DNA of 64,000 nucleotides from an uncultured Bacteroidota bacterium (GTDB taxonomy: Bacteria; Bacteroidota; Bacteroidia; B-17B0; Aurantibacillaceae). Location of the stretch: assembly GCA_903834765.1 (NCBI GenBank), contig CAILKE010000004.1, positions 186,001 to 250,000 on the forward strand. The letters are read 5' to 3'. The translations under genes and the position numbers were made by a program. Of this stretch, positions 1-64,000 are shown piece after piece. The notes beneath the pieces were generated by a model. It did not search any database. It saw only the letters and a program-made list of their open reading frames with translations, and was not told where the DNA came from. Position 1 is the stretch's first letter; each line of letters begins with the position of its first letter.

Positions 1-1661
1 TTTCAAGCGCTGAGGCCATTGAAATTTTGTATGTATTACAAGCTATCCATGAAAATAGCAGAGCAAATATCAGTAAAGCATTGCTCATTAGTTTTACGAA
101 CTACACAAGAGAGCAAATTCTCAACATTAGCGATGAAGAGTTATTATTAAAGTTTAGAACCTATAAAAATAAATGGGAAAGCGATGGCGCTTATGTGGCT
201 TTGCACATGTTTTTAAAAGATTTTAATGTGAAGTCTGTTTTGATGAATCGCACTCAGGGAGGAGATCGACAATTATCAAATGTATTGCAACTGATAGAAT
301 TATTGCATAAAGTTCAGCAATTTAAAAAGTATAACCCTGCCGAATTGATTCATTGGTTGCATTCAAATATAGAAAGTAATACAGCTTCAGATAACGAATT
401 TGTTCAGCGCATGGAGAGTGACGAAGATGCAGTAAAAATTGTTACTATTCATAAAAGTAAAGGACTTGAGTATAATATTGTTTTAGCCCCACATTTAGAT
501 CTTAATTCAATAAATGATTATAAAGAAGGCAGCTTTAGGGATGATATTACAGAGGCATACTATTATGGTTATAAGGCTTTATTTGATCAAAATCAATTAG
601 ATATGTTGCAGCTGCAAACCGAGCAAGAAAACAGGCGTTTGTTATACGTTGCTATAACCAGAGCCGTATATAAATGCTATGTTTTTAAAAATAATTATTA
701 TAAAAGCTCAGCCATTACACCCTTTGTTAATGCACTCAAAACGTATAAAGGCCCTTTAATAGCCATTGAAAATGAAATACCAGCTGCTATTTCTGCAAAC
801 CAAAAACCTGTATGGAAACCCTTTCAGCCATTAAAAATTGATACATTAAAATTAACAGATACCAATTGGCGAAAGCTAAGTTACTCTGCCATTGTTGCAC
901 CGCACGAATATCATCCTAAGGATAATCATCAAACTTGTGCAGATGAGTATGATCAATTTATTTTTAAAACCTTGCCAAAGGGCGCACAGTGTGGTAATAT
1001 GCTACATTATATTTTTGAAAACATTGCTTTTGATGATGAAAGCACCTATGAGTATGTTATAAAAAAAGCGCTCTATCAATTTTTTCCATCAAAAGTAAAT
1101 GCTTATAAAGAGGATTTATTGCAGTTGGTGAAGGAAACCTTGCACTCTAAAATAGCTATTAACGGACATACCATTCATTTAGCTACAGTAAACAATAAAC
1201 AGAAATTAAATGAATTAGAATTTGATTTTCATGTGAATGAATTTCAATTAAAGCAATTAACGGCTCTCTCAACTCATGAACACCCATTTGAGGTAAAAGA
1301 CCTTGGTGAAATTAAAGGCTGGCTTAATGGAAAAATTGATTTGTTTTTTGAGAATGAAGGCAAATACTACATACTTGATTGGAAATCTAATTTTTTAGGC
1401 GATGCTATTGATTATTATAACCAAGAGCATTTAGCAAAAGCCATGAACGAAAACAATTACCATTTGCAATACTTAATTTACAGCTTGGCTGTAAAAAAAT
1501 ATTTAAGTAAACGCTTACCCCATTTTGATTATGATACTCAATTTGGTGGGGTGGTGTATTTATTTTTAAGAGGTTTGCGAGATGGAAATGATAAAGGAGT
1601 TTATGTTTATAAGCCTGAATCAAAACATATGAAAATATTGGAAAAAATAATTTATGCTTAA
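1..1661 (+). CDS. RecB/AddA-like UvrD-family helicase-nuclease, 3' part (5' end outside window)
   Basis: This is the C-terminal part of a superfamily 1 DNA helicase fused to a RecB-type nuclease. The frame is open from base 3, so the gene begins before the window. Visible motifs are the helicase segment VTIHKSKGLEYNIV (about 439-480), the motif VI segment RRLLYVAITRA (about 634-666), and near the C-terminus the nuclease signature G-K-I-D followed by LDWKSN (about 1330-1390). That last order and spacing is the PD-(D/E)XK nuclease of RecB. Known family role: processing double-strand breaks for RecA recombination. RecB versus AddA cannot be settled without the N-terminus. The partner subunit should lie upstream of the window. 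Confidence 0.85.
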   Translation, partial: SSAEAIEILYVLQAIHENSRANISKALLISFTNYTREQILNISDEELLLKFRTYKNKWESDGAYVALHMFLKDFNVKSVLMNRTQGGDRQLSNVLQLIELLHKVQQFKKYNPAELIHWLHSNIESNTASDNEFVQRMESDEDAVKIVTIHKSKGLEYNIVLAPHLDLNSINDYKEGSFRDDITEAYYYGYKALFDQNQLDMLQLQTEQENRRLLYVAITRAVYKCYVFKNNYYKSSAITPFVNALKTYKGPLIAIENEIPAAISANQKPVWKPFQPLKIDTLKLTDTNWRKLSYSAIVAPHEYHPKDNHQTCADEYDQFIFKTLPKGAQCGNMLHYIFENIAFDDESTYEYVIKKALYQFFPSKVNAYKEDLLQLVKETLHSKIAINGHTIHLATVNNKQKLNELEFDFHVNEFQLKQLTALSTHEHPFEVKDLGEIKGWLNGKIDLFFENEGKYYILDWKSNFLGDAIDYYNQEHLAKAMNENNYHLQYLIYSLAVKKYLSKRLPHFDYDTQFGGVVYLFLRGLRDGNDKGVYVYKPESKHMKILEKIIYA

Positions 1662-2194
1662 TTTTTGTCTTTTTCTTAACAATGACTAAATACAAACCCT
1701 GTTAATTGTTACTGACTTTAAAATTTAATGACATCGCAAAAATAGGCTTGCTTTGCCCATCTATAGTATTATCGATGTGTAAAAATCAAGCCAGAAACTT
1801 AATACCTGTTATTTAGCAAATTTTCATGATCCCAGAGGAATTGGTATCAAAATGGAAGCGTAAAAATAGAGTAACTGTGTATAATTTTAGGTTGATGATT
1901 CCACACCATCTCATAAAAATTAAAATTATTAATAGCCTTGTCAATAAACGATTTCAAATAGATCGATTATTAAATAGTTGCACTAATCGTCAAATAAATT
2001 ATAAAATGTAAAGTTTTATTGTAATGTTTTAGTTTGTAGCGCGTATTATTATTTTTATGCATCTTATGATTTAAATTTAGAAGAAAAAATTGTTTAAAAA
2101 TTTAATTCAATTACTAATCAGCAGTTTAATAGTTATTAACCAATATAAAAGAGGTTGTTTTATGACCTAATTTAGTTTCAAGTAATTAAGATAA
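1662..2194. other. Gene-poor interval between the recB-like gene and the retron region
   Basis: About 530 bases, very AT-rich, with no convincing gene. A 61-codon open frame at 1826-2011 (+) has a basic composition and resembles no family I recognise; I treat it as chance or a scrap. I see no strong terminator, tRNA or direct repeat that would mark an insertion boundary. Confidence 0.5.
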
Positions 2195-3274
2195 ATGAAC
2201 CAATATTTAATAGAATTAAAAAAAATTACGGATAATTATGAAAATTATCAGAGAGTTGAGGACCTTCAGCAACAATTGTATGCTTTATCTTCAATGATTG
2301 ACAATGATAAGAAAGATGAAATAAAAACTTCCATAAAAGCGAGTGATTTGGTTACTACTATTATGGATGGTTTTTTAAATAAAAATACGGTAACAGATAT
2401 TGTAAAATCAGGTTTAGCTTCTTTTGATAGTATTATTAATGGATTTCAGAAAGGTGAGTTTGTTGTAATTGGAGGAAGGCCTGGCATGGGTAAAACACAA
2501 TTTTTAGTTCAGTTGGCAGTAAATATGGCTAAACAAAATAAAGTAGTAGCTTTTATAAGTTTAGAAATGAGTGCTGAAATGGTGACTAAGAAATTTTTAT
2601 GTAATTTGGGTCAATTAAATCCCGATATTTTTAATCGGCAGGTTGCTTACCCTAAAGAAGTTGAAGTTGGTTTATTAGGCGCAAGTAAACAATTAAATGA
2701 GCTTCCGATATATTTATATGAAAATCCAAGTTCTTATCTAAATAAATTGTTAGATCTAATCCGAAGATTAGTTGAGGATAAAAAAACGAACATAGTATTT
2801 ATTGATTACCTTCAATTAATAACCATAGGAAGTCGTCGATTTAACAGAGAGTCCGAAATTTCAATTATTTGCAGGGAAATCAAAAGAATAGCTGCTGAAT
2901 TAGATATAATAATTATTGTTGCTTCACAATTGAGTAGGCAAGTCGAGAATAGACCTGGAGGAAGCAAACGCCCACAATTGTCTGATTTGAGAGAGAGTGG
3001 AGCTATTTAGCAAGATGCTGACAAGGTTATTTTTTTGTACAGAGCAGAATATTATGGGATTGAAGTTGATGAAAACAATCAACCTACATCAAACAGAATG
3101 GAAATAATTTTAGGTAAAAATAGAAATGGCCCTTTATTGGATACAACTGTTTTTGCTGCATTTTCTAAGTCAATGATTGTTGATATTGAATCTAAAAGCA
3201 ATGACATTTATATACGAATGCCTGATATTAAAATTGATATAGATAGATTAAAAGATTTTGAATCGGATTTGTAA
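2195..3274 (+). pseudogene. DnaB-like replicative helicase ATPase domain, interrupted by in-frame TAG
   Basis: The frame reads 271 codons from ATG 2195 to a TAG at 3008-3010, then continues in the same frame for 87 more codons to TAA at 3274. Both halves match the DnaB C-terminal RecA-fold ATPase: Walker A GRPGMGKT (residues 94-101), SLEM (122-125), Walker B with DYLQL (204-208), QLSRQVENRPGGSKRPQLSDLRESGAI just before the stop is too long to quote as one motif but its end LSDLRESGAI is typical. After the stop come QDAD and YRAEYYGI. In DnaB the residue at the stop is normally Glu, so one base change (GAG or GAA to TAG) explains it. The DnaB N-terminal domain (about 100-150 residues) is missing, so this is not the cell's main DnaB. 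The truncated product would lack the arginine-finger region. The gene ends 33 bases before the retron RNA on the same strand and is the best candidate for a retron partner. Alternatives: sequencing error, readthrough, or a decayed phage gene. Confidence 0.8.
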
Positions 3275-3297
3275 AATATATTGATGAAATATTTTAA
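3268..3297 (+). promoter_or_regulatory. Candidate promoter of the retron RNA
   Basis: TTTG at 3268-3271, an 18-base spacer and TATTTTAA at 3290-3297 resemble the Bacteroidota promoter TTTG-N19-TAnnTTTG, with mismatches at the end of the -7 box. Transcription would begin at about 3304, almost exactly at the a1 repeat of the msr-msd RNA. It overlaps the end of the helicase gene. Confidence 0.4.
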
Positions 3298-3303
3298 ATA
3301 AAA

Positions 3304-3460
3304 AATAACCGTCGTTGCAAGCTATTATGTGTCGGTTTAAAGACAAAGTGGTTGTGTTCCGCAACTCAAGTACTAAATGCAAGTAAGCTCCTTGCTAGAT
3401 TCCGGGAAAACCCGCAATCTAGCAGGTAAAGTTTTTAAGATAATAAAGCAACGGCGGTTT
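3304..3460 (+). ncRNA. Retron msr-msd RNA
   Basis: The RNA is bounded by inverted repeats a1 (3307-3318, AACCGTCGTTGC) and a2 (3448-3459, GCAACGGCGGTT), which pair over 12 positions with one G-U. Just after a1 is AGC (3320-3322), the usual context of the branching guanosine, here G3321. The msr part then has small stem-loops: 3330-3333 with 3342-3345, and GTTGTG (3351-3356) with CGCAAC (3360-3365) around a TTC loop. The msd part has a long hairpin: 3391-3401 pairs with 3416-3426 (11 pairs, one of them G-U), a C/C mismatch, then CGGG (3403-3406) with CCCG (3411-3414) capped by AAAA. The reverse transcriptase begins 18 bases after a2, the normal retron layout. The exact 5' end and the extent of the reverse-transcribed DNA are inferred. 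Confidence 0.88.
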
Positions 3461-3477
3461 AATATTAATACCATTAA

Positions 3478-4491
3478 ATGACAATTACGAAATCACTTGT
3501 TTATCCTAAATTAACCTCTCTCAAAAATTTACTTTTGAATGTGGAAGATTTTTATGATTTGCAAATTTTATTGAAAGTAGGGGCAAGGGAATTAGAATCA
3601 CATATTAATAAACCTATTTATAATTCATTTCAAATCCCAAAAAAGAAAGGTGGATTTCGTAAAATACTTTCACCAAATGATGATTTGTTGCAAATTCAGA
3701 AACAATTGAATTTGTATTTTCAAGCAATTTATTTATTAGTTAAACCTACTAATGTTCATGGGTTTATTGCTAAACCTAAGGGTTACGAAATAAATCATTC
3801 TATCATGAGTAATGCATTTGTGCATACTAATAAAAAACATGTTTTAAATATCGACTTAAAAGATTTCTTTCCATCAATATCCGCATCTCGGGTTAGGAAA
3901 GTCTTAGTTAATCATATTGGGCTTAATGACAATCAAATTGCTGATGCAATTGCGTTATTGTGCACGTATCAAAAGTCATTACCAGTAGGCGCACCCACAT
4001 CTCCTGTATTAGCAAATTTTACATGTTTAGATTTAGATAAAGAATTATTATCCTATTGCAGTTTATATGATATTACTTATACACGTTATGCCGATGATTT
4101 AACATTTTCATCTCAGGATTATTTTAATAGCGAGACCATTAAATTTATTAGGTCTATTATTGATAAACATCATTTTATTATTAATGAAAAAAAGTTTCGC
4201 TTATTGTCCTCTCAATCAAAACAAACAGTTACAGGTATAACGGTAAATGAAAAATTGAATGTAAGTAGGGTATACATTCGTAACATTAGAGCAATTTTAC
4301 ACAATATAAAAATTGCAGGTATTGAGGCGGCCACTAAAAAACATTATAAGGTTGTTTTTGCTGATTCTTTATTACAGAAAAAACTTGTATCTAAACTCAA
4401 TGGTCAAATTGATTTTGTAGGACAGGTTAGAGGTAAAGAGGATGTAATTTATAATAAACTAAAGAGCTCTTATTTATCAATAAGTAGATAA
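3478..4491 (+). CDS. Retron-type reverse transcriptase
   Basis: 337 residues, starting at the ATG 18 bases after the msr-msd RNA. The retron hallmarks are all present: the region X motif NAxxH (NAFVH, 112-116), the catalytic aspartate in DLKDFF (126-131), the PVGAPTSPVLAN block (169-180), the YADD active site (204-207) and the region Y VTG motif (251-253). Known role: the enzyme primes from the branching G of its own RNA and copies msd to give msDNA, with RNA and DNA joined by a 2',5' bond. Known retrons are anti-phage systems in which RT plus msDNA hold an effector in check. No maturase or HNH domain is present, which excludes a group II intron. Length is typical. No effector gene follows on this strand, so the upstream DnaB-like gene or the convergent gene at 4785-5462 are the candidates. 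Confidence 0.95.
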   Translation: MTITKSLVYPKLTSLKNLLLNVEDFYDLQILLKVGARELESHINKPIYNSFQIPKKKGGFRKILSPNDDLLQIQKQLNLYFQAIYLLVKPTNVHGFIAKPKGYEINHSIMSNAFVHTNKKHVLNIDLKDFFPSISASRVRKVLVNHIGLNDNQIADAIALLCTYQKSLPVGAPTSPVLANFTCLDLDKELLSYCSLYDITYTRYADDLTFSSQDYFNSETIKFIRSIIDKHHFIINEKKFRLLSSQSKQTVTGITVNEKLNVSRVYIRNIRAILHNIKIAGIEAATKKHYKVVFADSLLQKKLVSKLNGQIDFVGQVRGKEDVIYNKLKSSYLSISR

Positions 4492-4615
4492 ATTTTCATA
4501 GAAGGAATTAATTGCTCAAACTTTTTGTTTTTATGATATTCAAAAGTATAGTTTATTAGTTATTAAAATAAATCCATTATCTTTTTTTCAATTTCAAATT
4601 GCATATGGTTTAGGT

Positions 4616-4696
4616 TTAATTTTTATAATCCTTCAAAAATTGTAAATACTCAGTGGCGTTTTCTTTTGGATTTTTACTAAACTTGGTAATTAGCAT
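4616..4696 (-). pseudogene. Possible C-terminal gene scrap, 26 codons
   Basis: An ATG-initiated frame of 26 codons reads like genuine protein (SKNPKENATEYLQFLKDYK near its end), with an in-frame stop three codons before the ATG. It lies in the otherwise empty gap between the reverse transcriptase and the next gene. It may be the tail of a lost gene, a tiny gene or chance. The rest of the gap (4492-4784) shows nothing. Confidence 0.25.
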
Positions 4697-4784
4697 ACTA
4701 GACTATTTTTCGAAAATTAAAGGAAATGTTAATGATGTTTATTTTATATATTATTACGGTTTACAAATTGTTTTATAACATTTT

Positions 4785-5462
4785 TTAGGCAGCTTTTTTA
4801 AGTTTTATTTTATTATGCTTTATTTGTTTCCAAACATTCATATACATTTTTTCATCATAAAAGTCTACTTCTAATGGTTTAAAGTGTTTTTTTAATTTAG
4901 TATTTTCTTCCTCTGGTTCAAATCCATTTGTCATTATGTATTCACTTCTAGCTATAATAGGGTTAAAATATGTTTTAATAATTGAGCTATTTATCATCTC
5001 AATTGATTCATCGATTCTGTTATCAATAGTGCAAAGGGTTATTGCTTCTTTAGCTATATTACCAAAACATTTTACATAATAATCTGTTTTAAGAATTCCC
5101 ATGCAATCGTTTAAACCTATAAAATCTATGTACCAATTTTTATTTGCAATTTCATTATCGATTCTCCAAATGTCATAATGCTTGTTTACAAAATAACGCA
5201 GTTGTTCTCTAAACGGATAATGCTCTTCATCGTCTTCGCAAAATTGTAATTCATATATATCTAAGCACAACCAATACCAATCTAAGGTGACTTGGTTTGT
5301 GTTATGCGCAAATACTAAACCTCTATTGCTTTGAGGCTTAACATTTCTATATCCAATAATGCCTTTAGCTTCAATAGACTGTCTGTTCTTTTTATAACTT
5401 AAGTGATAAACGTATTGGCCAGTATTTGCTTTTTGTAAAGGATATTTAGTATGATCTATCAT
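4785..5462 (-). CDS. Unknown protein, possible ADP-ribosyltransferase-like N-terminus
   Basis: 225 residues from ATG 5462. I do not recognise the family with certainty. The N-terminus reads YVYHLSYKKNRQSIEAKGI (about 18-36), which resembles the Y-H-x-(S/T) strand and helix that open many ADP-ribosyltransferase-fold proteins. Acidic and aromatic residues follow (CEDDEEHYPF, DIWRIDN), and the C-terminus is basic (KHNKIKLKKAA). There is no signal peptide or membrane segment. It is convergent with the retron RT, and an ADP-ribosylglycohydrolase lies about 1.2 kb further on in the same direction. A role as defence effector or toxin is speculation. Confidence 0.6.
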   Translation of the reverse strand: MIDHTKYPLQKANTGQYVYHLSYKKNRQSIEAKGIIGYRNVKPQSNRGLVFAHNTNQVTLDWYWLCLDIYELQFCEDDEEHYPFREQLRYFVNKHYDIWRIDNEIANKNWYIDFIGLNDCMGILKTDYYVKCFGNIAKEAITLCTIDNRIDESIEMINSSIIKTYFNPIIARSEYIMTNGFEPEEENTKLKKHFKPLEVDFYDEKMYMNVWKQIKHNKIKLKKAA

Positions 5463-5507
5463 GTTTGATTTTTTTATTAATTACGCTGTGATGTGGTTTT
5501 CATTACA

Positions 5508-5651
5508 CTATCTTCTTAGTAAAGCCATTATTTTATATAAATCATATTTTAAGTAGATGTCATAAATGGTTGAGTAATTTTCATCTGCAAAGTATTTTTT
5601 TAAGTCTAAGCTATAGTCAACATTCACCAACACATCATCGTCATTTATATT
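5508..5651 (-). pseudogene. Possible small gene or gene remnant, about 47 codons
   Basis: The frame between a TGA (5652-5654) and a TAG (5508-5510) reads like real protein, including LVNVDYSLDLKKYFAD and YDIYLKYDLYKIMALLRR. There is no ATG; GTG at 5631-5633 is the first usable start, giving about 41 residues. It lies 45 bases upstream of the unknown gene ending at 4785 and on its strand. It could be the tail of a deleted gene or a small partner. The rest of the interval 5463-5805 shows nothing. Confidence 0.3.
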
Positions 5652-5805
5652 TCAATATGTTTATTTTGCCATAGCCATGCTAAATAGATGATTTGATAAG
5701 ATTTTACAAGATCAATTTGATGATGATTGTGCATGTATCTGCATACATATTTTGTTCCTCTGTATTTTTCATAGGATTATTTTATTTAGATTTAATAAAT
5801 GTGAT

Positions 5806-6336
5806 TTATTTTCGCTTTTTTAAAGCGATAGCTCTTAGTTTTTCAATAGCTCTGTGGTTTAACACACGTGTATGTTCAATGCTTATGTTTAAAAAACCAG
5901 CGATTTCTTCATAGCTCTTGTTTTCGTTAAATCTAAGTTGTATGATTTTACCCTGTATTTCAGTCAACTCTTCAAATGTGTTTTTTAAAAACTCAGCACA
6001 CAATTGTAAGCGGTTATCAGGCTCGTATGTTTTGGTAATCCCTTCAGGGATCTTATCAGTACTATTGCTCCATATTTTGTAATCTTTTTTTCTTACAAAA
6101 TCTAAGGCAGTATTTTTTGATAATGTTGCAATCCAAATTGCAAAACTTCCTTTATCGGGGTTAAATTTATGGAGATGCTCTAAGGTTTTAATAAGAGCGT
6201 CTTGGACAACTTCTTCGGAGTCCATTTTGTTTTTAATAACCTTTGATACTGATTTTACTACAAGGGGTTTGTAGTTTTTGATAATTTGATTAGTGTCTAA
6301 TTTGCCTAATTCAAAATTGTTTTTGTGATTTTTCAT
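5806..6336 (-). CDS. RNA polymerase sigma-70 family factor, ECF type
   Basis: 176 residues with two recognisable sigma regions. Region 2 spans about residues 20-85 and includes EEVVQDALIKTLEHLHKF and IATLSKNTALDFVRKK, which bind core polymerase and the promoter -10 region. Region 4 is the C-terminal helix-turn-helix (IQLRFNENKSYEEIAGFLNI, then VLNHRAIEKLR). Length and lack of regions 1 and 3 are those of an ECF sigma factor. No anti-sigma gene is adjacent: the downstream neighbour is the unknown gene at 4785 and the upstream one an ADP-ribosylglycohydrolase. Its regulon cannot be read from the window. Confidence 0.85.
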   Translation of the reverse strand: MKNHKNNFELGKLDTNQIIKNYKPLVVKSVSKVIKNKMDSEEVVQDALIKTLEHLHKFNPDKGSFAIWIATLSKNTALDFVRKKDYKIWSNSTDKIPEGITKTYEPDNRLQLCAEFLKNTFEELTEIQGKIIQLRFNENKSYEEIAGFLNISIEHTRVLNHRAIEKLRAIALKKRK

Positions 6337-6469
6337 TTTTCAGGTAGACCATACCTTCAAACTTTGTTGTTTGAATTTTGATCGAATGAAAAATGCAACA
6401 GGAGCCTCTATTTTTAAATAAATGTATAGTTTTCATATTTAGATATTATTGTTTTTTTGTCATAACTTG

Positions 6470-6488
6470 TCCCGAACTTGATTCGGGA
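6470..6488. repeat. REP-like palindrome, GAACTTGATTC family
   Basis: TCCCGAA and TTCGGGA pair around a CTTGA centre. The same core recurs in the intergenic region before clpP (62849-62869 and, inverted, 63067-63087) with compensating changes in the stem. The rest of the 300-base gap 6337-6637 has no gene that I can support. Confidence 0.6.
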
Positions 6489-6637
6489 TGGTATAGCCAG
6501 TTTAATAATTGGTGTTTGTGTTTTGGCAAACATGGCTATTTCATATTTATTAATTTAATTAGGGTCTTAGGCAAACATAAATTTAATAGTTGAGATTTCC
6601 AAATCCATAATTGTTAAATCCTAAAAAAATATTTTAA

Positions 6638-7597
6638 TTAATGAGTTGAATGTTTGGTATTGAATTTATTTTTTAATCTTTCTGACAAATCAATAATATC
6701 ATTTTTTCTAGCAAGTTGATTTAACCAAGTTTTAGGAATTGAATCAAAACCATATAACAATCCAGCTAAGCCACCAGTTACTGCTCCAGTTGTATCAGTG
6801 TCTTCACCAAGATTCACAGCTTTTAACGTTGCTTCTTTATAATTACTAGTAGTCATTAAGCACCAAATACTTGCTTCTAAGGTGTGCAGCACATAACCAC
6901 TGCTATATATGATTGACTCGTTGAATTCATAAACCTTTTTTGTTAGCAGCCTATTGAATAAGGAAATTTCAGATGTATTAATAGACTCTTTATTTAAGAA
7001 ATCGGTAATTTCAATTTGTAAGTTTAAATAAATTTCAAATTTATTTTTCCCCTCAATAATTTGCTTTGCAAATTCTAAATAATAGAAACAAGCAATTACC
7101 GATCTTATATGAGCATGAGTGAGTGATGATACTTGCTTGGTAATTTCAAAACGTTCCTTAATAGGTTTATCCCTTATATGAAACACTAAAGGTAAAATTC
7201 GCATTAATGAGCCATTACCATTTGATTCTTCATCAAAGCTTCCGGCTAAATCAAGTCGAATATTCTTTGATAATCTATTTATGGCCTCGCGCGTAGTATT
7301 TCCTATGTCAAATACCTTTCCGTAAGGAGTCCAGTAATTTTGATTGTACCAATTCACAAAGTTTTGCCCTACATTATTTAAATCAAATTCTTGTATTAAT
7401 CCTTCCGCTAAGCAAAAAGTAAGTGAGCTGTCATCAGAAAAAGTTCCTGGAGGTAAATTATAGGTCCCATAACCTATCATATCTGTTACTGGCTTTTGGG
7501 CAATATCTTTTCTGCTTTTAAATTCTACTGGAACGCCTAAAGCATCTCCAATACTGACTCCAAACAATACATCTAAATAATGGTTTCTTGTTTTCAT
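6638..7597 (-). CDS. ADP-ribosylglycohydrolase family protein (DraG/ARH-like)
   Basis: 319 residues from ATG 7597. The open frame extends to 7630 only through a TTG, and family members start just before the LFGVSIGDALG segment, so the ATG is chosen. Metal-binding motifs of the family are present: FSDDSSLTFCLAEGL near residue 55-70 and GEDTDTTGAVTGGLAGLLYG near the C-terminus, which hold two Mg or Mn ions. Known role: removal of ADP-ribose from proteins or from nucleic acid. Substrate unknown here; there is no nitrogenase nearby. It sits in the accessory region near a possible ADP-ribosyltransferase-like gene (4785), but they are separated by the sigma factor. Confidence 0.88.
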   Translation of the reverse strand: MKTRNHYLDVLFGVSIGDALGVPVEFKSRKDIAQKPVTDMIGYGTYNLPPGTFSDDSSLTFCLAEGLIQEFDLNNVGQNFVNWYNQNYWTPYGKVFDIGNTTREAINRLSKNIRLDLAGSFDEESNGNGSLMRILPLVFHIRDKPIKERFEITKQVSSLTHAHIRSVIACFYYLEFAKQIIEGKNKFEIYLNLQIEITDFLNKESINTSEISLFNRLLTKKVYEFNESIIYSSGYVLHTLEASIWCLMTTSNYKEATLKAVNLGEDTDTTGAVTGGLAGLLYGFDSIPKTWLNQLARKNDIIDLSERLKNKFNTKHSTH

Positions 7598-7709
7598 AAT
7601 CTTCTTAATCACTTTATTTAAATAGATCAATCGTTATCTTTAATCCAACTTATATTTTATTATTTGGATTATCTATTAAGTTAATTACAGAAATTGAATT
7701 TCAAACATT

Positions 7710-9170
7710 TTATCTTTCTTTATCACTTATGGAAGATTTCCCTCTTGGTTCATTAGTTTCATGAAGCACCATTGTGGAATGTAGAAATTTTACTGCCTCT
7801 GCCGAATCTTTTACTTTTGTAGCACTGCGCGCTAACATGTCTGATTCAAATTCTGTTAATACACTTCCTCTTAGACCTGTTTCTCTCCATTTAGAAAAAG
7901 GACCGCAGCCTTTTGATATTGCCTGAGCTAACGCCAAAGCGTCTAGCAGTGCTTGATTGGCGCCCTGTCCTTTAAATGGACTCATCGGATGAGCTGCATC
8001 TCCTATCAATGTGACGTTACCACATGCCGCCAATAATTCTGGATTAAGTAATTCTCGGTCATACACTGGATAGCCTGAAACCATTGTTGCCACAGTTGCT
8101 GATACAATTTGCGGAATAGGCTCGTGCCACTGAGTTCTACGAAACGCTTCTTCCTTTAGTAATTGTGCTCCTTGTGCACTCAACGCTTTAGCTTCGTCTT
8201 CAGGCATCGGGAAACTCAATTGCCACATCACCGAATCCGCATCATAAGGCATTATGTAGATGCGCTCATTGCCATTAGCAGTTTGAAATACAGTGGCTGA
8301 ATCTAATAAAGAATGATCTTCGCTTGATAAAGCCCCTAAAGGACAAATGCCCAAAATGACAATGCAACCTAGGTAACGTAATGGAGCTAAATCCTCACCA
8401 ATTTGTAATTGTCGAACAGCACTTCGTATGCCATCGGCGCCAACTAACAAATCTGTCTTTACATGTTTTATTTCTCCATCCACTTGAAAACTGAGTTCAA
8501 TACCTTCGCCTTCACCTTTTTTAATATCTATTAATTGATGTCCCCATGCAACTGCATCATGTCCTCCTAGTTTCTTAAGCATAGCTAAGCGTAGAGCTTG
8601 CCGTGCTATATGAATATTGGTGCGCCTTGGTGCTGTTTTTCCTTCTGCATGAATCCATTTTCTCATTCCCCATTCACCAATTATTTTTCCTTCAGTATTA
8701 TGTACAACATGTCTTGTTGAAATCACGCCCTCTTCTAATGAAAAAATACCCAAGCGCTGAATCACTTTGGTAGCTTGCTGCAAGGTGAGTCCATAGCCTT
8801 GAGAGCGAGCATCAAAATTAATATCACGCTCATAAAGGGTAAACGGAATCTTGCGATGCAAACAAGCAACAGCTAAAGCTACCCCGCCAATACCACCACC
8901 AATAATGGCTACATGAGGGTAATTTGTTGTATCTGCTTTAGGAAGGCTTGTAGATGGAAGTATCCCAATTCCGTTACACGTTTCGCAAGCATAAGGGTGT
9001 CCCTTGGGGCGAACAGGAGGAGTACCTTCGCCTTTGTTTTTTTCAAACTCATCGCAGGCCAACTGGTATTGGATGCGCACTTTGTGTCGGAGCTTATGGT
9101 TTTTTTTGCCACGCCCCTGGCATTCCTCACAAATAATCCAGCCACCTTCTTCGTTTTCCGATTTTTTCAC
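7710..9170 (-). CDS. FAD-dependent monooxygenase with N-terminal DnaJ-type zinc finger
   Basis: 486 residues, apparently starting at GTG 9170; no ATG lies upstream in frame before a stop. Residues about 14-75 hold two CxxCxGxG units (CEECQGRG and CETCNGIG), the zinc-finger pattern of DnaJ. From about 85 follows a class A flavoprotein monooxygenase: VAIIGGGIGGVALAVACLH with YERD (Rossmann FAD site), LLVGADGIRSAVR (DG motif) and VTLIGDAAHPMSPFKGQGAN (GD motif). Known family role: NAD(P)H-dependent hydroxylation of aromatic or polyketide substrates. The substrate is unknown. By eye the G+C is in the mid-40s percent, clearly above its neighbours at about one third, which suggests recent transfer. 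TetX-like antibiotic inactivation is possible but not shown. Confidence 0.82.
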   Translation of the reverse strand: MKKSENEEGGWIICEECQGRGKKNHKLRHKVRIQYQLACDEFEKNKGEGTPPVRPKGHPYACETCNGIGILPSTSLPKADTTNYPHVAIIGGGIGGVALAVACLHRKIPFTLYERDINFDARSQGYGLTLQQATKVIQRLGIFSLEEGVISTRHVVHNTEGKIIGEWGMRKWIHAEGKTAPRRTNIHIARQALRLAMLKKLGGHDAVAWGHQLIDIKKGEGEGIELSFQVDGEIKHVKTDLLVGADGIRSAVRQLQIGEDLAPLRYLGCIVILGICPLGALSSEDHSLLDSATVFQTANGNERIYIMPYDADSVMWQLSFPMPEDEAKALSAQGAQLLKEEAFRRTQWHEPIPQIVSATVATMVSGYPVYDRELLNPELLAACGNVTLIGDAAHPMSPFKGQGANQALLDALALAQAISKGCGPFSKWRETGLRGSVLTEFESDMLARSATKVKDSAEAVKFLHSTMVLHETNEPRGKSSISDKER

Positions 9171-9486
9171 TTCTGCTTTATTAAACCTTTTTTTAAATTC
9201 CCATGTATTAGAAAAACGTAGCTAAGTTAATTAAACTTTGGCTATTTGGAATTGACAATCAAAAAAGAGTATTTATGAATTGTTTTTATTTTTACGTTGT
9301 TATTTAGATGAACTTATTTGATTATTAGAACTATTTCTTATTTGAATTAATGTTTGTTTTAGCAATTCAAATGCTGATTAGTTTAGCATAAAATCCAAGT
9401 TTTTACATCCGAAAAATAAATGCTACTTTTAAATTAATTTACATAGTCTATCAAACTAATGATTAACAGAGATTAACTATAACGTC

Positions 9487-9729
9487 ATGGAAAGTCTGAA
9501 GTGGTATAAAAGTAATAAAAAGGTACATGAAATATTAACTACTGAATTAGTAAATGCGGTTGTGGCATATTATAAAAAAGAATTGCCTACTGATCAAACC
9601 AAACTATATCAGGCAGAAGGGTTTTATTACATTAAAACAACTAATCCTAATGGGGTGTTTGCTTATTTCCCAAAAATTGTATTTATAGAATCTGAAAAGC
9701 CTGCTCGAAAAAAATTATCTCCGCTTTAA
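9487..9729 (+). CDS. Small protein of unknown function
   Basis: 80 residues from ATG 9487. I recognise no domain. It is soluble and rich in Lys and Tyr, with segments VAYYKKELPTDQTKLYQAEG and FYYIKTTNPNGVFAYFPKIV suggesting a small beta-containing fold. Codon use fits the genome and the sequence reads like protein throughout, but there is no operon partner: the flanks 9226-9486 and 9730-9939 show nothing coding. Confidence 0.55.
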   Translation: MESLKWYKSNKKVHEILTTELVNAVVAYYKKELPTDQTKLYQAEGFYYIKTTNPNGVFAYFPKIVFIESEKPARKKLSPL

Positions 9730-9933
9730 GACTTTGTTTATTAAATAAGGCAATCCACATTTTATTATTTTCGTCAGCGCTTTATAGATAGCCTAAATAA
9801 AAAAGCACAAAAAATGCTTAACTTCTTATCTTTCATTAATAACCAATAAAATTATTCACTAAAAAATATTACACGAAGGCATAACCTTTTTATGCTTATT
9901 TGCAGAAATATTTCGAAAGAGATTGAAAAGCTT

Positions 9934-9952
9934 ACCTCCTTAGAGGTTTTTT
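9934..9952 (+). terminator. Possible terminator reading rightward
   Basis: ACCTC-CTTA-GAGGT followed by TTTTT forms a short hairpin with a T-run on the + strand, 200 bases after the small gene at 9487. It overlaps the last codons of the kinase on the other strand, so it may be coincidence. Confidence 0.25.
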
Positions 9953-12900
9953 AGTTGACTTAATACCTTATTTAATTGATCTAATAGAAATTCAATATTT
10001 TTATTTAATTCAGCAGTCTGTTTATTTTCTTGTGTTTGCTTTTCAATAAAGATGGTTACATCTTTTAAAGAAACAATACCCATATTATCTATACTAGGCC
10101 TGATGCGATGTGTGATTTTATTTATGCTTTCTAAATCATTTATGGCATAAGCCTTGGCTATTTGATCAATAGATTTTTCTAACTGTTCAATAAAAAGTTT
10201 AGTCAATTTTTTTATTTGCTCTTGGTTTCCATTAAGGATACGATTTAGTTTTTCAAGATCATATAATTTATCATCTTTTTTTATAGAAATTTCATTATGC
10301 ATCATTATATTCGACACATCTTGATTGGTACACTTATAAATAGCTTCAATTAATTTACGTTCTTCAAAAGGTTTAATAACGCAATCATTCATGCCAATTT
10401 TTTTACACTGCTCTAATTCGCTTTTAAAAGCATTAGCTGTTAGTGCAATGATGGGCGTATTTATATTTAATTCTTTTCTAATAATTTTTGTACTTTCAAA
10501 ACCGTCCATAATTGGCATTTGTAAGTCCATTAATATAACATCAAAGGATTTTCCACTCTTTAATATATCAATAGCTTCCAATCCATTTTGAGCTTCAACG
10601 ATTGAGCAATTTAGATTTTTTAAAGTGTTACATGCTACAATTCTGTTAAATTCGTTGTCTTCAACTAATAAAATATTAAGAAACTCCAAAGTCTTAATAC
10701 TTGTAGGTTTAACTTCTATATTTTCGGCATTGCCAATTGGTAATACAAAATTCATAGTTACACTTGTTCCTTTATTTTTTTCACTGTCAACTTTTATTTC
10801 ACCATGCATCAATTGTATTAATTCTTTAGTAATAGCCATGCCTAATCCAGAACCACCATACTTTCTGGAAACAGAAACATCTTCTTGAGAAAACTTATTA
10901 AAGATGTTTTTCAAAAATGGTGCATCCATTCCAATACCCGAATCGGAAACAATAATTTCTAAAGCCATTGAATTAGATGTTATGCTCGACACATGATAAT
11001 CAATTATTACACCGCCGTTTTCAGTAAACTTTACGGCATTGCCAACAAGGTTAATTAATATTTGTCTAAATCTTCCTGAATCGCCAATAAAATAAGTACT
11101 TACATCTTTTGGATGATTTATTTTAAAATATAAATTCTTTTCTTGACACTTCGACATCATAATTGATTTGACGTCATTTAATATTGTTTGAAAATCAAAA
11201 TCTTGAGCCTCTATTTGTAATTCACCTGCTTCAATTTTCGAAATGTCTAAGACATTGTTTAGCACCGATAATAAATGTTGGGAAGCAATGGATGTATTAT
11301 TAACGTAATAAGATTGTTTATCAGATAATTTTTCCTTGTTTAATTCTCTGATCATTCCAATAATAGCATTTAATGGCGTTCTAATTTCGTGACTCATATT
11401 TGCTAAAAAAGCTTCTTTTGCTTTGGATGATTCTTCAGCTTTTCTTTTAGCTAACTCTAGCGCTAATTCTAATTCTTTAGATTCTGTAATATCTAAGTGT
11501 ATACCAATTGAACCAATAAGATTTCCTATATCATCGTAATTTGGCGCACCACTTATCATCCACCACTTCAAATCTCCCTTTTTGTTTTTAGCCCGAATCT
11601 CATACATATCAGACTGTCCTTCGGATCTTTGTTTAATTTTGATTGGAATTAAATCTTTATCAATTTCTGCAGCTAAAATAGTTGAGGCTTTCTTTCCTAA
11701 TAATTCCTCTTTACTATATCCAGACATGTTTTCAAATCCAGGATTAACAAATTGAATTTTTTCTTGAAGATCAACTTCAAGCAATCCTAAATTCATATTG
11801 GCAATAATATTTTGGTATTTTTCTTTTTGCTTTTTAATTGTTGCTTCAATTAATTTTCTTTCAGAAATATCTCTTGAAGTTGCTATAATGTAGCCAATAG
11901 AATCGATTGAAATATATTTTACAGTTAACTCAACAGGAAATATGCGTCCATTTTTTTTATTTACATGCTGACCTTCAATAATAACTGTACCCTTATTTTT
12001 TATTTCAGCAACATGTTTTTCCCATTCCCCTTCATTTTTAAAAGCCAATTCAAAATCTTGCACAGAATAATTTCCTATGTCTTTTTTGTCAATATCTAAT
12101 CTTTTAGAGGCTTCGTTATTAATGTAAACCAGTTCCCCATTTTCTAAACAAACTTGAATAGCATCGGAGGTATTATTTATTAAATTATTTAATAATTCTA
12201 ATCGCTTATTTGTTTCGATTAAGGCAAGTTCATTTGTTTTTTGGATCGTGATATCTATAGCTAAAGCAATAAATTCGTCTTCATTATTATTTTTTACTAT
12301 CTGAACACTTTGTCCCACCCATTTTTCAGTGCCATTTTTTGTAATAATTGGAAATTCAAAATAAGAAGATAGGATGCCTTTTTCTACCTGATTTAAATAA
12401 TGTAAAATAGTTGTTTTTTTATAGTCTGGTCTAACAATGTCGGTATATCTCATTGCTAGTAATTCTTCTTCAGAGTATCCTGATAATTTTTCGCCAGCAG
12501 GGTTGACGAAAGTAAAAAAACCATCTTTATTTGATTTAAAAATTAACTCTGTTGATTTTTCAACAATACCTCTGTAACGTTCTTCGCTAAGTTTAAGTGC
12601 CTCTTGCACGCGTCTCTTTTCTGTTATATCTCTAGCAATACCTAAATAGCCAATGATGTCGTTTCCTGAATTTCTTATAGAAGAAACTGATAAGAGAGCA
12701 CTGATTCTTTCTCCGTTTTTTTTGATATAAGTCCATTCATTTGTTTCAGTAATTTGATTTCTTGATTTAGCAACAAACACATCGAAGCCAGTTTTTATTT
12801 CATAGCCTAATTCTTTTGTCAATTCCTTTGCTTTGTCTTCTATCTCTTTTATTTCATGAAAAACAGCTGGTGTATGAATTCCAATAATCTCAGAAGCTTT

Positions 12901-13767
12901 ATATCCAAGCATTTTTTCGGCACCTTGATTAAAGGACTTGATGATACCAGTTGTATCCGTAAATATAATGCTGTAGTCTGTACCATTTAAAATTGCATTT
13001 TGGATATTGGTAACATCTACTAACTGGTCTTCAAATCGTTTCCTTTCTGTAATATCGGTGTAATCCCATAAATTACCTTTGTATTGATCATCAATATAAA
13101 TAGGAATATAATCGCGTTCTAATATTCTTCCGTCAACTAATTTTAGTAGATCTGAAAATACTGGTTCTTTTTTTTCTAATATTTCAGATATTCTTTCTAC
13201 AAATTTGTCTGGATCTTGAAAGTAGATTTTCGACTGCTCTGCTGAATCAGAACAATCAATGCCCTTCATTTGCTCTGGTTTTAAAGGGGCCGAAAACATA
13301 TCACAAAACAATTGATTAGTATATAGTATTCTTCGATTTTCATCTTCTACTAAAATACCCGAATTTAAATTAGACAAAAGTGTTGTCAGTAATTTTAAAG
13401 TTCGGTTAAGATTTTGTTCGGTTTTTTTTCTTTTTTGAATTTCAGAATTTATATAATCTACAATCACTAAAAGATTATCGCTATCTAAATTAATTATTGG
13501 AGCATGATCATTATCTATATCCTTTATTGCATTTTTTAGTTTTTCAATGGATATATTTTTTAAATCATATTCTCGATTTAAATTATCGTTAATAGACTGA
13601 TACTCTTTTTCACTAATGCTAAAGGCATGATTTAAAAGCTCTTTATCTCTTTCATAAGCTTTATAAGAATCGTTTACTGCCGAAATAAAATTTAAAAATG
13701 ATGGATCCTTCTTTAAATCTTCAGTAAGATATTTATCAATTTGTTTTTTTAGAAGCCTGTGATACAT
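9940..13767 (-). CDS. Multi-PAS hybrid sensor histidine kinase with receiver and Hpt domains
   Basis: 1275 residues. Order: N-terminal helical region (1-115), five PAS domains (about 118-240, 250-380, 390-510, 515-635, 645-770), HisKA with the phospho-accepting His793 in SHEIRTPLNAIIG, an HATPase with NLVGNAVKFTENGG, a receiver domain with Asp1081 in LMDLQMPIMDG, and a C-terminal Hpt domain with His1220 in THRIRPS. There is no transmembrane segment, so it is a cytoplasmic phosphorelay. It begins 5 bases after the stop of the FIST-domain gene, so the two are translated as an operon. FIST proteins are known partners of signalling proteins and are thought to bind small ligands. No DNA-binding output gene is adjacent, so the phosphate may go to a regulator elsewhere. 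Confidence 0.95.
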   Translation of the reverse strand: MYHRLLKKQIDKYLTEDLKKDPSFLNFISAVNDSYKAYERDKELLNHAFSISEKEYQSINDNLNREYDLKNISIEKLKNAIKDIDNDHAPIINLDSDNLLVIVDYINSEIQKRKKTEQNLNRTLKLLTTLLSNLNSGILVEDENRRILYTNQLFCDMFSAPLKPEQMKGIDCSDSAEQSKIYFQDPDKFVERISEILEKKEPVFSDLLKLVDGRILERDYIPIYIDDQYKGNLWDYTDITERKRFEDQLVDVTNIQNAILNGTDYSIIFTDTTGIIKSFNQGAEKMLGYKASEIIGIHTPAVFHEIKEIEDKAKELTKELGYEIKTGFDVFVAKSRNQITETNEWTYIKKNGERISALLSVSSIRNSGNDIIGYLGIARDITEKRRVQEALKLSEERYRGIVEKSTELIFKSNKDGFFTFVNPAGEKLSGYSEEELLAMRYTDIVRPDYKKTTILHYLNQVEKGILSSYFEFPIITKNGTEKWVGQSVQIVKNNNEDEFIALAIDITIQKTNELALIETNKRLELLNNLINNTSDAIQVCLENGELVYINNEASKRLDIDKKDIGNYSVQDFELAFKNEGEWEKHVAEIKNKGTVIIEGQHVNKKNGRIFPVELTVKYISIDSIGYIIATSRDISERKLIEATIKKQKEKYQNIIANMNLGLLEVDLQEKIQFVNPGFENMSGYSKEELLGKKASTILAAEIDKDLIPIKIKQRSEGQSDMYEIRAKNKKGDLKWWMISGAPNYDDIGNLIGSIGIHLDITESKELELALELAKRKAEESSKAKEAFLANMSHEIRTPLNAIIGMIRELNKEKLSDKQSYYVNNTSIASQHLLSVLNNVLDISKIEAGELQIEAQDFDFQTILNDVKSIMMSKCQEKNLYFKINHPKDVSTYFIGDSGRFRQILINLVGNAVKFTENGGVIIDYHVSSITSNSMALEIIVSDSGIGMDAPFLKNIFNKFSQEDVSVSRKYGGSGLGMAITKELIQLMHGEIKVDSEKNKGTSVTMNFVLPIGNAENIEVKPTSIKTLEFLNILLVEDNEFNRIVACNTLKNLNCSIVEAQNGLEAIDILKSGKSFDVILMDLQMPIMDGFESTKIIRKELNINTPIIALTANAFKSELEQCKKIGMNDCVIKPFEERKLIEAIYKCTNQDVSNIMMHNEISIKKDDKLYDLEKLNRILNGNQEQIKKLTKLFIEQLEKSIDQIAKAYAINDLESINKITHRIRPSIDNMGIVSLKDVTIFIEKQTQENKQTAELNKNIEFLLDQLNKVLSQLKNL

Positions 13768-13772
13768 GATAA

Positions 13773-14915
13773 TTAAATTTCATCAAAAGTAGTAATGGTC
13801 ATTGTTTGATTATGTAATTCGCATTTACCAGCAGCGTTTATCGGAGAAATTTCTCCGTAGGAATAAAATCCTGAGGTAATAACATCTTTACCTAAAATGT
13901 CAATAACAGCTTCAACCTCTTCATCTACTCGTTTATCTAAAATTATTTTACGACCTACACAGCTTATAAGTATAGCAAGTTTAGGAGATCCATTTTTTAT
14001 ATTAACTAAAGCATTTTCTGCAGCGTCGCTGGCAGCATCAATCAGCTTATCAAAGTTGGCTTTCATAAATCTTACTTTTGAACCTATTGGCACATCACCA
14101 GCAAACACCATACTTTTTGTTTCTTGGTTTATAGATAATATAGTTCTAACAATTGGTTCATCATCATCTTTTAATTTAATTGATAATGGAAAAAGCAACG
14201 CTGAACTTGGTAGCTCATTAGCATAGTTTCCTAAATATTCTTTATATATATCTAAAGCATTTGCATTATTTATTTCAAATAACTCATTTGAAACTGATTT
14301 AGTAATTTTTTTTTCTAAGCCAAACATTTCCCAACCACCCATAGAGCCATGTCCAATTTTAATGGCATCGCCATATAAACCAATAGCTAGGATGTTACCA
14401 GATTTAGGTTCTTCATTTAGCCCAACCAAAGTCGATTGAAAATTTGAGCCATCACCCGCTAAGCCTCCAGTGACAGGTATAGTGTGGTTTACAACTTGTT
14501 CAATGCCTCTAACTAATTCACTCCCATTAACTTTACCCCCATCTGACAACACAAAAACATATTTCAAATTTTTCTGATCTAATTTTTGCATTAATCCAAG
14601 TCCAGCGTCAAAACTTGACGCATACTCTTCAATATTTACTTTAGCAGATTGTACGATTGTTTTTTCAAATTCAATTGCTGTTACTGTTAGTGAATTATCT
14701 AAAACATCTTGCCCATAAATTTCTCCAGCCGTGGAACACAAAGCAATTGTTGCTTGTGGAAAAAGGAGGTTTAATTGTTTGTAAGATTGACTATTCTCCA
14801 AAACATTTTTTCCTCCAAAGCCAATTACTAGTTGACATATTTGGTTATTAAAACCAATGTTGTTTTTGGATTTCTCCAAGATCCCATTTTGGAATAAATA
14901 CGATGAAACATTCAT
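13773..14915 (-). CDS. FIST domain sensor protein
   Basis: 380 residues containing FIST_N (about 25-210; FPQATIALCSTAGEI, YVFVLSDGGKVNGSELVRGI and IPVTGGLAGDGSNF) and FIST_C (about 225-365; ENALVNIKNGSPKLAILISC and VITSGFYSYGEISP). Known: FIST domains occur alone or fused to signalling proteins and are proposed to sense small ligands such as amino acids. There is no signal peptide. It is the first main gene of the operon with the hybrid kinase that follows 5 bases later, so it probably supplies the input for that kinase. Two short frames lie directly upstream. Confidence 0.93.
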   Translation of the reverse strand: MNVSSYLFQNGILEKSKNNIGFNNQICQLVIGFGGKNVLENSQSYKQLNLLFPQATIALCSTAGEIYGQDVLDNSLTVTAIEFEKTIVQSAKVNIEEYASSFDAGLGLMQKLDQKNLKYVFVLSDGGKVNGSELVRGIEQVVNHTIPVTGGLAGDGSNFQSTLVGLNEEPKSGNILAIGLYGDAIKIGHGSMGGWEMFGLEKKITKSVSNELFEINNANALDIYKEYLGNYANELPSSALLFPLSIKLKDDDEPIVRTILSINQETKSMVFAGDVPIGSKVRFMKANFDKLIDAASDAAENALVNIKNGSPKLAILISCVGRKIILDKRVDEEVEAVIDILGKDVITSGFYSYGEISPINAAGKCELHNQTMTITTFDEI

Positions 14916-14933
14916 AGCTCAGCCAGGTTAAGT

Positions 14934-15029
14934 TTAATTATCTATTTTTTGTAAAAGAGTGTAGATGTTTGATAAAGTGTACCAAGATTCTGGTAAGCTA
15001 AAATTAGTATTAATAATGTCTGGTTTCAT
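14934..15029 (-). CDS. Possible 31-residue leader peptide before the FIST gene
   Basis: ATG at 15029, stop 18 bases before the FIST start. The peptide begins MKPDIINTNFSLPESWYTL and reads like real protein. It overlaps the end of the 55-codon frame upstream in a different register. It might be a small gene, a leader, or part of one longer protein if a frameshift lies near 15020. No family recognised. Confidence 0.3.
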   Translation of the reverse strand: MKPDIINTNFSLPESWYTLSNIYTLLQKIDN

Positions 15030-15177
15030 ATTTATGATGTATAACAATCTTTACTATTTTAAATAACATTACCTGATTTTCTGGATTCAATGATACATGA
15101 TGCCTCAATAGTTTTCCTTTTAAGGGTTTATCTTCCGCCAAAAAATCTTTATGTTTTGCATATAATTTATTAAACAT
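15010..15177 (-). CDS. Possible small protein upstream of the FIST-kinase operon
   Basis: 55 residues from ATG 15177, basic (KLYAKHKDFLAEDKPLKGKL and HHKYETRHY), no domain recognised. Its end overlaps the start of the 31-codon frame by 20 bases. Together they could encode one protein of about 85 residues with a frameshift, or be translated as two coupled small genes ahead of the FIST gene. The interval 15178-15467 holds nothing I can support. Confidence 0.3.
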   Translation of the reverse strand: MFNKLYAKHKDFLAEDKPLKGKLLRHHVSLNPENQVMLFKIVKIVIHHKYETRHY

Positions 15178-15467
15178 AAATGTAATTAATTATATGAAAT
15201 AAAGTCCATGCCATGTAAGAAAAATTAAATTATACTTTAATTTTGGCTACTTTAATTTGTTTTAAATTAAAGCATGGTTTTTGAAAAGGAACTGTTACAA
15301 ATATACTTTACCTTTCTAACTTCCGAGTTTGAATATTAATTATTCTTTTTGTTTTTTTAAAACAAAAAAGCAAATCAAAATATAAAGAAAAGCCTAATAG
15401 CAACAGCGAATATTGGAAAATTAATAAACGAAAATAATATGCCTACAATAGGTTTTATTTTATACAT

Positions 15468-15502
15468 TAAATGCCTATTCTAATTGCTAGAATAGGCATT
15501 TA
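15468..15502. terminator. Perfect 15-bp hairpin downstream of the WG-repeat gene
   Basis: TAAATGCCTATTCTA pairs perfectly with TAGAATAGGCATTTA around ATTGC. It lies 48 bases after the stop of the leftward WG-repeat gene. A clean T-run is lacking on that strand, while the rightward side is T-rich, so it may act mainly as an mRNA 3'-end stabiliser or as a weak two-way terminator. Confidence 0.5.
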
Positions 15503-15550
15503 TATTTTATTTCGTGAAACAAGCAAAATAATTACTTTGCTATATGTGAA

Positions 15551-16018
15551 TTATTTATCTTTTAAATCAAGTACCATTTCTTTACCATCTTTCACAGCTC
15601 TAATTTCTCCGTTTTTACCAATTTTAATAGTTTCGTATTTATTATCTACCAGTACTTTTCCGTGTTTATTAATTATACCTGCCAAACCACTCTTTCTTGT
15701 AATCGCATAAAATCCTTTAAATGTTGTGATGTCATCATACACATTTGCAACTATGACTTTCCCTTCCATAGTTATTAGTCCCATTTTGCCATCTTTGGTT
15801 GTGTAAGCAAGTGCGTCATTCCCAAAGCTGCTAATTTTATCATAGGTTGGTTTAATAATTTCTTTACCACTTTGATTAATCACACCGCAATGTCCGTTTT
15901 TCCAAACGTAAGCTATCCCTTTTTTAAATTTTCCAATTTTATCATATTCTTGCGTTACTTCTTGCGAAAAACCTTGGAATACCAAAACAGAAAGTAATAG
16001 GAGGAAAATTTTTTTCAT
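15551..16018 (-). CDS. Exported WG-repeat protein
   Basis: 155 residues with a signal peptide (MKKIFLLLLSVLVFQGFSQ). The mature part is made of three WG-type repeats of about 35-40 residues, each with the pattern G-x-(A/G)-hydrophobic followed by G-x-(I/L/V)-x-x-x-G-K-x-hydrophobic: WKNGHCGVINQSGKEIIKP, TKDGKMGLITMEGKVIV, and RKSGLAGIINKHGKVLV. WG repeats are common in Bacteroidota surface and periplasmic proteins and their function is largely unknown. It stands alone, with a strong hairpin downstream. Confidence 0.85.
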   Translation of the reverse strand: MKKIFLLLLSVLVFQGFSQEVTQEYDKIGKFKKGIAYVWKNGHCGVINQSGKEIIKPTYDKISSFGNDALAYTTKDGKMGLITMEGKVIVANVYDDITTFKGFYAITRKSGLAGIINKHGKVLVDNKYETIKIGKNGEIRAVKDGKEMVLDLKDK

Positions 16019-16258
16019 ACAATAGTTTTAATTAGTTAAATTACATTTAATACAGCGAATGTATTTGATATAATCATGCACAGTAATGATTAAAATCAAA
16101 ATTGAAAATGATTAAAATCAAGAGCAGATTTGCTTAAAATGAGAGATTGGCATCAATTTAAGACACATCTAAAAAATTTAAATTATTTAGTTTGAAAATG
16201 TGTGAGTCGTATACCCATATTTAATAAAAATAGGGTTGGACAAAAATTCAGGAAGTTT

Positions 16259-16996
16259 TTATTTGCTTCTAACTTTAGCTAACTTAATAATATGAAGTTT
16301 ATCAAATAATAAAATTACAGGATATGTTGGATCGAACTCAAACCACTTGTTTGCGAAATTTGGTTTAGAGCCAGCATGGTGGTGATTATTTTGAAATAAT
16401 TCACCCATCATTAATATATCCCAAAACAAGGTGTTTTTAGATTTATCACCTTCATTATGGTTACGGTAGCCATATTTATGACCAGCCCAATTAACAATTG
16501 CGCCATGAATAGGCCCCATTAAATAATGGATTGGCAAGAATAAAAACATCCACCAGTGTGTAGCAAATTGCCAATAAAACACTGTGTAAAGTACTCCAAA
16601 ACTAATACGTGTATACCAGCTATCAGCTATTCTATCAATAGCTGGATATTCAGGAAAGTCACGATCAAATTTTTCGTCAACAACCACGCGTTTGTTTAAT
16701 ACATCGTTGTATATTTTTTTGGTATGCATCATCATCGTAAACACTTCTTTAAAAAAGTGAGGTGTATGAGGATCTTTTTCGGTATCGCTATAAGCGTGGT
16801 GCATACGGTGTAAAATCGCGTAGGCTCTAGGATTGAGGTAAGAAGAGCCTTGAGTAACCCATGCGAAAATGTAAAAGAATTTTTCCCAAAATTTACTCAT
16901 TGTAAACATTTTATGAGCGCCATAGCGGTGTAAGAAAAAGGTTTGTCCGAATAAAGAAAAATACCAGTGTATAATAAGGGCAAGAAAAATGATCAT
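16259..16996 (-). CDS. Acyl-CoA (delta-9 type) fatty acid desaturase
   Basis: 245 residues with the three His boxes of membrane di-iron desaturases: HRYGAH (23-28), HRMHH (63-67) and NNHHHAG (203-209), plus GHKYGYRNH (172-180), which also supplies ligands. Hydrophobic segments lie at about 1-20, 38-55, 130-160. The length matches the short desaturases frequent in Bacteroidota. Role: inserting a double bond into acyl chains to keep membranes fluid. It stands alone; the flanking gaps 16019-16258 and 16997-17227 show nothing further. Confidence 0.9.
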   Translation of the reverse strand: MIIFLALIIHWYFSLFGQTFFLHRYGAHKMFTMSKFWEKFFYIFAWVTQGSSYLNPRAYAILHRMHHAYSDTEKDPHTPHFFKEVFTMMMHTKKIYNDVLNKRVVVDEKFDRDFPEYPAIDRIADSWYTRISFGVLYTVFYWQFATHWWMFLFLPIHYLMGPIHGAIVNWAGHKYGYRNHNEGDKSKNTLFWDILMMGELFQNNHHHAGSKPNFANKWFEFDPTYPVILLFDKLHIIKLAKVRSK

Positions 16997-17227
16997 AATA
17001 ATAGAAGCTTAAATTTTGGTTTGCAATGTCGTAATTATTAAATTGTTTTGAAGCTTTATTTATAAACCATCAAATAAGGTTTTAGTTTAAAATAAGCGCC
17101 ACAAATTTCCATTTTTTTTGGTATATACAACACTACATGTCGTCAATTAACAATCAAATAAATATGTATATTACTTATTTATCAAAAGTGCCTTAATTTT
17201 ATCGATAAAATAATTGCCACTTAATTC

Positions 17228-18400
17228 TCAATGAGAAGTAACTGTAATTTGTTTGGCTAATGTAATTGCCTTGAGTTTTACAACATTTACATCAGACCCT
17301 ATTTTATCGTGCGTTAATACCACGGCCATGCGGCGAAAAGGACGAGTTGTAGGTTTATTGAAGATGCGCACATCTGTTAGTATATTCTCTAATACGGTTT
17401 CAATACCAGTGTAAGTTGGGTTTTCCCCTTCTGTCGTTGCTAGTACCACTGCTGATGCACCAACACGCTCTAAAGTTATTTCAGGGATAGGAAATCCTAA
17501 AATAGCGCGTGCATGTAATTCAAACTCACTGAAGTTTTGTGTATTCGCTAATGTGACCATCCCGGTATCATGAGGACGAGGGGATAACTCCGAAAAATAG
17601 ATGCCCTTATCGGTTAAAAAGAATTCAACGCCCCATAAGCCTGAACCACTTAGGGCTTTGGTAACTTTGGCAGCCATATCTTGCGCTTCCTTTAAATCTT
17701 TGTCACTAATAACACTTGGTTGCCAGCTTTCTTGATAATCACCTCGTTCTTGACGGTGCCCTATTGGCGGGCAAAATAAGGTATTGCCATTTTTTTGCGT
17801 TACTGTTAATAACGTTATTTCCGAATTAAATTTTATAAACTCTTCTACAATCACTTCTTTATAATCGCCACGAGATCCTTCCATGGCATAATTCCATGAT
17901 TTCTCAACATCTTGTTCAGTTTTAACGACACTTTGGCCTTTTCCACTGCTACTCATTAATGGTTTCACAACACATGGAATTCCGATAGTTGAAACAGCAT
18001 TTTTAAATTCTTCCAGCGTTGTTGCATACACATAATTGGCCGTTCTTAATCCTAATTCTTTAGCGGCTAAATCTCTGATAGCCTTGCGATTCATTGTAAA
18101 ATTAGCTGCTTTAGCACTTGGCACTACGGTGATTCCTTGTTTTTCATAATCGTAAAAACGTTCAGTTCGTATTGCTTCAATTTCAGGCACAATCAAATCG
18201 GGTTTATGTTTAGCAACGATTGCATCTAAGGCAGCTCCATCTAACATATTGATGATTTCGCATTCATGCGCAACTTGCATGGCTGGCGCATCTTTGTAGG
18301 AATCAACAGCGATTACATATTGCCCTAAACGTTGAAGTGCAATGACTAATTCTTTTCCTAATTCTCCAGAGCCTAGTAATAAAACCTTTTTTTGTATCAT
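17228..18400 (-). CDS. purT: Formate-dependent phosphoribosylglycinamide formyltransferase
   Basis: 390 residues, ATP-grasp fold. It starts with [20 protein letters not shown] (nucleotide-binding preATP-grasp), then [20 protein letters not shown] (glycine-rich ATP loop), and the Mg-site region [24 protein letters not shown]. Those features distinguish PurT from PurK. Role: formylation of GAR with formate and ATP in purine synthesis. Length is as for E. coli PurT. The upstream unknown gene (18419-19072) ends 18 bases before this start, so they may be co-transcribed. Confidence 0.95.
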
Positions 18401-18418
18401 AATATTGAGCTAATTTTT

Positions 18419-19072
18419 TTAAAAACTAATTTTAATTGTTGCAGGAAAATGATCTTTTAATACACCAAAGTATAAGCCATATCCTACAGCTAAACCTATG
18501 GTTCCGCCTATTAATGCTTTAATACGGCGTTTGCCTCGAGCTACTCTTTCGTAACCCAAAATATAAGCATCATGTTCGATGTAATTAGGGTTACTTATGG
18601 TGCTGTGTTTTATTCTCACTTTCGTAATACCGCTTAATCCCATGTATCCATAAGGAAAAACAGGTGCGAAAAACAACCCAAATCCGCCGCTAACTAATCC
18701 TGTTATACCTGCACCAATTAAGCAACCGCGAGCTTTAAACCCTTTACGAGCGTCGCGTTCTCCAAAAATATAATATTCCATTTCGTCGCGTGTGAAATAA
18801 TTTCCACTGATAGAGTCTTGGGAATAATAATAATCTTTCAAACCAGAACCGTAGCGCACGCAATAAATTTCATCGTATTCGTAATGTAATTTAGCTGTAG
18901 GCTTCTCTGGATCTAAAATAGTCACAGCGCCAATCAACGTGTCTATAACTCGTTCAACAACCTTATTTCCATTCATTAATAAGATCGTGTCTTTCGCTTG
19001 AGCCATCATTGTATGTGAAAATAAGCTTAGCGATATCAAGCAAAAAAGGGTACGGAGATTATTTTTTATCAT
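18419..19072 (-). CDS. Exported protein of unknown function
   Basis: 217 residues with a likely signal peptide (about 1-25, ending MMAQA). A beta-rich part follows, with KDTILLMNGNKVVERVIDT, a pattern frequent in Bacteroidota outer-surface or periplasmic proteins. Two glycine-rich hydrophobic segments lie near residues 108-130 (GCLIGAGITGLVSGGFGLFF) and 190-206, perhaps membrane hairpins. I do not recognise a named family. It precedes purT by 18 bases on the same strand. Confidence 0.7.
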   Translation of the reverse strand: MIKNNLRTLFCLISLSLFSHTMMAQAKDTILLMNGNKVVERVIDTLIGAVTILDPEKPTAKLHYEYDEIYCVRYGSGLKDYYYSQDSISGNYFTRDEMEYYIFGERDARKGFKARGCLIGAGITGLVSGGFGLFFAPVFPYGYMGLSGITKVRIKHSTISNPNYIEHDAYILGYERVARGKRRIKALIGGTIGLAVGYGLYFGVLKDHFPATIKISF

Positions 19073-19163
19073 TTACAAGTTTACAAAAAAATACGTTTAT
19101 GGAAAGCAAACAATGAGATATTTATAAGGTATTAAGTTTCATTTTATACCCTAAAAAAATGTG

Positions 19164-19171
19164 TATCTTTG
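19164..19171 (+). promoter_or_regulatory. -7 box of truA, likely leaderless transcript
   Basis: TATCTTTG matches the Bacteroidota -7 consensus TAnnTTTG and ends 4 bases before the truA ATG at 19176. Transcription would therefore begin at or beside the start codon. The -33 box is weak. Confidence 0.5.
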
Positions 19172-19175
19172 GCCA

Positions 19176-19943
19176 ATGCCTCGTTATTTTATTCAATTAG
19201 CATACAATGGAGCTCCATACAATGGTTGGCAGGTACAGGATAATACACCCCATACGGTGCAGCAAATTATTCAGGAAAAACTATCAATTATTTTGGGTGA
19301 ATCCATCAGTATTGTAGGATGTGGCAGAACAGACACAGGCGTTCATGCCAAAGATTATTACGCACATTTTGATTCGGATAAAACAAATTTACATTTAGAA
19401 GAGTCTAATTGTGTTTATAAACTTAATAAAATTTTGCCATACGAAATCGCCATTAAATCAATTTTTTTAGTAAGTAATACCGCTAATGCTAGATTTGACG
19501 CAATATGTAGAAGCTATGATTATTTTATTCATCAGCAAAAAAACCCTTTTTTAACAAACACTTCCTATTATGTGTTTGGAGATTTAGATATAATAGCCAT
19601 GAACGAAGCTGCTGCTTATTTATTAACGGTAGTTGATTTTACGAGTTTTAGTAAATTGAATACGCAAACTAAAACAAATAATTGCTCGGTCACTCAAGCA
19701 GAGTGGGTTAAACTAAATGATACGGAATTTGTTTTTAAAATTACTGCCAATCGTTTTTTGCACAATATGGTTCGCTCTATAGTTGGAACCTTGTTGCAAA
19801 TTGGTAAAGGAAAAATGACCTTAGAAGAATTTAAAATAGTGATAGCTAATAAAAATAGGAGCGATGCCGGCATGTCTGTTCCCGCTCATGCATTGTATTT
19901 AAGCCATATTCAATACCCTAATACGATATTTATACATGGATAA
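19176..19943 (+). CDS. truA: tRNA pseudouridine(38-40) synthase
   Basis: 255 residues. The frame is open from GTG 19161, but ATG 19176 gives the normal TruA start MPRYFIQLAYNGAPYNGWQVQ shortened here to its first motif, and a -7 promoter box overlaps the earlier codons. The catalytic aspartate is Asp53 in GRTDTGVHA. The RNA-contacting FLHNMVRSIVGTL segment is present near residue 200. Role: pseudouridine formation at positions 38-40 of tRNA anticodon stems. The last 8 bases overlap the ABC exporter gene, so translation is coupled. Confidence 0.95.
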   Translation: MPRYFIQLAYNGAPYNGWQVQDNTPHTVQQIIQEKLSIILGESISIVGCGRTDTGVHAKDYYAHFDSDKTNLHLEESNCVYKLNKILPYEIAIKSIFLVSNTANARFDAICRSYDYFIHQQKNPFLTNTSYYVFGDLDIIAMNEAAAYLLTVVDFTSFSKLNTQTKTNNCSVTQAEWVKLNDTEFVFKITANRFLHNMVRSIVGTLLQIGKGKMTLEEFKIVIANKNRSDAGMSVPAHALYLSHIQYPNTIFIHG

Positions 19944-21711
19944 GGAAAAAAAATCAGGTATTAATTTCGTATTGATTAAACGTATTTTATCTTACAGTAA
20001 GCCCTATAAAAATTTATTTATACTGGCATTATTATTAACGCTGACTTTAGCTGCTTTATCAATTGTTCGCCCGCTTTTAATTAAGGAAGCATTAAACTGC
20101 ATTGGGATAGAAGACCCCACTGATAAAGGTTATTTGCCAAAGGCGAATAAGTTCGCGTTTATGAATCATATGGGTTTATTGCTGGTAGGTGTATTAATTT
20201 TAGAAGCCTTATTGCAATTTACAAACATGTATGTCACTAATTTATTGGGACAAAATATTGTGCAAGATCTGCGTAAGCAAGTTTATAGACATATCTTGAA
20301 ATTAAAGAATACCTATTTTGACAATACACCTGTTGGAACACTTGTTACTAGGGCTGTTTCGGATATTGAAAGTTTGAGCGATGTGTTTTCGCAAGGTTTT
20401 ATTGTAATCACAGGAGACATTTTAACCATCATTATTTTTATTACAGTGATGATATCCACTAACTGGGCATTAGCATTGGTAACATTAAGTACCATTCCGT
20501 TATTATTAATTGCTACTAACTTATTTAAAAATGGCGTTAAAAAAACATTTACCGAAGTGCGTAATGCGGTAGCATCGCTTAATGCCTTTACCAACGAGCA
20601 TATATCAGGTATGCGCATTGTGCAATTATTTAATAGGGAAAACATAGAATATGATAAATTTAAAGTCATTAACGAAAAACATAAAATGGCTAACATCCGT
20701 TCGATATGGTATTATTCGGTATTTTTTCCGGTAGTCGAAATTTTATCGGCTGTCTCTATTGCTCTATTTATGTGGTTTGCCGGACTAAAAGCCAATACCT
20801 ATAATATACAATTGGGAGAAATCACGTTTTTTATTATGTTGATCAATATGGTGTTTCGCCCCATTCGTTTATTAGCGGATCGATTGAATACCCTGCAAAT
20901 GGGAATTGTAGCATCTGACCGCGTGTTTAAGGTCATAGATAATCAAGAAATAATATCCGAAACTGGAACAGTTTCAGCTAAACACATACGAGGTAATATT
21001 GAGTTTAAAAACGTATGGTTTGCCTATAAAGAAGAAAATTATGTCATTAAAGATTGTTCGTTTTCTATTAATCATGGCGAAACTATAGCAATTATTGGTG
21101 CTACGGGGGCAGGCAAATCTAGTATCATTAATTTATTAAGTCGTTTTTATGAAATTAATAAAGGTGAAATTTTAATCGATGGTGTTTCTATCCCGAATTA
21201 TAACTTAAACGAATTACGCGAATCTGTAGGCGTTGTACTGCAAGATGTATTTTTATTCAGCGATACCATTTTTAATAATATTACCTTGCATAATCCCTCT
21301 ATTACTGAAGAACAGGTGATTATGGCGGCTAAAGAAATTGGTATAAATGAGTTTATTTCTAAACTACCAAATGGTTATCATTATAATGTAAAAGAGCGCG
21401 GCGCTATGTTATCGGCCGGACAGCGCCAATTAGTGGCCTTTGTGAGAGCGTATGTATATAATCCTCCTATTTTTGTATTAGATGAAGCAACATCGTCAAT
21501 TGATTTAGAAACCGAAAAATTAATACAAAAAGCGTCTTTGGAATTGGCTAAAAATCGCACCTCTATTATTATCGCACATCGTTTATCAACAATCCATCAT
21601 GCTACTAAAATTATTGTGATGGAAAAAGGTGAAATTATTGAGCAAGGCACCACTGAAGCCTTATCTACCAAGGTAGATGGCGTTTATAAAAAACTATTGG
21701 AGTTGGTTTAA
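19936..21711 (+). CDS. ABC exporter, fused permease and ATPase (MsbA/MdlB-like)
   Basis: 591 residues: six transmembrane segments in an ABC type I exporter domain (about 25-320), then the ATPase with Walker A GATGAGKS (about 388-395), Q-loop VLQDVFLFS, signature LSAGQRQ (about 493) and Walker B IFVLDEATSSID, ending with the H-loop IIAHRLST. Half-transporter, so it works as a dimer. The substrate is not readable; relatives export lipids, drugs or peptides. It overlaps truA by 8 bases, a common Bacteroidota arrangement. Confidence 0.93.
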   Translation: MDKEKKSGINFVLIKRILSYSKPYKNLFILALLLTLTLAALSIVRPLLIKEALNCIGIEDPTDKGYLPKANKFAFMNHMGLLLVGVLILEALLQFTNMYVTNLLGQNIVQDLRKQVYRHILKLKNTYFDNTPVGTLVTRAVSDIESLSDVFSQGFIVITGDILTIIIFITVMISTNWALALVTLSTIPLLLIATNLFKNGVKKTFTEVRNAVASLNAFTNEHISGMRIVQLFNRENIEYDKFKVINEKHKMANIRSIWYYSVFFPVVEILSAVSIALFMWFAGLKANTYNIQLGEITFFIMLINMVFRPIRLLADRLNTLQMGIVASDRVFKVIDNQEIISETGTVSAKHIRGNIEFKNVWFAYKEENYVIKDCSFSINHGETIAIIGATGAGKSSIINLLSRFYEINKGEILIDGVSIPNYNLNELRESVGVVLQDVFLFSDTIFNNITLHNPSITEEQVIMAAKEIGINEFISKLPNGYHYNVKERGAMLSAGQRQLVAFVRAYVYNPPIFVLDEATSSIDLETEKLIQKASLELAKNRTSIIIAHRLSTIHHATKIIVMEKGEIIEQGTTEALSTKVDGVYKKLLELV

Positions 21712-21795
21712 AAAGCATTTATGTTTTTTATTCTTAATATATATAGGATAGATAATTCATTAAATTGGGTTATAAAGATGAATAGTAAAAGAGCG

Positions 21796-21942
21796 TGGGG
21801 TTGCCAAAAATGCGAGTAGACTTGGGGTGAATCGAGAATTCAAGGATCTAGCGGCAGCGTAAAATCCGTAGAATTCCGAGAGGAGCGTTGAGCATATTTT
21901 TGGCTTGATTTTTTGTTTCTTTTTCATCTATGGAAAAAGAAA
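21796..21942. repeat. Large palindromic intergenic element A
   Basis: The gap 21712-22020 holds no gene. GCCAAAAATGC (21803-21813) is mirrored by GCATATTTTTGGC (21892-21904). It is followed by a perfect hairpin TTTCTTTTTC / GAAAAAGAAA (21916-21925 with 21933-21942). The interior is GC-richer than the flanks and contains GAATTC twice. The same plan, outer arms, then CTTGA, then a TTTCTTTT hairpin, recurs at 61454-61573, so this looks like a dispersed repeat family. Confidence 0.6.
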
Positions 21943-21969
21943 TTTAAAAAGAACTTGTTTCAATAAAAA

Positions 21970-22001
21970 TTTGAGGAATGCCATAAAAACCTCTATTTTT
22001 A
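21970..22001 (+). promoter_or_regulatory. Candidate promoter of the PaaE-like gene
   Basis: TTTG (21970-21973), a 20-base spacer and TATTTTTA (21994-22001) resemble the Bacteroidota consensus, with one mismatch in the -7 box. The ATG follows 19 bases later. Confidence 0.45.
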
Positions 22002-22020
22002 CGCAACTTAAAAACATAAT

Positions 22021-23094
22021 ATGGCACGTTTTCATTCCCTAAAAGTAAAAGATATAAAAAGAGAAACGACTGATGCGGTTTCTATCGCATTTGATGTTCC
22101 TCCTCAAATACAACACGAATTTCAATTTAAACAAGGTCAATATATTACTATTAAGTTAAACGTGAATGGTGAAGAAATTCGTCGTTCATATAGTTTATGT
22201 AGCAGTCCTTATGGCGATAAAGAATGGCGTGTAGCTGTTAAAGAAGTAGCCGACGGAAGAGCATCTACCTATATGAATCGCACTTTGAAAGTGGGTGATG
22301 TAATGGAAGTGATGACACCTATGGGAAATTTTCATTCGGTATTATCAGGAAACAATAAAAAACACTATGTATTATTTGCTGGCGGTAGCGGTGTAACCCC
22401 TATGATGAGCATTATTAAAAGTGTTTTATATGTTGAAAAACAAAGCAAACTCACCTTAATTTATGCTAATAGAGATGAAGACGCTACGATTTTTAAAGCG
22501 GAGTTAGAAAAAATTGTTTCTGAAAATGCAGATAGATTAACTTTAGTAAATGTATACGATGCCCCAAAAACACCGGTAAGTGATTTACAAAAGGGATTAC
22601 TAACAGTAGATCGCGTAAAAGCAATTGTTGAAAATTATAGTGCTAAAAATGCAGATGAATATTTTATTTGCGGACCGGCTCCCATGATGGAAAACATCAA
22701 ACAAGCATTAGAAGGATTAAACATTGCGAAAGAAAAAATACATATAGAATATTTCAGTGCTGTAGTTGATGCGGTAGCTAAAGCAGAAGGTCAAGTTACA
22801 GGAGCGGCAGTTAATAGTGAAATCACAGTGATACAATATGGTTTCGAAACGCACATGAAGTTAAATACAGAAGGCTTAACGATTTTAGATGCAGCAATAG
22901 AAGCAGGTGTTGATGCGCCTTTTAGCTGCAAAGGAGCTGTTTGCTGCACTTGTCGAGCTAAAGTAATAGAAGGCAAAGTAAAAATGGATGCTAATTTTGC
23001 ATTAACAGAAGCAGAAGTAGAAGACGGCTATATTTTAACCTGCCAATCTCATCCACTAACTGAGAAAGTAGTGATTGATTTTGATGCGATCTAA
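22021..23094 (+). CDS. PaaE-like flavin reductase with C-terminal 2Fe-2S ferredoxin domain
   Basis: 357 residues: FAD-binding ferredoxin-reductase barrel (RRSYSLCSSP, about 58-67), NAD(P)-binding domain (FAGGSGVTPMMSII, about 119-132; EYFICGPAPMMENI) and a plant-type ferredoxin domain with Cys303, Cys308, Cys311 and Cys341 in the C-x4-C-x2-C...C pattern. This order is that of PaaE, the reductase of phenylacetyl-CoA epoxidase. No paaABCD genes are present in the window, so the electron acceptor here is open; a general oxygenase or desaturase reductase role is possible (an acyl desaturase lies 5 kb away, but not in the same operon). Confidence 0.88.
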   Translation: MARFHSLKVKDIKRETTDAVSIAFDVPPQIQHEFQFKQGQYITIKLNVNGEEIRRSYSLCSSPYGDKEWRVAVKEVADGRASTYMNRTLKVGDVMEVMTPMGNFHSVLSGNNKKHYVLFAGGSGVTPMMSIIKSVLYVEKQSKLTLIYANRDEDATIFKAELEKIVSENADRLTLVNVYDAPKTPVSDLQKGLLTVDRVKAIVENYSAKNADEYFICGPAPMMENIKQALEGLNIAKEKIHIEYFSAVVDAVAKAEGQVTGAAVNSEITVIQYGFETHMKLNTEGLTILDAAIEAGVDAPFSCKGAVCCTCRAKVIEGKVKMDANFALTEAEVEDGYILTCQSHPLTEKVVIDFDAI

Positions 23095-23158
23095 GTGATA
23101 ATTTAATTTATTTCACAATAAATTTTTCAGCTGTTGTCCTTCAATTAAAATATCATAC

Positions 23159-24028
23159 ATGACTAACGAAGAAACCGCAGTTAAAGCAACCTACTTTAGT
23201 ATTATAGGCAATGCGAGTTTGGCCATCATCAAATGGTTAGCCGGATACTTCGGTAATTCGTATGCATTGATAGCCGACGCGATTGAATCAACAACTGACA
23301 TTTTCGCCTCGTTGTTAGTCTTATTTGGTATAAAATATTCTAATCGACCAGCAGATAAAAATCATCCATACGGACATGGAAGGGCAGAACCCTTAATTAC
23401 CTTTTTAGTTGTTGGATTTTTAATAGCATCAGCTGTTATTATTGCTCATGAAAGCTGGGTTAATATTCACACACCACACGATTTACCAAAGCCTTTCACG
23501 TTGTTTATTTTAGGTGCGATTATTATTTGGAAAGAAATTTCTTTCCGAATCGTTATCAAGCGTAGTAAGGAAACTCATAGCTCTTCATTAAAAGCCGATG
23601 CCTGGCATCATCGCAGTGATGCCATTACGTCTATTGCTGCATTCATAGGCATTAGCGTTGCTTTGTTTTTTGGTAAAGGGTATGAGTCTGCAGATGATTG
23701 GGCGGCATTGTTTGCTTCTGGGTTTATTGTATATAACAGCTATTTGATTTTTCGTCCGGCATTGGGCGAAATAATGGACGAACATTTATACGACGATTTG
23801 ATTTTGGCAATTAGAGAAAAAGCCTTGGAGGTAGAAGGCGTTATTGGTACCGAAAAATGTTTCATTCGTAAAGCAGGTATGAAATTCCATGTTGATTTAC
23901 ACGCCACTGTTGATGCTAATATCACTGTAAAAAATGGGCACGACATTGCACATGACCTCAAAGATTATTTGCGCAAAGAAATCCCTCAATTAGGACATGT
24001 ACTTATTCATATAGAGCCAAGTGAGTAA
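23159..24028 (+). CDS. Cation diffusion facilitator family metal transporter
   Basis: 289 residues, CDF fold: about six hydrophobic segments and then a soluble C-terminal domain. Metal-site residues are visible in the second segment (YALIADAIESTTDIFASL, with Asp in an ADAxES context) and fifth segment (LKADAWHHRSDAITS). The histidine-rich loop NHPYGHGRAEP is typical. Role: proton-driven export of Zn, Fe or similar ions. The following peptidase gene starts 10 bases after its stop. Confidence 0.93.
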   Translation: MTNEETAVKATYFSIIGNASLAIIKWLAGYFGNSYALIADAIESTTDIFASLLVLFGIKYSNRPADKNHPYGHGRAEPLITFLVVGFLIASAVIIAHESWVNIHTPHDLPKPFTLFILGAIIIWKEISFRIVIKRSKETHSSSLKADAWHHRSDAITSIAAFIGISVALFFGKGYESADDWAALFASGFIVYNSYLIFRPALGEIMDEHLYDDLILAIREKALEVEGVIGTEKCFIRKAGMKFHVDLHATVDANITVKNGHDIAHDLKDYLRKEIPQLGHVLIHIEPSE

Positions 24029-24038
24029 ATTTTTATTT

Positions 24039-24716
24039 ATGAAACCTGTCAAACAAAATCTTATAGAAGCCGAAGAGAAAGCAGTTATTTTATTTAAAGA
24101 GATAGAAGCGCGAGAACTAATAACGGTAGGTAAATCGGAACGTCAATTAAATACAGAAGTATTTGATTTAGCTTTTGAATTATTCGGCATTAAAAAATAT
24201 TGGCACAAGCGCATTGTAAGAGCTGGTAAAAACACCTTATTTCCTTATAAAGAAAATCCACCTGATTTAGTTTTAAAAAACGAGGATATAGTTTTTTTTG
24301 ATTTCGGTCCCGTGTTCGAAAACTGGGAAGCAGACTTTGGACGAACCTATGTAATAGGTGCGAATGAAAAGATGCTTAAGTTGAAAAATGAAGTAGAGCT
24401 AGCTTGGATGGATGGCAAAGAATTTTACGATACTAACCGCGCTCATTTAACTGGCGCTGATTTTTATGAATATACAAAAACAGTGGCCCAGCAATATGGT
24501 TGGGAATATGGCAATAATCATTGCGGGCATTTAGTAGGAAATTTTCCACACGAAACACTCTTAGGTGAAGACCTCACCAATTACATACATCCCGAAAACA
24601 AACAGCTGATGAGTCGGTTAGACAAACTCGGCAACGAACGTTTTTGGATTTACGAAATTCATTTGATTGATAGAAGCTTGGAAATAGGCGGTTTTTATGA
24701 GCAATTGGTGACTTAG
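24039..24716 (+). CDS. M24 family metallopeptidase (aminopeptidase P-like)
   Basis: 225 residues from ATG 24039; the open frame reaches back to GTG 24021 inside the transporter gene, but the ATG fits better. It shows the pita-bread metal ligands: FDFGPVFENWEADFGRT (two Asp), HCGHLVGNFPHE (His) and a C-terminal Glu in YEIHLID. It lacks the extra N-terminal domain of aminopeptidase P and is shorter than typical methionine aminopeptidases. The normal second Glu near the end is not obvious, so activity is uncertain. Often annotated as an Xaa-Pro-like peptidase. Confidence 0.8.
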   Translation: MKPVKQNLIEAEEKAVILFKEIEARELITVGKSERQLNTEVFDLAFELFGIKKYWHKRIVRAGKNTLFPYKENPPDLVLKNEDIVFFDFGPVFENWEADFGRTYVIGANEKMLKLKNEVELAWMDGKEFYDTNRAHLTGADFYEYTKTVAQQYGWEYGNNHCGHLVGNFPHETLLGEDLTNYIHPENKQLMSRLDKLGNERFWIYEIHLIDRSLEIGGFYEQLVT

Positions 24717-24758
24717 TAATTTTTTATAACCTGTAGAATTAGGTTAAATAATAGGTTT

Positions 24759-25751
24759 TTATTCCACCAACTTAGCTTCAACTAAATACTCTGCTATTTG
24801 CACAGCATTTGTAGCGGCACCTTTACGAAGGTTGTCGGATACGATCCACATATTTAATGTTTTTGGCTGTGTTTCGTCTCTTCTGATTCTGCCAACAAAT
24901 ACTTCATCTTTATTATGCGCATTCATAGGCATCGGATAAATTTGATTAGCTATATCATCTTGTAAGATCACTCCTTTCGTTGTGCTCATCATATTAAATA
25001 TATCTTTTATTTCAAACTCATTTTCAAATTCTATATTTACACTCTCGCTATGTCCACCCATTACTGGTATACGAACAGTCGTAGCTGTTAAACGAATGGA
25101 TTCGTCGCTCATGATTTTTTTTGTTTCATTCACCATTTTCATTTCTTCTTTGGTATAACCATTATCGGTAAAAACATCAATTTGCGGAATCACATTCAAA
25201 TCAATATTATATTTGTAAGCCATTTCACCTGCTTTACCTGCACGTTCGTTCATTAGCTGTTCAACAGCCTTTATACCGGTACCTGTAACGGATTGGTATG
25301 TAGAAACCACTACTCGTTTAATTTTATATTTTTGATGTAATGGATTTAAAACCACTACTAATTGTATCGTAGAGCAATTTGGGTTTGCAATTATTTTATC
25401 AGCTTTAGTTAACTGTGTTGCATTGATTTCCGGAACAACTAATTTTTTAGTTTCGTCCATACGCCAAGCCGAAGAATTATCTATAACTGTAATACCTACT
25501 TCTGCAAATTTAGGTGCCCATTCTAATGATGTATTACCACCTGCTGAAAATAAAGCAATCTGTGGTCGCATAGCTATGGCATCATCCATAGATACTACTT
25601 TATAAGCTTTTCCTTTATAAGTAATTTCTTTTCCTACGGATTTTTCTGAAGCAACTGGTATTAATTCCGTTACAGGAAAATTCCGTTCTGCTAATACTTC
25701 TAACATTTTTGTCCCTACTAATCCTGTGGCTCCTACAACTGCTATTTTCAT
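24759..25751 (-). CDS. asd: Aspartate-semialdehyde dehydrogenase
   Basis: 330 residues. NADP-binding start MKIAVVGATGLVGTKML, the SAGGNTS loop, catalytic Cys126 in NPNCSTIQ, the VSTYQSVTGTG segment and the substrate-binding VRIPVMGGHSESVNIEF. Role: NADPH reduction of aspartyl phosphate to the semialdehyde in the synthesis of Lys, Met, Thr and diaminopimelate. Stands alone on its strand after the ATP synthase operon, separated from it by a strong terminator. Confidence 0.95.
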   Translation of the reverse strand: MKIAVVGATGLVGTKMLEVLAERNFPVTELIPVASEKSVGKEITYKGKAYKVVSMDDAIAMRPQIALFSAGGNTSLEWAPKFAEVGITVIDNSSAWRMDETKKLVVPEINATQLTKADKIIANPNCSTIQLVVVLNPLHQKYKIKRVVVSTYQSVTGTGIKAVEQLMNERAGKAGEMAYKYNIDLNVIPQIDVFTDNGYTKEEMKMVNETKKIMSDESIRLTATTVRIPVMGGHSESVNIEFENEFEIKDIFNMMSTTKGVILQDDIANQIYPMPMNAHNKDEVFVGRIRRDETQPKTLNMWIVSDNLRKGAATNAVQIAEYLVEAKLVE

Positions 25752-25813
25752 TGTGTATGATTTCTATGGTTTTTTTTTAACTTCTAATATTTCATTACTT
25801 GGTGTAAAAACAA

Positions 25814-25842
25814 AAATCGAAATAAGTGAGTTATTTCGATTT
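25814..25842 (-). terminator. Terminator of the ATP synthase operon
   Basis: AAATCGAAATAA and TTATTTCGATTT pair perfectly over 12 bases around GTGAG. Read leftward, the stem is followed by a T-rich run. It lies 36 bases past the atpG stop. Confidence 0.75.
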
Positions 25843-25877
25843 CAGTTGAACCTTTTGTGTTTATGTTTTAAATGTGT

Positions 25878-26756
25878 TTATCCATTCAACGCTTCTGCAC
25901 CAGCTACAATTTCTAAAATCTCAGTTGTAATTGCTGTTTGTCGAGCTTTATTATAACTAATCTTCAAGTCGCGAAGCATATCTTTCGCGTTATCAGTTGC
26001 TTTATGCATCGCTGTCATTCGGGCTCCGTGCTCTGACGCTAACGAATCGAGTAGAGCTTTATAAAATTGTGTTTTTAATGAACGGGGAATTAAATCACTC
26101 ACAATAAATTCTTTGCTTGGCTCAAATGCATAATCTGTAGCACTCGAAGCTCCTTCTTGAACAGAAGGAACAACTGGTAAAAATTGCTCGTCTTGCACCA
26201 ATTGTACAGCTGCATTTTTGAATTGATTGTAAACTAAAATAACTTTATCAAATTGCTTATTGACAAAAGATTCCATTATCTTTTCAGCAATTGGCGCAAC
26301 CGTATTGTAATTTAGGTTATCAAAAATTTCATTTAAATTGTGAGGTAAATCTGTACCATGTATATTATACTCGGTACGCTTAAATGCATCATTTGCTTTT
26401 TTACCAATAGAAATAACTGAAACCGATTGGCCTTTATATTCATTAGCAATTAAACTCCATGTTTTTTTGATAACATTTGCATTGAAACCACCCGCTAATC
26501 CACGGTTAGAAGAAATAGCGACAAGTAAAATGTTTTTTTGTTGAGCTGTTCTAGTATAAACATTTTCAGATGCATCTAAACTACCACTTACATTCTGTAA
26601 AATTTCTTGTAGTTTATTTGCATAAGGACGCATTTGCGTAATAGCATCTTGCGCACGTTTCAATTTTGCAGCACTTACCATTTTCATGGCACTTGTAATC
26701 TGCATGGTCGAACCAACTGATGTTATTCTACTTCTTACTTCTTTTAAATTTGCCAT
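25878..26756 (-). CDS. atpG: ATP synthase F1 gamma subunit
   Basis: 292 residues. Conserved N-terminus with RITSVGSTMQITSAMKMVSA and C-terminus with LRDLKISYNKARQTAITTEI, LEIVAGAEAL: the two long helices that form the rotor shaft inside the alpha/beta ring. Last gene of atpBEFHAG. An inverted repeat (26771-26789 with 26802-26827) separates it from atpA. Confidence 0.97.
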   Translation of the reverse strand: MANLKEVRSRITSVGSTMQITSAMKMVSAAKLKRAQDAITQMRPYANKLQEILQNVSGSLDASENVYTRTAQQKNILLVAISSNRGLAGGFNANVIKKTWSLIANEYKGQSVSVISIGKKANDAFKRTEYNIHGTDLPHNLNEIFDNLNYNTVAPIAEKIMESFVNKQFDKVILVYNQFKNAAVQLVQDEQFLPVVPSVQEGASSATDYAFEPSKEFIVSDLIPRSLKTQFYKALLDSLASEHGARMTAMHKATDNAKDMLRDLKISYNKARQTAITTEILEIVAGAEALNG

Positions 26757-26770
26757 CTTATTGAAATTTT

Positions 26771-26827
26771 AAATGATAAATTTTAAATGTTGAATTAACT
26801 CCATTTAAAATTTAGCATTTATCATTT
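26771..26827 (-). repeat. Inverted repeat in the atpA-atpG spacer
   Basis: AAATGATAAATTTTAAATG at 26771-26789 is mirrored by 26802-26827 with a 7-base insertion in the right arm. In the mRNA it would form an AT-rich hairpin between the two genes and might set their expression ratio or act as a processing site. Confidence 0.45.
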
Positions 26828-26836
26828 AACATTTCT

Positions 26837-28414
26837 TTAGTTATACTTAGCTGATAATTCTTTAGCTGTTGCTTCTAAAACACCAGTTATTTCATCATCA
26901 AATTTACCTGCTTTTAAAGCATCTAATTGCGCTTTGTTTTTACGCTCGCAAACATCTAAAAACTCTTTTTCAAATTCACGAACTCTACTTACAGGGATGT
27001 TACGTAATAAGTTTTTAGTTCCTAAGTATATAATCGCAATTTGTTGCTCTACACGTAAAGGCGCAGCATTCGCTTGTTTCAAAATTTCCACATTACGAGC
27101 ACCTTTATCTAAAACTGATTTAGTAGCTGCATCTAAGTCAGAACCGAATTTAGAGAAGGCCTCTAGTTCACGGTATTGAGCTTGATCTAATTTTAAAGTA
27201 CCAGCTACTTTTTTCATTGATTTAATTTGAGCGTTACCACCAACACGTGATACAGAAATACCTACGTTAATTGCCGGACGAACACCTGAGTTAAATAAAT
27301 TGGTTTCTAAGAATATTTGACCATCTGTAATAGAAATTACGTTTGTAGGAATGTATGCAGAAACGTCACCAGCTTGAGTTTCGATGATTGGTAAAGCAGT
27401 TAATGAACCACCACCTTTTACGATTGGTTTCAAAGATTCTGGTAAATCATTCATATTACGAGCGATATCATCAGAAGAGTTGATTTTAGCAGCACGCTCT
27501 AACAATCTACTGTGAAGGTAAAACACATCACCCGGATATGCTTCACGTCCTGGTGGGCGACGTAATAATAAGGATACTTCACGGTAAGCTACAGCTTGTT
27601 TAGATAAATCATCATATACAATTAATGCTGGACGACCAGTATCTCTGAAAAATTCTCCTACTGCTGCACCTGCAAATGGAGCGTAAAACTGCATTGGAGC
27701 AGGATCAGACGCGTTAGCTGCAACAACCACTGTATAAGCCATTGCACCATTTTCTTCTAAAGCACGAACAACGTTCGCCACTGTAGATCCTTTTTGTGCA
27801 ATTGCTACATATATACAAAATACAGGTTTTCCTGCATCGTAAAATTCTTTTTGATTAATGATAGTATCTAACGCAACTGTTGTTTTACCAGTTTGACGGT
27901 CACCAATGATTAACTCACGTTGTCCACGTCCAATAGGAATCATCGCATCAATTGCTTTAATACCTGTTTGTAAAGGCTCAGTAACCGGTTGACGGTAAAT
28001 TACACCTGGCGCTTTACGCTCTAAAGGTAATTCGTAAGTTGTACCTTGAATAGGACCTTTACCATCTATAGGATTTCCTAATGTATCAATAACACGACCT
28101 AACATGCCTTCTCCAACATGAATAGATGCAATACGACCAGTACGTTTTACTGAAGATCCTTCGCTAATACCAGTACTAGCTCCTAATAATACAGCACCAA
28201 CGTTATCTTCTTCTAAGTTTAATACAATTCCTTGTAAGCCTGTTTCAAATTCGATCAATTCACCTGATTGAACTTTAGATAAACCGTAAATACGAGCGAT
28301 ACCATCACCTACTTGTAATACAGATCCAACTTCTTCTAAATCTGCTTCAGATTTAAAGCCGGATAGTTGTTGTCTTAAAATTGCAGATACTTCTGCTGGG
28401 TTTACTTCTGCCAT
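26837..28414 (-). CDS. atpA: ATP synthase F1 alpha subunit
   Basis: 525 residues. Walker A GDRQTGKT at 171-178, the [11 protein letters not shown] segment, [17 protein letters not shown], and the alpha signature [14 protein letters not shown] near residue 375. The non-catalytic nucleotide-binding partner of beta. Beta and epsilon (atpD, atpC) are not in this operon, as is usual in Bacteroidota. Follows atpH by 39 bases. Confidence 0.98.
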
Positions 28415-28453
28415 TGTTTTTATGTTTAAGAAATATAATTTGTTTTGCTGTAA

Positions 28454-28984
28454 TTAATTTGTTGTTAATTGTTTTTTCAGATTACTCAATTGACGAGCTA
28501 CTGATTTATCAAGCTGTTTATCGCCAATTTTTAAAATAAAACCGCCGATAACATTCGCGTCAATTTTTTCAACCAACTCAATTTCACCATTCAATTGAGC
28601 CTTTACTAAAGCTAATGCTTGTTGTTTAGTTGTATTATCCAAACCTCTAGCAGAAGTAATTACTGCAGTTAAAATATGTTTATTCGTTTTATATTGTTCA
28701 ATAAAGCTAGTTAACATTTGAGGGATAACTGATTCACGGCGTTTATTAGCTACAATAGTTAAAAATCCCGAAGTGATGATATTTAATTTACCATCAAATA
28801 TTGCTTTTAGAGTACTTACTTTTTTGTCAGCTTTGATTATTGGACTATTCAAAAAATTAATAAAATCGTTTGAGTGATCGCAAATCGATTTTACTAAAAG
28901 AATATCTGTGTATACAGACTCTAATTCACCTTTTTCAAGAGAAAGGTCTAATAATGATTTAGCGTATCTTGATGCAACTATCAT
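28454..28984 (-). CDS. atpH: ATP synthase F1 delta subunit
   Basis: 176 residues. The N-terminal helical bundle starts ASRYAKSLLDLSLEKGEL, and the C-terminal part has ANVIGGFILKIGDKQLDKSV and ARQLSNLKKQL, the delta/OSCP pattern. It joins the top of F1 to the b subunits. Starts two bases after atpF ends. Confidence 0.95.
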   Translation of the reverse strand: MIVASRYAKSLLDLSLEKGELESVYTDILLVKSICDHSNDFINFLNSPIIKADKKVSTLKAIFDGKLNIITSGFLTIVANKRRESVIPQMLTSFIEQYKTNKHILTAVITSARGLDNTTKQQALALVKAQLNGEIELVEKIDANVIGGFILKIGDKQLDKSVARQLSNLKKQLTTN

Positions 28985-28986
28985 GA

Positions 28987-29502
28987 TTAATTAAGGTTTA
29001 CGTCTTTCATCAAATTACTAATTAATGCTTTTTGTTTTTCGTCGCTTGATAATTCGCTACGTAAAATTTTCTCAGCAATTTCGATTGATAATGTTGCTAC
29101 TTGATTTTTTAATTCAGCGATAGCTGCATTTTTTTCGTTAGTTATTTGCTCACGTGCAGAAGACATAATACGATCAGCTTCAGTTTGAGATTTAGCTTTT
29201 GCTTCAGCTATAATAGTGTCTTTAGTATCACGCGCTTCTTTTAATAAGTTATCACGTTCTGCTCGAGCTTCGGCTAATATTTTTTCGTTATTAGATTTTA
29301 ATTCACGCATGTCTTTTAATGCTGTTTCTGCGCTAGCTAAAGCATCTTCAATCCCTTTTTCACGAGTTTTGATTGCTGATAAAATAGGTTTCCAAGCAAA
29401 CTTACCTAATAATACTAATAATAAAATAAAAGTAATAGTTGTCCAAAAAATCAAACCAATTGCTGGCTCGATAAGACTTGCTAAAATGAATATGCTATTC
29501 AT
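28987..29502 (-). CDS. atpF: ATP synthase F0 b subunit
   Basis: 171 residues: one N-terminal transmembrane segment (about 8-30, FWTTITFILLLVLLGKFAW) and a long charged coiled coil rich in Ala, Glu and Lys (about 35-150), the stator stalk. Ends with ILRSELSSDEKQKALISNL. Placed between atpE and atpH as expected. Confidence 0.95.
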   Translation of the reverse strand: MNSIFILASLIEPAIGLIFWTTITFILLLVLLGKFAWKPILSAIKTREKGIEDALASAETALKDMRELKSNNEKILAEARAERDNLLKEARDTKDTIIAEAKAKSQTEADRIMSSAREQITNEKNAAIAELKNQVATLSIEIAEKILRSELSSDEKQKALISNLMKDVNLN

Positions 29503-29521
29503 AGTTTTTTGTTTTTGTTCT

Positions 29522-29628
29522 CGACTTCGCTCGAACTTACAAGTGAAGTGTTGAATGTGTTAATGTTTTTTTATTTACCAAATAAATTGTCACATCTAGC
29601 TTGTCATCCTGAGCGGAGTCGAAGGGTG
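29522..29628. repeat. REP-like sequence pair inside the atp operon
   Basis: The 191-base atpE-atpF spacer has TCTCGACTTCGCTCGAAC near its atpF end and CCTGAGCGGAGTCGAAGG near 29610-29627. These are roughly inverted copies of one motif (CGACTnCGCTC). They resemble dispersed Bacteroidota palindromes and would form a large stem in the operon mRNA. Confidence 0.45.
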
Positions 29629-29693
29629 AGATGACTGTTTTTTTAAACCAAAGCCATTACCAACCGTAATAGCTTTGGTTTGTTTGTTGAAGC

Positions 29694-31150
<1,457 letters not shown>

Positions 31151-31188
31151 TACGCGTAAAAGATGTTTTAAGCTTTTATTTTCGGGTG

Positions 31189-31220
31189 CAAATGTATAGA
31201 TAAATTGCTAAAAATTCAAT
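31189..31220 (-). promoter_or_regulatory. Promoter of the ATP synthase operon
   Basis: Read leftward: ATTG (31217-31220), a 20-base spacer and TACATTTG (31189-31196), an exact match to the Bacteroidota -7 box TAnnTTTG. The leader to the atpB ATG is about 30 bases. Confidence 0.65.
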
Positions 31221-31351
31221 ATTTTTAAAAAAAACATCACATATTCTACAGTATTTGAAAATGACTTGAATTATAGTACTTTGTAACTTTATTTAAATTA
31301 ATTTGTGGAATTAGTATTCTCTCGACATCTCTACTCAATAAATTATAGGTT

Positions 31352-34300
31352 ATGACACTTAAAAAACTAACTACACTTGCGTTAATGCTTATTGCTACAG
31401 CGCTTTTATCGGTTGGATTCTTTTCCACCACTTTTACCAAACCAAGCCAACCTATGTTGAGCTTTAATAAAGGCGACACCTATGATAAACTTTGGAAACG
31501 AGTCGATAGTTGTCAGAATAAAGGCTTAACAGAGTCGGCTTTGAAGGTGATAGGTTTTATTTATACCAAAGCTAAAATCGAAAATAATGTTGGGCAATTT
31601 ATTAAAGCAGTATTAAATCGCATGACATTTGAAAGCTATAAAGAAGAATTTTCGTTAGAGAAATCGATTATACAGCTACAAGATGAAGTCAAAGAAGCTA
31701 AATATCCTGTTAAACCCGTATTACAAAGTGTTTTGGCAGATGCGTTTTGGCAATATTTTCAAAATAACCGCTGGAAATTTTATAACAGAACTACTACCGT
31801 TAATTTTAAGAATGATGATATAGAAACCTGGGATTTAAAAGCCATTACATCAGCAGTGATTTTTAATTATAAAGCGTCGTTACAAAATGTAGACAGCTTA
31901 AAACGCACTAAAATTGAACTTTACGATGATATTATAACCAAAGGCACTAAAGATTGTCGACTATGGCGCCCAACTCTGTATGATTTTTTAGCGCATCGTG
32001 CATTAGCGTTTTTCATGAATTCTGAACCTGATGTGTCTCGTCCTTCGGTTCAGTTTACTGTAAATAAAGAAGAATTTGCGAAGCCTTATTCAGATTTTGT
32101 TACACTCGATATCACAAATCTTTCAGATTCTTTAGAAACAAAATATTATGCACTTAAATTGATGCAAGATTTAACTCGTTTTCATCAAAATGATGTTAAC
32201 CCAGATGCATTAATAGATGTGGAATTATTGCGATTAGATTATGTACATAATAATTCTCAAAACGTAAAAAAAGATACGCTCTATTTTAATTCATTAAAAG
32301 CAATACAAGTTAAGTTTGCCAAAAGCGAACGTGTAACTGAAATCGATTATCGCTTAGCAAATTGGTATTTGCAAAAAGCTAATCAATACAAGCCATTGCT
32401 AAGTGAAGATTATAAATGGTACAAAAAATCAGCAAAAGAAATATGTGAATCAGCTATTGCTAAATTTCCTAATGCCTATGGCGCATTAGAATGTAAAAGT
32501 ACTATTACTTCTATTTTAGCTAAATCATGCAATTTAACGACAGAAGAAGTAAATGAGCCAAACAAGCCATTTAGAGCCTTAGTAACGTCTCAAAACATCA
32601 ATAAATTATATTTTAAAGTTGTTAAAACTACCAGCCAGGAATTAAGACAATTATTCCGCAAAAAATATGGAGAGGAATTATTCAATAGGTTTAAGTCGTT
32701 TCCAACTGTAAAAACGTTTACTCAAGAGTTAATTGATGACGGCGATTATCAAACACACAATACGGAAATAAAATTACCCGAATTACCTGCTGGTTATTAC
32801 GTGATTTTAAGTTCTTTGACAGAGGATTTTAAATACACGAATAATATTTCGGCATACAGTACCTGCATTATCTCCGATATTGCCTCAACAGAGCGACGCA
32901 GAGAGAATGGGTCTTACGATTTTTATGCCTTGAATCGTCAAACCGGAGAGCCTTTAAAAAATATTACTGCACAAGTGTGGTACGAAGATTATGATTATGG
33001 CGACAGGGAATATAAAATTAAAAAAGGCCCAACTTTAAAAACAAATGACTTAGGTTATTTGGCAGTGGCTAATCCAAATTCTAACGAGCGAAACTTTTTC
33101 GTTGAATTCATCAATGGCACTGATACGTATTTTAACAGCAATAGTTATTATACTTATAATTCCCAAGGACAAGAATATACAACGGTTACGTCTCATTTTT
33201 TTACAGATAGAGCGATATACCGTCCAGGGCAAACCGTTTATTTTAAAGCTATTCTGTTAGAATCAACTAATGGAAAAAAACACATGTTGAAAACAAATTT
33301 CCCTGTAACGGTTACCTTTTATGATGTGAATTACCAAAAAGTTAGTTCACTCGATTTAATAACAAACGAATTCGGATCATTAAGTGGCGAATTCATTGCA
33401 CCACAAGGCGGATTATTAGGGCAAATGCATATTTCAGATGGAAGAGGGACTGCTTATATTTCGGTGGAAGAATACAAACGCCCGAAATTTGAAACAACCT
33501 TTAATGCTTTACAAGGCACCTATAAATTAAATGATGAGGTAACGGTTACGGGCTTAGCAAAAGCGTATGCTGGAAATGTTATTGATGGTGCTAAGGTGAA
33601 ATACCGCGTCACACGTAATGTTCGCTATCCATACTGGTATTGGTGGTACAGACCATATAACAACGGCGCAACTAATGTTGAAATTGCTAATGGAGAAATC
33701 ACTAGTAACGATACAGGTACATACATTATTAAATTTAAAGCGTTGCCCGACGAGTCTGTTTCTAAAACAAGTTATGCCACTTATGATTATCAAGTAACCG
33801 CTGATGTAACAGATATTAATGGAGAAACGCATAGCGCTGAAACATCTGTTATTATTGGCTATCAGGCATTACAATTAAGTATTTCGGCTAACGATATCAT
33901 CGAAGTTAATTCATCTAAACCAATTGTGATTAGTACTACGAATTTGAGCGGCATTGCCGAAAAAACTATAGGGAGCTTTGCAATATATAAATTAAAGCAA
34001 CCACAAAAGATATTCAGAAGCAGGTTATGGGCTCAACCTGACAGACATACGTTAAGTAAAGAAGAGTATTATAAAACTTTTCCAAATGATTTGTATGACG
34101 ATGAAAGCAATAAATATAAATGGGAAAAAGAAACTAAAGTTCTGGAAAAACCCTTCGATACAGGCTCAAAAACAGAATATGATTTAGCCGCCGAATTAAA
34201 AAATTTGAAAGCGGGTGTTTATGTCATTGAAGCAAATTGTAAGGATAAATTTGGCGAAGACATAAAAGCTTTTGAATACGTTACCCTATTTAATAAAAAC

Positions 34301-37300
34301 AACAACGAATTGCCTGAGCAAGTCGCCGATTGGTTTTACATGCCCAACAATAGGTTTGAACCAAACGATAAAGCGAGTTTTATTTTAGCATCGGCATATC
34401 CTAACGTTAATTATTTATACGAAATAGAACACCAAGGTATGGCGGTTAATACTCAGTGGCAACAGGCATCTATGAAGACCAATGAAATTCTTAGTGAAGA
34501 AAGGCATCGTGGAGGTTTATCATTTCATACATCGTTTATAAAGAACAATCGTTTCTATCAACATACAAGCACCATAACCGTACCTTATACTAACAAAGAA
34601 TTAGATATTCAATTTGAAACCTTCCGTAATAAGCTATTACCGGGACAAGCAGAAGAATGGAAATTAATTTTGAAAGATAAAAAAGGTGAGAAAGCTGCGG
34701 CCGAAATGGTAGCAAGTATGTACGATGCTTCATTAGATGCGTTTAAAGCGAATAATTGGTATCTCAATATTTATGAAAGTTATTATGCACGTCTTAATTG
34801 GACTTCAACTATTGCTCGTGCAGTAAACTCGACAGAGTTTAATAATTTACAATATAACTATCAAACCATACCAAACCGATATTACGATCAGCTGAATTAT
34901 TTTGGATTAAATTTCTATCAGAACTACTATAGAAATGGTTATGGAGGCGGAAAGAATGGCGCATACCCTATGGCGGCAGCTATGCAACGTTCAGAAAATG
35001 CTTTGATGGCTGATGAAGTAACTACAACGAAAAGCGCAACTGGTGGAGTATTTAAAGAAGAAAGTGAGAAAAAATCGAAAGATAAAAATAACCAAGATGG
35101 CGATGCAACTACATTAGCAACAGGAGAAACGGCCGGAACATTTAATTTTGAAGGAAAGAGTATTAGAGAACAGGATAATAGAGGCGGAGATTTATCAAAT
35201 ATCAAAGCACGTTCTAATTTCAATGAAACAGCGTTCTTTTTCCCACAACTACAAACAAATGAAAAAGGCGAAGTGGTGATTAAGTTTACGGTACCTGAAA
35301 GTCTTACTAAATGGAAGGTCATGGGCTTAGCTCATACCAAAGATTTGAAAATTGGACAATTCGAAAAAGAAGTTATTACGCAAAAAGAATTGATGGTACA
35401 GCCAAACGCACCGCGCTTTTTCAGAGAAGGAGATAAACTAACATTCATTAGTAAAATATCAAACCTTTCTGATAAAGATTTAGCAGGCTCTACAGAGCTT
35501 AGGCTATTTGATGCGCTAACGGATAAGGAAATTTCAAGTATACTTATCGAAAATAATGGCTTAGCTAAAATTAAAAACTTTTCCGTTAAAAAAGGACAAA
35601 GTACCGCCATCGAATGGAACTTGAAAATTCCAGAAGGTTACTCTGCTATTAAATATAAAATTGTTGCTAAGGCAGAAAACTTTTCTGATGGCGAAGAACA
35701 AGCGGTGCCTGTATTAACGAATCGTATGTTAGTAACCGAGAGCATGCCGATGCCAATCAGAAGTAATCAAACCAAAGAATTTTCTTTTACGAAATTCACG
35801 AATCAAAATAACCAATCTACTACACTAAAAAATCATTCGTATACATTAGAGTTTACCGCTAACCCTGCATGGTATGCTGTGCAAGCGTTACCATATTTAA
35901 TGGAATATCCTTATGAGTGCGCCGAACAAACCTTTGCGCGTTATTATGCAAATACTTTAGCAACATACGTAGTAAATTCTAAACCAAAAATTAAAGCTGT
36001 GTTTGATGCTTGGAAAAGCTCATCACCTGATGCTTTCCTATCGAATCTCGAAAAAAATCAAGAATTAAAATCAGCTGTTTTAGAAGAAACGCCATGGGTA
36101 TTACAATCGAAAAACGAAACAGAAAATAAACGTCGTGTAGGTTTATTATTTGATTTGAATAAAATGAGTAATGAACAAATACAAGCACTTAAAAAATTAT
36201 TTAAGAAACAAACCCCTAATGGTGGCTTTATGTGGTTTGACGGTGGTCCGGACGATTGGTATATTACCCAACACATTGTAACAGGGTTTGGACACTTAGA
36301 TAAATTAGGAGTTATTAAAGTACGCGAAAATGCAGAGGTTTGGAATATGATAACCAAAGCTGTGAAATATTGTGATAACCGCATGCGCGAAGAGTTTGAG
36401 CTAACAAAAAAATATAATAAAAATTGGAAAACAACTAATAATTTAAGTTATAACGCTATTCAATATTTATACATGCGTTCTGTGTTTAAGGATATTGATA
36501 TCGATGGAAGAAACAAAGAACATGTAGCGTATTACAAAAAACAAGAGCAAACGTATTGGTTGCAAAACAGTCGATACATGCAAGGAATGATCGCCTTGAG
36601 TTTAAACCGCTATGATGATAAAAAATTACCGAAAGATATTTTAAAATCATTGAAGGAAAATAGCATCAATAGCGAAGAAATGGGTATGTACTGGAAAGAA
36701 AATTACGGTTATTTTTGGTATGAAGCGCCAATCGAAATGCAAGCCTTAATGATTGAAGCCTTTGATGAAATTAATAATGATACTAAAGCAGTAGATGATT
36801 TGAAAACTTGGCTAATAAAAAGCAAACAAACGCAACATTGGGGAACCACGCGTTCTACAACTGAAGCAGTGTACGCCTTGTTATTAAAAGGAACAGATTG
36901 GTTAGCCACCGAACCTAATGTAGACATAACCGTTGGAGATATAAAATTAGACCCTAAAAAAGATGCCTCGTTAAAGGCAGAACCGGGAACAGGCTATTTC
37001 AAAAAAGTGTGGAATGGCACTGACATTAAGCCTTCTACGATGGGTACTGTTAAGGTAGTGAAACATGATGTGGGTGTAAGTTATGGCGCGATGTATTGGC
37101 AATACTTTGAGCAACTAGATAAAATTACACCACATGAAACTCCACTAAAAATAAAAAAACAATTATTTTTAGAAAAAAATACAGCAAGCGGTATCGTAAT
37201 AGAGCCTATCACATCAGTAACTCCATTGAAGTTGGGTGATAAAATAAAAGTTCGTATAGAATTAAGAGTGGATAGAGATATGAGTTACGTGCACATGAAA

Positions 37301-37564
37301 GATATGCGTGCTTCAGGTTTTGAGCCGACCAACGTATTGAGCGGCTATAAATACCAAGATGGACTGGGCTATTATGAAAGTACCAGAGATGCAGCCACTA
37401 ATTTCTTTTTCTCTTATTTGAATAAAGGCACTTATGTGTTTGAATATCCTTTGGTGGTAAACCATAAAGGGGATTTTAGTAATGGGATTACAACTATACA
37501 ATGCATGTATGCACCTGAATTTACAAGTCATAGCGAAGGTATTAGGGTTAATATTGGTAAATAA
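31352..37564 (+). CDS. Alpha-2-macroglobulin family protein
   Basis: 2070 residues with an N-terminal hydrophobic export segment (about 8-26). The N-terminal 500 residues are helical and repeat-like. MG-type beta domains follow: SHFFTDRAIYRPGQTVYFKA (about 615-635) is the MG2 start, and VEEYKRPKFET is characteristic. The A2M core has ETAFFFPQLQTNEKGEVVIKFTVPESLTKWK (in part), about 1290-1320. The thioester site is Cys1523-Ala-Glu-Gln1526 (CAEQ) in YECAEQTFARYY, then an alpha-alpha toroid. Known role of bacterial relatives: periplasmic or surface protease trapping. No penicillin-binding protein 1C gene is adjacent, unlike in Proteobacteria. alkB follows 4 bases after the stop. Confidence 0.9.
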   Translation: MTLKKLTTLALMLIATALLSVGFFSTTFTKPSQPMLSFNKGDTYDKLWKRVDSCQNKGLTESALKVIGFIYTKAKIENNVGQFIKAVLNRMTFESYKEEFSLEKSIIQLQDEVKEAKYPVKPVLQSVLADAFWQYFQNNRWKFYNRTTTVNFKNDDIETWDLKAITSAVIFNYKASLQNVDSLKRTKIELYDDIITKGTKDCRLWRPTLYDFLAHRALAFFMNSEPDVSRPSVQFTVNKEEFAKPYSDFVTLDITNLSDSLETKYYALKLMQDLTRFHQNDVNPDALIDVELLRLDYVHNNSQNVKKDTLYFNSLKAIQVKFAKSERVTEIDYRLANWYLQKANQYKPLLSEDYKWYKKSAKEICESAIAKFPNAYGALECKSTITSILAKSCNLTTEEVNEPNKPFRALVTSQNINKLYFKVVKTTSQELRQLFRKKYGEELFNRFKSFPTVKTFTQELIDDGDYQTHNTEIKLPELPAGYYVILSSLTEDFKYTNNISAYSTCIISDIASTERRRENGSYDFYALNRQTGEPLKNITAQVWYEDYDYGDREYKIKKGPTLKTNDLGYLAVANPNSNERNFFVEFINGTDTYFNSNSYYTYNSQGQEYTTVTSHFFTDRAIYRPGQTVYFKAILLESTNGKKHMLKTNFPVTVTFYDVNYQKVSSLDLITNEFGSLSGEFIAPQGGLLGQMHISDGRGTAYISVEEYKRPKFETTFNALQGTYKLNDEVTVTGLAKAYAGNVIDGAKVKYRVTRNVRYPYWYWWYRPYNNGATNVEIANGEITSNDTGTYIIKFKALPDESVSKTSYATYDYQVTADVTDINGETHSAETSVIIGYQALQLSISANDIIEVNSSKPIVISTTNLSGIAEKTIGSFAIYKLKQPQKIFRSRLWAQPDRHTLSKEEYYKTFPNDLYDDESNKYKWEKETKVLEKPFDTGSKTEYDLAAELKNLKAGVYVIEANCKDKFGEDIKAFEYVTLFNKNNNELPEQVADWFYMPNNRFEPNDKASFILASAYPNVNYLYEIEHQGMAVNTQWQQASMKTNEILSEERHRGGLSFHTSFIKNNRFYQHTSTITVPYTNKELDIQFETFRNKLLPGQAEEWKLILKDKKGEKAAAEMVASMYDASLDAFKANNWYLNIYESYYARLNWTSTIARAVNSTEFNNLQYNYQTIPNRYYDQLNYFGLNFYQNYYRNGYGGGKNGAYPMAAAMQRSENALMADEVTTTKSATGGVFKEESEKKSKDKNNQDGDATTLATGETAGTFNFEGKSIREQDNRGGDLSNIKARSNFNETAFFFPQLQTNEKGEVVIKFTVPESLTKWKVMGLAHTKDLKIGQFEKEVITQKELMVQPNAPRFFREGDKLTFISKISNLSDKDLAGSTELRLFDALTDKEISSILIENNGLAKIKNFSVKKGQSTAIEWNLKIPEGYSAIKYKIVAKAENFSDGEEQAVPVLTNRMLVTESMPMPIRSNQTKEFSFTKFTNQNNQSTTLKNHSYTLEFTANPAWYAVQALPYLMEYPYECAEQTFARYYANTLATYVVNSKPKIKAVFDAWKSSSPDAFLSNLEKNQELKSAVLEETPWVLQSKNETENKRRVGLLFDLNKMSNEQIQALKKLFKKQTPNGGFMWFDGGPDDWYITQHIVTGFGHLDKLGVIKVRENAEVWNMITKAVKYCDNRMREEFELTKKYNKNWKTTNNLSYNAIQYLYMRSVFKDIDIDGRNKEHVAYYKKQEQTYWLQNSRYMQGMIALSLNRYDDKKLPKDILKSLKENSINSEEMGMYWKENYGYFWYEAPIEMQALMIEAFDEINNDTKAVDDLKTWLIKSKQTQHWGTTRSTTEAVYALLLKGTDWLATEPNVDITVGDIKLDPKKDASLKAEPGTGYFKKVWNGTDIKPSTMGTVKVVKHDVGVSYGAMYWQYFEQLDKITPHETPLKIKKQLFLEKNTASGIVIEPITSVTPLKLGDKIKVRIELRVDRDMSYVHMKDMRASGFEPTNVLSGYKYQDGLGYYESTRDAATNFFFSYLNKGTYVFEYPLVVNHKGDFSNGITTIQCMYAPEFTSHSEGIRVNIGK

Positions 37565-37568
37565 AAAA

Positions 37569-38177
37569 ATGATGAATTTATTTAATCTCGAACATGATCG
37601 TCATAACAACTTGTTGCCAAAAGATGGAACGGTTAATTATTATGGTAAAGTATTTTCAATAGAAGAATCTGATAAATATTATCAGTATCTCATAAATCAT
37701 ATAGAGTGGAAAAATGATGAAGCGGTTATTTTCGGGAAAGTGATTCAAACAAAGCGTAAGGTAGCTTGGTATGGTGATTCTCCGTTTCAATACACTTACT
37801 CCAAGATAACAAAACAGGCACTCACTTGGACGCCAGAATTATTACAATTAAAAAAAGTGATAGAAAAACAATCCGGGGAAACGTATAATTCTTGTTTACT
37901 AAATTTATATCATAGCGGCAACGAAGGTATGGCGTGGCATAGCGATGGGGAAAAAGATTTGAAAAAAAATGGCGCAATAGGTTCTGTAAGTTTTGGTGCG
38001 GAACGCAAATTTATGTTTAAACATAAAGAAACAAAAGAAACAGTTTCTATAGTTTTAGAACAAGGAAGTTTGTTAGTAATGAAAGACACAACGCAAAGCT
38101 ATTGGCTACATCGTTTACCGCCAACTAAGAAAGTTATAGCGCCTCGTATTAATCTTACTTTTAGAACGATAGTATGA
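37569..38177 (+). CDS. AlkB-like alpha-ketoglutarate-dependent dioxygenase
   Basis: 202 residues from the first of two adjacent ATGs at 37569. The frame is open further upstream but only inside the preceding gene. Fe(II) ligands are His and Asp in WHSDGEK and a later His in YWLHRLPP; Arg in PRINLTFR binds oxoglutarate. The N-terminus (KDGTVNYYGKVF) and the substrate lid YNSCLLNLYHSGNEGMAWH are those of the ALKBH2/3-like branch. Role: oxidative removal of alkyl groups from DNA or RNA. Starts 4 bases after the macroglobulin gene. Confidence 0.92.
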   Translation: MMNLFNLEHDRHNNLLPKDGTVNYYGKVFSIEESDKYYQYLINHIEWKNDEAVIFGKVIQTKRKVAWYGDSPFQYTYSKITKQALTWTPELLQLKKVIEKQSGETYNSCLLNLYHSGNEGMAWHSDGEKDLKKNGAIGSVSFGAERKFMFKHKETKETVSIVLEQGSLLVMKDTTQSYWLHRLPPTKKVIAPRINLTFRTIV

Positions 38178-38200
38178 ACAATGGGGTTTCAAACACCATA

Positions 38201-38240
38201 AAAAAAGTCCTTAGAATATTAATACTCTAAGGACTTTTTT
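38201..38240. terminator. Bidirectional terminator between alkB and trxA
   Basis: AAAAAAGTCCTTAGA and TCTAAGGACTTTTTT pair over 15 bases around a 10-base loop, with A and T runs on both sides, between two convergent genes. Confidence 0.85.
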
Positions 38241-38252
38241 ATAAAACTAAAA

Positions 38253-38570
38253 TTACATGTGCGTGTTTAATTTATCAGCTAATACATTTTTAGCAGCTAC
38301 ACCTACGTGTTTTTCTACAACTTCACCATTCTTAAAAAATAAAATAGTTGGAATATTTCTAATACCATATTTTGCAGAGATACCAGAGTTGTTATCTACA
38401 TTTACTTTTCCTACAACCGCTTTGCCTTCATAATCTTTTGATAATTCTTCTACTACGGGACCTACCATACGACACGGACCACACCATTCTGCCCAAAAAT
38501 CTACTAATACTGGTTTGTCTGATTTTAATACTAATTCTTCAAAATTAGCGTCTGTTATTTCTAATGCCAT
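38253..38570 (-). CDS. trxA: Thioredoxin
   Basis: 105 residues with the active site WCGPC (Cys30, Cys33), buried Asp24 (LVDFWAEWC) and the cis-Pro loop RNIPTILFFKNGEVV. Typical thioredoxin length, no signal peptide, so a cytoplasmic disulfide reductase. Stands alone. Confidence 0.97.
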   Translation of the reverse strand: MALEITDANFEELVLKSDKPVLVDFWAEWCGPCRMVGPVVEELSKDYEGKAVVGKVNVDNNSGISAKYGIRNIPTILFFKNGEVVEKHVGVAAKNVLADKLNTHM

Positions 38571-38786
38571 TTTTTTGTTTGTTTAGATTGTTATTTACTG
38601 AATTGACTGTGTTTTATTAATGATATGAAATAGCCACTTAAAACGTGTTTGTTGCAAATAAACAACAATGAAGATAGACGTATTCCATATGACAAATAAA
38701 AACAATAATATCTACATATAAAATTAATTATTTTTCGCCTAATAAACTCAATATCTAAGCCAAATAGTTTTCACGTCTTTTTGACA

Positions 38787-41700
38787 TTATTTTACTAAGG
38801 TTACATGTCCTATTAAATCATGGTGTTGTTTTAAAATATCTATTACTTCAGCTTTCCAAACGTACACATCATCTTTAGTAGAGTCATAGTCGCCTTTACC
38901 ATTCACGCTTCCGTCCCAAGCTCTATTGATATCATCACTTTCAAAAATAAGAGCACCCCATCTATCAAAAATCTGTAATTTAAATTGTGATATTCCAATA
39001 CCTAAGGCTTTAAATCCATCGTTTAGTCCATCACTATTGGGAGTAAATGCATTTGGAATATAGAGTGCATACGCAGGCTTGATGTCTACTTGTTTCACAA
39101 TAGAATCTCTACAGCCATAAGAGTTAACAACCTTTTGCATAATAAATACTGTTTTTGCCACATCGGTAGTAAATAAGTGTGTAAAGTTGGCAGTGTTTTT
39201 TAGAGTACCATCACTAAATACATAATTCACAGATGATGAACCGGTTGATTTATCTTGAACTTCAATTAATGGTTCCGTTATTTCAATAACATTTGGTGTT
39301 ACATTAAAATTAGCTACAGGAGTAGGGTATACAGTTACTAAATTTGGCAACATTGAACTAGCTACACAGCCACTATCAGATACTGCTTTTAAAGTGACAT
39401 TATAATTACCAGAAGCATAGCAGTGTGTAGGGTTTTGAGTGTAATCAGGAGAACTGATATCACCAAAAATCCATTGATAGATTACTATGTTTCCGCTTCC
39501 TATGCTACAATTATTTAAAAAATTTACGCATAAACTAGGACAACCAATTTTATGTTCAGCAGCAAATAATACAGACGGTGTTGCATTCACATAAACTGAT
39601 TTGATTATGCTATTAGAACAACCATATTGTGTTTGGACCTCTAATTTCACACCATAGTTGCCAGTTTGGGTAAAAATGTAGGTAGGATTTTGTTGAATAT
39701 TATCAATTATATTATCCCCATTGAAATCCCAATTATTAATTGTTATTAATCCATCACTACTAGTCGATAAATTTTGAAACTTGGTATCGTTTGGCATACA
39801 TGTACTTGGAGCTGAAAATAGAGCAACAGGATTTTGGTGAATGACTACCGGATTAATTTTTTGATTGGTACAATTGTTATTTGATATTGCAATTAATCGG
39901 CACTGATTAGTTCCTGCTAAACTATATATATAGCTTGGGTTTGAAGTAGAATCATCAATTGTATTGTTATTGTCAAAATCCCAACGGTATTTAATAATGC
40001 TTCCAGCGATAATACTACTTTGATTGTTAAATTGTGTAGCTTGATTCAAGCAGGCAGTAGTTGATTGAAATTGCACAATAGGATTTGGGTGAACCATTGC
40101 TGTTTGTAAAAGTATGCTACTACAATTATGACTACTAGTGGCAATCAATTGTACATTATAATTTCCGTATGAATTATATAAATGTTGAGTGTTGGCAATC
40201 GATGAAGCAGTGCCATCTCCAAACGACCAAGTATAACTGGAAATTTGGCCAGTGCTAATACTAGATGGATTTGCAAACACAACTGGAGTTCCAAAACAAA
40301 CAGGTTGGGAGGTAAATTGAACCACTGGGTTTGGATACACATAGATGACTTGAGTAAAACTTTGTATACAATTCAAATTACTAATAGCCATTAACTGTGT
40401 TGTATAAGTCCCACTGGCAGCAAATGCAGTAGATGTGTTTTGATTTGTGTTGTCGGGTGTTCCATCATTAGTATAATCCCATATATAGTTGCTAATACTT
40501 CCACTAGATATAGTAGAATTATTCGTGTAATTTGTACTATTACCTTCGCACACATTATTAGCTGTAAACACAACATTTGGAATAGGATTTACAGTTATAG
40601 GTTGTACAATAGAGTTGATACAATTATTATTAGTCGTAACAGTTAAGGTTACAGAGTAATTTCCCGCAGAAGCATATTGATGTGAAGGTTGATTAATTGC
40701 AGATGATGAGCCATCGCCAAAACTCCAATTTGTAGATGTAATACTTCCGCTTGAAACACTTGAGTTATTTGTAAATGATGTAACAGAATTTGCGCAAACT
40801 GAATTGGCATTAAACATGACTGTTGGTAAGGCATTGATGGTTACAGGAAGTAGAGCAGTATCTTTACATCCCATATTACTGGAGGATATTAATTGTACTG
40901 AAAAAGTTCCTAAGCCTGCATAATTATTAAATGTATTGGTATTAATGGATGTGTTTCCATCACCAAAACTCCAAACGGTTGAGGTAATACTTCCGCTGCT
41001 AATATTGCTCGTGTTTGTAAAAGCAATGGTGTGAGAACAAGCAGATGTTTGATTAGGAGTAAAAGAAGCGTTTGGTTTTGGAAAACTTATTAGGGTATAT
41101 GTAAGTGTAGGGCCTGGACAACCTGTCATAGTAGTTAAATTTAAAGTATATACTCCCGCTAAGCCTGTTGTTAATGTTTGTCCAGTTGTGGTAGTATTAT
41201 TTGGTAAAGTCCAATTGTAAGTTGCAAAACCAGCAGGCGCAAGTAATTGTATGGAAGATCCTTCACATAAATTTGCACTTTGAGTTATATTAAAATTTGA
41301 ACAACTACCATCAATGTAGGCATAAGCATAATGACCGCCTAATGAACAGTCATAAGTTGTAAATCTAATAGTAACATTTTGTCCGATGTAACTCGTTAAA
41401 TCAACACTAACGCTCGACCATGGTTTGTAAACCACGCTTGCGCAATTAGTAGACGAAATAAACCCTGGGATATTTTGACCTGCTGCAACATTATAAAAGG
41501 TACAAGGAATTTGATTGTTGCTCGAATCTAACATTTCTACCTGAAAGCTCGGTTGGTCTGCAATGGCATGCCCTGCATCTTCTAATACAACTGCATATTT
41601 ATAGGTAAAGTTGGCGTTAGCAGTTGTAACATTGAAAGTTTGTTCTAATCTATCAGCTACGCCCCCCACATTATTATCTCCTAATTTTACTGAGAAATTA

Positions 41701-42137
41701 CCTCCAGGAGCTACGATAGGAAAGCCTCCGCAACCATCTATGGCTGCGCCACTAGTTATGACTTGAGCGCCACCTGATGTTAAACAACATCCGGCAGCAT
41801 TGTACAAGGGGTTATAGCCAGTTGATGATGTCCAGCCATTAAGGCTACCATTTTCAAAATCAATGTTTGTACAGGCTTGTTGAGGGGTGTTGGACTGGTT
41901 TGCTAATTTTTGTGCAGAGGTAAAATAGGTAGCGTGAATGTAGTCACGCTTGTGAGCCTCAATGAATTCAGGTAGTTCGGAAGGATTTGTGTGATGTGAA
42001 AAATAAAAATTAGTCCATTCTGTTTGATTAAAATTTACCAAACTATCAATCGTATAAGGTAAATTGTTGATTTGTGCTATGGCCGGAATAGATATGAGTG
42101 CGGCCAGCACAGCTGTGTTTTGTAAAATTGTTTTCAT
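38787..42137 (-). CDS. Secreted multi-PKD-domain protein with gliding-motility-type C-terminal domain
   Basis: 1116 residues. Signal peptide (about 1-21, ending IPAIAQ). Residues about 80-290 form a jelly-roll-like domain with many Cys. Then come about seven PKD repeats of roughly 80 residues with the pattern W-x-F-G-D-G (WSFGDGNTS, WSFGDGSSS, WSFGDGTAS, WIFGDISS, and variants WDYTNDG, WDFDNNN, WDFNGDN). The C-terminus has YIPNAFTPNSDGLNDGF, FDRWGALIFES and WDGSVNG, the gliding motility-associated domain used for type IX secretion and surface attachment (type B sorting). Three repeats (WDYTNDG, WDFDNNN, WDFNGDN) carry calcium-loop-like Asp/Asn clusters. Probably an adhesin or cell-surface structure. 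Confidence 0.92.
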   Translation of the reverse strand: MKTILQNTAVLAALISIPAIAQINNLPYTIDSLVNFNQTEWTNFYFSHHTNPSELPEFIEAHKRDYIHATYFTSAQKLANQSNTPQQACTNIDFENGSLNGWTSSTGYNPLYNAAGCCLTSGGAQVITSGAAIDGCGGFPIVAPGGNFSVKLGDNNVGGVADRLEQTFNVTTANANFTYKYAVVLEDAGHAIADQPSFQVEMLDSSNNQIPCTFYNVAAGQNIPGFISSTNCASVVYKPWSSVSVDLTSYIGQNVTIRFTTYDCSLGGHYAYAYIDGSCSNFNITQSANLCEGSSIQLLAPAGFATYNWTLPNNTTTTGQTLTTGLAGVYTLNLTTMTGCPGPTLTYTLISFPKPNASFTPNQTSACSHTIAFTNTSNISSGSITSTVWSFGDGNTSINTNTFNNYAGLGTFSVQLISSSNMGCKDTALLPVTINALPTVMFNANSVCANSVTSFTNNSSVSSGSITSTNWSFGDGSSSAINQPSHQYASAGNYSVTLTVTTNNNCINSIVQPITVNPIPNVVFTANNVCEGNSTNYTNNSTISSGSISNYIWDYTNDGTPDNTNQNTSTAFAASGTYTTQLMAISNLNCIQSFTQVIYVYPNPVVQFTSQPVCFGTPVVFANPSSISTGQISSYTWSFGDGTASSIANTQHLYNSYGNYNVQLIATSSHNCSSILLQTAMVHPNPIVQFQSTTACLNQATQFNNQSSIIAGSIIKYRWDFDNNNTIDDSTSNPSYIYSLAGTNQCRLIAISNNNCTNQKINPVVIHQNPVALFSAPSTCMPNDTKFQNLSTSSDGLITINNWDFNGDNIIDNIQQNPTYIFTQTGNYGVKLEVQTQYGCSNSIIKSVYVNATPSVLFAAEHKIGCPSLCVNFLNNCSIGSGNIVIYQWIFGDISSPDYTQNPTHCYASGNYNVTLKAVSDSGCVASSMLPNLVTVYPTPVANFNVTPNVIEITEPLIEVQDKSTGSSSVNYVFSDGTLKNTANFTHLFTTDVAKTVFIMQKVVNSYGCRDSIVKQVDIKPAYALYIPNAFTPNSDGLNDGFKALGIGISQFKLQIFDRWGALIFESDDINRAWDGSVNGKGDYDSTKDDVYVWKAEVIDILKQHHDLIGHVTLVK

Positions 42138-42437
42138 GGCGGAAATGTTTTGAAGAGTTAATTAAATGTGTCATTGTTTTTCTGTTTTTTTTAAAAAATT
42201 AAATTTGATTAAATATTTGAGGTAAATCTTTAGTACTAGCCCTGTTTTCAGTGATACTTTCAGACGAAGGGTATTAAGTGATTGTTTTATTTAATGTGTT
42301 GTACGTTAATAGTTACTAAAAGTTTTAGTTTTTAGGGTTATTTACAAACTATTTTTTAGTTTAAAAATCTATGTAACTTTTTAAATATTACTAGGTATAA
42401 GTGTATTTTTTTTATATTAGCTAAAAATTAAAATTTT
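42138..42437. other. Intergenic stretch without visible gene
   Basis: 300 AT-rich bases between the PKD protein start and the DUF4190-like gene, divergent on either side. It must hold both promoters. I found no exact match to the -7 consensus and no repeat. Confidence 0.4.
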
Positions 42438-42833
42438 ATGGAAGACAATAATTTATCAAATCAAGCATCTAATCAAGGGCAAAATGTAAATCAACAATTT
42501 AGTAATCAATTTGGGCAAGTGCCTGTTCCAAATTCAGCAGCAGTATTGGTGCTAGGCATTTTGTCAATCGTATTTTGTTTTTGTTACGGTTTTATAGGTT
42601 TAGTATTAGGTATAATAGCTTTAGTTTTGGCTGGAAAAGCTAATGCTATTTATAAATCAAATCCTACAAATTTCACAGTTTCTTCTTTTAATAATTTAAA
42701 AGCAGGAAAAATTTGTGGAATTATTGGAACCATTCTTTCTGCGTTAATGTTAGTTTATGTTATTGTTGTTTTCTTTATTATTGGAGCAGCAATGACAGGC
42801 TTGCCTTGGTCACAAATGATGAAAGGACATTAA
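42438..42833 (+). CDS. Small membrane protein, DUF4190-like
   Basis: 131 residues. A Gln/Asn-rich soluble N-terminus (about 1-32) precedes two hydrophobic segments, VLVLGILSIVFCFCYGFIGLVLGIIALVL (about 35-65) and IIGTILSALMLVYVIVVFFIIGAA (about 93-118), separated by a basic loop with NLKAGKICG. This is the DUF4190/CCC layout. Function unknown. A terminator follows directly, so it is a single-gene unit. Confidence 0.75.
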   Translation: MEDNNLSNQASNQGQNVNQQFSNQFGQVPVPNSAAVLVLGILSIVFCFCYGFIGLVLGIIALVLAGKANAIYKSNPTNFTVSSFNNLKAGKICGIIGTILSALMLVYVIVVFFIIGAAMTGLPWSQMMKGH

Positions 42834-42849
42834 TAGTTGAAATTAATAT

Positions 42850-42883
42850 AAAATGTCTCCAATATTTGGAGACATTTTTATTT
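42850..42883 (+). terminator. Terminator after the DUF4190-like gene
   Basis: AAAATGTCTCC and GGAGACATTTT pair over 11 bases around AATATTT and run into a T-rich stretch. It lies 16 bases after the stop. Confidence 0.8.
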
Positions 42884-42890
42884 TAAACGC

Positions 42891-43187
42891 ATGATTGATT
42901 GGCTCGAGCATCATTTATTGGCCTGCCCTATCAAATCCAGTTTTGGGTTAGATTGCCCTGGCTGTGGTTCTCAACGTGCTTTTATATCTTTATTAAAAGG
43001 AAATTTAATAGAATCTTTAAGCTATCATGCGGCATTAATTCCTTTTATGATTACAATCGCTATGTTGATTCTACAATTGATTAAAAAGCATGATCATGGC
43101 GGTATATGGGTGATGTGGTGTTTTATTGTTACAAGTGGAATTACACTTATACAGTATATTATTAAGCAAGTAATGTTGTTCTATTAA
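42891..43187 (+). CDS. DUF2752 membrane protein
   Basis: 98 residues. It carries the family signature CPGCGSQRA near residue 24-32 after HHLLACPIKSSFGLD, then a hydrophobic segment LIPFMITIAMLILQLI (about 55-70) and another near the C-terminus. DUF2752 is widespread in Bacteroidota next to interferon-induced-transmembrane/DUF4190-type proteins, as here. Function unknown; the Cys pair suggests metal or redox chemistry. Confidence 0.85.
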   Translation: MIDWLEHHLLACPIKSSFGLDCPGCGSQRAFISLLKGNLIESLSYHAALIPFMITIAMLILQLIKKHDHGGIWVMWCFIVTSGITLIQYIIKQVMLFY

Positions 43188-43260
43188 ACAAATAAATAGC
43201 TTATAAGGATTTCACTATTTTTTTTAAATTTACAGATACAACACTTTTATTCTGCAACAT

Positions 43261-44412
43261 ATACCTCATATTCTTTTTATTTGTTCGTGGTATCCCCATA
43301 TAGATAATCCTACCAATGGCATTTTTATTAAACGCCATGCCGAATGTGTTGCATTAACAAATAAGGTAACGGTTATATTTGCTAAGTCAAGCTCTTTAGT
43401 TGTAAATGAAACCCTAACGGTAACAGAAACAGGAAATCTTACGGAAGTTATTTTGCTATATCCTAAAATTTCATCGGTTATTCCTATCGTAAAAGAGTTT
43501 AAAAAATTAAATACATATAGCAAGTATCTTTTAAAATGTGTTGAAATTGCTCAGCAAAAACAAGCTATTGATATTTTACATTTAAATGCAATTTTTCCTG
43601 CCTGCATACCTACATTGCAATTGATAAAAAAACTAAAGTGCCCTTTGTTTATTACAGAACATTGGACAGGGTATTCCCCAGAAGATGGAAGTTATAAAGG
43701 TTTCATCAAGAAATATTATACGAAGCAAATTATTACTAAAGCACATACTATCAATACCGTGAGTGACTATTTAACGCGGATGATGAAAAACCATCATCTG
43801 CAAGGGAATTATCAAGAAGTGCCAAATGTGATCGATACAGAATTGTTTTCTCCTAGCGATATAATTAAACAAGAGGTAACGCAGTTTATTCATATTTCTT
43901 CGTTGGATGAAACACAAAAAAATGTATCAGGTATTATTTTAGCTTTTGCTGCAGCTCTTAAAAGCAATACAAATCTTCATTTAAGTATTGTTGGTGAAGC
44001 CCCTAACAAAGCTAATTTGCAAGCATTAACTAATCAATTAGGGGTTAGTGCGAGTGTTACGTTTTTAGGACGCTTAATGGGAAAAGATTTAGTGCAGGCT
44101 ATTAATAGGCATGATGCTCTAGTGATGTTTAGTAATTATGAAACGTTTTGTTTGGCAATAGCAGAAGGCTTTGCTTGCGGAAAGCCAGTGATTACAAGTA
44201 ATGCTGGCGGTATTGCTGATTACATGAAGCCGGACTTAGGCATGGTAGTTAATCCGAAAAATGAAATTCAATTAACGGAATCCTTTCTTACATTTGCTCA
44301 AACAAAACATCAATATAACTCTGCATTGATCAGAGAATTTGCAGTGACACATTTTAGTAAACAGGTGATTAATCAAAAACTAACTACTTTATATCAATTA
44401 GCACTTGCTTAA
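43261..44412 (+). CDS. Family GT4 glycosyltransferase with non-standard start
   Basis: About 383 residues. The N-terminal strand HILFICSWYP and the NPTNGIFIKRHAE loop are typical of GT-B family 4 enzymes, and LGRLMGKDLVQAINRHD, SNYETFCLAIAEGFACGKPV (E-x7-E) mark the donor site. The frame is open from TAA at about 43228 and has no ATG, GTG or TTG before codon 65 (TTG 43453), which lies far inside the fold. The likely start is ATA 43261, CTG 43252 or ATT 43249. First gene of a glycan operon: the flippase overlaps its end by 8 bases. Probably makes a surface polysaccharide. Confidence 0.85.
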   Translation: MPHILFICSWYPHIDNPTNGIFIKRHAECVALTNKVTVIFAKSSSLVVNETLTVTETGNLTEVILLYPKISSVIPIVKEFKKLNTYSKYLLKCVEIAQQKQAIDILHLNAIFPACIPTLQLIKKLKCPLFITEHWTGYSPEDGSYKGFIKKYYTKQIITKAHTINTVSDYLTRMMKNHHLQGNYQEVPNVIDTELFSPSDIIKQEVTQFIHISSLDETQKNVSGIILAFAAALKSNTNLHLSIVGEAPNKANLQALTNQLGVSASVTFLGRLMGKDLVQAINRHDALVMFSNYETFCLAIAEGFACGKPVITSNAGGIADYMKPDLGMVVNPKNEIQLTESFLTFAQTKHQYNSALIREFAVTHFSKQVINQKLTTLYQLALA

Positions 44413-45643
44413 AAAAATCACACATACTCTGTTTTCCAAAGGTAGCACCGCTTTCATTAATTTTGCTATTTTATTAATTACCTCTAAAGTTTTGGGTGGA
44501 GAGATTCGAGGTGAAATCACGCTCTTTGTTTTAAATATTGCAATTATTCAAATTGTTAATGAAATTTATACTGGCTATACTCTAGTACATTTCATCCCAA
44601 AATATTCTTTTAAAAAATTGTATAAGTTTGGTTTTTTATGGGTTGCTCTTTGTACGTTAGTGCTCAGTATTTTCTTTTATCTGTTCAATGTGAAAATGGG
44701 AGGAAATTGGGTTCATTTATTTCTGTTATCATTCATAATCATTTTGCATTCCTTTCATTTGGTATTTATTTTAGGCAAAGAAAAAATTAAATTATATAAC
44801 TGGTTAAGTGCTTCACAACCTTTAATTTTACTGCTTAGTTTATTGATATTTATTTTTGTATTACAACAAAAATCATTTACGAGCTATATTATCTCTATGT
44901 ATATTTCGTTTGTTCCACCGGCAATCATTTCTTCTATTTATATTTTTAAGGAGTATCGAAATCCTATTAAACAAGAAGTGTTTATAGTAAAACAAATTTT
45001 TACTAATGGTTTTTATAATCAATTTGCGGCATTAACGCACATGTTGAGTAATCGGTATAATTATTATTTATTAAGTACTAATTTATTAGTGGGTGTTTAT
45101 TCCAGTGCCACATCGCTTATTGAGTCAGTATGGCTTATTAGCGGCAGCGTAACGCCTATTATTTTAACACATGTAGCAAACTCCAAGCAAAATGAAGAAA
45201 ATAAACATATTACTTTTGTGCTTGCTAAATTATGTTTTTTGTTAAGTATCGTTTGTGTATTGGTTTTGTATTTTATACCAGATGTATTCTTTGTTATTTT
45301 ATTAGGTGATGATTTTGCTGAAACTAAACATATTATGTTATTACTTTCGCCGGGTATTTTATGCGTGAGTTTCTCATCTATTATTGTACATTATTATTCA
45401 GGTATTGGTCAACAAAAAACCATTGCATTGGCTAATTTATGTGGGTTTATAACTACGATTAGTTTGGGTTATGCATTTATTTTAAATTACGGAGTAGATG
45501 GTGCTTGCTATGTTTCAAGTATCTCTTATTTTATTACCTCTATGATTTTATTAATTGTGTTTATGCGTAAACATCACTTTACAATCAAAGATTTATTTGA
45601 GATCAGAAAAAACATCTATCTCATCAAAAACAATACTATTTAA
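44405..45643 (+). CDS. Polysaccharide flippase (Wzx-like, MATE/MOP superfamily)
   Basis: 412 residues, strongly hydrophobic, about 12 membrane segments. The start is TTG 44405, overlapping the glycosyltransferase by 8 bases; the next Met is too far inside. N-terminal KGSTAFINFAILLITSKVLGG (first part) matches Wzx-like flippases, which move lipid-linked glycan units across the inner membrane. The methyltransferase gene follows one base after the stop. Confidence 0.85.
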   Translation: MLKKITHTLFSKGSTAFINFAILLITSKVLGGEIRGEITLFVLNIAIIQIVNEIYTGYTLVHFIPKYSFKKLYKFGFLWVALCTLVLSIFFYLFNVKMGGNWVHLFLLSFIIILHSFHLVFILGKEKIKLYNWLSASQPLILLLSLLIFIFVLQQKSFTSYIISMYISFVPPAIISSIYIFKEYRNPIKQEVFIVKQIFTNGFYNQFAALTHMLSNRYNYYLLSTNLLVGVYSSATSLIESVWLISGSVTPIILTHVANSKQNEENKHITFVLAKLCFLLSIVCVLVLYFIPDVFFVILLGDDFAETKHIMLLLSPGILCVSFSSIIVHYYSGIGQQKTIALANLCGFITTISLGYAFILNYGVDGACYVSSISYFITSMILLIVFMRKHHFTIKDLFEIRKNIYLIKNNTI

Positions 45644-45644
45644 A

Positions 45645-46451
45645 ATGAAAAAAATAAAAAAAACATTTAAAGCTATTTTTGAAATTATTAAAAATCCTTG
45701 GTTACTCAATACGATTTTGGACAATGATTTGGTTTGGAAAAATTACATTCACAAACACTACAATGCCATAGATGCCTTACCTGTTGTAGAAATTGATGAA
45801 CTTATTCCGAATTTCAAAGCAACCCTCAATTGCTTTGCTGTTTTAGAAGGTGGCTCTTTGCCCACGGATATCGCCTTATTGCAGAGTATGAGTAAGCGAT
45901 TCGAAAATGCCTCTTACTTTGAAATTGGCACTTGGCGAGGCGAGAGCGTCACTAATGTAGCACCATATGCCAAAGAATGTTACACATTGAGTTTATCAAA
46001 AAAAGAATTATTAGCTTTTGGCTTTGATGAAAAGTATGCTGATTTGCATGGTTATTTTTCTAAAAAAAATTCAAGCATCATTCATTTGGAAGGCAATTCG
46101 TTAACCTATGATTTTGCAGCATTGAATAAAAAATTTGATGTTGTTTTTATAGATGGCGATCATCATTACCAATCAGTCAAAATAGACACGGAGAATGTAT
46201 TCAAACATTTAGTGCACGAAAATAGTATTGTGATATGGCACGATTACGCTTATAATCCCGAAAAGGTACGTCCAGAAGTGTTTGCTGCAATCCTTGATGG
46301 AACGCCAAAAAGTAAACACAAAAATGTTTACCATGTTTCTAATTCCTTATGTGCGATATACATCAATCAATCATTTAAAACGCATGCATTAGAAGAATAT
46401 AATACTCCTAATAAAGTGTTTGAAATAACGATTGAGAGCAAGAGGTTGTAA
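45645..46451 (+). CDS. Class I SAM-dependent methyltransferase
   Basis: 268 residues from ATG 45645, one base after the flippase stop; the longer open frame runs back into the flippase gene and is not used. A Rossmann fold is seen: FEIGTWRGESVTNVAPYAKE (motif I) about 100-120, FDVVFIDGDHHYQSVKID (motif II-III) and NSIVIWHDYAYNPEKVRPEV. This is the Methyltransf_24 / CmcI-like group, often in sugar or glycan clusters. Context points to methylation of a glycan. Confidence 0.82.
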   Translation: MKKIKKTFKAIFEIIKNPWLLNTILDNDLVWKNYIHKHYNAIDALPVVEIDELIPNFKATLNCFAVLEGGSLPTDIALLQSMSKRFENASYFEIGTWRGESVTNVAPYAKECYTLSLSKKELLAFGFDEKYADLHGYFSKKNSSIIHLEGNSLTYDFAALNKKFDVVFIDGDHHYQSVKIDTENVFKHLVHENSIVIWHDYAYNPEKVRPEVFAAILDGTPKSKHKNVYHVSNSLCAIYINQSFKTHALEEYNTPNKVFEITIESKRL

Positions 46452-46477
46452 CTTCTATATTTTATGGAGATAAAAAC

Positions 46478-47737
46478 TTATTCGTCTTTAAAAAAATTCA
46501 ATTTATGTAAATCGATTAATTGAATATTTTGATAATAAAAATTAATTACCTGAGGATATTTATAGCCTATTTTTGCCATACGCATTGCGCCTTCTTGGCA
46601 CATACCAACGCCATGCCCAAAGCCTCTGCCTTTAAATAATAACGTATCTCCTTGAGGAATAATTGTGAAGAATGTAGACTTTAATTGCAAATCCGTTCGC
46701 ACATTTTTTAATGCTACACGAATATTATTAATTTCTAAGTAAGGTGTTCGACTATCTTGTTTAAAATTCATTGCTAACCAGCGCGCATTAGAATCTTGTA
46801 TAGGATAATTATGTTTGAGTTTTAAATACGACAACCAATCTTCTTTAGCCATTTTGCGTTCCCATTTAGCATTAGGCATTTTAATACTAAAGGTATCATT
46901 CACACTTCTTAAATATGATAATTTACTACCCCATACATCCTCAGAGTTTGCTGTTTGGCCGCCACTATTGCTATGAAACGCTGCTTCAATTAAATTTAAA
47001 TTATCATCAACAACTACTTTATCTTTTGTTTCCGAAACCGCTTTCATAATATCAAGCTCCGTAGTTTTGCCAAAATATGCTTGGCAGTGAGTGTGGTCGC
47101 ATAAACTAAATCCTTCGGTGGCGTGCTTTTGAAGATGAGATAAAGCAAAGGTTCGTGCTAAAATAGCCTGTACTTTATAAAACTCTTGATATGACCGTTT
47201 ACCTGATTCAGCTTGCACTACGCCAGATATATAATTATCTAAAACTATTTCGTTAATGAGTTTTAAATTTCCAGCTTCTACTTCCACAGTTAAATTATCG
47301 TCGTAAAAACGAGGTTTACGCTCTGGCGAGATTAATTTCAGACGAAATGATTTGGTGATGTCAGGACTTAATAATTTTATTTTCTTGTATCGACCAATAG
47401 TTAATTCAAATGTTTTTACCTCAATAGAATCATTAATGTAACTAATTTTTATTAAAGGCGTTTTTAGGGTAGATGTTATTTCATTACCATTAGCCCAAAT
47501 GCCGTATGTTCCAGACTCAGGGCTTACAGTAAATTCCTGTACTTTTAATTGAGAAAAAATTCGAATGTTTAAAAGCTCATCAGAAAGAGAATACTTTTTT
47601 AAATTTACTCCTCGTTTGATGTGAATGTGATTTCGTTCGAATGAGCTAATTAAAATTCTTCTTTTCGTAATCTCCCCACTTCGCCAATTGGCAAACAAAA
47701 ACAGAGTAACTATTAATAAAAAACTATTTTTTAGCAT
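46478..47737 (-). CDS. SpoIID/LytB domain protein
   Basis: 419 residues with an N-terminal export segment (about 4-18). The SpoIID domain has LDNYISGVVQAESGKRSYQEF, KVQAILARTFALSH, then CDHTHCQAYFGK and later GRGFGHGVGMCQEGAMRMAK. SpoIID in sporulators is a lytic transglycosylase acting on peptidoglycan; relatives in Bacteroidota are likely wall-remodelling enzymes. The start overlaps the end of lpxB by 14 bases, so it is translationally coupled to it. Confidence 0.9.
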   Translation of the reverse strand: MLKNSFLLIVTLFLFANWRSGEITKRRILISSFERNHIHIKRGVNLKKYSLSDELLNIRIFSQLKVQEFTVSPESGTYGIWANGNEITSTLKTPLIKISYINDSIEVKTFELTIGRYKKIKLLSPDITKSFRLKLISPERKPRFYDDNLTVEVEAGNLKLINEIVLDNYISGVVQAESGKRSYQEFYKVQAILARTFALSHLQKHATEGFSLCDHTHCQAYFGKTTELDIMKAVSETKDKVVVDDNLNLIEAAFHSNSGGQTANSEDVWGSKLSYLRSVNDTFSIKMPNAKWERKMAKEDWLSYLKLKHNYPIQDSNARWLAMNFKQDSRTPYLEINNIRVALKNVRTDLQLKSTFFTIIPQGDTLLFKGRGFGHGVGMCQEGAMRMAKIGYKYPQVINFYYQNIQLIDLHKLNFFKDE

Positions 47738-48857
47738 GGAGGTGATTGTAAATTTCGTTAGCTACTTTCTTGGATGCGCCACTGTTTCCTAATAAAGTAA
47801 TTAATCCATCATATTCGGTTAGCATTGTTTCGCGGGCTTTTCCAGAGATGATGCGTTGTAATTCTTCTTTTAAATGAGCTGTTGTTAAATCACTTTGTAT
47901 TAATTCTTTTACAACGGGTTTATCTAAAATTAAATTAGGTAATGAAATGTATTTAACTCTGTTTCCCACCACCATTCTTGCAATAGCATAAGACACTGCT
48001 CCGCCTTTATAACAAACAACTTGCGGAAGACGAAATAATGCGCTTTCTAATGTAGATGTTCCCGACTTAATAATGCCTGCTTGAGCATTATGCATCAAGG
48101 CGTATGTTTGATTAAACACAACTTTTATGTTTTTATCAAGTGCAGGTTGATATGCTTCTTTAGGTAAATTGGTAGTCCCAGCAATTACAAATTGATAGTC
48201 TTTAAAATCATTAACTACGTCCAGCATAATTGAAAACATAAGATTGATTTCTTGTTTTCTACTGCCCGGGAGCACCGCTATAATAGGGCGATTATCTAGC
48301 TGATTGGAAGAAATGAATTCTTCTTTACTAGGTAATTTATTTTTTTCTTGTTCAATAGCGTCCAATAATGGGTGACCTACATAATCTGCTTTGTAATTGT
48401 GTTTTTTATACACAGCTACTTCAAATGGTAAGATTACAAACATTTTTTCGCAGGCACGTTTTACAATCTCTACTCTGTTTTCTTTCCATGCCCAAATGGT
48501 AGGCGATATGTAATAAAGAACACGAATGTTTTGTGTTTTAGCCCAATCAGCAATTCGTAAATTAAAACCAGGATAATCCACCAGAATTAACACATCAGGC
48601 TGGTATGCTAAAATATCATGTTTGCAAAAGGCAATGTTTTTAAAAATAGTGCGTATATTTTTAGCAACCTCTACAAAGCCCATAAATGCAAGGTCTTTGA
48701 TGTGTTTTGTTGGTTTCTTTTTTGCAACAGCAGCCATTAAATCACCACCCCAAAAACGAAAGTCAATATTAGGATCAAGTAATAGCAATTCCTTCATCAT
48801 GTTAGATGCATGAAGATCACCTGAGGGTTCGCCTGATATGATATAGTATTTTGACAA
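47724..48857 (-). CDS. lpxB: Lipid-A-disaccharide synthase
   Basis: 377 residues. The start is TTG 48857 (SKYYIISGEPSGDLHASNMM is the standard LpxB N-terminus) and no ATG exists in frame upstream. GT-B features: VLILVDYPGFNLRIADWAK, YYISPTIWAWKENRV, FVILPFEVAVYKKH, VLPGSRKQEI, IIKSGTSTLESALF. Role: joining UDP-diacylglucosamine with lipid X in lipid A synthesis at the inner membrane. Confirms a Gram-negative LPS-producing host. Confidence 0.95.
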   Translation of the reverse strand: MSKYYIISGEPSGDLHASNMMKELLLLDPNIDFRFWGGDLMAAVAKKKPTKHIKDLAFMGFVEVAKNIRTIFKNIAFCKHDILAYQPDVLILVDYPGFNLRIADWAKTQNIRVLYYISPTIWAWKENRVEIVKRACEKMFVILPFEVAVYKKHNYKADYVGHPLLDAIEQEKNKLPSKEEFISSNQLDNRPIIAVLPGSRKQEINLMFSIMLDVVNDFKDYQFVIAGTTNLPKEAYQPALDKNIKVVFNQTYALMHNAQAGIIKSGTSTLESALFRLPQVVCYKGGAVSYAIARMVVGNRVKYISLPNLILDKPVVKELIQSDLTTAHLKEELQRIISGKARETMLTEYDGLITLLGNSGASKKVANEIYNHLHAKK

Positions 48858-48881
48858 TGATAGAGTTTTGTAAGGCTTGAT

Positions 48882-49175
48882 TTATAGTAACGATATATAT
48901 AGAACTAAGCCAACATAAGCAAAGGATGAGTACATCATTCCTTTACTGAATTCGTATGCTTTTTTATTTAATATTATATAAAAGAATAATAAATTAGCGC
49001 CGATACAAGCAATTGCAACTTCCTGCAACATATCTCCATTTCGTAAATAGCGAATAAAGGCTGTTGGAAAATCTAATTGACTATAAAAAAATAGCCAATA
49101 GCAAAAAAAACAAAAAGCTGGAAATACCAAGCCTACAAGTATTCCTATCCATATTTTATCTATTTTATCAAGCAT
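48882..49175 (-). CDS. Small membrane protein between surE and lpxB
   Basis: 97 residues with three hydrophobic segments (about 10-32, 52-70 and 78-96). No domain recognised. It starts two bases after the surE stop and lies 24 bases before lpxB, so all belong to one operon. This placement is frequent in Bacteroidota. Confidence 0.8.
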   Translation of the reverse strand: MLDKIDKIWIGILVGLVFPAFCFFCYWLFFYSQLDFPTAFIRYLRNGDMLQEVAIACIGANLLFFYIILNKKAYEFSKGMMYSSFAYVGLVLYISLL

Positions 49176-49177
49176 CG

Positions 49178-49951
49178 TTACAATACGTTTTTTAAATGAT
49201 TAATATATTGATGCGCCGTTAAATCGTGCATTATAGGCACTACCGACACATAGCTGTTTTTTAATGCCCATTCATCAGTATCAGTAGCTTCTGGTTCAAA
49301 ATTAACGAACTTTCCAGTTAACCAGTAATAAGAACGGCCATAAGGATCCTGACGTTCTTCAAATTCTTCTACCCAATTAGCTTTAGCTTGTCTGCATATT
49401 TTGAGACCAGCAATCTCTTCTGATTTTAATTTTGGAAAATTAACGTTTAAACAAACTCCTTTTGGTAATTCATTTTTTAAACAGGAGGTAATTATTTTTT
49501 CAATAAAGGGCGTTGTTGCACTAAAATCAGCATCAATGCCATAATCAGCTAAGCTAAAACCAATAGATGATGCCCCCTCTAAAGATCCTTCAATGGCAGC
49601 ACTCATTGTTCCAGAATAAATAACGTTAATGGAGCTATTGCTACCATGATTTATTCCAGAAAGCACTAAGTCTGGCTTTCTCCCTAATAACTTGTTTACT
49701 GCCATTTTCACGCAATCTACAGGTGTTCCTGTGCAACTATATTCTGATACAACTCCGTTATGAAAATTTGTTTTTTGTATTCTTAAAGTTGAGTTTATTG
49801 TAATGGCATGACCCATCCCAGATTGAGGTTTATCTGGGGCAATTACATAGACATCTCCGAATTGCTTAGCAATATTTGCTAAATGTAAAATACCCGGCGC
49901 ACTAATGCCGTCATCATTGGTAACTAATATTAAAGGTTTTTCTTGCATCAT
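49178..49951 (-). CDS. surE: 5'/3'-nucleotidase SurE
   Basis: 257 residues. Metal-binding VTNDDGISAPGI (two Asp), APDKPQSGMGHAIT, the STCxGTPVDCVKM-like segment CTGTPVDCVKM and LSGINHGSNSSINVIYSGT are the SurE signatures. Role: dephosphorylation of nucleoside monophosphates, linked to stress survival. First gene of the surE-TM-lpxB-SpoIID operon. Confidence 0.96.
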   Translation of the reverse strand: MMQEKPLILVTNDDGISAPGILHLANIAKQFGDVYVIAPDKPQSGMGHAITINSTLRIQKTNFHNGVVSEYSCTGTPVDCVKMAVNKLLGRKPDLVLSGINHGSNSSINVIYSGTMSAAIEGSLEGASSIGFSLADYGIDADFSATTPFIEKIITSCLKNELPKGVCLNVNFPKLKSEEIAGLKICRQAKANWVEEFEERQDPYGRSYYWLTGKFVNFEPEATDTDEWALKNSYVSVVPIMHDLTAHQYINHLKNVL

Positions 49952-50052
49952 GGTAAATCTATTCTTTTTATGTTAATCTCCACCTTATATTGATCGTTTT
50001 TTACTAAAGTTTGGTTGTTGAATTCTTCTGCAGTATTTAGTGTTGTTTTTTG

Positions 50053-50060
50053 TATTTTTG
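50053..50060 (+). promoter_or_regulatory. -7 box before ridA
   Basis: TATTTTTG matches TAnnTTTG and ends 22 bases before the ridA ATG. A matching -33 box is not clear. Confidence 0.4.
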
Positions 50061-50082
50061 TTATCCTAACTAACCACATACA

Positions 50083-50463
50083 ATGAAAAAAATTATTAAA
50101 ACAGACAAAGCTCCAGCTCCAATTGGGCCTTATAACCAAGCAGTTCAAGTTGGTGATTGCGTTTATGTTTCAGGCACTATTGCTATGGATTTAGCTTCTA
50201 AACAGCTTATTAAAACTACCATTAAGGAAGAAACAAAAATCGTAATGGATTATTTGGGGGAAGTATTAAAAGCAGCTGGTTTAACTTATGATAATATCGT
50301 TAAATCGACTATATTTTTATCAGATATGAATAATTTTGTTCATGTAAATGAGATTTATAGTAGTTATTTTAAAGGCGATTACCCTGCACGTGCAACTATT
50401 CAAGCAGATAGATTGCCTAAAGATGCTAACGTAGAAATTAGTATTGAAGCTAAGGTTTTTTAA
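50083..50463 (+). CDS. ridA: RidA family imine/enamine deaminase
   Basis: 126 residues, the normal length. Conserved segments: APAPIGPYNQAVQVGDCVYVSG, IVKSTIFLSDMNNFVHVNE and the Arg in YPARATIQADRLPKDANVEI, which binds the substrate carboxylate. Role: hydrolysis of reactive 2-aminoacrylate from PLP enzymes. Divergent from surE. Confidence 0.96.
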   Translation: MKKIIKTDKAPAPIGPYNQAVQVGDCVYVSGTIAMDLASKQLIKTTIKEETKIVMDYLGEVLKAAGLTYDNIVKSTIFLSDMNNFVHVNEIYSSYFKGDYPARATIQADRLPKDANVEISIEAKVF

Positions 50464-50635
50464 TGATTTTTTTAAATTAAGCCATAAGCACAAATCTCAT
50501 TTTATCGTAGTTTTTTAACGATTAATCTATTTTTTATAACAGTTAGTCTTAGCGGGAAGTCAATATTTTTTGCAAAAAAATTTGTTTATTTAATTTTTTG
50601 TTATAATTTTACTATAACTATATAAATTTTTTGTT

Positions 50636-50890
50636 ATGAACATTTTTGTAAGCAATATCAGCTTTAAAGTTAGAGAAGATGCACTTAGTGATTTATTTTC
50701 TCCATTTGGCGAGGTTACCTCGGTTAGAATTATTAAGGACAAGGAAACAAAACGAAGCAGAGGCTTTGGATTTGTTGAAATGGCAAATGAAGCGGATGGG
50801 CAAAAAGCCATTGATGCTTTAAATGGAACAGAGCACTATGAACGCGCTATTGTGGTTTCTCAAGCTAAAGGTAAGCCTGAAAATGCTTAA
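50636..50890 (+). CDS. RRM-domain RNA-binding protein
   Basis: 84 residues, a single RNA recognition motif: RNP2 IFVSNISF (about 2-9) and RNP1 RGFGFVEM (about 42-49), with an intervening VREDALSDLFSPFGEVTSVR. Such one-domain RRM proteins are common in Bacteroidota and cyanobacteria and likely act as RNA chaperones. The leader from ridA is 172 bases long and T-rich. Confidence 0.93.
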   Translation: MNIFVSNISFKVREDALSDLFSPFGEVTSVRIIKDKETKRSRGFGFVEMANEADGQKAIDALNGTEHYERAIVVSQAKGKPENA

Positions 50891-50905
50891 TATTTAAATT
50901 AAAAC

Positions 50906-50932
50906 AAGCAATTATTTATGATTGCTTTTTTT
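50906..50932 (+). terminator. Terminator after the RRM gene
   Basis: AAGCAAT and ATTGCTT pair around an 8-base loop, followed by a T-run. It lies 16 bases after the stop. Confidence 0.65.
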
Positions 50933-50939
50933 ATGATGT

Positions 50940-51389
50940 TTAATTTCTTATACTTAATATCCCTGTTCCATTATCGTATAGGGTATTATATTGCTTCAAG
51001 GCAATAGTTGCTGGCCCAGATATGACAGCACCATTATTTAATTGCCATTTGGAGCCACTTACTGTATCTTTCAGGCTGAAATTATCAGACAAAACTTTAA
51101 CTGCCGCGCCAGCATCATTTGGCAAATAAGTGGATGTCCTTTCTAAAGCTATAAAGTCTGAAGAACCATTTTGTGTTTGTCTGTAAACTATAATTCCGTT
51201 AACTCCCCCATTTACATATATCCAGCCGCCAACCACCTGAAGCTTAAAGTTTAACGGGTCATTAGGATATATATTAATATTAACAGTTTGGTATGGTATA
51301 TTATCTTGAACGTTAGTTGTTTTCTTCTTACAAAAAGAAAACAATACTAAAAAAGAAAAGCAAACTAATATGATAATTTTTCTAAACAT
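50940..51389 (-). CDS. Lipoprotein resembling a Rieske fold without cluster ligands
   Basis: 149 residues from ATG 51389; an upstream TTG extends the frame by three codons. Lipoprotein signal ending LFSFCKKK. The mature part has GGWIYVNGGVNGIIVYRQTQ, FIALERTSTYLPNDAG, SGSKWQLNNGAVISGPATIAL and KQYNTLYDNG. This follows the order of small Bacteroidota Rieske-type lipoproteins, but where these have C-T-Y-H and C-C-G-S, this protein has S-T-Y-L and V-S-G-S, so no 2Fe-2S cluster could bind. The homology call is from memory of the family pattern. Confidence 0.7.
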   Translation of the reverse strand: MFRKIIILVCFSFLVLFSFCKKKTTNVQDNIPYQTVNINIYPNDPLNFKLQVVGGWIYVNGGVNGIIVYRQTQNGSSDFIALERTSTYLPNDAGAAVKVLSDNFSLKDTVSGSKWQLNNGAVISGPATIALKQYNTLYDNGTGILSIRN

Positions 51390-51443
51390 TGCAAACAATA
51401 TACTTTAAAGAGATACATTTGTTATTGTAAATATACATTCTTT

Positions 51444-53072
51444 ATGCAAATTGAACAACAGGAGCCACCTAAAAAGTACAACGCTTTTTTCCCCATAATA
51501 TTGTCTTTAGTATTAGTGTTTGGCTTGTGGCTTGGTTATTTTTTATGTAATCGCTTGCAAAACAATTCGGCTCTATCTAATAATAATAGAAATGCCACTA
51601 ACGATAAAATAAATAGTTTACTGGATTATATTGAGTATCAATATGTAGATACAATTAATAAAAAAGATTTAGTTGAAAAAACGGTGACATCGATGCTTCA
51701 AAGTCTCGATCCTCACTCTAGTTATATAGCAGCTTCTGAATTTGAAACAGTAAATGAGCCCTTAGAAGGTAATTTTGATGGGATAGGAGTAGAATTTAAC
51801 ATTATCAATGATACGATTCGGGTAATTACGCCCATTCAAGGTGGTCCATCCGAAAAAATCGGAATTAGAGCTGGAGACAAGATAGTGAAAGTAGAGGGGA
51901 AGATTGTTGCAGGCGTAAAAATTACTAATAAAGAAGTGTTTGATAAATTAAGAGGAAAAAGCGGTAGCACTGTTAATGTTAGTATCTTAAGAAGTGGGAT
52001 TCATAAGCCATTAATTTTTAATATCATACGTGATGCTATTCCATTATATAGTATTGATGCTTCTTATATGGTAAATTCAAATGTCGGTTATATTAAAATC
52101 AGCAAATTTGCAGCTACTACTTACGATGAATACTTGAAGGCATTTAACATATTGAGTAAACAAGGCATGAAAAAATTAATTTTAGATTTGCGCGGAAACC
52201 CTGGTGGATACTTAAATGCAGCAGTTGATATATCTGATGAGTTTTTAGTAAATGGATTACAAATTGTATATACTCAAGGAAAAGCAAACCCTAAAAAAGT
52301 GTATAAAGCAACTGAGCGTGGTAGTTTTGAAAACAATGATTTAGCTGTTTTGATTGATGAAGGATCGGCGAGTGCCAGTGAAATTGTGGCTGGAGCAATA
52401 CAGGATAATGATAGAGGGACAATTATTGGAAGACGAAGTTTTGGAAAGGGATTAGTGCAAGATCAATTACAGTTACCGGATGGTTCTGCCATACGATTAA
52501 CTATTGCAAGATATTATACGCCAACGGGAAGGTGTATTCAAAAGCCATATTCGGATGATAAAAGCCAGTATTATAGTGAAGAATACGATCGCTATGAGAA
52601 TGGTGAGTTACTAAATGCTGATAGTATTAAGTTAGATAAAACAAAAAAATATTTCACGGCTGATGGTAAAATTGTATACGGTGGCGGTGGCATTATGCCC
52701 GACATATTTGTGCCTTTAGATACTGCAAAAAATAACGCGTTTATAAATAAAGTATTTTACATGGGAGCCATCAATACCTTTGCATTTGAGTATGCTGATA
52801 AAAACAGAGATAAATTAAAAGTATTCGTGAGTGCAAAAAATTACATCGCACAATTTGAAATTACCAATTCAATTTTAGAAGATTTTTACGATTACTGTGG
52901 TAAGCTAAATGCAAAACTCGGATCTATAAATAAAGAAAAGACTAATCAAGCATTAAAGCCTTATTTAAAAGCATTTATAGGCAGAGATGTATTTGATAAG
53001 GACGCCTATTATCCTATCATTAATCAAAGTGACAAATGTATTTTGAAAGCAGTAGAAGTATTATCTAAATAA
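51444..53072 (+). CDS. S41 family C-terminal processing peptidase (CtpA/Prc-like)
   Basis: 542 residues: one N-terminal membrane anchor (about 12-32), then a PDZ domain (about 85-175, IGIRAGDKIVKVEGK), then the protease core with the serine motif GSASASE (307-313) and the catalytic lysine in RRSFGKGLVQ about 25 residues later. It ends with a helical C-terminal extension. Role: periplasmic cleavage of protein C-termini. Divergent from the lipoprotein at 50940. Confidence 0.94.
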   Translation: MQIEQQEPPKKYNAFFPIILSLVLVFGLWLGYFLCNRLQNNSALSNNNRNATNDKINSLLDYIEYQYVDTINKKDLVEKTVTSMLQSLDPHSSYIAASEFETVNEPLEGNFDGIGVEFNIINDTIRVITPIQGGPSEKIGIRAGDKIVKVEGKIVAGVKITNKEVFDKLRGKSGSTVNVSILRSGIHKPLIFNIIRDAIPLYSIDASYMVNSNVGYIKISKFAATTYDEYLKAFNILSKQGMKKLILDLRGNPGGYLNAAVDISDEFLVNGLQIVYTQGKANPKKVYKATERGSFENNDLAVLIDEGSASASEIVAGAIQDNDRGTIIGRRSFGKGLVQDQLQLPDGSAIRLTIARYYTPTGRCIQKPYSDDKSQYYSEEYDRYENGELLNADSIKLDKTKKYFTADGKIVYGGGGIMPDIFVPLDTAKNNAFINKVFYMGAINTFAFEYADKNRDKLKVFVSAKNYIAQFEITNSILEDFYDYCGKLNAKLGSINKEKTNQALKPYLKAFIGRDVFDKDAYYPIINQSDKCILKAVEVLSK

Positions 53073-53078
53073 ATTTCT

Positions 53079-53086
53079 TATTTTTG
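53079..53086 (+). promoter_or_regulatory. -7 box before the lipoprotein gene at 53105
   Basis: TATTTTTG matches TAnnTTTG and ends 18 bases before the ATG. It immediately follows the protease stop. No clear -33 box at the right distance. Confidence 0.35.
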
Positions 53087-53104
53087 AGATTATAAAAATA
53101 AAAT

Positions 53105-53992
53105 ATGACTATTAAATCAAGAACCTTATCTGTAATCATTGTTACAATATCTCTTTTTTCATGTACAGAGTCTAATTCAAACAAAACAAATAGTCAAGAA
53201 GAGATTGTTGATTCAACAATTGTTATTTCTGATTCATTGTTAAATCAAGAAGAAGATGAGGAAGTGTCCTATCGCTTGCCTTCGGCACTGCAAATCGCTT
53301 ATATATTTAAGAAATCAGGATCAGTATTTTTTCCATCATTAGTTAATAATAAAACATACGTAAACAAATACAATACGAGTAATTATAAAAGGGCTATTAA
53401 TTTTGGTGTTTATAGTGCAGATCTTGCATATTGTTTATTTAATCACAAGTACCAAGAATCGAAAGATTATTTAAAGGCTTGCAAGGAGATGGGCACAGAC
53501 TTGGGTTTAAACCAAGTATTCGAGAGTAACAACTTAGCACAGCGCTTTGATAAAAATATTACAAATGAAGATTCTATTGTTAAAATTGTATCTAATGTGC
53601 AATTAAGAACAGACGTTGTATTTGAAGAAAATAAACAAAAACACATTACTGCAATTGCTTTTACAGGAGCTTGGACTGAGAGTGCTTATATTGCCAGTGA
53701 GGTTTATGCTAAAGATAAAAACAAAAAAGCATTAGCTAGTTTACTAGAGCAATTATTGTTATCGGAAACCATCATCAAGGCGTTAAAAGTAAATAAACAA
53801 GCTGAACCAGAAATGCCAGCATTGATTGAAGCTGTCGAGAAAATAAATTCAGCATATAACTCAGTTGCAGCGATTAAGTTGGCTAATGAAAAGGAAGAAG
53901 AAATTGATTTTTCAAAGATTGAAGTTAAAGATTCTGAATTGAAGGCTATTTCAGTTGCAATCAGTTCATTAAGAAAAAATATTATTGATTAA
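53105..53992 (+). CDS. Lipoprotein of unknown function
   Basis: 295 residues with a lipoprotein signal (VTISLFSCTES; lipobox Cys about 20) and an acidic Ser/Glu-rich linker (about 25-55). The rest is mainly helical, with ALQIAYIFKKSGSVFFPSLV, FGVYSADLAYCLFNHKYQES and ITAIAFTGAWTESAYIASEV. I recognise no named family. The next gene begins 16 bases downstream on the same strand. Confidence 0.8.
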   Translation: MTIKSRTLSVIIVTISLFSCTESNSNKTNSQEEIVDSTIVISDSLLNQEEDEEVSYRLPSALQIAYIFKKSGSVFFPSLVNNKTYVNKYNTSNYKRAINFGVYSADLAYCLFNHKYQESKDYLKACKEMGTDLGLNQVFESNNLAQRFDKNITNEDSIVKIVSNVQLRTDVVFEENKQKHITAIAFTGAWTESAYIASEVYAKDKNKKALASLLEQLLLSETIIKALKVNKQAEPEMPALIEAVEKINSAYNSVAAIKLANEKEEEIDFSKIEVKDSELKAISVAISSLRKNIID

Positions 53993-54008
53993 TATAAGAC
54001 TCATTATT

Positions 54009-54470
54009 ATGAATAATTTTTTAAAACCATTATTAAGTGTATTAATTGTTGTTGGTTTAACTTCTTTTCAGGGAGGTGATACTATTTTATGTGATTCCAA
54101 AGCTTTGAAAGAAAAAGCCGAAAACTTCCTCGATCCCTATAAATATGATAGTTCAGAGTTAACTAAAATTATTTATAAGAAACAAGAATCAGTAAAAGAA
54201 GTTGAAGTTCCTTTATTTATTGGAGAAAAATATAAAGTTGTTTTTGTTACGGAGGCGCTTCCTAAAGCAGTTGAAATTCAGATTTACAATAAGGATAAGG
54301 AATCTAAAAACAGAAAATTATTATTTTCATCAAAAGATGCTGGCCCCGAAAAAAAAGACATTTCATTTGATGTATCTATGGTTCGTCATATTTTCATCGA
54401 CTACGTTGTACCACCTGTAGAAACAGGTTCTTACAGTGGCTGTGTAGTTTTTGCTGTGGGTTATAAATAA
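54009..54470 (+). CDS. Exported protein of unknown function
   Basis: 153 residues from ATG 54009; a TTG extends the frame into the preceding gene but would spoil the signal peptide. Signal peptide about 1-22 (FLKPLLSVLIVVGLTSF). The mature part has a strand-rich region with EVEVPLFIGEKYKVVFVTEA and VRHIFIDYVVPPVETGSYSG, a small beta-sandwich in appearance. Function unknown; pairs with the lipoprotein gene just upstream. Confidence 0.75.
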   Translation: MNNFLKPLLSVLIVVGLTSFQGGDTILCDSKALKEKAENFLDPYKYDSSELTKIIYKKQESVKEVEVPLFIGEKYKVVFVTEALPKAVEIQIYNKDKESKNRKLLFSSKDAGPEKKDISFDVSMVRHIFIDYVVPPVETGSYSGCVVFAVGYK

Positions 54471-54559
54471 TTTATTTAAATAAATGAATATAAAGTCTTG
54501 GACTTTTTTATTACTCATACTTTAAAAAATACTTATTTTATTATGTAAACTATAATCCG

Positions 54560-57500
54560 ATGAAGAGAATCCTATTTTTATTTTTCTCTATTATTATACA
54601 GCAGTATTTGTCGGCACAAATTACTGATGATTTCACCGATGGAGATTTTACAAATTCACCAACTTGGACACTTGCTGCAAATACTGATTTTACTGTATCA
54701 TCTGGACAATTAAAATCGGCGAACACTAACACAAATTCTAATTTTTATATCAGCACAACGAATACATTAACCACAAATTGTCAGTGGGAATTTTATGTGA
54801 ACTTACAATTTAATACATCAAGTGTAAACTATATAGATACATACCTCGCAAGTGATGCATCTAATTTACAAGCAACTTCTATCAATGGCTATTTTGTGAG
54901 GATTGGTGGAACCTTAGATGAAATTTGTTTATATAAACGTTCAGGCTCTATAACTACTGCTGTTAAAATAATTGATGGTGTTGATGGAATTACCAATGTA
55001 AGTAACAATAACTTAAAAATTAAAGTCACACGAAATGCAAGTAATGTATGGTCTTTAGAAAGAGATATTACAGGGACTGGAAGTTCTTATCTGAGTGAAG
55101 GAATTGTTTCGGATGCGACATTTACAACTTCAACTTCATTTGGATTTTTTATTCAGCAATCAACAACAACGTTTACTCAAAAGCATGTATTTGATGATGT
55201 AGTTGTAGGCCCAATTATATTAGATGTTACACCCCCTGTTTTAGTAAGCGCTTCAGCAATATCGTCTACAGCGGTTGATGTATTATTTAATGAAAACATG
55301 GATGTTATAACTTCTCAAACGGTTAGTAATTATACACTTAACCCATTGATTGGTTCGCCATCAAGCGCCACCAGAGATGTTGCTAATTTTAAATTAATTC
55401 ATTTGATATTTACAACACCCTTTATATCTGGAACTACATATACGTTGAGCGTTAATAATGTGCAAGATGTTTCGGGTAATGCACTATCAAACTCTTTGGT
55501 GAGTTTTGTATATTTAGTTTTTGGTACTCCAAGTTTTAAAGACATTATCATTAATGAAATTTATGTCGATCCTTCTCCGATTGTGAACCTCACAACATGC
55601 GAGTATATAGAGCTATATAATAAATCATCAAACCCATTTAATTTAAGTGGGTTAAAACTTACGGATGGAAGTTCTTTAGCTACCCTTAATTCTTATGCAT
55701 TAACGCCAAACAGTTATGTTATAGTTTGTCCTATTGCTGATACGGCACAGTTTACAGCTCTTGGTTATGCAAATAAATTAGGTGTCAGTTCTTTTCCTTC
55801 TTTAAACAATACTGGGGATAATCTTTATTTAAAAACAGCGCTTAATGGGATAATCGACAGTGTTAATTTTAATGATACTTGGTATAGAGACGCTATTAAA
55901 AAAGATGGAGGTTATAGTTTAGAGTTAATTAATCCTCTTCAAAATACGTCATGTTCACAAGCAAATAATTGGATAGCGAGTAATGATTTAGATGGAGGAA
56001 CGCCCGGCTTTATAAATTCTGTCTATGATATTTCACCTGATGTTGTTGGACCAAAAATTACTAACGTTTCTGTGCTCGATTCCTTGCACGTTTTAGTTTG
56101 TTTTGACGATGTCATTTCTACAGCTCAATTACAAATAGCTTCAAATTACAGTGTTAATAATGCTATTGGTTCGCCATCATTAGCTAGTTCTAGTAATGGT
56201 AATGTGTGCGTCACGTTATCTTTAACTAATAAATTGTTAAATGCAACTAATTATACGCTTGCTGTTTCAGGCATTACGGATTGTAATGGTAATGTGTTAA
56301 ATCCGAATACGTTTGTGTTTTCTTATTACAAAGCGAAGTATCAAGACGTTGTTATTAATGAATTAATGCCTGATCCCGATCCTGCGATTAACTTACCAAC
56401 AGAAGAATACGTTGAATTAAAAAACAGAACACCTTTTTCAATCAATCTTAAAAATTGGAAATTTTCAACAACCACTAGCTCTAAAAAATTACCTGATATA
56501 ACCATTAAGCCTGATAGTTTTATTGTACTAACAGGTACAGGTAATGCAAATGCATTTTACAATTTTGGTGTAAAAGCTTATGAAGTAACGAGTTTCCCCA
56601 CATTATCAAATTATGGTACCACATTAACGCTACGTGATAGTAATAATGTATTAATCAATGCGATTACTTATGCAACATCTTGGTATAATGACAATAATAA
56701 AAAAGATGGCGGTTGGAGTTTAGAACAAATAGACCCGAATAACCCTTGTGGTGGGCAAAATAATTGGCATGCGAGTTTAGATGCAAATGGAGGAACGCCA
56801 GGAAAAAGAAATTCTGTTAATGGATTGAACCCAGATAATACTGCTCCACAAATAGATCGAGTGGACGTTATTAATAAAGATACCATCGTTTTAATTTTCA
56901 CAGAAGCTCTAGATAGTTTGAGTTTAATTAACCCTGCCTCATATAGCTTTGATAATGGGCTAACATCACCAACCAATATTTATCCTATTTCATCAGACTT
57001 TAAAAAAGTAAAATTAAAAATAGCATCGTCGTTGAGCTTAGGAACGTTATACCATGTTTCTTTATTGAATACTATAAAAGATTGTGCAGGTAATTTAATT
57101 AATGTGTTGGCTTCCGCTCCTTTTGCTTTACCACAGGCACCAGCTCCAAATGATGTTGTTATAAACGAAATACTCTTTGAACCAAATACAGGTGGTGTGG
57201 ATTTTGTTGAATTGTATAATAAGAGTTCTAAAACCATTGATTTAAAACAACTTCGTATAGGTTCGATGGATACCATTACAGGAGTGCTTATTAATACAGA
57301 GCGTATTTCGGACGAAGGTTATTTGTTATTTCCAGAATCATATTTGGTTATTAGCGAAAATGGAACCATTGTCAAACAGCAATATCAAACTACTAATCCG
57401 CGCGGTTTTTTAGATATAGCTAACTTACCAACCATGAGTAATGATGCAGGGATTGTTACTTTAACAGATACCAGCGCTTTAGTTATAGATAATTTAAAAT

Positions 57501-57988
57501 ATACAAGTAAGATGCATTTTCCTTTATTGGCAAACACTAAAGGCGTATCGCTCGAGCGTATTGATTTTAATAGAGCCACCAACGATAAAACAAATTGGAA
57601 TAGTGCCGCAGAAAATGTTGGTTTTGCAACACCGGCGTATCGTAATTCGCAATATTTGCAAGCAGATGGCGGTAGTGGTGTTACTATACCTAACCCTTTG
57701 TTTTCGCCAGATAATGATGGGTATAACGATGTGCTAAACATTTCTTATAAACTAGATGAGCCAGGAAAAGCTGCTAACGTTTATATATATGATAGTAAAG
57801 GACGGCAAGTGCGTTACCTCATTAAAAACGAGCAACTCTCGCAAGATGGTATCTTGAGTTGGAATGGCATTAACGATGAAAATGAAAAAGCGCCGATAGG
57901 TATTTACGTGGTGTATGTAGAATTATTTAATCTATCAGGTAAAGTCAATTCCTATAAATTGAGTTGCACGATAGCAGGAAAGTTATAA
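54560..57988 (+). CDS. Secreted multi-domain protein with lamin-tail domains and FlgD-like C-terminus
   Basis: 1142 residues. Signal peptide about 1-20 (ending YLSAQ). A jelly-roll-like domain (about 20-220), then alternating Big_5/SbsA Ig-like repeats (SAVDVLFNENMD-type strands, NYTL and NVQDVSGNAL) and three lamin-tail domains, each opening with IINEIYVDPSP, VINELMPDPDP or VINEILFEPNT and followed by EYIELYNKSS or similar. The C-terminus IPNPLFSPDNDGYNDVLNIS and YDSKGRQVRYL, GIYVVYVEL is a FlgD-like/T9SS-type module. Probably exported to the cell surface. comF follows one base after the stop. Confidence 0.88.
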   Translation: MKRILFLFFSIIIQQYLSAQITDDFTDGDFTNSPTWTLAANTDFTVSSGQLKSANTNTNSNFYISTTNTLTTNCQWEFYVNLQFNTSSVNYIDTYLASDASNLQATSINGYFVRIGGTLDEICLYKRSGSITTAVKIIDGVDGITNVSNNNLKIKVTRNASNVWSLERDITGTGSSYLSEGIVSDATFTTSTSFGFFIQQSTTTFTQKHVFDDVVVGPIILDVTPPVLVSASAISSTAVDVLFNENMDVITSQTVSNYTLNPLIGSPSSATRDVANFKLIHLIFTTPFISGTTYTLSVNNVQDVSGNALSNSLVSFVYLVFGTPSFKDIIINEIYVDPSPIVNLTTCEYIELYNKSSNPFNLSGLKLTDGSSLATLNSYALTPNSYVIVCPIADTAQFTALGYANKLGVSSFPSLNNTGDNLYLKTALNGIIDSVNFNDTWYRDAIKKDGGYSLELINPLQNTSCSQANNWIASNDLDGGTPGFINSVYDISPDVVGPKITNVSVLDSLHVLVCFDDVISTAQLQIASNYSVNNAIGSPSLASSSNGNVCVTLSLTNKLLNATNYTLAVSGITDCNGNVLNPNTFVFSYYKAKYQDVVINELMPDPDPAINLPTEEYVELKNRTPFSINLKNWKFSTTTSSKKLPDITIKPDSFIVLTGTGNANAFYNFGVKAYEVTSFPTLSNYGTTLTLRDSNNVLINAITYATSWYNDNNKKDGGWSLEQIDPNNPCGGQNNWHASLDANGGTPGKRNSVNGLNPDNTAPQIDRVDVINKDTIVLIFTEALDSLSLINPASYSFDNGLTSPTNIYPISSDFKKVKLKIASSLSLGTLYHVSLLNTIKDCAGNLINVLASAPFALPQAPAPNDVVINEILFEPNTGGVDFVELYNKSSKTIDLKQLRIGSMDTITGVLINTERISDEGYLLFPESYLVISENGTIVKQQYQTTNPRGFLDIANLPTMSNDAGIVTLTDTSALVIDNLKYTSKMHFPLLANTKGVSLERIDFNRATNDKTNWNSAAENVGFATPAYRNSQYLQADGGSGVTIPNPLFSPDNDGYNDVLNISYKLDEPGKAANVYIYDSKGRQVRYLIKNEQLSQDGILSWNGINDENEKAPIGIYVVYVELFNLSGKVNSYKLSCTIAGKL

Positions 57989-57989
57989 T

Positions 57990-58673
57990 ATGCTTCAAGA
58001 CTTTTTAGCACTTATATATCCTCGCCATTGCATTGCTTGCGAAAACTCTTTATACAAACACGAAGAGCAAGTATGTAATTATTGCAAAGTTAATTTACCG
58101 AAAACCAATTTTCATAAGAGTATTAAAAATCCTGTAGACGCTCTGTTTTATGGAAGAACGCCCTTGCAATTAGCAACAAGTTTTTATATGTTTACTAAAA
58201 AAGGTGGCGTACAAAAAATATTACATGCCATAAAATACAAGCATAACAAGGAATTAGCTGAATTAATAGGTACATGGTTTGCTAACGATTTAAAAGAAGA
58301 TTTGATTATTAGTAAAGCAGATTACATCATTCCGGTTCCGTTGCATGATAAAAAATTTAAAATTCGTGGCTTTAATCAAAGCGAAGAGTTTGCCAAAGGT
58401 TTAGCTGCTGGGTTGAAAATACCTTTAAATACTGAGGTTTTAATGCGTTCAGATTTTACCGACACTCAAACTAAAAAAAATAAATACGAGCGTTGGGAAA
58501 ACGTGGAAGATAAATTCCAATTAACCAACCTTGATGATTTTAAAAACAAACATGTTGTGTTAGTGGATGATGTCATCACAACTGGCGCTACCATTGAAGC
58601 TTGCTGTGCCGTATTACAACAAGTTGAAGGAATTAAAATTTCGGTGTTGAGTATCGCGTATGCGAGTAATTAA
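57990..58673 (+). CDS. ComF family protein
   Basis: 227 residues: N-terminal zinc-ribbon with CIACENSLYKHEEQVCNYC (four Cys, about 11-29) and a C-terminal phosphoribosyltransferase domain with the PRPP loop VVLVDDVITTGATIEAC (about 190-206). The segment KIRGFNQSEEFAKGLA is typical of ComF. ComF is needed for DNA uptake in competent bacteria, its exact reaction being unclear. One base after the upstream gene. Confidence 0.93.
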   Translation: MLQDFLALIYPRHCIACENSLYKHEEQVCNYCKVNLPKTNFHKSIKNPVDALFYGRTPLQLATSFYMFTKKGGVQKILHAIKYKHNKELAELIGTWFANDLKEDLIISKADYIIPVPLHDKKFKIRGFNQSEEFAKGLAAGLKIPLNTEVLMRSDFTDTQTKKNKYERWENVEDKFQLTNLDDFKNKHVVLVDDVITTGATIEACCAVLQQVEGIKISVLSIAYASN

Positions 58674-58677
58674 ACTT

Positions 58678-59610
58678 TTATACAATCTCATCAATCTTTG
58701 ATTGCAAGCCTTTTCCTTCGTGTTTTTCTTCGTGGCTCATAAAATTAAAAGCAGCGATAAGTTGCAAGATAGAATATGTGCAATAGGTAAAAAACATAGC
58801 TAACGTATAGAAGGTCATTAATAGCAATGAGGAATCGCTTCCTGTTTCTTGCCCGCGAGACAAGAGTTTCGTCATCATCATAATGCTAGCTGGTAAACTA
58901 AACAAACCTTGCACAATACTCAAGCAAATAATAGATACAACCATGATAAGCCAGGTCCACCAAAAATTCCCTGATAAGTAGGTTCTTACTTTTCCCATGG
59001 CAGTATAAATAAATACATTATCTCGAACGACAAGGTAAAAACTAGCAGGTATAAAATAGGCAAATACTGGCATGAAAATAATCAATGAAAAAAATATCGT
59101 AAGCCCCACAACAACAGCTCCTCCAACACCTAGGCCTGAAAATATACCAATACAAATTAAAGTAATGATGGTAACAATAAGAATCAATGTTATTATCAAT
59201 ACAATTGATGAAATGATTAATCGCCCAATATTACTCCATAATTTAGTGGCAACTTCAGATACAGTTATTTTTTCACCTGCTCCTTTTTCGTTGTACAAAC
59301 ACATGTAATTATAAGTAACACTGCTTAATAATATATTGGATAAAAACCCGCATAGAACTGTTATACCAAGTGTAGTAAAATAATCGCTATTAAATATGCC
59401 AAGTGGGTTTGATGGATCCCGATTAAAATTGCTCATCAACGTTGTTTGAAAATAGGCATACATCAAGCCCATTAATAAAATCAGAGGCCCAACGATTAAT
59501 ACGATGCTTGTGAAAAATGATTTAAAATTTTGTTTTAAAAATTTAAGCGAATCGCCTAATACAGATCCGAAATCACGTTCTTGACGAAAATTAATTTTTT
59601 GTTGTTGCAT
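58678..59610 (-). CDS. Multi-pass membrane protein of unknown function
   Basis: 310 residues from ATG 59610 (MQQQKINFRQERDFGSVLGD); the frame is open further upstream but only inside the SpoIIM-like gene. Six to seven hydrophobic segments are seen, e.g. FFTSIVLIVGPLILLMGLMYAY, IISSIVLIITLILIVTIITL, VVVGLTIFFSLIIFMPVFAY. Resembles the Bacteroidota membrane proteins found with RDD and SpoIIM genes. It overlaps the end of the SpoIIM-like gene by 20 bases; convergent with comF. Confidence 0.8.
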   Translation of the reverse strand: MQQQKINFRQERDFGSVLGDSLKFLKQNFKSFFTSIVLIVGPLILLMGLMYAYFQTTLMSNFNRDPSNPLGIFNSDYFTTLGITVLCGFLSNILLSSVTYNYMCLYNEKGAGEKITVSEVATKLWSNIGRLIISSIVLIITLILIVTIITLICIGIFSGLGVGGAVVVGLTIFFSLIIFMPVFAYFIPASFYLVVRDNVFIYTAMGKVRTYLSGNFWWTWLIMVVSIICLSIVQGLFSLPASIMMMTKLLSRGQETGSDSSLLLMTFYTLAMFFTYCTYSILQLIAAFNFMSHEEKHEGKGLQSKIDEIV

Positions 59611-60562
59611 AATGTATATGTTTAAATTTAATAGGAAGATAAATAAAATACCAAAGTAAAAATGCCATAGAGCCAAGTATAATGGTTAGACTTAACCATA
59701 ACTCCATTTCGGTGTAGCGTGTTACAAAACTTTCTAAAAATCCGGCACAAATAAATAATGGAATTAATCCAAATACAATTTTAACACTTTCTCTTGCCCC
59801 TCGTTTAAAGGATTCTAAGCGACTATACGAATCTGGAAACATAAAGCTATTCCCTAATATAAATCCTGCGCAACATGCAATCGTAATAACAGACATTTCG
59901 ATGGTACCATGTATCCAAATCACTTTTAAAGCTTTACCTAAAACATTGTATTGATAAAATAGTGCGAAGAAAGAACCTAACATAATAAAATTATATAAGG
60001 CATAAAAGCCTGCGCCAATTGAAAAAAACATCCCCATAGCCAACATTTTAAACGAGACAGTAATGTTGTTGATTGTTATGTATGCAAACATAAATGACTC
60101 TGGCATCTCACCGTATACGCCAATGGGATTGCCGTTTTTAATTCGTTCGATGGTTGCATCAACGTAATCGTCGCCCATTATGATGCGCACAAAATTATCG
60201 TCGTATAACTGAGATATCCAGCCAATAATGGTTCCAACAACCCCTATGCAAAAAGATAGAAACAATAAATGATGGTATTTTCCAAACATAGATGGTAATT
60301 CTGTTTTCCAGAAATGAAAAATACGTTTGTTACTTTCGGATTTGTTTTTATACACTAATTGATGAACGCGCGCAGTAAGTGAGTTTAAGTATTTAGTTGT
60401 TTTACTTTCGGTGAAATTACTTTTAGCGTAAGAAAAATCATCCGTTAATTCCACAAACATTTCGGCAACCTTTGCAGGGTTCTCCACTTCCTTTCTATCA
60501 AGCGAAGCTTCATAGGTTTCCCATTTTTCGGAATTTTGTTTTAAGAAAGTAATTTCCTTCAT
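59591..60562 (-). CDS. Stage II sporulation protein M-like membrane protein
   Basis: 323 residues. A charged N-terminal region (about 1-100) precedes about five membrane segments (LLFLSFCIGVVGTIIGWISQ, MLAMGMFFSIGAGFYALYNF, IEMSVITIACCAGFILG, and more). The segment GTIEMSVITIA with KIVFGLIPLFICAGFLESFV matches the SpoIIM/DUF95 family. Role outside sporulation unknown. Divergent from the RDD gene, forming the usual Bacteroidota RDD-SpoIIM pair. Confidence 0.88.
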   Translation of the reverse strand: MKEITFLKQNSEKWETYEASLDRKEVENPAKVAEMFVELTDDFSYAKSNFTESKTTKYLNSLTARVHQLVYKNKSESNKRIFHFWKTELPSMFGKYHHLLFLSFCIGVVGTIIGWISQLYDDNFVRIIMGDDYVDATIERIKNGNPIGVYGEMPESFMFAYITINNITVSFKMLAMGMFFSIGAGFYALYNFIMLGSFFALFYQYNVLGKALKVIWIHGTIEMSVITIACCAGFILGNSFMFPDSYSRLESFKRGARESVKIVFGLIPLFICAGFLESFVTRYTEMELWLSLTIILGSMAFLLWYFIYLPIKFKHIHYATTKN

Positions 60563-60654
60563 AGATGAATGTTACCGAAGTTATAAAAATAGAATTGTAA
60601 TTTTGAATTTAAACCTATACTTTTAAATATACACTAAATTTATAAAAATTATTA

Positions 60655-61386
60655 ATGGATTCAATAAAAATTACGACTTCTCAAAATGTTGATTTGGAAT
60701 ATGAAGCTGCAGGTGTTGGTTATCGCATGCTTGCTACCTTATTAGACGAAGTATTTAAGATAGTTTATATTATAATTTTTTTCCTTATCATAGGATTAAC
60801 GGCTAAGAGCAACCCTCATTTTTACGACGGCGATAATAATTACACATTATATACTATTTTAATTCTCGCAGCTTTGCCTTATACCTTGTATTATTTTTTA
60901 AGTGAAACCTTTATGAATGGGCAAAGCTTTGGAAAAAAAATTGTTGGCACTAAAGTGGTTAAGTTAGATGGCGCTCAGCCTGGTGTGAGTTCATACATGA
61001 TACGCTCTTTGCTTCGCATTATTGATAGTGGATTAATAGCCTTGATTGTGGTAGCCGTTACCGAAAAGAGTCAGCGACTTGGCGATTTGGCCGCCGGAAC
61101 AACGGTTATTAAATTAGGATCTAAAGTAACATTACGAGACACCATTTTATATAAACCAGTTACTAATTATAAAATAGTATTTGATCAGGTTGCGCTATTA
61201 TCAGATAAAGACATTGCAATAGTGAAAGAAATTTTAGATCACAGTATTAACAAAGATAAGAGAGATAACCTGACCTTATTAGCACAAAAAGTAAAAACAA
61301 AAATAGGAGTAAGCTCAACACTTGATGACGAATCCTTTTTAAAAACGATTTTACTAGATTATAGCCATTATCAGTTTGAGCGATAA
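60655..61386 (+). CDS. RDD family membrane protein
   Basis: 243 residues. An RDD domain with RMLATLLDEVFKIVYIIIFF (Arg and Asp of the signature, about 24-40), GQSFGKKIVGTKVV and SLLRIIDSGLIALIVV with LGDLAAGTTVI. Three hydrophobic segments, then a soluble C-terminal part. Family function is not firmly known; some members are transporters. Divergent from the SpoIIM-like gene with 92 bases between. Confidence 0.92.
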   Translation: MDSIKITTSQNVDLEYEAAGVGYRMLATLLDEVFKIVYIIIFFLIIGLTAKSNPHFYDGDNNYTLYTILILAALPYTLYYFLSETFMNGQSFGKKIVGTKVVKLDGAQPGVSSYMIRSLLRIIDSGLIALIVVAVTEKSQRLGDLAAGTTVIKLGSKVTLRDTILYKPVTNYKIVFDQVALLSDKDIAIVKEILDHSINKDKRDNLTLLAQKVKTKIGVSSTLDDESFLKTILLDYSHYQFER

Positions 61387-61453
61387 ATGGATTTATTATT
61401 AAGTGAAATTCAGTAGTACAAAACAATGCATACTTTGGTAATTGTGCGGTAGG

Positions 61454-61573
61454 CGTGAACGAACGGAGCGAAATTTTGTTTTTATAGCAAATAGTGGGTG
61501 GGCTTTAGAGCGTATAAAAACAAAATATGGCGTTCGTTCTTGACTTTTGTTTCTTTTGGTCAAGCAAAAGAAA
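61454..61573. repeat. Large palindromic intergenic element B
   Basis: The arms 61454-61486 and 61513-61544 are imperfect inverted copies (ATTTTGTTTTTATA mirrored by TATAAAAACAAAAT, with GAACGAAC on one side and GTTCGTTC on the other). A perfect 9-bp hairpin TTTCTTTTG / CAAAAGAAA follows at 61550-61573. Same plan as the element at 21796-21942. The gap 61387-61682 contains nothing else besides the clpP terminator. Confidence 0.65.
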
Positions 61574-61631
61574 GTGAAAAAAAGAAAATCACTTTTTTTG
61601 AATTTATAAAATAATTTTAAGTATTGTGCAT

Positions 61632-61668
61632 AAAAAAAAGAGGCTTTTATTAAGCCTCTTTTTTTTTA
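61632..61668. terminator. Terminator of clpP, probably bidirectional
   Basis: AAGAGGCTT and AAGCCTCTT pair around TTATT, with long A and T runs on the two sides. It lies 15 bases past the clpP stop. Confidence 0.85.
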
Positions 61669-61682
61669 AGAAAGATAAGTAA

Positions 61683-62363
61683 TTATTTTTTCATTAACAC
61701 TTCATCAATCATACCGTAATCTTTAGCCTCTTGAGCTGTCATCCAGTAATCACGATCACTATCAGCCCATACTTTCTCGTATGTTTGTCCGCTATGTGTA
61801 GCAATAATGTCGTATAATTCCTTTTTCAATTTTTGAATTTCACGAGCCGTGATTTCGATATCCGATGCTTGTCCTTCAGCACCACCTAATGGTTGGTGAA
61901 TCATCACACGCGCATGCTTTAATGCCGTACGTTTTCCTTTAGCACCAGCACATTGTAAAACAGCGCCCATACTTGCAGCCATACCTGTACAGATAGTTGC
62001 TACATCTGGTTTAATAATTTGCATGGTATCGTAAATGCCTAAACCTGCATAAACAGAGCCTCCTGGAGAGTTTAAGTAAATTTGAATGTCTTTTTTAGGA
62101 TCAACAGATTCTAAAAATAATAATTGTGCTTGTACAATATTAGCAACTTGATCATTAATGCCTGTTCCTAAAAAAATAATACGATCCATCATTAATCGAG
62201 AAAATACGTCTAATACAGAAACATTTAACTGACGCTCTTCAATAATATTTGGTGTTAGATTTCTAATACCTGGAGTAATAGCAGATACATAACTATCGTA
62301 AGTTAAGCTATTGATGCCAACATGTTTGGTGGCATATTTTTTAAATTCATTTTGATCAAACAT
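61683..62363 (-). CDS. clpP: ATP-dependent Clp protease proteolytic subunit
   Basis: 226 residues. Catalytic Ser131 in GMAASMGAV, His156 in RVMIHQPLGG and a C-terminal Asp (near SDRDYWMTAQEAKDYGMID). The N-terminal 30-residue extension is typical of Bacteroidota ClpP. Forms the 14-subunit chamber with ClpX or ClpA. clpX is not next to it. A strong promoter and a strong terminator make it a single-gene unit. Confidence 0.97.
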   Translation of the reverse strand: MFDQNEFKKYATKHVGINSLTYDSYVSAITPGIRNLTPNIIEERQLNVSVLDVFSRLMMDRIIFLGTGINDQVANIVQAQLLFLESVDPKKDIQIYLNSPGGSVYAGLGIYDTMQIIKPDVATICTGMAASMGAVLQCAGAKGKRTALKHARVMIHQPLGGAEGQASDIEITAREIQKLKKELYDIIATHSGQTYEKVWADSDRDYWMTAQEAKDYGMIDEVLMKK

Positions 62364-62386
62364 AATAATGGGTTTTAGTAATTAAA

Positions 62387-62417
62387 CAAATGTAATTGTT
62401 GCCGGCTATAAAGCAAA
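62387..62417 (-). promoter_or_regulatory. Promoter of clpP
   Basis: Read leftward: TTTG (62414-62417), a 19-base spacer and TACATTTG (62387-62394), a full match to the Bacteroidota consensus TTTG-N19-TAnnTTTG. The leader is about 20 bases. Confidence 0.8.
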
Positions 62418-62483
62418 TAAAAAGCCAAAAACTTTTTAACGACATTTAGTCAGTAACGTGTTTTTTAGCGTAAATACTACCTA

Positions 62484-62499
62484 TGTGATTTATATCACC
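62484..62499. promoter_or_regulatory. CRP/FNR-like operator
   Basis: TGTGA-TTTATA-TCACC is one base from the CRP half-site pattern TGTGA-N6-TCACA. It lies about 110 bases upstream of the likely clpP transcription start. One such match could be chance. Confidence 0.3.
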
Positions 62500-62635
62500 A
62501 CATTGGCTATTATTGATTTTATAATGAATTTGTGTGAAGAAAAAATTTCTGTCTGCTTGTTCTAGTTGCTTTATATAGAAAACACATTATCAGTTCGCCC
62601 TTCGTCAACTCAAGAAAGGAAACGCGAACACAGCC

Positions 62636-62729
62636 TAACATCATGCTCGATAGTTAAAACATTGTTAGTTCGAGTAAGCGCTGCCTCTTTGCGCTGTATT
62701 GAGAGCGCACTGTAACATCATTCTCGATA
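62636..62729. repeat. Direct repeat pair in a GC-richer intergenic block
   Basis: TAACATCATGCTCGATA (62636-62652) recurs as TAACATCATTCTCGATA (62713-62729), one mismatch, 77 bases apart. Between them is GC-richer sequence with a short hairpin AGCGC / GCGCT and CGAGTAAGCG. Looks like part of a repeat or a structured RNA; no protein is encoded. Confidence 0.45.
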
Positions 62730-62795
62730 TGTATTTGCAAAGAACAGGCAAATACTACTCGAATTGACAACCATATAACACAACACCTAACAAAA

Positions 62796-62826
62796 AAAGA
62801 AGTTACCGTTTTAAGGTAACTTCTTT
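62796..62826. terminator. Terminator-like hairpin in the clpP to 63140 gap
   Basis: AAAGAAGTTACC and GGTAACTTCTTT pair over 12 bases around GTTTTAA. On the leftward strand a run of seven T follows, so it could end the transcript of the secreted protein gene 63140, about 310 bases earlier, or end an unseen short RNA reading rightward. Confidence 0.65.
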
Positions 62827-62848
62827 ATACAAAATTATTCGTTCTGTC

Positions 62849-62869
62849 ATTCCGAACTTGATTCGGAAT
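62849..62869. repeat. REP-like palindrome, GAACTTGATTC family, second copy
   Basis: ATTCCGAA and TTCGGAAT pair around CTTGA. Same 15-base core CCGAACTTGATTCGG as at 6470-6488, with the outermost pairs changed together. Confidence 0.65.
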
Positions 62870-62967
62870 CTCTGTGAACATTAAATAACTGAGATGCTGA
62901 ACATTCCGATAGCTATTGGTATCAGCTTGACCAAATAGTTTATTTCTATTTACAAATACAATAAATG

Positions 62968-63050
62968 TGAGATTGCTTCTTCGTTCCTCATCGCAATGAC
63001 GCTTCGTTACTAGTGAAACGTCATTGCGACGAAGTAAGCAATCTCACATC
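62968..63050. repeat. 83-base palindromic REP-like element
   Basis: TGTGAGATTGCTTCTTCG... at the left is mirrored by ...CGAAGTAAGCAATCTCACA at the right, with a second matching block ATCGCAATGACG / CGTCATTGCG nearer the centre. The motif GTCATTGCGA-CGAAG-CAATCTC resembles palindromes dispersed in many bacterial genomes. Confidence 0.7.
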
Positions 63051-63066
63051 TAATAAAACTACATAG

Positions 63067-63087
63067 ATGCTGAATCAAGTTCAGCAT
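63067..63087. repeat. REP-like palindrome, GAACTTGATTC family, third copy inverted
   Basis: ATGCTGAA and TTCAGCAT pair around TCAAG. On the opposite strand it reads GCTGAACTTGATTCAGC, so the stem bases differ from copies one and two but pairing is kept. TTCAGCATGAC repeats once more at about 63098-63108. Confidence 0.6.
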
Positions 63088-63139
63088 GACCGACTAATTC
63101 AGCATGACTTGTTATTACATTTAAAAAAAACTTAATAAA

Positions 63140-64000
63140 CTATTGCAGCACAATTTTCCGAGTTTCAATTGTAACGCCTAATGCATTAATGAGATTAACA
63201 AAATAAATGCCTTTGCTTAATGAAGATACGTCAATAGCATTAGCAGCATCTTTATTTAAAACTACTTGCCCAACGTTATTGATAATTTTTATTGATGAAA
63301 ACTTTAGGACGCTTTTAATGTGTAACTCTGCTGTTGCAGGATTTGGATATAGCTCCACATTTTTTAATAGACTTAAGTCTTCAACCCCAACCGTTGATAA
63401 ACTTAAAGTAGCTACATTGCTGGTATCGCTGCAAGAGCCTGAACCCACTATACATCTGAAGGTTTGATTGTTGTTGTTAACTCCAATACTACTTACCGTT
63501 AATGTTTGTGTAGTAACACCACTATACTGCCCAGCGTTACTTAAATTTTGAAAACCTAACCCTAAATTAGTTTGCCATTGTAATGGTGAACCAGCTGTTG
63601 CAGATACCGTGAATACAGCATTACTACCCGAAGCTAAAGTTTGATTTGTTGGTTGGGAAACAATAGAAGTAACTGAGCATGCATTATACAAATCAGTTAT
63701 CTCTTGTTGTGTTAATGCACGATTCCAGATACCGATATCGTCAAGATTACCATTTAGCCAATATGGATTTGGTGGATATGTATCATAACCAAAACGAAGA
63801 ACAGATGAACAACTACTATTAGGAGTTGGTAGTATTGAGCTTGGAGAGCCATCAAGCACTCCGTCATAATAAAATGCTATATTTTGAGTAGCTAAAGAAT
63901 ATCTAACAATTAAATTATGCCAAACATTAGTACTAATAATTGTGTTCGAAGATACATTAGGATTAGTTCCCGATGAAACCTGATATTCTAAAGAATACGA
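63140..64000 (-). CDS. Secreted LamG/Ig-like protein with type IX secretion sorting domain, C-terminal part
   Basis: 287 residues visible; the frame stays open to the window end, so the N-terminus is missing. The first part has YWLNGNLDDIGIWNRALTQQE, the end of a LamG/concanavalin-like domain. An Ig-like region (about 115-205; PTNQTLASGSNAVFTVSATA, LTVSSIGVNNNNQTFRCIV) follows. The last 75 residues are a type A T9SS sorting domain: VELYPNPATAELHI, IKIINNVGQVVL, DVSSLSKGIYFVNL, ending with the basic RKIVLQ. Exported by the type IX system and probably attached to the cell surface. Confidence 0.93.
   Translation of the reverse strand, partial: SYSLEYQVSSGTNPNVSSNTIISTNVWHNLIVRYSLATQNIAFYYDGVLDGSPSSILPTPNSSCSSVLRFGYDTYPPNPYWLNGNLDDIGIWNRALTQQEITDLYNACSVTSIVSQPTNQTLASGSNAVFTVSATAGSPLQWQTNLGLGFQNLSNAGQYSGVTTQTLTVSSIGVNNNNQTFRCIVGSGSCSDTSNVATLSLSTVGVEDLSLLKNVELYPNPATAELHIKSVLKFSSIKIINNVGQVVLNKDAANAIDVSSLSKGIYFVNLINALGVTIETRKIVLQ

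Follow-up and report, generated by a model that had tools for sequence, protein, structure and literature searches.

Does a gene for a relative of the replicative helicase DnaB, located shortly before a structured RNA and a reverse transcriptase (RT) gene in an uncultured Bacteroidota bacterium, belong with them to a retron? In retrons a structured RNA is copied by an RT into a small branched RNA-DNA molecule, usually as part of a bacterial anti-virus alarm. The locus is in a 64,000-nucleotide stretch of DNA, here termed the window. Its preferred reading, to which a probability of about 0.72 is assigned, is a tripartite retron, predicted to combine in one operon the gene of the DnaB-like helicase, the msr-msd RNA and the gene of the retron RT, with the helicase as putative effector.

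With the RT as query, the order, class and phylum were searched, as were genome and viral collections, and some 31 related loci besides that of the window emerged, mostly from Bacteroidota (a genome scan with the single RT gave no match, and it was the RT alignment as query that recovered the relatives; L024 repeats L003). In these, a DnaB-like gene lies upstream of the RT. The DnaB-like ATPase, a short RNA-bearing gap and the retron RT are on a single strand. Among 18 loci, that of the window included, no gene other than DnaB and RT is widely shared, which argues that these two and the RNA travel as a cassette. It is also why the DnaB-like protein is considered the probable effector, a function predicted from the company that its gene keeps. 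Viral contigs do have relatives of the RT, but only one of them (L103) has both the DnaB-like gene and the RNA. One locus from Bacilli (L039) was excluded, its gene before the RT being only weakly DnaB-like, its RT outside the clade and the RNA without a match there, as were three (L045, L054 and L091) whose DnaB matches lie past the RT by over 1 kb.

The fold of the RNA (Table 1) is genuine. The folding energy of 3307–3459 is −55.6 kcal/mol against −32.6 ± 3.5 for dinucleotide shuffles (z = −6.6, with none of 200 shuffles as low), and the strand that would be copied from the msd also folds, as DNA (z −5.4). The original prediction was of a retron msr-msd with a 12-bp a1/a2 stem containing one G-U, two msr stem-loops and a 15-bp msd hairpin. 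All of these are seen, the last as 11 + 4 bp separated by the mismatch, and the relatives, the covariation and the RT strongly support the retron reading. A second stem, P2, inside a1/a2 had been overlooked. When relatives were checked for the paired repeats, they were found to carry them. No Rfam family reaches its gathering score with the RNA (a match to SCARNA7 is due to chance), and the source genome has one copy of it.

Table 1. Features of the locus, in window coordinates
Feature	Position	Strand	Basis
DnaB-like ATPase gene (probable effector), TAG-interrupted frame	2195–3274	+	Pfam DnaB_C 1.7e-54 and 1e-8 on two parts
msr-msd RNA, a1 to a2 (predicted)	3307–3459	+	fold z −6.6; covariation (26 sequences); model match 60.3 bits
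a1, outer stem strand, AACCGTCGTTGC, pairs with 3448–3459	3307–3318	+	fold, covariation
P2 inner stem, 5′ strand, pairs with 3440–3445	3323–3328	+	fold, covariation
G3329, predicted 2′-OH priming guanosine	3329	+	conserved G; position equals Eco2 rG15
msr hairpin 1, 4 bp, weakly conserved	3330–3345	+	fold, covariation
msr hairpin 2, GGTTG...CAACT	3350–3366	+	99.2% of cells paired; loop letters invariant
msd hairpin, 15 bp, C/C mismatch, AAAA loop	3391–3426	+	fold energies
G of AGAT, predicted first reverse-transcription template base	3439	+	adjoins P2; invariant in alignment
P2 inner stem, 3′ strand, pairs with 3323–3328	3440–3445	+	fold, covariation
a2, outer stem strand, GCAACGGCGGTT, pairs with 3307–3318	3448–3459	+	fold, covariation
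Retron reverse transcriptase, 337 aa, NAXXH, YADD, VTG	3478–4491	+	Pfam RVT_1, PADLOC, structure matches

For covariation, 26 aligned sequences, stripped of the variable msd, were examined for a structure of four helices, in which 93.4% of pairs are standard. Both sides have changed in 14 of the 23 pairs, compared with 6.0 ± 1.5 on shuffling; the covariation score is 0.252 (0.139 shuffled), a value reached by none of 500 shuffles; and sliding the pairing by 1–3 columns drops the paired fraction to 33–56%. Most of the covariation is in the outer a1/a2 stem (8 of 9 pairs), which played no part in placing the sequences. The second msr hairpin is the most conserved of the family in the alignment. 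Because its motif and that of P2 helped to place the sequences, these two give less independent evidence by their conservation than a1/a2 does. Twenty sequences were used to train a model of the msr part, and with it six loci outside the training set were recovered (E 2e-5 to 0.04), each in the gap between DnaB and RT. L021 escaped the model, which produced no convincing match at RT loci that have no DnaB.

Within the msd, a shared motif, CACTNCGTTC, is present in strict form in 11 of 32 stretches (L002, L004, L013, L015, L016, L021, L023, L026, L028, L030 and L031) and is absent from the window. With both strands counted, it occurs just 19 times in all loci together (2.48 Mb), and it may serve for recognition at the tip of the msDNA. 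Directly 3′ of a2, 25 of the 32 loci have a run of at least five Ts, which to judge by its letters is like an intrinsic terminator between RNA and RT; the window is without the run.

Which base would prime copying? In proved retrons the a1/a2 stem has the priming G at its inner end, usually in the context AGC (PMC6868368), and G3321, which is in such a context, had been proposed. However, AGC between a1 and P2 is a feature of one of the 32 loci, the window alone, and the conserved G at the inner end of the stem is in a TATG context instead. A G follows TATG, or ATG alone in the most divergent loci, in every one of the 32. In the window this is G3329, directly after the P2 inner stem, and the proved branch base of Eco2, rG15, likewise follows the last paired base (PMC12405507). 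Because of the 32/32 occurrence of the G after P2 and the 1/32 occurrence of AGC, G3329 is preferred as the better candidate and priming at G3321, in its AGC, is set aside as unsupported, the choice being one from conservation that depends in part on the motif anchors. AGAT, with G3439, also served as such an anchor.

A promoter of the form TTTG-N18-TATTTTAA had also been proposed, one that might let RNA and RT be expressed independently of the helicase. The pattern is indeed there, at 3268–3297, but it is unsupported as a functional element. It is at the equivalent place in none of 31 relatives, TATTTTAA is without the final TG of the Bacteroidota −7 box TAnnTTTG (an end that is near-invariant; PMC6847099), and a loose version of it turns up in the window at about 0.47 per kb per strand; a private promoter at that position was therefore rejected. 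In a sigma-70 scan, 22 matches against an expected 19.4 ± 3.9 amount to no excess. The distance from helicase stop to RT start has a median of 188 nt (159–265, with one outlier of 630), and in most relatives the predicted priming G is merely 20–55 nt after the helicase stop. Since RNA and RT trail the helicase so closely in nearly all relatives, co-transcription is argued for in place of separate expression, and the arrangement suggests that the three form one operon.

The helicase frame of the window is cut by a TAG at 3008–3010, at a position where Glu is invariant in 12 aligned relatives. The N-terminal part (2195–3010) is of 271 aa, and the frame beyond, 3011–3274, is open. The TAG may be a nonsense mutation, an assembly error or a site of read-through. 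Because it cuts the frame, this genome may have lost its effector, barring either of the latter two. A somewhat less than even chance is given to the cassette having decayed, with the helicase inactivated and RNA and RT a remnant in this strain. The substitution of so conserved a Glu points that way, as does the lack in the window msd of the tip motif and T-run found in many relatives, but no other stop interrupts the frame, both RT and RNA are intact, and the single base could be an assembly error.

In the relatives the DnaB-like proteins match DnaB_C at up to 2.5e-78. An AlphaFold model of the L026 helicase (pLDDT 81) matches DnaB structures (E 2e-27, 30% identity), and the DnaB fold and Walker A are kept. 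These are not the features of housekeeping DnaB throughout: scores with TIGR00665 are 200 and 287 bits against a cut-off of 385, and the N-terminal domain is present in only two (L053 and L072) of six proteins scanned. At L026 position 121, where canonical DnaB has the Glu of SLEM, Asp is nearly invariant; the window copy keeps Glu. No PADLOC retron effector model recognises the DnaB-like protein (there are only weak general ATPase matches, e.g. to mad8), and neither PADLOC nor NCBIfam has a retron model covering such a partner.

In the tripartite retron envisaged, a1/a2 and P2 would jointly present G3329, and the RT would bind the msr and prime on the 2′-OH of that base. Copying would start near G3439 and yield RNA-linked single-stranded DNA with the hairpin of 3391–3426. 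On the analogy of studied retrons, the DnaB-like ATPase would be restrained by the RT-msDNA complex and set free by a phage that disturbs the msDNA, after which the freed helicase could disturb replication forks so that phage and host replication stop. Such guarding of the DnaB-like protein, with its release or activation at forks on phage attack, is the most likely role on that analogy. It is possible, though rather doubtful, that the protein is instead a sensor or motor subunit of the retron, which would load on msDNA or phage forks and block phage replication specifically, without killing of the cell. The retained fold and Walker A fit this, as do the scores below the housekeeping cut-off and the mostly missing N-terminal domain, which point to a specialised protein. 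The partner gene of studied retrons, on the other hand, is usually a toxic effector.

That the system is a retron at all is argued for by the family of its RT. PADLOC retron RT models match it at up to 3.7e-95, a profile of 16 relatives best matches the solved Ec67 (4e-64) and Ec86 (3e-54) retron RTs, with group II and DRT enzymes far behind, and NAXXH (region X), YADD and VTG (region Y) are invariant in the 16 (for the definitions of the region X and Y motifs see PMC6868368). A clade of 41 rows in the RT tree (SH-aLRT 98) includes 33 of the 34 DnaB-linked rows. Its other eight comprise six RTs that have no DnaB and two loci, L027 and L036, cut off by the contig end on the upstream side of the RT. 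The DnaB-less six (L049, L064, L067, L068, L079 and L090) are beside cas1-like and mostly cas2-like genes, named from their sequence without a family search, and apparently represent a retron-type RT lineage taken up by CRISPR adaptation modules. A non-retron RT-RNA defence system of DRT type with a non-branched product is highly improbable: RT systems with other RNAs do exist, and one branch of the clade adjoins cas1/cas2, but NAXXH and VTG, the a1/a2 design and retron RT matches far above those to DRT and group II enzymes are against it. What counts against the tripartite retron is the interrupted helicase of this copy, the lack of a DnaB effector in PADLOC and the six clade loci beside cas1/cas2.

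A DnaB-partnered retron has probably not been described before. Such a partner is absent from the retron catalogues searched, and no DnaB or helicase retron was found by literature searches; because their coverage did not include the 2020 retron classification, novelty is probable and not proved. A 2026 preprint has sixteen retron subtypes, with more being classified, and among retron effectors are ATPases, cold-shock proteins, HNH, HEPN and membrane effectors (PMC13405049). Only tentatively can a Bacteroidota-wide, undescribed retron type be pictured whose effector is a captured replicative helicase, with the msDNA as a ligand keeping the DnaB-like ring idle until infection frees it to block or wreck forks. 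Retrons would gain a new kind of partner, a DnaB-like replication helicase, and some 30 loci and their conserved RNA are available for testing. If the helicase is the effector, retron sensing would have a direct link to the replication fork. The RT-RNA pairs, being native to Bacteroidota, could also become DNA-writing tools for that phylum.

Of known systems, Eco2 (Ec67; RT-Toprim, PADLOC I-C) has the solved RT closest to that of the locus (4e-64), and it too has its branch G directly after the a1 stem, with a short msr stem-loop (PMC12405507). However, its msd is different and the Toprim domain that is its effector is fused to the RT, whereas the RT here is separate and its partner DnaB-like. 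The best PADLOC RT models are those of types XI (RT-protease; 3.7e-95) and XII (RT-TIR; 8.9e-83), but their effectors are also RT-fused and none is DnaB-like. Though the locus proteins are below the NCBIfam cut-off for replicative DnaB and most members scanned lack its N-terminal domain, they share with it the ATPase domain and linker region, at about 30% identity and with a confident fold match over some 330 columns. The true DnaB of the genome is probably encoded elsewhere.
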